Source: Bacteroidota bacterium
Lineage (GTDB): Bacteria; Bacteroidota; Bacteroidia; Bacteroidales; JADFUO01
Assembly (NCBI GenBank): GCA_030622635.1
Contig: JAUXFX010000010.1
Coordinates: 1 to 34,995, forward strand
DNA: 34,995 nucleotides
Reading direction: 5' to 3'
The position numbers and the translations under genes were made by a program. A model generated the notes under the pieces. That model was given only the letters and a program-made list of their open reading frames with translations, had not been told where the DNA came from and searched no databases. Below, one piece after another: positions 1-34,995 of this stretch (positions are counted from its first letter, which is position 1; each line of letters opens with the position of its first letter).

Positions 1-252
1 AAGCATTTTGATATTCAGGTTTATCCAAACCCATTTCAAGATAGAATAAATTTACATATCAATGAATTGAATTGTAATAATGAAAAATTGACTATAAAAA
101 TATTTAATTCATTAGGTCAAATTATATATTCTTGTGAAAACATTGTAAATAAAGAATTCTCCATAAATCTTGAAAAATTACCATCAGGTTTATATTACTG
201 TGTGATAAGAACCGGAACAACTGAACATAATATTAAATTAATAAAAAAATAA
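1..252 (+). CDS. T9SS C-terminal sorting domain of a secreted protein (5' end outside window)
   Basis: The reading frame is open from base 1, so this is the tail of a longer gene that begins before the window. The visible 83 residues contain the type A sorting-domain signature: VYPNPF near residues 7-12, then alternating beta strands (IKIFNSLGQIIYS), an LPSGLYYCVI segment and a lysine-rich end (IKLIKK). In known T9SS cargo this domain directs passage across the outer membrane and is removed or anchored at the cell surface. The nature of the passenger domain cannot be seen. A start at base 67 is possible but would discard the YPNP motif, so I regard it as internal. Confidence 0.85.
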   Translation, partial: KHFDIQVYPNPFQDRINLHINELNCNNEKLTIKIFNSLGQIIYSCENIVNKEFSINLEKLPSGLYYCVIRTGTTEHNIKLIKK

Positions 253-291
253 ACTAACTTTACATTTTAAAATAAAAAACAAACAACCTCA

Positions 292-450
292 ATGCGAAAA
301 ACAATAATTCTTACATATCTTTTAATTACTTTTTTTACTATTAATTCTATTGTACAGGATTTTTGGGAGCAGTTGAACACACCTGACAGTATTAATGTTT
401 CGACAGTTGCGTTTAATTCATCTGTAAAGTTAATAAACTTCATCGAATAA
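292..450 (+). pseudogene. Truncated secreted protein remnant (signal peptide plus first beta-propeller-like residues)
   Basis: A 52-codon ORF begins 39 bases after the preceding T9SS gene. It starts with a clear signal peptide (MRKTIILTYLLITFFTINSI) followed by DFWEQLNTPDSINVSTVAFN, which resembles the first repeat of BNR/sialidase-like or PSII-stability-factor-like secreted propeller proteins (the usual pattern is WEQxNxP...I..LAFNSSG). After FNSS the frame runs into unrelated residues and a stop, so the gene looks cut off by a deletion. The DNA just downstream is repeat-like. It is probably non-functional. The family assignment rests on a short stretch. Confidence 0.5.
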
Positions 451-524
451 AAATTCGTATAATTCGTTCAATTCGATGATAAACTTTTACTGCTTGTTTA
501 TTTAAGGAAATTTGTCATACACCC

Positions 525-559
525 GACTGGGGACTGGAGACTGAAGACTGGGGACTGAT
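525..559 (+). repeat. Five tandem 7-bp units (GACTGRR)
   Basis: Five exact-length heptamers run head to tail: GACTGGG, GACTGGA, GACTGAA, GACTGGG, GACTGAT. They lie between the truncated ORF and the 3' end of the EnvC-like gene. No coding role is visible; this looks like slippage-generated spacer DNA. Confidence 0.75.
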
Positions 560-608
560 AATCAAAAAAACAAAGTTTTTCAGGATAATAGTATAAATTC
601 GGGATTAG

Positions 609-1859
609 TTACTTTTTCACAATCCAATAAGCAGGATTCAGCAAGATTTTTCCTCTCCATATTTCAAAATGCAGTTCGGTTTTAAAATCGGAAGGGCTGG
701 TATAAATAAGCCCTATTTCCTGTTTGGTTGTTACCTTATCGCCTCTTTTAACAAAAACGTTATCAAGATTTGAATAAACCGAAAAATACTCTCCATGACG
801 AATGATAACAGCAGTATTAGTATTGGTTATTGATTTGACACTAATTACAGTACCATTATAAATTGCTCTTGCATTGGCGCCTTTATTTGTTAAAATGTTT
901 ATTCCGTTGTTTTTGGTTTTTACTCTTTTTAGAACAGGATGACGATGCTCACCAAATGTACTTGATATTATTCCTTTTTCTGATGGCCATGGCAAATTTC
1001 CTTTATTTTCGGAAAAAGTATTTGAAAGCCGGGATTCTTCAGGAGTTAATGAAATAATTGTTGATGTTGTTTTTGTTTTGGTTTCTTTTGCTTTTTTGGC
1101 TGCAAGTCTGATCTCTTCGGCAATAATTGCTTTAATAGCTTTTTTTAGTTTATTTGATTCTTTTTCCTTTGCCCGGAGGGTTCTGAGCAACTCTTTCTCT
1201 TTATTTTTAAGTTTTTTTATTGTATTGTTTTTTTCATTTTTTTCTTTTATAAGTAAAACTTTTTCTTTTTCTCTTGTTTTTAAAAGTGTTAATTTTTTTG
1301 CTTTTTGATTTTCCAGTTCTTTTGTTTTAACATTTATTTCATCCTGAGTTTTTTTGATCAGTTCAACTTGTGTTTTTCTATATGCACTATATTGTTGGAA
1401 ATATTTTAAACGCTTATATGCCTGGTTAAAATCTTTAGACGAAAAAACAAACATTAAGCGGTCATACGAGCTTTTATTCTTAAAAATAAAATAAATCATT
1501 TTTGCATATTCTTTTTTTAAACTTTTCAGTTCGTTAGTTAGTTTTTTAATATTAGAATTATTGGCATCAATTTTATTATTAAGAATATTAATTTCAGAAT
1601 TAATCGCAGCTATAAGTTTTTCACGATAACTGATTTTGTTATTTAAAATTATAAGTTGATTTAGGGATGTTTTTTTACTTTTTTTTGTTTCAGACAGTAA
1701 ATTGTTTGTGTATTCAATCTCCTTTTCAATTTTATTTTTTTCCTGCTTTAATTCATTTTTTTTATCCTGTGCAATAGCAGCATTAAATAAAAAGGTAATT
1801 ATAAATAAAATGAGTAAAATTTTATTAGGACTGAATAATATATTTTTGAGAAATTTCAT
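609..1859 (-). CDS. EnvC-like murein hydrolase activator with degenerate LytM/M23 domain
   Basis: The 416-residue periplasmic protein has a signal peptide (residues 1-30, ending NAAIA before Q31), a long Lys/Glu-rich coiled coil (about 34-260) and a C-terminal M23/LytM fold (about 295-416). Three of the four zinc ligands of active LytM peptidases are lost: the HxGxD motif reads NNGIN (N317 and N321), and the HxH motif reads ELHFE (E395, with H397 kept). YSNL replaces the usual YxHL. Coiled coil plus dead LytM is the EnvC architecture, in which the domain activates an N-acetylmuramoyl-L-alanine amidase during cell division rather than cutting peptidoglycan itself. It is the last gene of a run with the DUF4292 and TPR lipoproteins, an order common in Bacteroidota. 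Confidence 0.88.
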   Translation of the reverse strand: MKFLKNILFSPNKILLILFIITFLFNAAIAQDKKNELKQEKNKIEKEIEYTNNLLSETKKSKKTSLNQLIILNNKISYREKLIAAINSEINILNNKIDANNSNIKKLTNELKSLKKEYAKMIYFIFKNKSSYDRLMFVFSSKDFNQAYKRLKYFQQYSAYRKTQVELIKKTQDEINVKTKELENQKAKKLTLLKTREKEKVLLIKEKNEKNNTIKKLKNKEKELLRTLRAKEKESNKLKKAIKAIIAEEIRLAAKKAKETKTKTTSTIISLTPEESRLSNTFSENKGNLPWPSEKGIISSTFGEHRHPVLKRVKTKNNGINILTNKGANARAIYNGTVISVKSITNTNTAVIIRHGEYFSVYSNLDNVFVKRGDKVTTKQEIGLIYTSPSDFKTELHFEIWRGKILLNPAYWIVKK

Positions 1860-1933
1860 TGTTAATTTAATACTGATTAGCTACTCCATTTTTCTATAAT
1901 ACTCACAACAGTATTTATTTTTTATTTTATTGA

Positions 1934-2746
1934 CTATTGTATTTGTGTAAATTTTCGAGGAATCTTAAAAGGAAATCTTAAAGATTTATTTATTATAATT
2001 TTTGAATAATCAACAGCTACTTTTATATTATTTTCAGCTAATACATGAAAATTTATATTTGAAGGAAAAAGCTGTTCGTCAATAAAAACAAAATCATCAT
2101 AAATAGCTACAAGTTTTATATTTTCTTTTTTGATTTCTTTTATATGTACTTGTGAGATTTTAAAACTTTCGGGATTCAGCCATATTGTCTGAATAAATAC
2201 TTTGGGATTTTCTTCACTTTCTTTTACATATTTCTTCAGCTTACTACGGGCTGCTGTTGATAATCTGTATTCTTTACTATCAATTGATGCCCTGAATTTT
2301 CCATTTTCATAATAAGTAAAATCGTTTCCTGTAATAAAAGATTGAATAATGTCATAATCAATATTTGTTTCAAGAAAGTCATTAACAAAATCGTAATCTC
2401 CGATAAAATATGTATCATTTATCCGGTTTATAAATTTTACCGAATCATTTGTTATCATCAACCTTGCTACTTCAATACCTAAAGCAGGAGAAAAGGAAAT
2501 CCATATTAAACTGTCTTTTTTTATACGTATATGTCCCTTAAATGAGGTTTTATTCTTATCATTAATATAATCAATAGAGAATTTTGCAGAAAAAAAGTCA
2601 AATTTTAATTCATTGTTTTTCAGTTGTTCAAATAAGTAATCAGCACCATATTCCTTTATCGGTTCTTTGTAAATTGTCCGGGTTGTTTTACACGAAAAAA
2701 GGATTAGGGTTAAAATAATACTTATCCAAATAATAAATCTATTCAT
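1934..2746 (-). CDS. DUF4292 lipoprotein
   Basis: The 270-residue protein starts with a lipoprotein signal (lipobox LFSC, Cys19). The mature part is beta-rich (IRIKKDSLIWISFSPALGIE, then VARLMITNDSVKFINR) and fits the DUF4292 family, which resembles the LolA/LolB or outer-membrane lipoprotein-sorting fold. Its biochemical role is not established. The first codons overlap the end of the upstream TPR gene by 8 bases, indicating translational coupling. The EnvC-like gene follows after about 74 bases. The conserved neighbourhood suggests a job in the cell envelope. Confidence 0.85.
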   Translation of the reverse strand: MNRFIIWISIILTLILFSCKTTRTIYKEPIKEYGADYLFEQLKNNELKFDFFSAKFSIDYINDKNKTSFKGHIRIKKDSLIWISFSPALGIEVARLMITNDSVKFINRINDTYFIGDYDFVNDFLETNIDYDIIQSFITGNDFTYYENGKFRASIDSKEYRLSTAARSKLKKYVKESEENPKVFIQTIWLNPESFKISQVHIKEIKKENIKLVAIYDDFVFIDEQLFPSNINFHVLAENNIKVAVDYSKIIINKSLRFPFKIPRKFTQIQ

Positions 2747-4484
2747 ATAATTTTTTATCCTGTATTTTTTTATCTAAGTACTCAGAGCCTTCACCAACAA
2801 TTTTTGCCTTTTCCCAATAATCAAAAGCATCATTTTTTTTGCCGAGTTTATATAAAATATCTCCATAATGTTCAAGGATAACGGCATTCTTATTTCCTTC
2901 GTTTTCTAAAGCTTTTAAAATCCATATTTTCGCTTCTTCATACTTTCCCGATTTGTATAATACCCATGCATAAGTATCAAGGTTTGAAGAATTATCAGGG
3001 TCAAGTTCAGTGGCTTTTTTTGCCATTTGCTCTGCTTTTTCAAGATTTTCATTTCTGAGCGAGAGGTAATAGCTGTAATTGTTAAGTACTATTGAATTTG
3101 ATGGCTCAATGGTCAAAACTTTTTCATAATATTCGTCAGAAGATTTATAATTTTTAACTTCATTATATGTATCACCCAAATATGAATAAAATTGAGCTAA
3201 AAGCGCATCATTATTAACTACGAATTTTAAGCCACGGTTTAAAACTTCAATTGTTTTGTCGTAGTTTTTTAATTGAAAATTTGCTACTCCGCTAAATAAA
3301 TAAAGCAATGCTTGTTCGGGAAAAAGCTCAATAGCCCGTTGGCTTTCGAAAGCCATAGCTTTATAATCTTTCAATTCGGATTCAACAAATAAAAGTTGTT
3401 CCCAGATTATATATTTACTGCTGTCAAGCATTAATACAAATTGAAGCGATTCTTTAGCTTTATCAAACTGACTATCCTGATAAAGCAGGTCAGCATAAAT
3501 TGAGTGTGATTTCGGATCATCAGGGTGAGTATTAATTAGTATCTCTGAAAGTGCAAAAGCCTGATCCTTTAAGTCGGAATAAAGCTCAATAATTGTATAA
3601 TACGATAGAAGAATCTGAATTTTTGTGTTAATATCAAGGTTTGGATTGGCAAAACCAAGTTTTAATTCTTCAAAGGATCTTTCTTTATCACCTTTTTTTC
3701 TGTAATAATCTGATAATGAAATATGAATATAGGCATCATTAGGATTAATTTCAATAATTTTATTGTATGCTTTTAATGCTTTTTCTTCCAGGTTGTTAGA
3801 CAGGCATAATTCAGCTAAGATTGCATAATAACGGCTTTCTGCCGGGTATTCTTCAACGAGCTTTTCAACTTCTTTAACTGCTTTATCAACTTTTTTTAGC
3901 TGAAGAAAAAGATTCTTTTTTTGTGTTGTAAGTTGTTCGGAAACACCTGTTTTTTCTTCAATCCTGTTAAAAATTTTAATCGCATCATTATATTTTCCCG
4001 AATAGATATAATCGGATGCCAGTTCTAAATAATAGTCAATATTATCAGGATGAGTTTTTACAAGATTTGTCAAAACCTTGATCCCTTCATCATATTTTTC
4101 ATTAACTTTATATAACCTTGCGAGCAATAGCTGATACCAAACGTTTTGAGGGTCAATTTTTACAGCTTTTTCAGCAAGCAAAAGTGCTTTTTCATTTTTG
4201 TTAAAAATGGTGTAAATTTTTGCCAATTCATACATTGAGGCAGCATCTGACGGGTCAATTTCAATACACTTTGAAAATAACTCGGAAGCTTTTTGATAAT
4301 TACCAAGGATTTTTTCTTTGTTAGCATCAATAAAAAAAGTAGAATTTTTTAACCTGTCTTTTTCTGAAAGCCGGCTGTCTTTCCCGGATATTTGGCTTCT
4401 GTTTTCTGCCTGACGGGTTGTTTTACAAGCAGTAAAAGCAAATACTAATAGAGCTGATATAATTATTAATAATTTTTTATTCAT
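2739..4484 (-). CDS. Tetratricopeptide-repeat lipoprotein
   Basis: The 581-residue protein has a lipobox (FTAC, Cys20) and then is almost entirely TPR helices. Many repeats show the pattern A..LY...G....A......A....P.N, for example in KASELFSKCIEIDPSDAAS and KYEEAKIWILKALENEG. TPR arrays are scaffolds for protein-protein contacts; here the array would sit in the periplasm, anchored by lipid to a membrane. It is the first gene of the coupled TPR / DUF4292 / EnvC-like group, so it may assemble an envelope complex with them. The binding partner cannot be read from the sequence. Confidence 0.88.
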   Translation of the reverse strand: MNKKLLIIISALLVFAFTACKTTRQAENRSQISGKDSRLSEKDRLKNSTFFIDANKEKILGNYQKASELFSKCIEIDPSDAASMYELAKIYTIFNKNEKALLLAEKAVKIDPQNVWYQLLLARLYKVNEKYDEGIKVLTNLVKTHPDNIDYYLELASDYIYSGKYNDAIKIFNRIEEKTGVSEQLTTQKKNLFLQLKKVDKAVKEVEKLVEEYPAESRYYAILAELCLSNNLEEKALKAYNKIIEINPNDAYIHISLSDYYRKKGDKERSFEELKLGFANPNLDINTKIQILLSYYTIIELYSDLKDQAFALSEILINTHPDDPKSHSIYADLLYQDSQFDKAKESLQFVLMLDSSKYIIWEQLLFVESELKDYKAMAFESQRAIELFPEQALLYLFSGVANFQLKNYDKTIEVLNRGLKFVVNNDALLAQFYSYLGDTYNEVKNYKSSDEYYEKVLTIEPSNSIVLNNYSYYLSLRNENLEKAEQMAKKATELDPDNSSNLDTYAWVLYKSGKYEEAKIWILKALENEGNKNAVILEHYGDILYKLGKKNDAFDYWEKAKIVGEGSEYLDKKIQDKKLYE

Positions 4485-4588
4485 AAGATGGCAAAGATAT
4501 AATCAAATTTTAAGAACTCAGTAAAATAGATGAATTTTGTATTTTTCAAATCACAAAATTCAATTGGGTTTATGAATATTCTCTAATT

Positions 4589-4626
4589 GTGTCCGTCTAT
4601 AAAGTCCGAAAGTTTAAATAAATATT
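4589..4626 (+). repeat. 38-bp dispersed repeat, left copy (inward-facing inverted pair with 32330-32367)
   Basis: The copy begins GTGTCCGTCTATAAAGTCC and ends AAATAAATATT. It matches the reverse complement of 32330-32367 at 37 of 38 positions, and similarity stops abruptly at the GTGTCCG end. It looks like the terminus of a transposable element or a solo MITE end. No transposase lies beside it. Confidence 0.75.
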
Positions 4627-4664
4627 AAAAATCACAAATGAAAAGCACCAAATATCAAAACTTG

Positions 4665-4694
4665 TCCATACGAAGCAAAGCAAGTCCGTATGGA
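4665..4694. repeat. Hairpin with perfect 8-bp arms
   Basis: The arms TCCATACG (4665-4672) and CGTATGGA (4687-4694) are exact inverted repeats around a 14-base loop. It lies just inside the 38-bp repeat. It could be part of the same small element; there is no T-tract to make it a terminator. Confidence 0.5.
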
Positions 4695-4832
4695 TGGATA
4701 AATCACAATGTTCAAAAATTCAATGACCAAAACAGTTTCAAGCTGTTTGATTATCCATGTTATTTGTAGTGGGTATTTATAAAATGCCAACTCATTACAG
4801 GAATTAAAAATTTGTTTGACTTTATTGACAGA

Positions 4833-5267
4833 CTAATTCGTGCCTGTATGTCCAAAACCACCTGCACCTCTTTTTGTTTCAATTAATTCGGAAACCTCAA
4901 TCCAATCAGCTTTTTCGTGAGCAGAAATTATCATTTGTGCAATTCTCTCTCCGTCATTAATAATAAAATCTTCGTTTGACAGGTTAATAAGAATTACTTT
5001 TATTTCACCCCTGTAATCTGCATCAATTGTGCCGGGTGTATTAAGAACGCTTACACCTTTTTTAAAAGCCAATCCGCTGCGGGGTCTGACTTGCGCTTCA
5101 TAGCCAACAGGTAATTCAATAAACAAGCCCGTAGGAACAAGAAATCTGTCAATAGGCTTTAAAATAATGGGTTTGTCAATATTTGCACGTAAATCCATTC
5201 CAGCTGAAGCCATAGTTTCATAAGAAGGTAATGGATGTTTCGAATTATTTACGATTTTTATTTTCAT
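4833..5267 (-). CDS. dut: dUTP diphosphatase (dUTPase)
   Basis: The 144-residue trimeric dUTPase hydrolyses dUTP to dUMP and pyrophosphate, keeping uracil out of DNA and supplying dUMP for dTMP synthesis. All five family motifs are present in order: AGMDLRA (22-28), RPRSGLA (61-67), [11 protein letters not shown] (79-89, catalytic Asp82), RIAQMII (108-114) and [10 protein letters not shown] (133-142). In motif 5 the usual Ser of FGSTG is His, which does not remove a catalytic residue. The length is normal for the family. It lies upstream of the TPR / DUF4292 / EnvC-like genes, separated by a repeat-bearing spacer. Confidence 0.97.
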
Positions 5268-5419
5268 TCAATGAATCTAATTTTCTAAAAAGTTCTATTT
5301 TTAATCTGCATTATTCATAATCATATGATATTATTTTTAGCAAAATTAATCATTTATTGGTAAGATATAAATAAAAAGTATACAGACTTGTGATTTTATT
5401 AACTATTTTTGCTTCTTCA

Positions 5420-5491
5420 GAACTAACTGGTGGCTTCATGATTGCTTAAGTTTGGTTGCTTTGCAATCTTAATGAAGCTATCTTTTAGTTC
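5420..5491. repeat. Long imperfect hairpin, 72 bases
   Basis: Three nested arm pairs can be drawn: GAACTAA (5420-5426) with TTAGTTC (5485-5491), GCTTCAT (5433-5439) with ATGAAGC (5472-5478), and GATTGC (5440-5445) with GCAATC (5463-5468). GU-rich pairing partly fills the gap between the outer two. It is either a palindromic repeat element or a structured RNA; no T-tract follows. Confidence 0.5.
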
Positions 5492-5651
5492 GAATATATT
5501 TTATAGTTATTTTTTAACATATATTTGTTAATAATCAATTTTGAAAACCCTTAACTTGACGGCTATGGGGGCAGGGGTGGTTAAAATTAGCAGCAGGAAA
5601 AATCATTTTGAAGTTTCAACGATTTTTTAGCATTAAATATTTTAGTAAATA

Positions 5652-5715
5652 ATATCTGCATCTCTGCGTTCAATCAAACAAATATTCTAAACGCAGAGGC
5701 GCAAAGGCGCAGAGA
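5652..5715. repeat. CTCTGCG-type intergenic repeat
   Basis: TCTCTGCGTT (5661-5670) pairs with AACGCAGAGG near 5689-5699, followed by GCGCAAAGGCGCAGAGA. GC content and style differ sharply from the flanks. Similar strings occur between genes in many environmental bacterial genomes, so this is most likely a dispersed, possibly mobile, non-coding repeat. Confidence 0.5.
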
Positions 5716-5803
5716 TAATAAAAGAATAAAACTGAGATTAAATTTTATTATTTTTTATTCAAAAATCAAAGTTTTGCCACTCTTAAGTTTTTATGATAAG
5801 TGC

Positions 5804-6448
5804 CTATTTAATTTTTACCAACTTCACATTCTCAACAGAATTATTATTTATTATTAACTTAAGTAAATAATTCCCTGACGGTAATTTACTCCCATAATCA
5901 TCTGTCCCATCCCAGTAAAATTCTCCACTTCCAGGCAGTTGTTTTACATCCATCAGTGTGCTTACTTTCCTGCCGTTCATATTATAAACTTCTATTTTGA
6001 TAAGCCCGCTTTCTTTTGTGATATAACTTATGTATGTGCCGTAATTAAATGGATTTGGTGCAGCTTTTAGCAGTGGCTGTGGTTTTTTTTGTGGTAACTC
6101 CGGTAAACCGACAAAAAAATACTCATAAGCTCCCATATCAATTCCACCACCGCTTATGCGAGGATTACCTGCTAAATCGGTATCAGGAAGCTGTATGTGG
6201 GCTGGTAAATCCATTGTACCTGCATCAATGCATGGGGATGCGGCAGTTAAGGCATAAGGGTAAAATCCTGCTGTATCCCATAAAGGGTTTGTATCAATAT
6301 TAATTGAATCATAGTAAATAATATTTTGAGGAGAATTAGAAAAAATATCTTCATAACCTCCTTCAATAAGTGAATTGTAAATATTTAATCTACAAGTGTC
6401 TTCGGGGTATTGAACAAACAATTCAATTTGTTTTTTTTTTATTACCAT
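5804..6448 (-). CDS. C-terminal part of a frameshifted T9SS beta-helix protein (choice-of-anchor Q type)
   Basis: This frame continues the beta-helix protein encoded just upstream (6423-8120) after a one-base shift in a run of ten A. It holds the last helix coils, a choice-of-anchor-Q-like segment (SPCIDAGT, then DLAGNPRISGGGIDMGAYEY) and a FlgD-like type A sorting domain (AAPNPFN, WDGTDDYGSKLPSGNYLLKL). The nominal ATG at 6448 lies inside the homopolymer region and reads MVIKKKQIELF, so I do not believe it is a true start. Together the two frames give one normal surface protein of about 770 residues. Alone this piece lacks a signal peptide. Confidence 0.75.
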   Translation of the reverse strand: MVIKKKQIELFVQYPEDTCRLNIYNSLIEGGYEDIFSNSPQNIIYYDSINIDTNPLWDTAGFYPYALTAASPCIDAGTMDLPAHIQLPDTDLAGNPRISGGGIDMGAYEYFFVGLPELPQKKPQPLLKAAPNPFNYGTYISYITKESGLIKIEVYNMNGRKVSTLMDVKQLPGSGEFYWDGTDDYGSKLPSGNYLLKLIINNNSVENVKLVKIK

Positions 6449-8120
6449 ATATGATAGAATTATAAATATTCAATTCTCCTGTATTAAATACAGCCATTGC
6501 ATAACCTACCACACAATCCTCACATATATTATTTCCAACAGTTGAATTTATCATATTTACTTTACCTCTCTGAGTTATATAAAAGCAAGTAATTGAACCA
6601 ACTCCATTAGTAAAAGTTACATGATTTTCAGAAAATTCACAGCTAATAAAATTACATGTAATTGCATTAGGATATAAATCAACTCCGAAAACAGCAATTC
6701 CACCTCCTGTACCATATTCAGGATTTTGGGAAGATTTATTATCAAAATATCTGGTGTTAATAAATTCAATAGTATCAGTATATAAAGGAGAATAAGGAAC
6801 ATACCTGGGTCCAACTGATATTTGCGGCCACCCTCCATAATTATCAAATATTTTACAATCAATAAATTTAAGTTTATGGGCCTTAACACTGAAAGTACTA
6901 CGTTTATCTCCTACTCCTCTCGAGAAATTTACTTTGTTAAATGTAATATTATCATTGATATATAAAATCATTAATCCAATACCGCGGCAAGTATATGTTA
7001 TCCCGTTTCCATTACGAATGCTAATATCATTAAACGAAAAATGATTAATAAGATTATTCCCTTTTAAAATATAGATAATTGAATCTCCATCAAGAATAGT
7101 TGAATCAGAATTCTCTCCTTGAAATGATACATAACTGCGAAGATTAAGCGGAAATTTTTCATCTGTTGTTGATGGCGAATAAATACCATTTGCGATATGA
7201 ATTGTATTTGGATGCATACTGTCCGAAACTATCTTAGTTAGTGCAAAACTAACCGATTTTAAAGGATTATCCGGTGTAAGTCCGCTATTTGTATCATTTC
7301 CTATAGTGTTTACAAAAAGATCATTATTTACGGCATCAATTTTTGCATTTTGAATATCATAAGTAATATCATTCATTTGAAAACCCATCTCATCAATTGA
7401 TGATAAATAATAATTATCGGGATTTAGAACAGTAAAAGTGTCAACAACGATATGTTGGGGAGAACATTGCCAGTTAGTAAATAAATCATTACCACGCACT
7501 GCATAATTAAGATAAATATTACATAAATTTATTGTATCAAATATTACTTCTCCACCGCTAACTATTAAAACACCACCACCAGGAAAATAGGCATGATTAT
7601 TTTTAATGGTTGTACCTGATAGAAATATTTGTGAATTTGTACAGTTTATTCCAGCACCACCTCCAGTAACTTTGTTATTTTTAACTATACAATTTATAAT
7701 ATTTGAAATAGAATTTTTAACATACACTCCGCCGCCGCCGTAACATTTCGGTATATATTCATATGTTCCACTACCATTTTGTAAAGTAAAACCATAAAAA
7801 ACAGCATTGGTTTCACCTGAATTAATAAGTACACAACTTCCGTTTTGATTACCATCAATGATAGTCTGGCTAATATAAACTGGGTCACTGGTTGTCAGGT
7901 TTAGACTACCTACTATAATATTTTTTCCGTTATAATTAATATTTTCATAATAGATTCCGGGCCAAACCAAAACAGTATCCCCGTCAATTGAGGCATCAAT
8001 AGCTTCCTGTATGGTAGTGTAATCGCCGGTACCGTCTTGTTTCACGGTAATGATCTGCCCTCTCGCTATGAAGCCATATCCAAGGATTAGAAATAATAAT
8101 AATATTTTTATTGTTTGCAT
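6423..8120 (-). CDS. N-terminal part of a frameshifted secreted parallel beta-helix protein
   Basis: The 565-residue ORF begins with a signal peptide (cleavage near ARG/Q22) and ITVKQDGTGDYTTIQEAIDA, the classic entry into a right-handed parallel beta-helix of the pectate-lyase type. Glycine- and asparagine-rich coils follow (IINCIVKNNKVTGGGAGI, NTRYFDN). Two helix sections are visible, about 20-230 and 270-560; the second opens with a repeated entry motif (FVNTIGNDTNSGLTPDNPLK). The frame ends IIYGNKKKTN at the A10 tract, exactly where the downstream frame resumes the same coil with QIELF. No catalytic residues identify a sugar substrate. It is likely a T9SS-exported surface or adhesive protein, now split. 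Confidence 0.8.
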   Translation of the reverse strand: MQTIKILLLFLILGYGFIARGQIITVKQDGTGDYTTIQEAIDASIDGDTVLVWPGIYYENINYNGKNIIVGSLNLTTSDPVYISQTIIDGNQNGSCVLINSGETNAVFYGFTLQNGSGTYEYIPKCYGGGGVYVKNSISNIINCIVKNNKVTGGGAGINCTNSQIFLSGTTIKNNHAYFPGGGVLIVSGGEVIFDTINLCNIYLNYAVRGNDLFTNWQCSPQHIVVDTFTVLNPDNYYLSSIDEMGFQMNDITYDIQNAKIDAVNNDLFVNTIGNDTNSGLTPDNPLKSVSFALTKIVSDSMHPNTIHIANGIYSPSTTDEKFPLNLRSYVSFQGENSDSTILDGDSIIYILKGNNLINHFSFNDISIRNGNGITYTCRGIGLMILYINDNITFNKVNFSRGVGDKRSTFSVKAHKLKFIDCKIFDNYGGWPQISVGPRYVPYSPLYTDTIEFINTRYFDNKSSQNPEYGTGGGIAVFGVDLYPNAITCNFISCEFSENHVTFTNGVGSITCFYITQRGKVNMINSTVGNNICEDCVVGYAMAVFNTGELNIYNSIIYGNKKKTN

Positions 8121-8266
8121 GGTATTATAAATTTGAAGATAGCGCCCTTCGTCTTCGCTCAGGGTGACAATACAATACTGTCATACAGAGCGTAGCCGAG
8201 GTACCCTTCGTCTTCACTCAGTGTTACTGATATATTGAATTTTTGATTAAGCATTTTGATTTTCAT
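8121..8266. repeat. Direct and inverted repeat of the CCCTTCGTCTTC type
   Basis: A 24-base direct repeat occurs at 8145-8168 and 8204-8227 (CCCTTCGTCTTCRCTCAG followed by a short variable end). Between them lies a partial inverted copy (AGCGTAGCCGAGGTACCC), so hairpins can form. Its GC content is higher than the surroundings. The same style of spacer repeat is widespread in environmental genomes. Confidence 0.55.
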
Positions 8267-9625
8267 TTATTTAACAATAACTACTTTAGTCTGAGCATAT
8301 TCAGTTCCTGCCCGCAGCTTAAGGATATAAACACCGTTGGGCAAGGGCTTTCCATTACCGTCTGTGCCGGCCCAATTTATGTTGTAAGTTCCGGCTTTGC
8401 TATCACCTTGCTGTAATATGTTTAATGACTTACCATACAGATCATAAACTACGATTTGCAACATACACTCCTTATGAACAGTAAATTTTATTGTAACTTC
8501 ATTCTTCAAAGGGTTTGGGGCGCAATTTATGCTGACAGAATTGCTCTCAGTTTCATTTGTGATTTTTCCTGTTTTAAATGAAATTAAGTAATAATCCTGT
8601 TTTTCGCCTGTATTAATAATCCTTTTTTCCCATGTTCTGGTTTTTATATTATTAACAAAGTACTCTTTGATTTTAGGTTTACCGGACTTTAAACTGTCGT
8701 AATATTCCTCAAAAGTTACATCACCACTCATTCCTTCAATATAACCCGGAATTAAAACATTAGTATCATTAGTAAGTACTGTTGAAGCACCAACACAGGA
8801 GTCTCCGATAAAAGCCCCTATTTCCTGTGGATTAGAATTGGTGTCTAATTCAATAAAGAATGAAGTATAATTTGACTGTTCATTAAATTGAAAATATTCA
8901 GTCGCTGATTTTTCTTCCGAAGAAGGAGTATTTCCGTATCGCTGCCACTGAAAGCTAAGGTCAGAATTAGTTTTAAGAATAACCATATCCCCATAATCAA
9001 ATGACACATCACCTTTATGAACTGCGCAAATCCAATAAGGTACAAGATTACCTTCAATATAATGCCATTCTTTTACACAACACCAGTCCTGTTCTTTTAT
9101 TACTGTAAGTTCATCCAGCACATTATCGGGTATTGCATCAAAAGGCCACTGACTTTCATAAAGCCAATAACCTTCCCAGTTTTCAGGATCATTTGACCCC
9201 TGATAAATATCAACAGTAGTTGAAGGATCAAGAACAGTTCCTAACATATCAATTGTCCGGTTTTCTGTTGGTTCAAGATATAATTTATATCCAAATTTAC
9301 TGTCAACTTCAGTTAAATCATTATTTTGCCAACCACTATAGTTCCATGTAACATATGTCATTACTGGTTCGCCATTAACAATTTTATTTTGTTGCATTTC
9401 CAAAGAAGTATAATCAGTACCGCTAATTCTGTCTTGTGCCAGTACTGTTTGTGGAGTTGGGTTATTTGGGGTTCTTTCTAATCTTGGAAAGGAGAGCCAT
9501 GTCCAGCCAGAGCGGAGGTAGAGTTTATCGGGAGCAATAATTTTATTAGAATCATTCTGTGAAATACAATTAATTCTTAATAAGGAAAAAATAATAATAG
9601 ATAAGATATATATTTTTGTTTTCAT
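8267..9625 (-). CDS. Secreted protein with T9SS type A sorting domain, passenger unrecognised
   Basis: I place the start at 9625 because the residues from there, MKTKIYILSIIIFSLLRINC, form a signal peptide; an upstream start at 9670 would put 15 non-signal residues in front. The passenger (452 residues in all) opens LYLRSGWTWLSFPRLER, a beta-rich pattern seen in other T9SS cargo, and includes a Cys pair (DWCCVKEWHY). The C-terminus is a clear FlgD-like sorting domain (CAPNPLKNEVTIKFTV, WAGTDGNGKPLPNGVYILKL). I do not recognise an enzymatic family. It probably acts outside the cell or on its surface. Confidence 0.75.
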   Translation of the reverse strand: MKTKIYILSIIIFSLLRINCISQNDSNKIIAPDKLYLRSGWTWLSFPRLERTPNNPTPQTVLAQDRISGTDYTSLEMQQNKIVNGEPVMTYVTWNYSGWQNNDLTEVDSKFGYKLYLEPTENRTIDMLGTVLDPSTTVDIYQGSNDPENWEGYWLYESQWPFDAIPDNVLDELTVIKEQDWCCVKEWHYIEGNLVPYWICAVHKGDVSFDYGDMVILKTNSDLSFQWQRYGNTPSSEEKSATEYFQFNEQSNYTSFFIELDTNSNPQEIGAFIGDSCVGASTVLTNDTNVLIPGYIEGMSGDVTFEEYYDSLKSGKPKIKEYFVNNIKTRTWEKRIINTGEKQDYYLISFKTGKITNETESNSVSINCAPNPLKNEVTIKFTVHKECMLQIVVYDLYGKSLNILQQGDSKAGTYNINWAGTDGNGKPLPNGVYILKLRAGTEYAQTKVVIVK

Positions 9626-9681
9626 GACTTTAAAGCATAAAGGTAATAAATTTATTAGTTCAAAATTCAATAAAATGTATT

Positions 9682-9732
9682 TTACGAATTATGGTTTACG
9701 GATTAAGTCTTGTCGTAATTCGTAATCCGTAA
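9682..9732. repeat. Two interleaved inverted repeats (TTACGRATTA / TAATYCGTAA)
   Basis: TTACGAATTA (9682-9691) pairs with TAATTCGTAA (9716-9725), and TTACGGATTA (9696-9705) pairs with TAATCCGTAA (9723-9732). The second arms overlap, so the two hairpins are mutually exclusive. The element sits between buk and the secreted-protein gene. It is probably a non-coding spacer repeat. Confidence 0.55.
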
Positions 9733-9795
9733 TTGTGGTAATTCCCACTTTTGTGGTTTTATTATCAAACTCGTTTAAAAAATTATTTGGATTCT

Positions 9796-10872
9796 TTACA
9801 TATAAATTTTCGGCTTGATCTCACCTTTTATCACTCTGAGGGCATTTGTAGCGAGTGCTTTCATTTCATCTTCGCCGGGGTAAACATAAACAGGACCGAA
9901 TTTATAAACTCTCTCAATGATTTGATTTACAAACCATTTATCGTTAGCAATTCCACCGGTTATAAGAATTCCATCAACATCTCCTTTTAAAACAGCAGCC
10001 ATTGCTCCAACAGTTTTTGATACCTGGTAAGCCATAGCTTCGTAGATTAGTTTAGCTTGTTGGTCGCCGCTTTCAACTCTTTTTTCAACCTCATAAGCAT
10101 TGTTAGTCCCCAAATAGGCAACCAAACCGCCTTTACCGGTAATCATCTTTTTTATTTCTTTTTGAGAAAAATCTCCACTGAAACATAATTTTGCGAGGTC
10201 ACCAACAGGTAATGTTCCGCTTCTTTCGGGAGAAAACGGACCTTCGCCATCCAAACCCTGATTAACATCAATCACTCTTCCTTTTTTATGAGCACCAACA
10301 GTAATTCCTCCACCTAAATGTACAACAATCAAATTCAGGTCTTCATATTTACGCAGGATAGATTTTGCATGCTCGTGTGCAACTGCTTTTTGATTCAGTG
10401 CGTGAAAAATTGATTTTCTTTGAAAAAGCGGATGTCCTGATATTCTGGCAATATCTTCAAATTCATCAACAACAACAGGATTGGCAATATATGCTTTTGC
10501 ATCAGGCAGGGAATGGGCAATGTCATAAGCAATAAGTCCACCGAGATTGCTTGCATGTTCTCCGAGCGGGCTGTTTTTCAAATCGTGTATCATTTGTTCA
10601 TTAACAAGATAAACACCCGATTCAATGGGTTTTATTAGCCCACCTCTTCCGATTATTGCTTTAACATGATCTTCACTAATTTCAGAAGCGTTAAGTTCAT
10701 CAATAATTAAATTTTTCCTGTAAGATAACTGGTCGGTAATTTTATCGAATTTTTCGAGTTCTTTGCTGGTATGCTTAATGTTTTTTACAAAAATCGGTTC
10801 CTCATTATGATAGACCGCAATTTTTGTTGAGGTTGATCCCGGATTTATCACTAATATTTTTACATCTTCCAT
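9796..10872 (-). CDS. buk: Butyrate kinase
   Basis: The 358-residue cytoplasmic enzyme of the acetokinase (ASKHA) family converts butyryl phosphate plus ADP to butyrate plus ATP. Visible signatures are the N-terminal phosphate-binding loop NPGSTSTKIA (about 10-19), GRGGLIKPIESGVY, the LGGGITVGAHKKGRVIDVNQ segment followed by GLDGEGPFSPERSG, and the adenosine motif ILITGGIA. Its length matches butyrate kinases (about 355) rather than acetate kinases (about 400). Phosphate butyryltransferase lies immediately upstream, giving the classic ptb-buk pair for substrate-level ATP formation. Related kinases also use isobutyrate or other branched acids, so the exact physiological acid is uncertain. Confidence 0.95.
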   Translation of the reverse strand: MEDVKILVINPGSTSTKIAVYHNEEPIFVKNIKHTSKELEKFDKITDQLSYRKNLIIDELNASEISEDHVKAIIGRGGLIKPIESGVYLVNEQMIHDLKNSPLGEHASNLGGLIAYDIAHSLPDAKAYIANPVVVDEFEDIARISGHPLFQRKSIFHALNQKAVAHEHAKSILRKYEDLNLIVVHLGGGITVGAHKKGRVIDVNQGLDGEGPFSPERSGTLPVGDLAKLCFSGDFSQKEIKKMITGKGGLVAYLGTNNAYEVEKRVESGDQQAKLIYEAMAYQVSKTVGAMAAVLKGDVDGILITGGIANDKWFVNQIIERVYKFGPVYVYPGEDEMKALATNALRVIKGEIKPKIYM

Positions 10873-10897
10873 TAAGATGGGTTTGAAAAAGATAAAA

Positions 10898-10939
10898 GAT
10901 AAAAGTAAAAAGACAAAAGTAAAAAGATAAAAGTAATTT
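10898..10939. repeat. Three tandem 14-bp units, A-rich
   Basis: Units GATAAAAGTAAAAA, GACAAAAGTAAAAA and GATAAAAGTAATTT lie head to tail between ptb and buk. They are low-complexity spacer on the transcribed interval; no hairpin or coding function is visible. Confidence 0.6.
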
Positions 10940-11009
10940 TTTAAGAATAATCTTGTTTTTTAAAACAATGGAACTTAATCAGGATTATTCAAAAATTATT
11001 AAAAAACAC

Positions 11010-11906
11010 TTAACCGATTACAGCAGCGAGTGATATTGATAAAAATTTACTTTTCTCAGAGTCAGCCCTTGAAGTAAGCACAATAGGAACTTTTGCACCC
11101 ATAATAACGGCGGCAGCAGTTGCTCCGCCAAGGAAATTCAAAGACTTATATAAAATATTGGCTCCATCAATATCAGGAGCTAAGATCAGGTCAACATCTC
11201 CTGCTACGTCGCTTGTAATGTTTTTTAGCTCTGAAGATTTTTTTGAAACGGCATTATCAATCGCCAAAGGACCGTCAATAATGCAACCGGTAATCTGCTT
11301 CCTGTAGTTCATCATTGAAATAGTAGCAGCATGCATGGTTGCTTCCATTTTAGGATTGATCGTTTCTACAGAGCCCACAATTGCTACCTTTGGATTTGGG
11401 TTTCCAAGTTTATGAAAAACCTCAACTGCATTATTAATGATGCCGATTTTATCTTCAAGGCTGGGGTCAACATTCATAGCAGCATCAGTTACTCCCAATA
11501 ATTTATGATAAAAAGGCGATTCGAATATTGCCACATGACTTAATATTGAGCCGGTTCTTAGTCCGTATTCTTTATTTAAAACAGCTTTAAGAAGTATACC
11601 CGTGCTTACCAAACCTTTCATTAATATTTCCGCGTTCCCTTCTCTTACCAACAAAGTAGCTTTTAAAGATGCTTCATATTTATCTTTAATATCTATTGTT
11701 TCAATATTTTCAATATCAAATTTAATATTTTTTGCAATAGCTTTAATTTTCGGAACATCTCCTACAAGAATAGGTTCAATTATTCCTTCTGCCCGGGCAT
11801 TATTGATTGCTTCAAGAACATCCTGATCTCCTGCAGCAGCAACTACAATTTTTCTTTGTTTCTTTTTTTTTGCTTCTTCTACTAATGATGAAAGATGTTT
11901 TATCAT
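11010..11906 (-). CDS. ptb: Phosphate butyryltransferase
   Basis: The 298-residue enzyme of the phosphate acyltransferase (PTA/PTB) family exchanges CoA for phosphate on butyryl-CoA, giving butyryl phosphate for butyrate kinase. Family features include GDVPKIKAIAKNI, LMKGLVSTGILLKAVLNKE, the SHVAIFESP and TDAAMNVDPSLEDK segments, and DIDGANILYKSLNFLGGATA near the C-terminus. The length fits Ptb. It is followed by buk on the same strand about 140 bases later, so the two are probably co-transcribed. The pair would be the last two steps of butyrate or branched-chain acid production from amino acids or sugars. Confidence 0.94.
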   Translation of the reverse strand: MIKHLSSLVEEAKKKKQRKIVVAAAGDQDVLEAINNARAEGIIEPILVGDVPKIKAIAKNIKFDIENIETIDIKDKYEASLKATLLVREGNAEILMKGLVSTGILLKAVLNKEYGLRTGSILSHVAIFESPFYHKLLGVTDAAMNVDPSLEDKIGIINNAVEVFHKLGNPNPKVAIVGSVETINPKMEATMHAATISMMNYRKQITGCIIDGPLAIDNAVSKKSSELKNITSDVAGDVDLILAPDIDGANILYKSLNFLGGATAAAVIMGAKVPIVLTSRADSEKSKFLSISLAAVIG

Positions 11907-12195
11907 TTTATTTTAATTTTTATGGAGCTAACTATAATTTGAAAATTCGTACAAAATTATAAAATTAAAGTATATACGCTGATTAAATTATAAATTAATT
12001 AATTTTGATGTGAAATTAAAAAAAATTTATATATTTGACCCCAAATAATTTATAAAGAATTGATTAGTCTTTTTGAAATAACCAGAAAAATGAACTATCT
12101 GAATATTAAAGATAGGGATTCCTTCCTTTACTAATAATAATTTGCTCTGATTTACAAGAAAAAAATTCCGGTTTCACAAAACTAAAACTATTATT
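11907..12195. promoter_or_regulatory. Divergent promoter region between ptb (minus) and tnaA (plus)
   Basis: This 289-base AT-rich interval must contain promoters for both directions. On the plus strand TTTG (12004-12007) and TATATTTG (12030-12037) are 22 bases apart, close to the Bacteroidota -33/-7 pattern; they would give tnaA a leader of about 150 bases. On the minus strand a TAATTTTG lies near 11950-11970, but I find no matching upstream box. No Shine-Dalgarno sequence is seen. Confidence 0.4.
12090..12134 (+). CDS. Possible 14-codon leader peptide upstream of tnaA
   Basis: A tiny ORF, MNYLNIKDRDSFLY, lies inside the predicted tnaA leader and ends 61 bases before the tnaA start. Enterobacterial tnaA has a regulatory leader peptide (TnaC), but that depends on a key Trp that is absent here; this ORF contains two Tyr instead. 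It may be chance. I list it because of its position only. Confidence 0.2.
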   Translation: MNYLNIKDRDSFLY

Positions 12196-13572
12196 ATGAA
12201 ATTACCTTATGCAGAATCATATAAAATAAAAATGGTTGAAACCATTAAAAAAAGTACACGTGAAGAGCGTGAAAAATGGATAAAAAAAGCAAGGTACAAC
12301 CTTTTTAACCTGAGAAGCGACCAGGTTTTTATTGATTTACTGACAGATTCTGGCACAGGTGCAATGAGCGACAAGCAATGGTCGGAAATTATGCTTGGCG
12401 ATGAAAGTTATGCAGGTGCATCATCATATTATAAAATGAAAGAAGCAATTAAGGAAATTTGCGGATTTGATTGTTTTTTGCCTACACATCAGGGCAGGGC
12501 AGCAGAAAATGTTCTTTTTTCTGTTTTGGTTAAAACAAATGATTTTGTTCCCGGAAATTCACATTTTGATACAACCAAAGGTCATATTGAATTCAGAAAA
12601 GCAACTGCTGTTGATTGTACTATTGACGAAGCATTTGATACATCAACCTATCATCCGTTTAAAGGCAATATAAATATTAATAAGTTAGAAGACCTTTTAA
12701 AAAATGTACCTTCAGAAAAAATAACTTTTATTGTTGTAACTGTTACGTGTAATTCCTCAGGTGGCCAGCCTGTTTCTATGCAAAATTTAAGGGAAATAAG
12801 AGAAGTCGCCGACAAATATGGAAAACTTGTGTTGTTTGATTCGGCCCGTTTTGCTGAAAATGCATATTTTATCAAGAAAAGGGAAAAAGGATATGAAGAT
12901 AAAACCATCAGGGAAATTGTAAAAGAAATGTTTTCTTATGCTGATGTAATGACCATGAGCTGTAAAAAAGATGCTATAGTTAACATGGGTGGATTTATCG
13001 GGTTCAGGGATGAAGAATTGTATAAAAAAGCAGTTGTATATAATATTTTGTTTGAGGGCTATGTTACTTATGGCGGGATGTCGGGAAGAGATATGAATGC
13101 ACTTGCACAGGGATTAAAAGAAGGAACAGAGTTTGACTACCTTGAATCGCGGATTGAACAGGTAGCTTATCTTGGAAAAAAACTTACTGATTTTGGGATA
13201 CCTGTAATTTTGCCTTATGGTGGTCATGCGATATTTGTAGATGCCAAACGATTCCTACCGAATGTTCCAAGAGAAGAATTTCCTGCCCAGGTCCTGCCAA
13301 TTGAATTATATATTGAAGGAGGTGTAAGAGGAGTTGAAATCGGCGCAATGATGGCAGACCGTGACCCTGTTACCAGGGAAAACCGTTTCCCTGAACTGGA
13401 ACTGATGAGGATGGCTATACCAAGACGTGTTTATACCAATAATCATATGGATCATGTTGCCGTTGCTCTTGCCAATGTTTATGAAAGACGAAACAAAATT
13501 AAAAGAGGAGTTAAGATTATCAAGGAAGCACCTATTCTCCGTCATTTTACTGTAGAGCTTGATAGGATTTAA
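12196..13572 (+). CDS. tnaA: Tryptophanase (tryptophan indole-lyase)
   Basis: The 458-residue PLP enzyme of the beta-eliminating lyase family splits L-tryptophan to indole, pyruvate and ammonia. It is closely related to tyrosine phenol-lyase, but positions that separate the two point to tryptophanase: Asp125 in FDTTKGH (Thr in the phenol-lyase), Ile382 in VEIG (Arg in the phenol-lyase) and His450 in LRHFT (Phe in the phenol-lyase). The PLP lysine is Lys258 in SCKKDA; THQGRAAENV (97-106) and DSARFAENAYF (215-225) are family signatures. It is transcribed divergently from ptb-buk. Indole may serve as a signal, and the pyruvate can feed fermentation. Substrate assignment relies on recalled family positions. 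Confidence 0.93.
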   Translation: MKLPYAESYKIKMVETIKKSTREEREKWIKKARYNLFNLRSDQVFIDLLTDSGTGAMSDKQWSEIMLGDESYAGASSYYKMKEAIKEICGFDCFLPTHQGRAAENVLFSVLVKTNDFVPGNSHFDTTKGHIEFRKATAVDCTIDEAFDTSTYHPFKGNININKLEDLLKNVPSEKITFIVVTVTCNSSGGQPVSMQNLREIREVADKYGKLVLFDSARFAENAYFIKKREKGYEDKTIREIVKEMFSYADVMTMSCKKDAIVNMGGFIGFRDEELYKKAVVYNILFEGYVTYGGMSGRDMNALAQGLKEGTEFDYLESRIEQVAYLGKKLTDFGIPVILPYGGHAIFVDAKRFLPNVPREEFPAQVLPIELYIEGGVRGVEIGAMMADRDPVTRENRFPELELMRMAIPRRVYTNNHMDHVAVALANVYERRNKIKRGVKIIKEAPILRHFTVELDRI

Positions 13573-13670
13573 AGAATAATACCTATTGTAAACAGTTATT
13601 TCGTACCTTTAATAGAAATGGAATGTTTAAGAAAATTTATTAATTTTGATATTTATTTAAACATTAATAA

Positions 13671-14135
13671 ATGACAGTAATACGAATAACTAAAGAGTTC
13701 GGCTTTGAAATGGCTCATGCCCTGATGGGCTATAACGGACCATGCAAAAACATTCACGGACATTCTTATAAATTGTTTGTTACGGTTATTGGTAGCCCGA
13801 TAACTGATAAAAAATTACCAAGACAAGGAATGGTAATGGATTTCAGGGAATTAAAAGCAATTGTAAAAAAAAACATTATTGAAAAATTTGATCATGCTTT
13901 GGTATTAAATAATATGATGCCGGAGGATGTTGTTGAGAAAATTTCAAAATCATTTGAAAAGCTTATTCTTGTGGATTATCAGCCGACCAGCGAAAACTTT
14001 TTAATTGAATTTGTAGAAATAATTAAACCCAAACTGCCTCCTGAAATAAAATTATACAGCTTAAAATTAAGCGAAACAGCAACATCTTATTCCGAATGGT
14101 ATGCGGGTGATAATGAATGGGTTGCCAACCCTTGA
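13671..14135 (+). CDS. 6-pyruvoyltetrahydropterin synthase / QueD-family enzyme
   Basis: The 154-residue protein has the whole PTPS/QueD active site: zinc ligands His16 (MAHAL), His29 and His31 (NIHGHSY), catalytic Cys25 (GPCKN), the Asp74-His75 pair (FDHALVLN) and Glu135 (LSETATSY). Family members convert dihydroneopterin triphosphate either to 6-carboxytetrahydropterin (queuosine/7-deazaguanine pathway, QueD) or to 6-pyruvoyltetrahydropterin. No queuosine genes are adjacent, so the product is not settled. The last codons (WVANP) overlap a palindrome at 14119-14149, so the C-terminus may have been rewritten by a repeat insertion. Confidence 0.9.
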   Translation: MTVIRITKEFGFEMAHALMGYNGPCKNIHGHSYKLFVTVIGSPITDKKLPRQGMVMDFRELKAIVKKNIIEKFDHALVLNNMMPEDVVEKISKSFEKLILVDYQPTSENFLIEFVEIIKPKLPPEIKLYSLKLSETATSYSEWYAGDNEWVANP

Positions 14136-14149
14136 AGGGTTGGTAACCC
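14119..14149. repeat. 15-bp-arm palindrome overlapping the queD-like stop codon
   Basis: GGGTTGCCAACCCTT (14119-14133) and AAGGGTTGGTAACCC (14135-14149) are inverted repeats with one mismatch around a single base. The palindrome spans the last codons and stop of the preceding gene. It lacks a following T-tract, so a repeat element is more likely than a simple terminator. Confidence 0.65.
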
Positions 14150-14184
14150 TATAATATTATGGTGTTGGGTCAAATCCGTTGATT

Positions 14185-14208
14185 AACTGACGGGTTAACC
14201 CGTCAGTT
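14185..14208. repeat. Perfect 24-bp palindrome
   Basis: AACTGACGGGTT (14185-14196) is followed directly by its exact reverse complement (14197-14208). Shorter related strings (GGGTTAAAAC-like, reversed) occur up to about 14250. It lies in the spacer between two convergent genes and resembles REP-type palindromes. Confidence 0.7.
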
Positions 14209-14307
14209 GAGTAAGCCATGACTATTTCAACTGTTTTAACCCATGACCTAACAGACGACCTGCGGTTGTAAGGGAAATAGGGGTTTAGCCTTTTCACTTT
14301 AGCCTTC

Positions 14308-15852
14308 TCACCTCAAAACCACAAACTTCTGTTTTGTAATAAATTTTTTATTATTTTTTAATACCGCAACATACAATCCATTATTCCATTTGCTTACATC
14401 AACTTTAAGTTGCTGCTGTCCTTTTGGAACTTTTATTTCTTTTTCTTTCCTTCCAAAAATATCATAAATGCTTATTATACTTCTACATTCATTATTCGTT
14501 ATTGGATATTCAATATTTAACACGCTACGTACAGGATTGGGATAAATATAAAGCTCATTTTCAGTATTTTTATACGCAATTTCCGGTATTGTAACCGTTG
14601 TATCACAGCCGGGAGTGTCGCAGCCAATGCTATCCAATTTTATTACCCAGGCATCCTGTGTGCCTGTATCGGGAGATAAGGGAGAAACATAACCACAAGC
14701 AAGAAAACCATTATCTGATGTTGGTATGATATCACGAAGTTTGTTTATACTATATTGTAGCAACAAGTATTCTCTATACCATAAACTATCCCCATCTGCG
14801 TTTAATTTAATTACCCAACCAGCTCTCCATGGTTCACCTACGTATTTTGAGCCCGTTGCAATAACATCTTGATTTTCTAATACCCTAATATTAGATAGAT
14901 AATTATGCAAAACACTCTCCCCATATTTTTTATTCCATAGAATATTTCCTTCGTTATCAAGTTTAATAATATTTATTCTACTAAACACATCATCTCCCGA
15001 CATTTCATCCCCGTAGTTAGTCCCAACCAAAATATTTCCATCATAATCTAAACATAACATAGCCTTATTGTCTTTAATTGGCCCTCCTAAATTCTTAATC
15101 CACTGCTGGTTTCCCATACTGTCGGTTTTAATAACAATAGGGTCGCCAGTAACCGGCTGGCCTGGTGTGTATTTGAAACCTCCGATGGCAAAACCGCTAT
15201 CTGTGGTTTGGATGACGGAGTAGCCTGTATTTATTGTGTTTCCACTATAGACATATGCTTTTCGCCAGTGTTCATTTCCTGAACTATCAGTTTTTAGTAA
15301 TAACATTTTGCTTTGTAACCCATAAAAATATAGTGATCCAACAAAGATTAAGTCATTATTTTCACAGGTTTTCATTTGATAAAAACTCATTGAAGTATCT
15401 ATTGGTAATATATTATCTCCGAAAAATTCCTTAGTCCACAAGGTGTCCCAGTTAGAATTAAACTTAAACAATATACTAGTGTTATATGTTATTGGTTCAT
15501 AATATTGTTTTACTCCAGATAAGAAAAAACAATTGTTTATTGTTTTATGTAAAGAACCCTGATAGCTGTCATAATAACGTGAAATTGTATCACCATAAGT
15601 TTTCACCCAAATTTTATTTCCTGCATAACCAAGTTTCATTATTGCAATTCTATGCCAATAATAATTTGCCGTATCTCCAGTTGTCCCTGCTATTATATAG
15701 CCATCTTCAACTTCTACTAAATTATGTGCTCCACTCCAGATATCAGGTTCATTAAAATAATATCTATTATTAAAATAGACAGATTGGGAACATAGATTTT
15801 TCCCAAACTGTAATATAAACATAAATATTAATATTCTTAATATAGTATTCAT
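14308..15852 (-). CDS. T9SS-exported protein with propeller-like W/D/G repeats
   Basis: The start is placed at 15852, where MNTILRILIFMFILQFG begins a signal peptide; the frame is open to 15894 but those residues are polar. The passenger has recurring motifs such as IIKLDNEGNILWNKKYGES, VIKTDSMGNQQWIKNLGG and DNGFLACGYVSP. These are typical of secreted beta-propeller-type repeat proteins in which each blade reports (data) TDS.GN..W.K. The end is a type A sorting domain (IYPNPVRSVLNIEY, WNNGLYVAVLKN, QKFVVLR). No enzymatic site is visible. The next upstream gene (15995-17581) has the same architecture. Confidence 0.8.
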   Translation of the reverse strand: MNTILRILIFMFILQFGKNLCSQSVYFNNRYYFNEPDIWSGAHNLVEVEDGYIIAGTTGDTANYYWHRIAIMKLGYAGNKIWVKTYGDTISRYYDSYQGSLHKTINNCFFLSGVKQYYEPITYNTSILFKFNSNWDTLWTKEFFGDNILPIDTSMSFYQMKTCENNDLIFVGSLYFYGLQSKMLLLKTDSSGNEHWRKAYVYSGNTINTGYSVIQTTDSGFAIGGFKYTPGQPVTGDPIVIKTDSMGNQQWIKNLGGPIKDNKAMLCLDYDGNILVGTNYGDEMSGDDVFSRINIIKLDNEGNILWNKKYGESVLHNYLSNIRVLENQDVIATGSKYVGEPWRAGWVIKLNADGDSLWYREYLLLQYSINKLRDIIPTSDNGFLACGYVSPLSPDTGTQDAWVIKLDSIGCDTPGCDTTVTIPEIAYKNTENELYIYPNPVRSVLNIEYPITNNECRSIISIYDIFGRKEKEIKVPKGQQQLKVDVSKWNNGLYVAVLKNNKKFITKQKFVVLR

Positions 15853-15939
15853 GACTAATGTGTAATTATCAGTTTTATCGTTCCGGTTTTCCAAAATATT
15901 AAGAAACTAAAATTAATAAAAAGATTTGATAAGAAAGCA

Positions 15940-15974
15940 AATCCTCCAGATTTTAAAAATCTGGAGGATTTTTT
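15940..15974 (+). terminator. Hairpin terminator, mainly plus-oriented
   Basis: AATCCTCCAGATTTT (15940-15954) is followed after one base by its exact reverse complement (15956-15970) and a run of six T on the plus strand. On the minus strand, where the flanking genes lie, the tract after the stem is only TTTGC, so termination there would be weaker. It sits between two minus-strand T9SS genes. Confidence 0.6.
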
Positions 15975-15994
15975 CTCAGGTTTGTAAACATTTC

Positions 15995-17581
15995 TCACCT
16001 CAATACAACAAACTTCACCTTCCCCAATACTTTTCCCTCACTCATAATAACTGCAACATACAAACCTTCATTCCACAGCGAAACATTAATTTTAGTTTCT
16101 AATTGAGCTGTATATATTTTTTCTTTAAAAATAATACGGCCGAAAACATCAAAACACTGAAGCTGCATGTTCTGATGATATTTGGTGTTCTCAAAACAGA
16201 AAGTAATATTTTCCTTTGCAGGATTGGGAAAGACCTTTATTGGTATTGTTTTTTGCTTTGCATAATATTCTTCAGGTGAGGGTATTTCCCCTATATCAGT
16301 CCAAATTAGGCAATCCGATAGATCTATGTTACCTGATTGTATCTGGTGAGGGCACAGGCTGTCGTAGGTGTATTGGTTTGTATCAAACGGTACGGATTCC
16401 AGGTTTTCGTTGATCTTATACATTAAGATATCCCAATCGGATTTACCCACATTAATACCTGTAGCAATTACATATTTATTATCAGTTGTTTTTATTAAAT
16501 ACGGACTTGTTAAGGTATTCGGCCTGGATTGAAAATTAAACAAAGTACCAGCTGTATCAATAACGAATTCACCTATCGGATTTCCATTATATTCTGTTCC
16601 AAAAAATGAAGTAGTTAGAAACAAAGTGTCATTAATTCTTTCAATATCATAAATAAAATTAGCTTTTATTTCAGATCCTATCTGCTCATTAGCTATTTGA
16701 TTAAACCCGTATTCTTCACCATCATTATTAAAAAACATGAGTAAAGAGTTTGTTGTGTTGTTATAATATCTTCTTTTCCCAACTCCCATAATTAGTGAAT
16801 CATTTAATGCAATGGCAGAATAGGCGTTTCCATAAACCGAATCCATAACGGAAAAAGGCATAATCCATTTCTCATTGAACAAACTATCAATTCCAATAAA
16901 AAATGGTCTTAAATAAACATGATTTGTATTTCCAGGAAATGGCCAGTAACAATAACCTGTTATCAAATAATCTTCTTGAAAATTGTATAACTTTTTACCT
17001 GAGGCTAGGGCAATTTCAGGATGATTTTCTTTTGAAGCATATGCTTTGTGCCAGAGCACCTTGCCATTCTCATTAAAACCATACAAGAATATCTGGTTAA
17101 TTTGTTCTTCACTTTCAAAACGAGTAAGCATAATTATTTCATTTTCATTACTTATTATTACATCCCTGCCACCTCCATACTCGTATTGAACATCAACTAT
17201 CAATTTACACCATAGTTTTTCACCGCAACTATCAAACTTAGAAATAAAAGGCCATGAGGTTACTCCATCAGGCCATATCGTTCCACAATAATACTGATTC
17301 CCATTTTCATCTATAGTTACTCCGGTACCATTGATTGGATAGGAGCCATACTTAAAAACTTTTTCCCAAAGTATATTTCCATTTATATCTGTTTTTATGT
17401 TCCAACCTTTTTCATATTCAAAACCGCCAACCAAATAATATCCTTTATCATAATATTCTATGAGACTATTTACATAGTCATTTCTGTTTGATATACCAAT
17501 ATATGTTTCCCATCTTTGATTTTGGTTAAATCCGAATAAATGAAAGCTTAGGAATATAATAAAAATAATTATTTTTCTCAT
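15995..17581 (-). CDS. T9SS-exported propeller-like protein, paralogue of the neighbour
   Basis: The 528-residue protein has a signal peptide (MRKIIIFIIFLSFHLFGF) and a beta-rich passenger with repeated blade motifs: NIKTDINGNILWEKVFKYG, YEKGWNI, KFDSCGEKLWCK and GFNENGKVLWHKAYAS. It ends in a type A sorting domain (VFPNPAKENITFCFE, WNEGLYVAVIMSEG, KFVVLR). The final KFVVLR is shared with the next gene, suggesting duplication of the sorting domain or the whole gene. Function outside the cell is unknown; these repeats do not identify a ligand. Confidence 0.8.
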   Translation of the reverse strand: MRKIIIFIIFLSFHLFGFNQNQRWETYIGISNRNDYVNSLIEYYDKGYYLVGGFEYEKGWNIKTDINGNILWEKVFKYGSYPINGTGVTIDENGNQYYCGTIWPDGVTSWPFISKFDSCGEKLWCKLIVDVQYEYGGGRDVIISNENEIIMLTRFESEEQINQIFLYGFNENGKVLWHKAYASKENHPEIALASGKKLYNFQEDYLITGYCYWPFPGNTNHVYLRPFFIGIDSLFNEKWIMPFSVMDSVYGNAYSAIALNDSLIMGVGKRRYYNNTTNSLLMFFNNDGEEYGFNQIANEQIGSEIKANFIYDIERINDTLFLTTSFFGTEYNGNPIGEFVIDTAGTLFNFQSRPNTLTSPYLIKTTDNKYVIATGINVGKSDWDILMYKINENLESVPFDTNQYTYDSLCPHQIQSGNIDLSDCLIWTDIGEIPSPEEYYAKQKTIPIKVFPNPAKENITFCFENTKYHQNMQLQCFDVFGRIIFKEKIYTAQLETKINVSLWNEGLYVAVIMSEGKVLGKVKFVVLR

Positions 17582-17601
17582 ATCTTAATATTTATATATA
17601 C

Positions 17602-17626
17602 CCCCGAAACTTAATAGATTCGGGTA
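17602..17626. terminator. Possible weak terminator hairpin
   Basis: CCCGAA and TTCGGG arms flank an AT-rich loop a few bases after the stop of the large minus-strand gene at 17638. The T-tract on the minus strand is poor (GGGGGTATATATAAAT). It is suggestive only. Confidence 0.3.
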
Positions 17627-17637
17627 TGCTTTGACAA

Positions 17638-20600
17638 TTATTCAATTATTGTAAACTTTATACTTTCAATAAGTTTTTGATTTGATTTTAATGTTGCTAT
17701 ATATAATCCGGAATTCCATTTTCTTGTATCTATTACCAACTGGTTTTTTTCATTTTTCATTTCAATAGTTTTAATAGATATTCCATTTATATCTGAAATT
17801 TCAATAAGAGATTTTTTATAATACTCTAAAGAATAATCAATAATAATGTAATCATGTGCCGGATTAGGATGAATTTTAAGATATTTAGGCATGTCGGTAT
17901 TTAATAATTTCCAATATTCATTATATGCATCGGATGATTTTAACAGGTCAGGAAAAATATATGGTTCCTGATAAGTTAAAGTATCAATTGCAATTAACAG
18001 ATTTCTTGCCAAAGCATGAACATTAGCTGATGAATTGTTCATAATTGAATACAATTCAACAATATCCGAAGAATCAGCTTCATAAACAGTCTTATTATCT
18101 GCCATTAAACCTATTATGATCTCAAAATAATCCTGGTAATTTTGGTTTTTTGTGTTTTGTGCAAGACTTAGTTCAAAGTTTATAGGAATTGAATCCAATG
18201 TTGTTATGGTATTTGTGCTGTCATCCCCTCCCAAATATTCAAATGCCAATGTATATTTTGCCCATAATGCGTTTTCATTCTGGTAAAGCGCCAACAAACT
18301 ATCAGAAGAAGATTGGGGGTTTACAGTATCATTGCGATAACACCTTGCCAAATTATTAATTGCCCTTGTCTTCTTCATTTTATAGGCAACGAGATGTGAT
18401 TCTGTCTCCTCTCTTATAGAAACAATACTCCTGACTTGCAATATCTGCGTTTTCATATAATCAGGCATGGGATCGAATCGTTCATCCAATTTGTTCATTA
18501 ATTCATCAGATTTGGCCGTATTAGGATTTGCCACCATTATATCACGTATCATGGCATTGGGCAGTACATTTTCCTTTTCAATGGCTGTGCTGACAACAGT
18601 ATCGGATAAATATGGCGATTCGCTCATGAGGTCATTGTATATTTCAATTGATTCGGGCGGGGTGCTTAATTCCACATCTGATTGTAATTCTTCCGTATCA
18701 CCTCCGTCAATTAACAAAGTTAATACATTTTCTGTCGAATCAATTTTTTGTTCTGCAACAGCCAATTCACTCTTCAAATCTTCAATCCCTCCTCCTTGAT
18801 TTAAATGTGAAGGGCAACCCGATTCAAATGCCCATATAAATCCATCTATTTCCTTTGCTGTAACAGAATTTGTAGTATAATCAATAGGTTCAATATTATA
18901 TCCCGGAGCATTTTCAGGATAATAATAAGTAATATGCTCTGCCTCGTTATTAATATCATCAAAGTCATTGGGAATACCATTATAATAAAACAGGTTACCT
19001 GCCATGTCTTCGGGGTTGGAACCAGGGGAGCCCTGGCTGGCGCCAACACCGGGACTACTTACTGGTGTTATTGATATATCAGATTCACAATAGCTAAAAT
19101 CATTACATATTAGCTGAAGTCCGGTATTGTCACCCCTGTTGATACCTTGAGCAATAATCCCATAATTCATGTTTTCAAAATAGTTATTATAGATTTCGTT
19201 GTTTTCGGGTCCTGAGTTGTTTACAACCAATCCTGCAGTTATGCCATTGTGCCTGGATAACGGGTCGCTTTGGTCATTGAAAAATTTATTTTCTTCAACC
19301 TGGTATCCGGTACAATAGTCGAGATATAGCCCTCCGAAGATGTCATCCGGGTTGGGATAAATGTTTCGTTTCTTGACATAGAAGTCGTTTAGTATCACAG
19401 TGGCATTATTGATACCGCTCAAATAAATACCCGTACCATTGCCTGTAAAAATACTGTTTGATATGTGCGGGGTTTTACTTGTTGTTGTTGCAGTTGAATA
19501 GATGCCGTATTCAAGGTTTGTAAAAGCAGAAGGTTGGTATTCCGAACAAGGCTGGGTATGAGAAATGCACACATGGTCAACTATAAATTGTGTATTGATT
19601 GCGTATATTCCAGAGCCATGTTCCTGAATTGGAATAGCCGGGTCGCTCCAGGTGTTTTTAAAAGTACAACCCTGAACCCTTATACCATTCATACCGGTCA
19701 TTTTAATAAAATAATCTGGTGTGCAGTCTTGATGACTATTATCATTGGTTTCGAAATAACAACTATCAAATAAACTCATACTTGAATATGAGTAGGGTAA
19801 AAACTTCACAGCGGTGGTGTTATTGATGAAATTTGCACTGTTTGCAATGACAATCCCACCTGTAAAATCATAGGGTCCATGGCTGTTATCAATAGGCACC
19901 GGCTTATATGTTTTTATACCGCAACTTGCATTTTCAATGGTACCACCATTAATGATCTGAACCATTCCCTGGTTACCTGAGTTTTGGGGTTCGGATGCAA
20001 CACCGTGCACTTCAATTCCTTTCCATAAGCCGCAGGAACATGTAATTCTTCCGCGGTCAATTTTCAGCTTACCGCTTCGCTTTACTGTTATTTTAGCATC
20101 TTTGAGTAAAAAAATGTCTGATGTTATATTAAGTTGCGCCCCTTCTTCAATGATTATATTTTTATAAGGTAAAAATTGTACAACATCCCAGGTTTCTGTC
20201 TCTCCGGCTTCGATTGTATAAGTTTCCAAATCCGGCTTTTGTGCTATCTGCGAAGCATCTAAGTCATCTATTGTAATATCCACTGGAGAAGTAAACACGG
20301 TATTCCAGTCATTTTTCACTATTAATTCCATTCCCGGATAAGAAAACTTGATTCTTTGAACCCTGAAATAATCAAAGCTTGTATGAAGTTTATAATACCC
20401 TGTGTCATCAGTTATTGCCATCGAACCTTCATCCCGAGTAAAAAAATATTTGGCGCCTATCCTGAAATCTGTAACCCCATCGTTATTCAAATCCAGGTTA
20501 TAGTAATTTATCCCTCCCACAGTATCAGGATAAAAAATTGTGGTGTCGGGGATAATATCAGTAAAATTTATTTGAGCGTTTACCCCTGAATAGATTATGT

Positions 20601-20649
20601 ACATCAGAAATAATAAGCTGATCTTTAATAGTGTTTTTTTTGTTTGCAA
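17638..20649 (-). CDS. Large T9SS protein with right-handed beta-helix and helical C-terminal region
   Basis: The 1003-residue surface protein has a signal peptide (cleavage near VNA/Q26), an N-terminal beta domain with NLDLNNDGVTDFRIG, and from about residue 145 a parallel beta-helix with coils such as VQIINGGTIENASCGIKTY, ANFINNTTAVKF and HISNSIFTGNGTGIYLSGI. From about 630 to 900 the sequence becomes mainly helical (AVAEQKIDSTENVLTLLI, LDERFDPMPDYMKTQIL). It ends in a type A sorting domain (IHPNPAHDYIIIDY, WNSGLYIATLKSNQKL). The helix contains several Cys (TCSCGLW). No catalytic triad or lyase site is evident. Likely an adhesin or matrix-type protein. Confidence 0.82.
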   Translation of the reverse strand: MQTKKTLLKISLLFLMYIIYSGVNAQINFTDIIPDTTIFYPDTVGGINYYNLDLNNDGVTDFRIGAKYFFTRDEGSMAITDDTGYYKLHTSFDYFRVQRIKFSYPGMELIVKNDWNTVFTSPVDITIDDLDASQIAQKPDLETYTIEAGETETWDVVQFLPYKNIIIEEGAQLNITSDIFLLKDAKITVKRSGKLKIDRGRITCSCGLWKGIEVHGVASEPQNSGNQGMVQIINGGTIENASCGIKTYKPVPIDNSHGPYDFTGGIVIANSANFINNTTAVKFLPYSYSSMSLFDSCYFETNDNSHQDCTPDYFIKMTGMNGIRVQGCTFKNTWSDPAIPIQEHGSGIYAINTQFIVDHVCISHTQPCSEYQPSAFTNLEYGIYSTATTTSKTPHISNSIFTGNGTGIYLSGINNATVILNDFYVKKRNIYPNPDDIFGGLYLDYCTGYQVEENKFFNDQSDPLSRHNGITAGLVVNNSGPENNEIYNNYFENMNYGIIAQGINRGDNTGLQLICNDFSYCESDISITPVSSPGVGASQGSPGSNPEDMAGNLFYYNGIPNDFDDINNEAEHITYYYPENAPGYNIEPIDYTTNSVTAKEIDGFIWAFESGCPSHLNQGGGIEDLKSELAVAEQKIDSTENVLTLLIDGGDTEELQSDVELSTPPESIEIYNDLMSESPYLSDTVVSTAIEKENVLPNAMIRDIMVANPNTAKSDELMNKLDERFDPMPDYMKTQILQVRSIVSIREETESHLVAYKMKKTRAINNLARCYRNDTVNPQSSSDSLLALYQNENALWAKYTLAFEYLGGDDSTNTITTLDSIPINFELSLAQNTKNQNYQDYFEIIIGLMADNKTVYEADSSDIVELYSIMNNSSANVHALARNLLIAIDTLTYQEPYIFPDLLKSSDAYNEYWKLLNTDMPKYLKIHPNPAHDYIIIDYSLEYYKKSLIEISDINGISIKTIEMKNEKNQLVIDTRKWNSGLYIATLKSNQKLIESIKFTIIE

Positions 20650-20779
20650 AAAATTAAGATTTAATGATTAATAACTAAATTTAGTTGCTCCCCAATATAA
20701 TACTTTATAGTTGATTTTGCAAATAATTTTGGTAATATTTTTTAATTATTTTCTAAATATTTTTATTTTAAGAAACAAA

Positions 20780-20807
20780 AAAGGCAACCTAAAAAAATAT
20801 TGCCTTT
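20780..20807 (-). terminator. Intrinsic terminator of the decayed T9SS gene
   Basis: On the minus strand AAAGGCAA and TTGCCTTT arms enclose a T-rich loop and are followed by TTTTG. It stands about 30 bases after the stop of the T9SS remnant, so it was probably that gene's terminator. Confidence 0.6.
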
Positions 20808-20835
20808 AAAATTTCCGTTCAATTGCAAATCATGA

Positions 20836-20981
20836 TTATTTCATCAAAATCATCCTTTTAGTAAGCGATTGTTTTGGTGTTTCAATTGTGTAAAAATAAA
20901 TTCCATTATTTAGGCGTTAAATTCAATACTGTACTTACTTTTTTGCAGATTTTTATTTATAAGGGTTTTAATTTTTTTCAT
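20836..20981 (-). pseudogene. Internally deleted T9SS cargo gene remnant
   Basis: On the minus strand an ATG at 20981 opens MKKIKTLINKNLQKSKYSIE and stops at 20910. One base out of frame the sequence continues as a perfect end of a type A sorting domain: NNGIYFYTIETPKQSLTKRM, then ILMK and a stop at 20836. The start codon region of a secreted protein and the tail of its sorting domain are thus joined, with the whole passenger missing and a frameshift at the junction. The terminator still follows. This is a decayed gene, not functional. Confidence 0.65.
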
Positions 20982-21068
20982 GATTTAATTTTTACAAGAT
21001 TACATATTTAATATTTTACATAGAAATAATCCTTTAAATGACAGAAAAATAAGCATTATTATTTGATG

Positions 21069-21100
21069 CTTGTTTATTTGAAATATTATACTGAAATTTG
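21069..21100 (+). promoter_or_regulatory. Predicted promoter of DUF433 gene 1 (shared with DUF433 gene 2)
   Basis: CTTG (21069-21072), 20 bases, then GAAATTTG (21093-21100) approximates the Bacteroidota TTTG / TAnnTTTG promoter. The surrounding 44 bases match the region upstream of the second DUF433 gene (24443-24486) at about 84% by eye, with the same 20-base spacing. Conservation supports a real regulatory segment. Confidence 0.5.
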
Positions 21101-21145
21101 TTGCATAATAAAATGATTTATAAATTTTAAAATAAAGATGAAAAA

Positions 21146-21400
21146 ATGTTAAATACTAATAATTTACTTTTAAGGATTACAGTTAATCCTCAAGTCATGG
21201 TAGGAAAGCCAATTATTAGAGGATTGAGAATTACTGTTGAACAAATTTTAAAATCGCTTGCTGGAGGTGTATCTGAAAAAGAATTACTAGAAGAATATCC
21301 AGAGCTTGAAAAAGAAGATTTTCTGGCAGTATATGCTTATGTAGCAGATTTGGTTAGAGAAGTTGAAGATAATAAAAGAAATATTGACAAAATATTCTGA
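21146..21400 (+). CDS. DUF433 family protein (VapB-like antitoxin of a DUF433/DUF5615-type pair)
   Basis: The 84-residue protein contains the DUF433 core: ITVNPQVMVGKPIIRGLRIT (about 11-30), then VEQILKSLAGGVSEKELLEE and a helical tail. In known genomes DUF433 genes are usually followed at once by a PIN-like DUF5615 gene and the pair is regarded as a toxin-antitoxin module. Here only a fragment of such a partner follows (21408-21476). The protein probably binds DNA as a dimer through its winged-helix-like fold. The antitoxin role is inferred from the family. Confidence 0.8.
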   Translation: MLNTNNLLLRITVNPQVMVGKPIIRGLRITVEQILKSLAGGVSEKELLEEYPELEKEDFLAVYAYVADLVREVEDNKRNIDKIF

Positions 21401-21407
21401 CAAGATA

Positions 21408-21476
21408 AAAGGTCATTTTTGTGTGTATCAGAAAAATAAATTTAGGATTAGAAAAATTCGACGAAATAATAAATGA
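21408..21476 (+). pseudogene. C-terminal remnant of a DUF5615/PIN-like toxin partner
   Basis: In the +1 frame relative to the DUF433 gene the sequence reads KGHFCVYQKNKFRIRKIRR and stops. This resembles the C-terminal strand and basic end of DUF5615 proteins (pattern G.F.V....IRIRKL), and lies exactly where the partner gene is expected. The remaining ~90 residues are missing. The match is short, so the call is tentative. Confidence 0.4.
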
Positions 21477-21607
21477 ATTGATAAAATAAAAATAAGAAAC
21501 GCCAACAAAACCTATACCCAATATGGGTTTCAGTATAAACTCAATTAGTTCAATAAGTAAGTGCAACAAATTTTCAAAATAGCAGATACTGAAAATACAT
21601 TACCCTG

Positions 21608-21898
21608 TTATTTTTTTCTGTTAATATACTCCGACAATGTATCAACATATTTTTCAAATGCTTCTGTCCCTTTGGCTGTAATTTTACAAGTGGTCAAAGG
21701 ATAGTTTTTCCTGAAGCTTTTTTTAACTTCAATATACCCGGGATTATTTAGTTTGGTTATCTGTACACTAATATTCCCTTTTGTAGCGCCGGTTTCTTCT
21801 AACAGATAAGAAAACTCTGCCGATTCCACACTGATCAGTATAGACATAATCTTTAGCCTGAGCTGGGAATGCAGTAATGGATCAAGATATTCAAACAT
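21608..21898 (-). CDS. Winged-helix transcriptional regulator (HTH_34 type, MarR-like)
   Basis: I start the protein at 21898 (MFEYLDPLLHSQLRLKIM), giving 96 residues; the frame is open to 21934, but those extra residues come from the overlapping remnant upstream. The pattern LDPLLHSQLRLKIMSIL, then FSYLLEETGATKGNISVQIT, and a wing with RKNYPLTTCKITAKGTEAFE is the winged-helix family that regulates small membrane-protein operons in many bacteria. It binds DNA as a dimer. Its ATG overlaps the stop of the 31-codon remnant (CATGTTTGA), so translation is coupled. The normal partner gene is reduced to that remnant, so the target is unknown. Confidence 0.8.
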   Translation of the reverse strand: MFEYLDPLLHSQLRLKIMSILISVESAEFSYLLEETGATKGNISVQITKLNNPGYIEVKKSFRKNYPLTTCKITAKGTEAFEKYVDTLSEYINRKK

Positions 21899-21986
21899 GA
21901 CTGTGATTTTTTTCTCTTGCTTTTGAGTTTTCAATCATTTCATGAATGACCCTCAGACTGTCTTGTTCATTAAATTTTGTTTCCAT
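21891..21986 (-). pseudogene. N-terminal remnant of a membrane protein partnered with the winged-helix regulator
   Basis: A 31-codon ORF reads METKFNEQDSLRVIHEMIEN then SKAREKNHSHV and stops. The first ~23 residues match the cytosolic start of a Bacteroidota inner-membrane protein family (pattern NE.ESL.II..MI..AK) that normally continues with several transmembrane helices and sits next to HTH_34 regulators. Here those helices are gone and the frame ends in the first codons of the regulator. It looks like a precise deletion fusing the two genes. Confidence 0.5.
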
Positions 21987-22102
21987 TTTTTTGTTTTTAA
22001 TTAGTTAAATAAAATATATAAGTTGCAAATATAAACAAGTTTATTTAATAAACCAAATTTATTTTAAAATATTTTTAAACAATTAAAGACAGGAAATAAA
22101 AA

Positions 22103-22129
22103 AAGGCAACCCTATTACAGGATTGCCTT
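22103..22129 (-). terminator. Intrinsic terminator of the three-PKD gene
   Basis: On the minus strand AAGGCAA (22129-22123) and TTGCCTT (22109-22103) form a stem followed by a run of T, about 70 bases after the stop codon at 22195. Confidence 0.65.
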
Positions 22130-22139
22130 CAACGTTTCA

Positions 22140-22171
22140 AAGAAGAGACAAGGCATGCCTTGTCTCTTCTT
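22140..22171. repeat. Perfect 32-bp palindrome
   Basis: AAGAAGAGACAAGGCA (22140-22155) is followed directly by its exact reverse complement (22156-22171). It lies between the stop of the PKD gene and its terminator. The core GACAAGGCATGCCTTGTC resembles palindromic repeats seen between genes in many bacteria. It may be a REP-type element or an additional transcription stop. Confidence 0.75.
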
Positions 22172-22194
22172 ATGAAATAACACAAAAAACAGAA

Positions 22195-24213
22195 TTAATT
22201 AATTTTTACAAATTTCTTAACCACTTTTGCACCGTCAGTAGTTTGGATTTGTAATGTATAGAATCCGTTCTGCAAATTATCCGTTTTCACAGGAATAATA
22301 TGTGAACCGGATGATTTGATTTCAGAAAGCTGATATACCATTTGTCCCATCTGATTAAATATGCTTAAATGAATTTCACTTGATTTAGTAAGTGAGATTT
22401 CAACATTCGCATTAGAAGTAATCGGGTTAGGATATACTTCGCTAACATCAGAAATATAACCGGAAACAGGTTCATCAATTGAAAGTGTAGCTTCGCCATC
22501 CTTAAGAATAATTTCAATGTTTGCAGAAGGATTTTCTTCGCTTATTGTTATTACAGCAGGAGTAGTTTCAATACCTAATAATTCTAAATATACAACATAA
22601 GTTCCGTATCCAAGGGTACTGAAATCAAAATTACCTTCATCATCAGTATTAATGTATGATAACGGTTCATAAGTTTCACTGAGTAATAATATTTCAATAT
22701 CCGAAACATTTCCCCTGCTTTGTTCATTAGTAACCGTACCATTAATCTCACCGGTACCGGCATTATATGATATAACTCCAATTAAATTGATGTCATACGG
22801 ATTTTGCGGATCACCCAATTGGATTACTGTTGCATCTTCCCAATATAAAACATCACCGTAATAAGTAGGCATATAATTATTAAAATATGCTGATTGCCAT
22901 GATAACATAGCTTGTATGTAGTAATCTCCGGGAGGTACATTATAAAAATTATACATACCTGCGGAATCAATTTCTGCAAAGTCAAAATAAGCATTGAATC
23001 CTAAGCTATCGCCGCTCATCAGCCATACGAATCCATAATCTGCAAGGTTGTTACCGGCAAAAATAGTTCCATATAAATTGGAGAAATTTGATGAATCACC
23101 AACAAGAATATTTTGCATTGATTCGAAAATACATCCTGTTGAATCTTCTGTAAATAAGGAAACAAAATAATAACCGGCATCACTGTATGTATGGGTAACA
23201 TTTTGTCCTGTTCCAGTGTTTCCGTCACCGAAATCCCATGTATAAGTGGTTGGATAAGCACTATATGTGTAACCGTTAAAACCAACGCTAAGGTTTTGAA
23301 CAGTATAGTCAAAGTAGCTTACGCAATCTCCTTGTTCAATTACCTGGATAACTTCACAGTAAGTGTCTGTACAATTATTTAAACTGTCGGTTATTGTCAG
23401 GCAAACTAAATACATTCCTTGTTGCGGAAAAGCATGTAACGGGTTTTGCTCGGTTGATGTTGTTCCATCACCGAAATCCCATAACCATGTATTTGGATTT
23501 CCATAAGAAATATCCTGAAATTGATAATTTAAAGGAATACTGTCAACGTTATAGTAATAATAATTTGCCTGGCAATTGTTATTATTGCCTATATATACAT
23601 CCTGACAGGAAGTATAGACACATGTATCATTGGTAATTGAATCTAAGGTAGTTGTTGTTAAACAAACTGTATAGAAGGCAACTCCTGCCTGCACAAATGT
23701 ATGTGTAACAAACTGACCGGTTCCGGAAGTTCCGTCACCGAAGTCCCATTCATAATTTGCTAATGGTTGGTTTGGGTTTAATAGAAATCCTTCAAAAACA
23801 AAAGTTAAAAAGTCATTTGTTGTATATACGAAGAAATTTTCACAACCGGAAGGTATTGAATCATTGCAAATACTGAAATCCGCGGTAATAGTCAGATTAT
23901 TCGGATTAAAATATCCAAAGTAATTGTGATAAAACATTACGCAATCATAAGTGCCAATTTCAACCATTCCCTGAGTAACACCTCCCAGCTGAATATTATC
24001 ATTATAATAACCGTTATTATCGGTTAAAACGGTATTGTAATAAGAAGAACCACCACCAAAAACCGAATCAATAGTAATATGAACTTCGTGATTTGGAATT
24101 CCATCTCCTGTTGCAATATCGGTAATATGCCCATTTACTAATAGTAAATCCTGGGCTGTTACAAACAGAATGCTTATAGCAAAAAAACAAAATGTAATTA
24201 GAAATTTTTTCAT
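22195..24213 (-). CDS. Secreted protein with carboxypeptidase-regulatory-like, three PKD and T9SS domains
   Basis: The 672-residue protein has a signal peptide (to about Ala20), an N-terminal carboxypeptidase-regulatory-like domain (VNGHITDIATGDGIPNHEVH) and three PKD domains, each with a WDFGDG core (about 128-208, 214-293, 297-373). A variable linker contains YMPTYYGDVLYWEDA. Next come a second regulatory-like domain (GEINGTVTNEQSRGN, YGTYVVYLELLG) and a type A sorting domain (VYPNPITSNANVEISL). The passenger is shared with the PKD proteins of the two sigma cassettes, but with three PKD copies. It has no own sigma or barrel gene, yet its promoter carries the same ECF motif (24299-24324). 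Role unknown. Confidence 0.88.
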   Translation of the reverse strand: MKKFLITFCFFAISILFVTAQDLLLVNGHITDIATGDGIPNHEVHITIDSVFGGGSSYYNTVLTDNNGYYNDNIQLGGVTQGMVEIGTYDCVMFYHNYFGYFNPNNLTITADFSICNDSIPSGCENFFVYTTNDFLTFVFEGFLLNPNQPLANYEWDFGDGTSGTGQFVTHTFVQAGVAFYTVCLTTTTLDSITNDTCVYTSCQDVYIGNNNNCQANYYYYNVDSIPLNYQFQDISYGNPNTWLWDFGDGTTSTEQNPLHAFPQQGMYLVCLTITDSLNNCTDTYCEVIQVIEQGDCVSYFDYTVQNLSVGFNGYTYSAYPTTYTWDFGDGNTGTGQNVTHTYSDAGYYFVSLFTEDSTGCIFESMQNILVGDSSNFSNLYGTIFAGNNLADYGFVWLMSGDSLGFNAYFDFAEIDSAGMYNFYNVPPGDYYIQAMLSWQSAYFNNYMPTYYGDVLYWEDATVIQLGDPQNPYDINLIGVISYNAGTGEINGTVTNEQSRGNVSDIEILLLSETYEPLSYINTDDEGNFDFSTLGYGTYVVYLELLGIETTPAVITISEENPSANIEIILKDGEATLSIDEPVSGYISDVSEVYPNPITSNANVEISLTKSSEIHLSIFNQMGQMVYQLSEIKSSGSHIIPVKTDNLQNGFYTLQIQTTDGAKVVKKFVKIN

Positions 24214-24298
24214 TGTTGTAAATTTTTAAAGGTTTAACATAAATTTAATAAATTTTTAATTGCAATTAATAAAAAAAGTGTATAGTATTTGTCAATAA

Positions 24299-24324
24299 GA
24301 CTGGAGGAAAATTAAAAGGTTGCC
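24299..24324 (-). promoter_or_regulatory. ECF-sigma-type promoter of the three-PKD gene
   Basis: On the minus strand GGCAACC (24324-24318) and GTC (24301-24299) are separated by 16 bases. The context CAGGCAACCTTTTAA is identical over 15 bases to the region upstream of the ECF sigma gene at 28529-28554, with equal spacing. An AAC-containing -35 and a GTC-type -10 are typical of ECF promoters. The predicted leader is about 80 bases. Confidence 0.6.
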
Positions 24325-24370
24325 TGAGACGGAAAAATATTTTGGTTCTATTTTGATTACTGTGGTTGCT

Positions 24371-24426
24371 GGATACTTGATACAGGATGCTTGATACAGG
24401 ATGCTTGATACTGGATACTTGTTGCT
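24371..24426 (+). repeat. Four tandem 14-bp units
   Basis: Units GGATACTTGATACA, GGATGCTTGATACA, GGATGCTTGATACT and GGATACTTGTTGCT follow one another. The array is short and has no spacers, so it is not CRISPR. It lies between the divergent PKD and DUF433 promoters. Confidence 0.75.
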
Positions 24427-24450
24427 GGGTTCATTATTTATCATTTGATG

Positions 24451-24482
24451 TTTGTTTATTTGATATATTATTCCGATATTTG
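24451..24482 (+). promoter_or_regulatory. Predicted promoter of DUF433 gene 2
   Basis: TTTG (24451-24454), 20 bases, then GATATTTG (24475-24482) fits the Bacteroidota promoter layout. The segment is a diverged copy of the one upstream of the first DUF433 gene. Confidence 0.5.
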
Positions 24483-24589
24483 CTACTTAATTATGTTAGG
24501 ATTTAATGAAAAAAAATAAATATTCAGCTTGTTAAAAATATTAATAACTTTTGATACCTGAATAGTTATGAAAAAATTAACATAAAAAT

Positions 24590-24596
24590 AAGGAGG
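24590..24596 (+). promoter_or_regulatory. Strong Shine-Dalgarno sequence before DUF433 gene 2
   Basis: AAGGAGG stands four bases before the ATG at 24601. Such perfect Shine-Dalgarno sites are rare in Bacteroidota and absent from the other genes here, so it supports the start and hints at a foreign origin. Confidence 0.6.
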
Positions 24597-24600
24597 CATT

Positions 24601-24798
24601 ATGTTTGAACGTATTTCAATTAATCCCAAAATATATCATGGTCAAGCATGTATAAAAGGTACACGCATCCCTGTACACCAAATTATACAAATGCTTGCCA
24701 ATGGAGACACAATTGAAGAGCTTCTTGAAGAATATCCATCTATTAAACATAGAGATATACTTGCATGTCTTGAATATGCAGTAATCACGATTTCTTGA
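24601..24798 (+). CDS. Short orphan DUF433 family protein
   Basis: The 65-residue protein carries the DUF433 signature ISINPKIYHGQACIKGTRIP followed by HQIIQMLANGDTIEELLEEY and HRDILACLEYA. It ends soon after the last helix (VITIS), some residues earlier than usual for the family. No DUF5615 partner follows: the next gene is convergent and begins 13 bases away. It is therefore an orphan antitoxin-like protein. It is only distantly similar to the first DUF433 protein, though their upstream regions are clearly related. The Shine-Dalgarno sequence supports this start. Confidence 0.8.
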   Translation: MFERISINPKIYHGQACIKGTRIPVHQIIQMLANGDTIEELLEEYPSIKHRDILACLEYAVITIS

Positions 24799-24811
24799 AC
24801 CTTAAAATCAC

Positions 24812-26590
24812 CTAATTCTTAACAATTTTCTTTGTCACAGAAATGAAATTATCCGAATTAGATACGGATAATAAATAAATGCCTTTTTGTAAAGTCCGGA
24901 CAGGTATTTTTATAATGTGGTTTCCTTGCGATAAATTAAAATTTTCGGAATAAATGATCTGTCCTAATAGGTTGGATATGTTAAAAGATAAATTTTGTGA
25001 ATTTTTTAAATTAATTTCAATATTTAAATTGTTTGTTGCAGGATTTGGAAAAACATTACTGATTGTTATATCAGGTTCGTAAAAAATATCTTCTATACCT
25101 GTTATTTCATGGTCACATACTTCAAGGATTATATCATTTATAATTGGATGATCATCAGTAATAGTTACTGTAACAGGCAAGGTATATTTACCTGTAAATT
25201 CAGCATAAAGCTTGTATGTTCCGAAAGCAAGATAATCAAATTCAAAATATCCGTCATTTTCAGAAAAGTCAAAAGTCAGTGGATTGTTTTCATTATCAAG
25301 CAATAAAACTTCAACATCAGGTATCGGTTCACCAGGATTTATTTGACTATCATCACACCAGATAACGTTACCCCCAATTTTACCATTACCCTGATTAGTT
25401 CCGTTTGCCTGTAAAAGGTGAACATCCACAGCAAAGTAACTACTGTCGTATAATGACATTGTATTTGTGTTTTCCCACATCATACCATCAATAAAATAAG
25501 TAGGGATATATTCATTAAAACGGGCTGAGTTTGGCGTTAGTCCGATTTTTATCAGATAATCACCTTCCATTTTTTCGGTAAACCAAAAATATCCCAACGT
25601 ATAAAAAATATTAGTATCAATAGCAACAATATCGGTATTGTTAAAAACCCTGTATAAATAAGCTATTCCGGTATCGGCAGTACTAACGGGGTTATTGATA
25701 GGGTAATCGCCTGCAAAAGTAAATCCTCCGAGGTTGTAATAATTAGGTGTTATGATTTGTTTGCAAATAAAATCAGCATAACCACCGGCATTTTCACAGA
25801 TTATTGTCAGGCAAACTTCATAAGTGCCGCTTTCAGCATATTGATGAACAGGATTTTGTTCAAGTGAAATAGCACCATCGCCGAAATTCCATAACCATTC
25901 TGATATATTTCCAAGGGAATTATCATAAAAATAATAAAAATTTGGCATGTTTGAGGTGGAATCTACAAGGGCAATAAAATCAGCCTGACAAACAGGAGTA
26001 ATGGAAATATAAATTGAATCACAAAAAGTGTCGTAACAATAATTCATGGAATCGCTATTAGAAACTGTTAAGCAAACATAATAAATCCCGGTATCCTGAT
26101 AAGTATGAACAGGGTTTTGTTCACCTGAAGTGTTACCATCGCCGAAATCCCATTCCCATGTATCAATATTGCCAATTGAGAGATCAAAAAAATTATATGT
26201 AAAGGAGTTTAAGCTGTCGGGGTAATAATAAAAATAAGCCTGACAAAAAGATGGAAGTGTATCATTACAAATTATAAAATCAACAACAACAGGATAATCA
26301 AAATTGGTTACTGTAGTGTCGTGAACGATAAAATTGCAATCAAAAGTGAATATATAGAGATAGTTTATAGTAAAACCTGACATTGAAATTGAATCGGAAT
26401 AATATCCGTTTATATCGGTGGTTAATGTATCAAAAACATATTGTTCATTGGTAATTATATAAACTTTATGATTTGCTATTGGCTGGCTTGTTTCAATATC
26501 AGTAACATGTCCGCTTACAAAAATTATATCACCGGCATTTAATGATAAACAAAAAGCTAAAGCTGATATTAAAATTAGTAATTTTTTCAT
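24812..26590 (-). CDS. Secreted protein with two PKD domains and T9SS sorting domain (cassette 1)
   Basis: The 592-residue protein has a signal peptide (MKKLLILISALAFCLSLNA), a carboxypeptidase-regulatory-like domain (VSGHVTDIETSQPIANHKVY), then two PKD domains with WDFGDG (about 115-200) and WNFGDG (about 202-285). A linker with YIPTYFIDGMMWENT, a second regulatory-like domain (FDYLAFGTYKLYAEF) and a type A sorting domain (VFPNPATNNLNIEINL) follow. It is the last gene of the sigma / barrel / PKD operon, starting 4 bases after the barrel stop. Its layout repeats that of the other two PKD proteins, with a different PKD number. It is probably the exported effector or the signal sensed by the cassette. 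Confidence 0.88.
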   Translation of the reverse strand: MKKLLILISALAFCLSLNAGDIIFVSGHVTDIETSQPIANHKVYIITNEQYVFDTLTTDINGYYSDSISMSGFTINYLYIFTFDCNFIVHDTTVTNFDYPVVVDFIICNDTLPSFCQAYFYYYPDSLNSFTYNFFDLSIGNIDTWEWDFGDGNTSGEQNPVHTYQDTGIYYVCLTVSNSDSMNYCYDTFCDSIYISITPVCQADFIALVDSTSNMPNFYYFYDNSLGNISEWLWNFGDGAISLEQNPVHQYAESGTYEVCLTIICENAGGYADFICKQIITPNYYNLGGFTFAGDYPINNPVSTADTGIAYLYRVFNNTDIVAIDTNIFYTLGYFWFTEKMEGDYLIKIGLTPNSARFNEYIPTYFIDGMMWENTNTMSLYDSSYFAVDVHLLQANGTNQGNGKIGGNVIWCDDSQINPGEPIPDVEVLLLDNENNPLTFDFSENDGYFEFDYLAFGTYKLYAEFTGKYTLPVTVTITDDHPIINDIILEVCDHEITGIEDIFYEPDITISNVFPNPATNNLNIEINLKNSQNLSFNISNLLGQIIYSENFNLSQGNHIIKIPVRTLQKGIYLLSVSNSDNFISVTKKIVKN

Positions 26591-26594
26591 CCTT

Positions 26595-27929
26595 TTAAAA
26601 ATTAATTATTACCCCTGTTCTCAAACCAATTATATACGGTCGTTTTGCTTGCGGGTTAAATCTTTTATCATAAACCGAATTAATATAGTGCTTGTATGTC
26701 GGTTCAACAGATAAAATCAGTTTATTATTCAACCGGTAATTAAAACTAACTCCTGCAACAAATTGCCAGTTGGTATTGATTCGTGAAAATGTTTGATTTT
26801 CAATTGTAATTATTTTTGCTTCACTATCAGAAAAAATAACTGCCGGTTCGTTTTCATTTAATAAAATTGAAAAAATTGCACCGCCTTTTAAATAGCAGGA
26901 AATTTTTTTGAAATCCCAGATTTTGTAACTCAAAGTTAATGGTATTTGTAAATAAGTATATCGGTTAGTGGCTTGCGAAATTGCATAATGCTCAATAGAA
27001 TCATAAACATTTTCGGTTTTTGTAGTTAAGATTATTGAATCAGGGTTTACAGGATCAACTGTAAATGAGACCACATTTAAATAATATCCCACGCTGTCGT
27101 ATCTTTCGTAATTTATTTCATAGCCTCCGTTATCTCCGGATAATGAAACACCTATGCCACTTTGCAAAATGAATTTTGAAAAACGGTAGTTTGCACTTAT
27201 TTCAAATGCATAGTCATATTTATTTGGTTTTGATTGATAAAAAATAATACCTGGAGTAAAGTGAATCCCGAATGCAAGATTGGCTTTCTTTGCATAATCA
27301 TCTTTTAAACGAATATCAGGCAAAGGCTGAAATGAATTTCTTAAGCCGAAATTTAAATTATTTTTTGTTTTTGATTGATTATAGCTGACCGGATTTGATT
27401 TTAAGTTTAGCGGCTGAAGACCGGAAATTGCCGGGTTATTATTTTTTTGAACAATATTTTTTTGATTGTCAGATGGTTTTTCATTAAGGACTGAAACTAT
27501 TTTATTAGTTTCGTTTTGGGTTACAATATCGTTGTTCTCAGAAAGATTGTCGCTTTTATTGTCAACAAAAGTTGTTTCAACAGAAGGTTCCGGCTCAGGT
27601 GTTGTGATAGATGATTCTTTTTGGTTTAATACTAAATTTGGTTTTATTTCATTTTGTGTGTTGATTTGATTTATTTCAGAATTATGAGATATTTTGATAT
27701 TGCTGTTTGTTTTTGAGAAAGGATAGAAAAAATAAATAATAATCCCTGCTCCGATAATAGCAAGAGCAATAAATAAATTTTTCCCGTTAAATTTATTTTT
27801 TAAGTAGCCGGCATTAATTCCTTTCCAGACGTTTTTGGAAGGTTTTATTTTGTAATCTCCCAAAGCATTTCTGAAAAGCTTATCAATTTCTTGATTATTG
27901 CCGTTTATGTTATTTTTATCATTTTTCAT
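26595..27929 (-). CDS. Inner-membrane-anchored outer-membrane beta-barrel protein, putative anti-sigma/transducer (cassette 1)
   Basis: The 444-residue protein has a polar N-terminal segment with LFRNALGDYKIKPSKNVWKG (residues 18-37), one hydrophobic helix (about 51-70) and a Ser/Asn/Lys-rich, probably unstructured linker (71-220). It ends in a beta-barrel of about 220 residues (FTPGIIFYQ, ANYRFSKFILQSGIGVSL, YLQIPLTLSYKIW, YIIGLRTGVIINF). The final Phe is the usual outer-membrane insertion mark. It follows the ECF sigma gene by two bases, so the N-terminus could bind the sigma factor, with the barrel exposed outside. It is paralogous to 30241-31623. The function is inferred from context and topology. 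Confidence 0.8.
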   Translation of the reverse strand: MKNDKNNINGNNQEIDKLFRNALGDYKIKPSKNVWKGINAGYLKNKFNGKNLFIALAIIGAGIIIYFFYPFSKTNSNIKISHNSEINQINTQNEIKPNLVLNQKESSITTPEPEPSVETTFVDNKSDNLSENNDIVTQNETNKIVSVLNEKPSDNQKNIVQKNNNPAISGLQPLNLKSNPVSYNQSKTKNNLNFGLRNSFQPLPDIRLKDDYAKKANLAFGIHFTPGIIFYQSKPNKYDYAFEISANYRFSKFILQSGIGVSLSGDNGGYEINYERYDSVGYYLNVVSFTVDPVNPDSIILTTKTENVYDSIEHYAISQATNRYTYLQIPLTLSYKIWDFKKISCYLKGGAIFSILLNENEPAVIFSDSEAKIITIENQTFSRINTNWQFVAGVSFNYRLNNKLILSVEPTYKHYINSVYDKRFNPQAKRPYIIGLRTGVIINF

Positions 27930-27931
27930 GA

Positions 27932-28504
27932 TTATTTTGATATTATCATTTTTTGCTGTACATCAATGATTTTTTTCTTTAAATATTTTCTTGCTTTTGA
28001 CAACTGCGATTTTGATGTATTTTCTGAAATATTTAACAAATTCGCAATTTCTTTATGACTATATCCTTCAATACCATAAAGGTTAAAAACCATTCGGTAA
28101 CCGCAGGGTAAACTTTGGATTATTCTCATAAGTTGATTATTTGAAAGAATTTTGCCTGAATTGAATTTCTCTTCATTTTCATGTTCAGTAAAATTAATAA
28201 ATTCTTCAATATCATCTATATCGGAATGATTTGAATGCTTTAAATTACTTTGATAATTATTCAAAGCAGTATTGATCATTATTCTTCTTATCCATCCTTC
28301 AAAAGAGCCTTCCTTTCTGAAATTTTTAATATTGAAAAATACTTTAATAAATCCATCCTGCAAAACGTCTTCTGCTTCTTGCTTATTTTTACAATAACGC
28401 ATGCACACTCCAAGCATCTTTGATGCATATTTTCTATACAACAAATTATGAGCAAGGCGTTTACCTGCTATACATCCTTCAACTATTTTCTGTTCAGAAA
28501 TCAT
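27932..28504 (-). CDS. ECF RNA polymerase sigma factor (cassette 1)
   Basis: The protein (190 residues from 28504) has sigma region 2 (EAEDVLQDGFIKVFFNIKNF, GSFEGWIRRIMINTALN) and region 4 (LPCGYRMVFNLYGIEGYSHK, EIANLLNISENTSKSQLSKA), without region 1 or 3, as in ECF factors. I choose the ATG at 28504 because the predicted promoter (28529-28554) would make a GTG start at 28519 nearly leaderless, and because 28504 aligns with the paralogue's start. It is co-transcribed with the barrel and PKD genes. The promoter type suggests autoregulation. It is paralogous to the sigma factor at 31620-32156. Confidence 0.92.
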   Translation of the reverse strand: MISEQKIVEGCIAGKRLAHNLLYRKYASKMLGVCMRYCKNKQEAEDVLQDGFIKVFFNIKNFRKEGSFEGWIRRIMINTALNNYQSNLKHSNHSDIDDIEEFINFTEHENEEKFNSGKILSNNQLMRIIQSLPCGYRMVFNLYGIEGYSHKEIANLLNISENTSKSQLSKARKYLKKKIIDVQQKMIISK

Positions 28505-28528
28505 CAAATTACTATACACTGCCGGAAA

Positions 28529-28554
28529 GACAGATTTTTATTTAAAAGGTTGCC
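28529..28554 (-). promoter_or_regulatory. ECF-sigma-type promoter of cassette 1
   Basis: On the minus strand GGCAACC (28554-28548) and GTC (28531-28529) are 16 bases apart. It shares CAGGCAACCTTTTAA and the following GTCTT with the promoter of the stand-alone PKD gene (24299-24324). It lies just after the terminator of cassette 2, so cassette 1 is a separate transcription unit. Confidence 0.6.
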
Positions 28555-28562
28555 TGAAATCT

Positions 28563-28598
28563 AAAAAAGCATCCTTAAAAAAGTCAGGATGCTTTTTT
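28563..28598. terminator. Bidirectional intrinsic terminator between the two cassettes
   Basis: Perfect 12-bp arms (AAAAAAGCATCC and GGATGCTTTTTT) flank a 12-base loop, with T-tracts on both strands. On the minus strand it ends the cassette 2 operon about 20 bases after the stop at 28619. Confidence 0.85.
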
Positions 28599-28618
28599 TA
28601 ATTAACTAAAACTAAAAA

Positions 28619-30202
28619 TCAATCAACTTTAATCAATTTTCTTATAAAACTAACATTATCAATTGTTGATATTTGAATATTATAAAATCCTTTTGATAAA
28701 TGTTCAAGTTTGATCGGGATAATGTGTTTGCCCATGCTTTTTGATTCGCTTGACCTGTAAACTAACATGCCAAGTTGATTATAAACTGAAATTTGAATAA
28801 TTGAAGTCTTTTTAAAGTAAATTTTAATATTTACCAGGTCAGTTGCAGGGTTTGGATATACTTTGCCGATATTGTCAATATATTCAGAATAGTAATCATT
28901 AATTGAATACGAGATGCCATTGGCTTGTATAACGATATTGATATTCTCAACAATTGGATTGTCTTCATTAATTTCAACAGATATTGGTAAGGCATCAATT
29001 CCGGTTACTTCAGGGTAAATTTTATATATTCCGTATTCAAGTTCATTAAAGCTGAAATAACCATCTTCATCTGAATAAAGGTAAAAAAGGCAATTATCAA
29101 GTTCGTCAATTAAAATTATTTCAATATTGGAAGCAGGTTCGTCTTTATTGTCATATTCACCATAAGTAACTTTTCCGTTTATCACTCCTTCGCCGGTATT
29201 AACACTTACATTGAGTTGTACCAGATGTATATCATATTCCCAGTTATTACTGTTTAAAACAATAATGCCGGCATCTGCCCAAAATTGTTCATCCCCGTAA
29301 TAAGTTGGCAGAAATAATTCTGAATATGGAGAATTAGAATTAATACAAACTTTTGTGATATAATTTCCTTCAGGAACCTGATAGAAATAGTAAAATCCGA
29401 GAGTGTCAATAATTGCAGTATCAACAGGTATTATATTAGCACTATCAATTTTATACAGATATGCAGTTCCAAAATCAATAGGGAAGAGGTCCGCAAAGGC
29501 ATGCCCGCCGAAATTAAAGTAGCTGCGCATACCGATATTAAGTTTTTTAGTGATTGTTCCGGTACATCCTGTACCTGAAGGATTAATTGTGGAAATTGTA
29601 AGAGATATATAATAAACACTCATTTCTTTGAATTGATGAGATGGGTTTTGTTCTGTTGAACTTGTTCCGTCACCAAAATCCCAAAACCATGAAATTGTAT
29701 TTTCACCTGTATTATCAATAAAATGATATAAATAAGGTTTACTTGAAACAGAGTCGAAAATAAAATAAAAATCAGGTTCGCATCCTGATGAGATTATTGA
29801 TGAATAAAGCTCAAAATTTACATTAATATGATTATTCAAAAAGCTAATATCACCAACATTTATAACCGTGTCAAGTGTATTGTTGTAAACATCAATTGTG
29901 TATATAATTAAATTGGAATTCTCGGGGAATTCGTTAATCGTTGCAAAGTAAATTCCTTTTTCATTTGTCCGGACTTTTAAAAAGTAATTATCGTCAGGAT
30001 TGGACGAAGAATCGGAAGCAATATTTATTATTTGACCTTTAACGGGTTTCCCGCATAATTTATCAGTTACCTGTCCGGTAATATAAAATGTTTTAATCTG
30101 GCTTAGAACATCGGAACTTATAAAGACGGATAAAACAAAAATTAAAAACAATATTTTTATCTTACCGGATTTTATCTTTAAAAATAGTTTTTTGTAGTTC
30201 AT
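28619..30202 (-). CDS. Secreted protein with one PKD domain and T9SS sorting domain (cassette 2)
   Basis: The 527-residue protein has a signal peptide with a long basic start (hydrophobic core ILFLIFVLSVFISS), a carboxypeptidase-regulatory-like domain (ITGQVTDKLCGKPVKGQIIN) and one PKD domain (WFWDFGDGTSSTEQNPSHQF). The linker has FLPTYYGDEQFWADA; a second regulatory-like domain (GVINGKVTYGEYDN, LEYGIYKIYPEVTG) and a type A sorting domain (VYPNPATDLVNIKIYF) follow. It begins 38 bases after the barrel gene and ends at a strong terminator. It has the same plan as its two paralogues but fewer PKD copies. Confidence 0.88.
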   Translation of the reverse strand: MNYKKLFLKIKSGKIKILFLIFVLSVFISSDVLSQIKTFYITGQVTDKLCGKPVKGQIINIASDSSSNPDDNYFLKVRTNEKGIYFATINEFPENSNLIIYTIDVYNNTLDTVINVGDISFLNNHINVNFELYSSIISSGCEPDFYFIFDSVSSKPYLYHFIDNTGENTISWFWDFGDGTSSTEQNPSHQFKEMSVYYISLTISTINPSGTGCTGTITKKLNIGMRSYFNFGGHAFADLFPIDFGTAYLYKIDSANIIPVDTAIIDTLGFYYFYQVPEGNYITKVCINSNSPYSELFLPTYYGDEQFWADAGIIVLNSNNWEYDIHLVQLNVSVNTGEGVINGKVTYGEYDNKDEPASNIEIILIDELDNCLFYLYSDEDGYFSFNELEYGIYKIYPEVTGIDALPISVEINEDNPIVENINIVIQANGISYSINDYYSEYIDNIGKVYPNPATDLVNIKIYFKKTSIIQISVYNQLGMLVYRSSESKSMGKHIIPIKLEHLSKGFYNIQISTIDNVSFIRKLIKVD

Positions 30203-30240
30203 TGAATATGTGTTATTTGAAATTAAATTTATTTAATAAA

Positions 30241-31623
30241 TTAAAACTTATATACTACTCCTGTTCGTAATCCTACTGAGAACGGGTGTTTTGTAGTTAT
30301 GTATTTCTTTTCGTATGCTGATCTTATATAGTATCGCAAGCTCGGTTCCATTGAAATACTAAAGTTATCAGAAAGTCGGTATTTAAAGCCAAAATTGACT
30401 AAAAACTGCCAGTTTGTTTGTATTCTGATTGGCATTTTTTGATTTATTCTTATTATTTTTATGTATTCATCCTGTAAGTTAGCAGCAGGAATATTATCAA
30501 ATAATAAGACAGATAATGATGGTCCGCCTTTAACCGAGTATGTCATTTTGTTTTTACTGAAGTTATAGCCGAATAACAATGGGATTTGCAAATAAGTATA
30601 TTTATTTTTGGTTTGAGATATTGATATATGCTTAACCGAATCATAAACATCCACTGTTTTAGTATGATATATTGGAATTATTCCCTGTGGTGTTGTGTCG
30701 AATGTAACATTATAAACATCTTCGTAAGAACCCATATAATCATATCTTTCGTAATCAATAGTGTATTTTCCGTCATCGTTTGAAAAGGAAATTCCTAAAC
30801 CTATCTGGATAAAATAATAATTTGAAAAATGATATGAAACACTTACATCAAAATTATAACTTTGATTATTGGGAATCGAATCATCAGGATAAAAAATGAA
30901 TTCTGGTGTAATATAAGCACCAATTGAAAAATACGGATTGAATCTGTATTTGTTTTGATATTTTGTATTGTCAATATTTTCTTTCCGGATTTCAGTATCA
31001 GAATTTTCAATATTTTCTTCGGTTTTTATTAAAGCAGTAGTTTCTGAATTATCTGAAAGGTTTTCAATTTTTACTTCTCCAATTTCAATAGATGGAGTTA
31101 GATCATCAGAGTTGTTTTGAACTAATACATCTGTATTACTTTCCGGAATATTAGTCCGGTTCTTTTGGAGATCATCATTTGCTGTTGTTTTTTCAACCGG
31201 TATTTTATTATTTGATAAATTAGCATCAAAGGTTTCAAACTCAGTATTTTCAGAATAATTATTTTTAATTTTATTTTCTGTTTCAGCAAAAGTGTCTTCT
31301 GTTTTAATTTCTGTTATTTCAACATCCTGAATTTTATTATTTGTATCGAATAAAAATTTTGTTTGATCTGTTGTGGGGTTTAAAATTTTATCATCCGGTG
31401 ATGACTTAAAAGGATTAAAGATAAAGTAACCGGCAATGAATACAGCAATAATTGCAATTATTGAAATAACGATTTTTGTAAAATAATTGCTGAATATATT
31501 ATTTTTCGGATAAACGGGAATATTAGTCTTTACATTATCCCATATATGAACAGGCGGCACGGGTTTGAAATCCTCAAACTTTTGCTTAAATAAATTGTTT
31601 ATATTTTTATATTTTTCTTTCAA
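30241..31623 (-). CDS. Inner-membrane-anchored outer-membrane beta-barrel protein, putative anti-sigma/transducer (cassette 2), TTG start
   Basis: The 460-residue paralogue of the cassette 1 barrel has an N-terminal segment (LFKQKFEDFKPVPPVHIWDN, residues 11-30), a membrane helix (about 49-70), a Glu/Asn/Thr-rich linker (75-235) and a barrel (ISIGAYITPEFIFYP region aside, FIQIGLGISFSNDDGKYTI, YTYLQIPLLFGYNF, FSVGLRTGVVYKF). The start codon is TTG and overlaps the sigma stop as TTGA; no ATG or GTG lies in the N-terminal region, so TTG is the likely start and translation is coupled to the sigma gene. The sigma-proximal position suggests that the N-terminus controls the sigma factor. This is inference. 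Confidence 0.8.
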   Translation of the reverse strand: MKEKYKNINNLFKQKFEDFKPVPPVHIWDNVKTNIPVYPKNNIFSNYFTKIVISIIAIIAVFIAGYFIFNPFKSSPDDKILNPTTDQTKFLFDTNNKIQDVEITEIKTEDTFAETENKIKNNYSENTEFETFDANLSNNKIPVEKTTANDDLQKNRTNIPESNTDVLVQNNSDDLTPSIEIGEVKIENLSDNSETTALIKTEENIENSDTEIRKENIDNTKYQNKYRFNPYFSIGAYITPEFIFYPDDSIPNNQSYNFDVSVSYHFSNYYFIQIGLGISFSNDDGKYTIDYERYDYMGSYEDVYNVTFDTTPQGIIPIYHTKTVDVYDSVKHISISQTKNKYTYLQIPLLFGYNFSKNKMTYSVKGGPSLSVLLFDNIPAANLQDEYIKIIRINQKMPIRIQTNWQFLVNFGFKYRLSDNFSISMEPSLRYYIRSAYEKKYITTKHPFSVGLRTGVVYKF

Positions 31624-32156
31624 TTGCTCCTGATTTTCAATTTAATAATTTTCTTTTTTAAATTATGTTTTGCCCTTGATAATTGCGATTTTGAGGTATT
31701 CTCAGAAATATTCAGCATTTTACCGATTTCTTTATGAGTGTATCCCTCAATCACGTTTAAGTTAAAAACAATTCTGTAGCCGTCGGGCAGTTCATTTATT
31801 AGTTCTAAAAGTTCATCAACAGATAATTTACTAATTATGTCATCATCAGTTTTATCAGATATATTTACGTGTTCAATAGTAATGTTGTTTAAATCACGTA
31901 AATTTTTTTTATAATGATTAATAGCGGTATTTATTATTGTTCTTCTTATCCAGCCTTCAAAAGAACCTTCATTCCTGAAATATTTTAAATTAGTAAAAAT
32001 TTTTATAAAGCCATCCTGAAGAATATCCTCTGCTTCCATTCTGTTTTTTGCAAAACGAAGACAGATCCCATACATTTTGGGTGCAAAAAGCCTGTATAAT
32101 TTTTCCTGGGCTTTTGCATCATTGTTTAAACACTCTTTAATGAAATCCTTCTTCAA
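31620..32156 (-). CDS. ECF RNA polymerase sigma factor (cassette 2)
   Basis: The 178-residue protein shows region 2 (MEAEDILQDGFIKIFTNLKY, GSFEGWIRRTIINTAINHY) and region 4 (LPDGYRIVFNLNVIEGYTHK, EIGKMLNISENTSKSQLSRA). The similarity to the cassette 1 sigma is strong, with GSFEGWIRR and NISENTSKSQLS identical. The recognition helix is nearly the same, so both may read the same promoter. No GGCAACC-N16-GTC promoter is found upstream on its own strand, so its own control differs or is not visible. It is the first gene of the cassette 2 operon. Confidence 0.93.
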   Translation of the reverse strand: MKKDFIKECLNNDAKAQEKLYRLFAPKMYGICLRFAKNRMEAEDILQDGFIKIFTNLKYFRNEGSFEGWIRRTIINTAINHYKKNLRDLNNITIEHVNISDKTDDDIISKLSVDELLELINELPDGYRIVFNLNVIEGYTHKEIGKMLNISENTSKSQLSRAKHNLKKKIIKLKIRSN

Positions 32157-32413
32157 ATGTGTTGAATATTAATGGCAACCTAAAATGATAAGTAAGAAAA
32201 AATGTTAATCATTTTTAATGTATTACCTTTTGATTAATTCAATTTTTTAAACAAAAAGTAAAAGTACATAAAATTTTAAAAACCAAAATAATGCTTTTAT
32301 GTTTTTGATCTTTTAAAATGCTTGCGATTAATATTTATTTAAACTATCGGACTTTATAGACGGACACTTCACCTCATTTTACATTAAGACAGCCATACGT
32401 AAAAAATGGTTGC
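32157..32413. other. Spacer between sigma gene and zinc-ribbon gene
   Basis: This 257-base interval has no ORF. It contains the right copy of the 38-bp repeat (32330-32367) and must contain promoters for the sigma operon (minus) and the zinc-ribbon gene (plus), but I cannot locate them with confidence. Confidence 0.5.
32330..32367 (-). repeat. 38-bp dispersed repeat, right copy
   Basis: Read on the minus strand it begins GTGTCCGTCTATAAAGTCC and matches 4589-4626 at 37 of 38 positions. The two copies face each other across 27.7 kb. Similarity ends sharply at the outer GTGTCCG end, as expected for a transposon terminus. Confidence 0.75.
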
Positions 32414-32614
32414 ATGAAAAGTAATAGATGGGAAAACCTAAAACGAGTATTTGCAAAATCATTACGAATATTAATCAGATATATACTCTATGTAAAACAA
32501 TATAGATGTAAGCGATGTAAATTTAACTTTACCGAAAAACACGATTATTGTCCGATATGTGAGAGAGAAGGCGTAAAAGTAGAGTTAGAGCCTCGTTGGA
32601 TGAAGATAATTTAA
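32414..32614 (+). CDS. Small zinc-ribbon protein
   Basis: The 66-residue protein has a basic N-terminal half (MKSNRWENLKRVFAKSLRIL) and a zinc-ribbon-like core RCKRCKFNFTEKHDYCPICE with Cys32, Cys35, Cys46 and Cys49 placed as two CxxC knuckles. The arrangement resembles rubredoxin-like or zinc-ribbon domains. It could bind zinc or iron and contact nucleic acid or protein. It is not matched to a named family. It lies about 50 bases after the 38-bp repeat and just upstream of the TetR promoter. The Cys pattern makes a real gene more likely than chance. Confidence 0.5.
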   Translation: MKSNRWENLKRVFAKSLRILIRYILYVKQYRCKRCKFNFTEKHDYCPICEREGVKVELEPRWMKII

Positions 32615-32644
32615 GCTGTTTTTTGCCTTCCGACTTAAAAAATG

Positions 32645-32660
32645 TTCAAAACGTTTTGAA
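32645..32660. promoter_or_regulatory. Perfect 16-bp palindrome, candidate TetR operator
   Basis: TTCAAAACGTTTTGAA is an exact palindrome that covers the -33 TTTG box (32655-32658) of the TetR gene's promoter. A repressor dimer bound here would block transcription, so autorepression by the TetR protein is a natural reading. Confidence 0.6.
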
Positions 32661-32685
32661 GTTTAAAAATAATTTTATATATTTG
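32655..32685 (+). promoter_or_regulatory. Bacteroidota-type promoter of the tetR gene
   Basis: TTTG (32655-32658), 19 bases, then TATATTTG (32678-32685) is a full match to the Bacteroidota -33/-7 consensus. Transcription would start near 32692, about 28 bases before the ATG. Confidence 0.7.
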
Positions 32686-32719
32686 TAAAATAAAACAAAT
32701 ATAGTCAAATTGAACAGAC

Positions 32720-33298
32720 ATGAAAATTGATGAAACTAAAGACATAATTTTAGATGTAGCAACTAATATATTCAGCAAATTTGGTTTTCATAAAACCACT
32801 GTTGATGAAATTGCCCGTGCCGCTCATAAAGCCAAAGGTTCTGTTTACTATCATTTTAAGAGCAAAGAAGAATTATTTCAAGGAGTTATAGATAAAGAAT
32901 TTCAAGTACTGAGAGGTGAACTGATAAAAGCTATAGATAGTGGAAATAATGCTAAAGAAAAACTGGCAAACTACATTACTGTCAGAATGAAAACATTAAA
33001 CAAATTAACTAATTTTTATGATGCATTAAAAAATGATTACTTGAATTACCTTAATTTTATTGGTGAAATCAGGGAAAGATATGATAATGAGGAAACAATT
33101 CTTATTAAATCTATTTTAACCGGCGGAGTGAATAATGACGAATTTGAGATAAATAATGTCGAAATAACAGCCCCTGCAATTTTGACAGCTTTAAAAGGAT
33201 TGGAAATGCCTTTCTTTATAGAAAATAAATATAATGAACTGGAAAGCAGGTTAAATGAATTGATTTCAATCCTTATCAGAGGAATCAAAAAACGTTAA
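32720..33298 (+). CDS. TetR/AcrR family transcriptional regulator
   Basis: The 192-residue protein has an N-terminal helix-turn-helix typical of TetR regulators (ILDVATNIFSKFGFHKTTVD, EIARAAHKAKGSVYYHFKSK, EELFQGVI). The C-terminal helical domain, which binds the ligand and forms the dimer, is not similar to a named subgroup. It is followed by a radical SAM gene and a short-chain dehydrogenase on the same strand; the whole group may be one regulated unit. A perfect palindrome overlaps its promoter, suggesting autoregulation. The ligand is unknown. Confidence 0.92.
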   Translation: MKIDETKDIILDVATNIFSKFGFHKTTVDEIARAAHKAKGSVYYHFKSKEELFQGVIDKEFQVLRGELIKAIDSGNNAKEKLANYITVRMKTLNKLTNFYDALKNDYLNYLNFIGEIRERYDNEETILIKSILTGGVNNDEFEINNVEITAPAILTALKGLEMPFFIENKYNELESRLNELISILIRGIKKR

Positions 33299-33324
33299 AA
33301 ATTTTAAATTAAACTGACCAAAAA

Positions 33325-33355
33325 ACAAAATTCGTACAATTGGTATGATTTTTGT
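33325..33355. promoter_or_regulatory. Imperfect inverted repeat upstream of the radical SAM gene
   Basis: ACAAAATTCGTAC and GGTATGATTTTTGT form an imperfect palindrome centred on AATT, about 80 bases before the radical SAM start. It may be a regulator site, but it differs from the palindrome at 32645. Confidence 0.3.
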
Positions 33356-33433
33356 GTTTTGATTCCAGAAATTGATTGCACATATATTCAAATGATAAAA
33401 TTGAGGGCACATTATTAAATTAAATCAAAAAGT

Positions 33434-34876
33434 ATGAAAACTAAAGAAATTATTTTTCAAAAAGCAGTTGAAAGCATTATTTTCAACAAACATCTAAGAC
33501 CTTTCGCAGCCAGGCAATTAGACAATTATATGTTTAATAAATTTTCGAAAGATGTCGATAGTGCATCTTATGAGGAAAGATTGAAAAGATATCAGTTTTA
33601 TTCCAGCTTGCTAAACGTTGCTGAAAAGAACCTGGATAAAGGATATTATTCTAAAACAGGAATGAAAAAAATGATCCGTTCTATGACAGGAAGCAAATTT
33701 GTAATGAAGGCACAGGATAAAATAGGAAAGATACAAATTGATTATAAATTAAAATATGGTGAATATCCTCCCGGATTTATTGTTTTAGCTCCTTCACAGA
33801 GATGTAATTTGCAATGTACGGGCTGTTATGCGGGAAGCACCAACCGGACAGTATCAACGCTTCCATATTCTGTTGTTGACAGGATAATAGGTGATGTTCA
33901 TGATGTATTTGGCAGAAAGTTTGTGGTAATTACCGGAGGCGAGCCTTTTATTTACAAAAGTGACGGCAAAACACTGTTAGACATTTTCGAAAAATATAAC
34001 GATGTGTTTTTCCTTGTTTATACTAACGGAACCTTAATAACACCTTCCATAGCTCAAAGGCTTTCAGAATTAGGAAATGTTACACCTGCAATATCTGTTG
34101 AAGGTTATGAGCAGGAAACGGATGAGCGCAGGGGGAAAGGTGTTTATAATAAAATAATGAAAGCTATGGAAAACCTCAGGAAGGCAGGGGTTCCGTTTGG
34201 AATTTCGGTAACAGCAACAAGCAAAAACTATGAGCTTTTACTTACTGAGGAATTCTACGATTATTATTTTGAAAAATTGGGCGCTTCATACATGTGGCAA
34301 TTTCAATTAATGCCTATCGGACGTGGTAAAGAAACTTTTGATTTGGTTGTATCACCCGAAAAAAGAGTAGAGCTTTATAAAGTCTGGGAAAAAGTATTAA
34401 CTGAAAAAAAATATCCTATGGCCGATTTCTGGAATAGCGGCGTTATAAGTAATGGATGTATAGCTTATGGCAGGCATAACGGGTATATCTATATTGATTG
34501 GAACGGCAATATTACACCCTGTGCTTTCGTGCCTTATTATGTTGATAACATATATGATTTATATAAAGAAGGTAAAAATCTTGCCCATGCAACTTTGTCA
34601 GTATTTATGAAAAACGGCAGAAAATGGCAGTTTGATCATGAAAAATCACGCAAAAATCATCTTATGCCATGCTCAATAAGAGACCATTACAAAAATTTCA
34701 GAGAAAACATACTTACCGATAATGCAAAACCTGAAGACCAACAAGCAGCCGAAGCTTTAAAAGATGCAATTTATTTGCAGTCTATGATAAATTACGATGA
34801 AGAGCTAACAAAATTAACTAACAATATCAATGAAGACGAATATAGGGATCTTTTACTGGAATTAGAAGCATTGTAA
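33434..34876 (+). CDS. Radical SAM protein with SPASM-like C-terminal region
   Basis: The 480-residue enzyme has the radical SAM cluster motif CNLQCTGC (Cys124, Cys128, Cys131), the glycine-rich TGGEPFIY SAM-binding segment, and VYTNGT and ISVEGY strands of the partial TIM barrel. The C-terminal part includes NGCIAYGRHNG, DWNGNITPCAFVPYYV and LMPCSIRD, giving three further Cys that could bind an auxiliary iron-sulfur cluster as in SPASM proteins. About 115 residues precede the core (with RPFAARQLDNYMFNKF). It sits between a TetR gene and a short-chain dehydrogenase. The substrate is not identifiable; lipid or cofactor modification is possible. Confidence 0.9.
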   Translation: MKTKEIIFQKAVESIIFNKHLRPFAARQLDNYMFNKFSKDVDSASYEERLKRYQFYSSLLNVAEKNLDKGYYSKTGMKKMIRSMTGSKFVMKAQDKIGKIQIDYKLKYGEYPPGFIVLAPSQRCNLQCTGCYAGSTNRTVSTLPYSVVDRIIGDVHDVFGRKFVVITGGEPFIYKSDGKTLLDIFEKYNDVFFLVYTNGTLITPSIAQRLSELGNVTPAISVEGYEQETDERRGKGVYNKIMKAMENLRKAGVPFGISVTATSKNYELLLTEEFYDYYFEKLGASYMWQFQLMPIGRGKETFDLVVSPEKRVELYKVWEKVLTEKKYPMADFWNSGVISNGCIAYGRHNGYIYIDWNGNITPCAFVPYYVDNIYDLYKEGKNLAHATLSVFMKNGRKWQFDHEKSRKNHLMPCSIRDHYKNFRENILTDNAKPEDQQAAEALKDAIYLQSMINYDEELTKLTNNINEDEYRDLLLELEAL

Positions 34877-34899
34877 TTACTATATAAAACTTATTAATA

Positions 34900-34995
34900 A
34901 TGAATAATAACAAAACAGGAAAAACAGCATTGATCACCGGTGCCACAAAGGGTATTGGATATGAGCTGACAAAATTATTTGCGGCAGATTCTTAT
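34900..34995 (+). CDS. Short-chain dehydrogenase/reductase, N-terminal part (3' end outside window)
   Basis: The visible 32 residues, [20 protein letters not shown] followed by [12 protein letters not shown], contain the SDR Rossmann glycine motif TGxxxGIG that binds NAD(P)H. The gene starts 23 bases after the radical SAM stop, on the same strand, so the two are probably co-transcribed. The catalytic Tyr-x-x-x-Lys lies beyond the window. The substrate is unknown. Confidence 0.9.

Follow-up and report, generated by a model that had tools for sequence, protein, structure and literature searches.

Tandem Dma-type cassettes with predicted anti-sigma/outer-membrane barrel proteins and T9SS surface proteins in a Bacteroidota bacterium

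The analysed window, a stretch of 34,995 nucleotides, carries two operons (A and B) in tandem, in each of which the gene order is ECF sigma factor, barrel protein, and T9SS surface protein. By sequence and architecture, the barrel proteins (Dma-A and Dma-B) and sigma factors (sigma A and sigma B) are members of the Dma/Das class. We consider it probable that both are Dma-type cassettes in which the N-terminus silences the sigma factor, an event at the outer membrane frees it, and the sigma factor then fires the operon and a T9SS set. The fusion of an anti-sigma domain to an outer-membrane barrel is not new, since it has been published for Phocaeicola (PMC9308784) and Bacteroides (PMC13088901). 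What appears to be new is the gene next to Dma, which in ten of 14 Dma-like loci codes for a T9SS-sorted, mostly PKD-bearing surface protein in place of the NigD or DUF4943 protein encoded in Bacteroides. A link between T9SS and Dma was not found in the literature searched, in which subscription papers were thinly covered and a prior mention is possible. Dma is a recently described class, for which the experiments in the literature consulted come from gut Bacteroides and Phocaeicola.

Locus layout, architecture, and class membership

Seven genes lie on the minus strand from 32156 to 22195 in the order sigma A, Dma-A, surface protein 1, sigma B, Dma-B, and surface proteins 2 and 3 (Table 1; start codons are those of the ORF finder). 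Sigma-70 regions 2 and 4 were detected in both sigma factors by a Pfam domain scan. The initial annotation had placed two barrel proteins beside sigma genes, and each indeed directly follows an ECF sigma gene; the interval it gave, 26595-31623, also covers sigma B together with one T9SS surface protein but not sigma A, and it mentioned neither the T9SS surface proteins of the operons nor the shared promoter. The sigma A and Dma-A genes overlap by 4 bases and those of sigma B and Dma-B are 2 bases apart, which suggests that translation is coupled. Surface protein 1 of operon A and sigma B of operon B are separated by a hairpin followed by a run of T at about 28555-28600, which was recognized by eye; the terminator scan reported no hairpin at this position, where the loop seems larger than the limit of the scan.

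Table 1. Features of the two cassettes and predicted promoter sites (positions in the window)
Feature	Position	Strand	Description and basis
Sigma A	31620..32156	-	ECF sigma factor, Das/ECF21-like clade, 178 aa, TTG start; Sigma70_r2/r4_2 matches, tree
Dma-A	30241..31623	-	460 aa; predicted N-terminal anti-sigma domain ~1-45, TM helix from 51, disordered tether ~73-228, barrel ~230-460
Dma-A N-terminal domain (predicted cytoplasmic)	31489..31623	-	LF.....D.K..P....W; HMM 1.7e-7
Dma-A transmembrane helix	31417..31473	-	hydropathy; helix 43-68 in model
Dma-A outer-membrane beta-barrel domain (predicted)	30244..30936	-	Pfam, model, Foldseek
Surface protein 1 (operon A)	28619..30202	-	527 aa; PKD and carboxypeptidase-regulatory-like domains, T9SS sorting domain; gene order kept in relatives
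Sigma B	27932..28519	-	ECF sigma factor, 195 aa from GTG; in-frame ATG at 28504
Dma-B	26595..27929	-	444 aa; architecture as Dma-A; TM from residue 52, barrel ~215-444
Surface protein 2 (operon B)	24812..26590	-	592 aa; PKD, CarboxypepD_reg, T9SS sorting domain
Surface protein 3	22195..24213	-	672 aa; three PKD, CarboxypepD_reg, T9SS sorting domain; own ECF-type promoter site
Predicted ECF promoter of sigma A	32386..32413	-	GCAACCATTT-N-GTCTT, about 230 bases before TTG; recurs in G003
Predicted ECF promoter of sigma B	28527..28553	-	GCAACCTTTT-N-GTCTT; recurs in G001-G003
Predicted ECF promoter of surface protein 3	24297..24323	-	recurs in G002

Dma-A and Dma-B are 33% identical. In both, a soluble N-terminus of ~45 residues (net charge +5 in Dma-A and +7 in Dma-B) precedes a single, strong hydrophobic stretch that starts at residue 51 in Dma-A (mean hydropathy 2.9) and 52 in Dma-B (2.3), in agreement with the single helix proposed near residues 50-70. 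It is followed by a linker of ~153 and ~139 residues, respectively, rich in N, K, E, S, and T (74-76% disorder-promoting residues), close to the low-complexity linker of ~150 residues described earlier, and by a barrel that ends in Phe in each protein, again as described. The N-terminal pattern said to be shared by the two proteins is real, but its spacing had been given one residue short; it reads LF.....D.K..P....W in both. It is also above chance, because an HMM of 27 sigma-adjacent proteins from elsewhere in the class scores Dma-A (1.7e-7) and Dma-B (4.4e-8) above all 8,000 shuffled sequences.

The Pfam family OMP_b-brl_2 matches both proteins near its cut-off of 27 bits, just above it in Dma-A (residues 255-432, 27.7 bits) and just below it in Dma-B (residues 227-400, 24.3 bits). 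The structure of Dma-A was predicted as a single chain by AlphaFold2 from five sequences; the model contains two short helices, a long helix at 43-68, low-confidence coil at ~69-227, and strands between 231 and 459, with pLDDT mostly 60-84 in the barrel strands and low in the loops and the remainder. Foldseek matched this model to OmpA, Ail, OmpX, and NspA with target-normalized TM-scores of about 0.5-0.65, and an OmpA/Ail-like fold is suggested for the Dma barrel by a model that is weak outside parts of the barrel. A Dma profile matched nothing meaningful among the sequences of solved structures.

For class assignment, the Bacteroidales comparison set comprised 11 Dma-like proteins, including those of two loci of Bacteroides ihuae (G113), where the Dma-like genes adjoin NigD and DUF4943 genes, the reported neighbours of dma1 and dma2 in B. 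thetaiotaomicron (PMC13088901). A barrel profile of 17 order-level proteins aligned with this set at 99.2% in hhalign (E 1.7e-19), and the N-terminus alone at 95.8% (E 6.6e-9) versus 0.6% for the reversed control. In a tree of 40 sequences, the Bacteroidales Das-like sigmas form one group with sigma A and sigma B (support 100/98), outside which the 11 other ECF sigma factors of the genome fall; the ECF21-type call rests on this clade, with the Das-like sigmas as a stand-in for the official ECF21 model. The profile comparisons and the sigma tree are the reason for filing the two pairs as Dma/Das members: they combine an N-terminal domain homologous to that of Dma, a single TM helix and then a long disordered tether, a C-terminal beta-barrel homologous to Dma barrels, and, by gene order and sigma clade, an adjacent ECF21-type sigma gene. 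In Bacteroides, mutating dma de-represses the cognate sigma factor (PMC13088901). From this homology we infer that the N-terminus binds the sigma factor and that the chain spans both membranes, in support of the initial annotation, which had proposed that one chain lies in both membranes and that, in contrast to FecI/FecR/FecA, the anti-sigma factor and its outer-membrane domain may be fused. The novelty that it implied did not hold, as the dual membrane-spanning design was reported for Phocaeicola in 2022 (PMC9308784) and the name Dma was given in Bacteroides (PNAS 2024, as cited in PMC13088901 of 2026).

Several variants of this architecture were observed. A third Dma-like protein of this genome (L046:9500-10855, contig C224) is followed by a T9SS protein; its N-terminus seems to have two W motifs, and its sigma gene would lie beyond the contig end. 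The N-terminal anti-sigma-like domain appears to be tandem-duplicated in six loci of class relatives (L071, L077, L079, L082, L094, and L123). Other sigma-adjacent proteins (L070, L073, L075, L085, L092, and L094) have the N-terminal domain and helix in only 241-258 aa, which is too short for a tether and barrel, so that the N-terminal domain seems to be modular. In L102:382-2025, one 547-aa frame has an ECF-sigma-like start and a barrel-like end, reminiscent of the sigma-fused Dma3 (PMC13088901).

A recurring neighbour among T9SS-sorted proteins

When 41 genomes were searched with Dma-A, 14 distinct Dma-like loci were obtained, the three sister species aside: A and B of the window, the additional copy of this genome on C224, and eleven from other families. 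Ten of them, exactly the ten closest, are directly followed by a gene for a T9SS-sorted protein (A, B, C224, G016, three in G023, G008, G029 contig C226, and G036); these ten span six families, and the T9SS-sorted protein has PKD domains in all cases except C224. Such a neighbour was absent in the four most distant loci (L012 in G034, L013 in G017, L014 in G010, and L020 in G029; E 8e-7 to 6e-6), and in the Dma-like loci of B. ihuae NigD or DUF4943 genes take the place of the T9SS protein. About 150 T9SS sorting domains occur in this genome, roughly one gene in twenty; a single T9SS neighbour therefore means little and the argument rests on recurrence. At this frequency, chance is not a plausible source of such a neighbour in all ten loci, although these share a common descent. 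The genome also encodes the T9SS translocon SprA, and the downstream proteins, with their C-terminal sorting domains in a T9SS-bearing genome, correspond to T9SS type A cargo.

The same genomes were searched with a profile of four surface proteins of this genome. Nine of the 12 strongest loci outside the genus (E up to 1e-31) directly follow a sigma/anti-sigma pair, including L123, where the anti-sigma protein is without a barrel; of the other three, one is nearby at the same locus, one follows a sigma-less barrel gene (L121), and one stands alone (L120). The barrel protein of L121:4482-5690 has an N-terminal helix without an anti-sigma domain and adjoins a surface protein of the cassette kind, with no sigma gene nearby and a barrel similarity of 82%.

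Promoter-like sites and a predicted regulon

The heptamer GGCAACC is over-represented in the window (8 occurrences versus 1.85 expected), and sites of the form GCAACC(A/T)TTT-N-GTCTT precede sigma A, sigma B, and surface protein 3. The strict pattern CAACCNTTTN{10,14}GTCTT has five matches in the 3.13 Mb genome, versus one for the reversed pattern. Besides the three window sites, from which the pattern was drawn and which leave only two of the five matches independent, it was found just upstream of the genes for a C1 papain-like protease (L042:104-1744) and an M14 carboxypeptidase (L043:3685-6042), both of which are T9SS-sorted. In the sister species, these sites recur ahead of the C1 protease in G001 and of the M14 peptidase in G002, in addition to the recurrences given in Table 1. 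In G003 (L061, contig C170), the M14-peptidase site instead precedes the gene found downstream of the M14 peptidase here, as if the M14 peptidase gene had been lost or gained. Given the five strict sites and their recurrence before the same genes in sister species, a small, auto-regulated regulon of exported proteins is predicted.

Of 45 Das-like sigma genes, six have a looser pattern in the 300 bases upstream, versus 0.4 expected; four of the six sites are outside the genus, 37-53 bases from the start, and the other 39 genes are without this promoter form in the stretch scanned. The pattern GCAACCN{14,18}GTCTT added three matches, all antisense inside other genes, and was set aside, and a scan for sigma-70-type promoters was uninformative (80 found, 69 expected). 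Another GGCAACC, at 32174-32180 on the plus strand just before sigma A, faces a TetR-like gene at 32720.

The 230 bases between the sigma A site and the start codon contain a dispersed ~41-base repeat (32328-32368), which is also present at 4589-4628 and in dozens of copies in this genome and the sister species. It is possibly a small mobile element, whose insertion may have lengthened the sigma A leader; relatives carry different insertions at this position.

Possible signalling mechanism and comparison with known systems

In the proposed mechanism, the N-terminal domain of Dma would bind and silence the sigma factor encoded by the preceding gene; the helix would lie in the inner membrane and the C-terminal barrel in the outer one, joined across the periplasm by the disordered tether. 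The anti-sigma domain would be inactivated once the barrel end is perturbed, whether because the barrel fails to assemble, the outer membrane is damaged, or a ligand binds; as in other anti-sigma systems, a protease might cut the tether or the helix. Both the trigger and the proteolytic step are guesses, and a 'receptor' role of the barrel is unproven. The freed sigma factor would transcribe its own operon and a small T9SS-exported set, comprising the PKD surface proteins and the papain-like protease and M14 carboxypeptidase of this genome.

One rival reading, to which we would assign an even chance, is a plain outer-membrane stress sensor, whose barrel reports assembly or integrity and for which the T9SS proteins are no more than regulon members. 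By analogy, the homologous Phocaeicola pair, for which a toxin that damages the envelope gave 33-fold induction (PMC9308784), points to envelope stress as the trigger, but stress sensing by itself leaves unexplained why one kind of surface protein is kept in the operon across families. Alternatively, signalling might be coupled to cargo: the surface protein would bind to the Dma barrel or pass it, and the sigma factor would be freed by arrival of the surface protein, its loss, or its binding of a ligand. The recurrence of the cassette makes such a direct, though unproven, role attractive; it fits the six families, the surface-protein loci placed directly after or close to sigma/anti-sigma pairs, and L121, where barrel and surface protein are kept without a sigma factor. 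However, co-regulation alone accounts for the neighbourhood, both proteases lie away from any Dma gene, and Bacteroides Dma loci have other neighbours; we hold cargo coupling to be rather unlikely. In a further reading, improbable in our opinion, the Dma barrel of T9SS-bearing Bacteroidota is a checkpoint at which the exported neighbour docks and one chain signals to the sigma factor through both membranes; if true, the sigma factor would control further supply of the surface protein and secreted proteases. An ordinary outer-membrane protein whose long signal is cleaved and whose sigma neighbour is accidental would likewise have a single N-terminal hydrophobic stretch, but is highly improbable, because the conserved domain of ~45 residues before the helix occurs class-wide behind related sigma genes and, by eye, neither a signal-peptidase-like small-residue site nor a lipobox Cys follows the helix in Dma-A or Dma-B, where the sequence is F/Y/P/K-rich. 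A cleaved signal peptide, which had been named as one of the outcomes that would overturn the initial proposal, was rejected on the same grounds.

For the question of what the outer-membrane end of Dma senses, the recurring cassette and the five-site predicted regulon offer a concrete partner and concrete targets, in bacteria in which Dma is flanked by genes other than the NigD/DUF4943 genes seen in Bacteroides.

As in FecI/FecR/FecA cell-surface signalling, an outer-membrane signal would be passed to an ECF sigma factor, but that system consists of separate proteins whereas Dma is a single chain. A FecR-type system was rejected for this locus, where neither FecR nor TonB-dependent receptor domains were found in the seven proteins scanned against Pfam. 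PorXY-SigP of Porphyromonas gingivalis likewise ties an ECF sigma factor to T9SS; according to the available text of PMC7712824, a two-component system and SigP control T9SS machinery genes there, and that text describes no barrel-bearing anti-sigma factor. Closer is the pair M0N98_03761/03760 of Phocaeicola vulgatus (PMC9308784), in which the anti-sigma factor is predicted to span the periplasm and end in an outer-membrane barrel, with the sigma gene adjacent. That pair, which was likened to a B. fragilis pair responding to oxidative stress, is tied to LPS O-antigen length and NigD genes, and no T9SS partner was described for it. The same plan of anti-sigma N-terminus, TM helix, disordered tether, C-terminal barrel, and neighbouring ECF21-type sigma factor is found in Dma1/Das1 and Dma2/Das2 of B. 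thetaiotaomicron (PMC13088901). There, loss of dma2 raises expression of the dma2 operon, which is what autoregulation would predict for the sigma A and sigma B operons. Unlike the B. thetaiotaomicron Dma genes with their NigD/DUF4943 neighbours, those described here stand in two tandem cassettes with T9SS-sorted PKD surface proteins, and their predicted regulon comprises exported proteases and surface proteins, whereas that of B. thetaiotaomicron comprises vesicle and glycan-use genes (PMC13088901).
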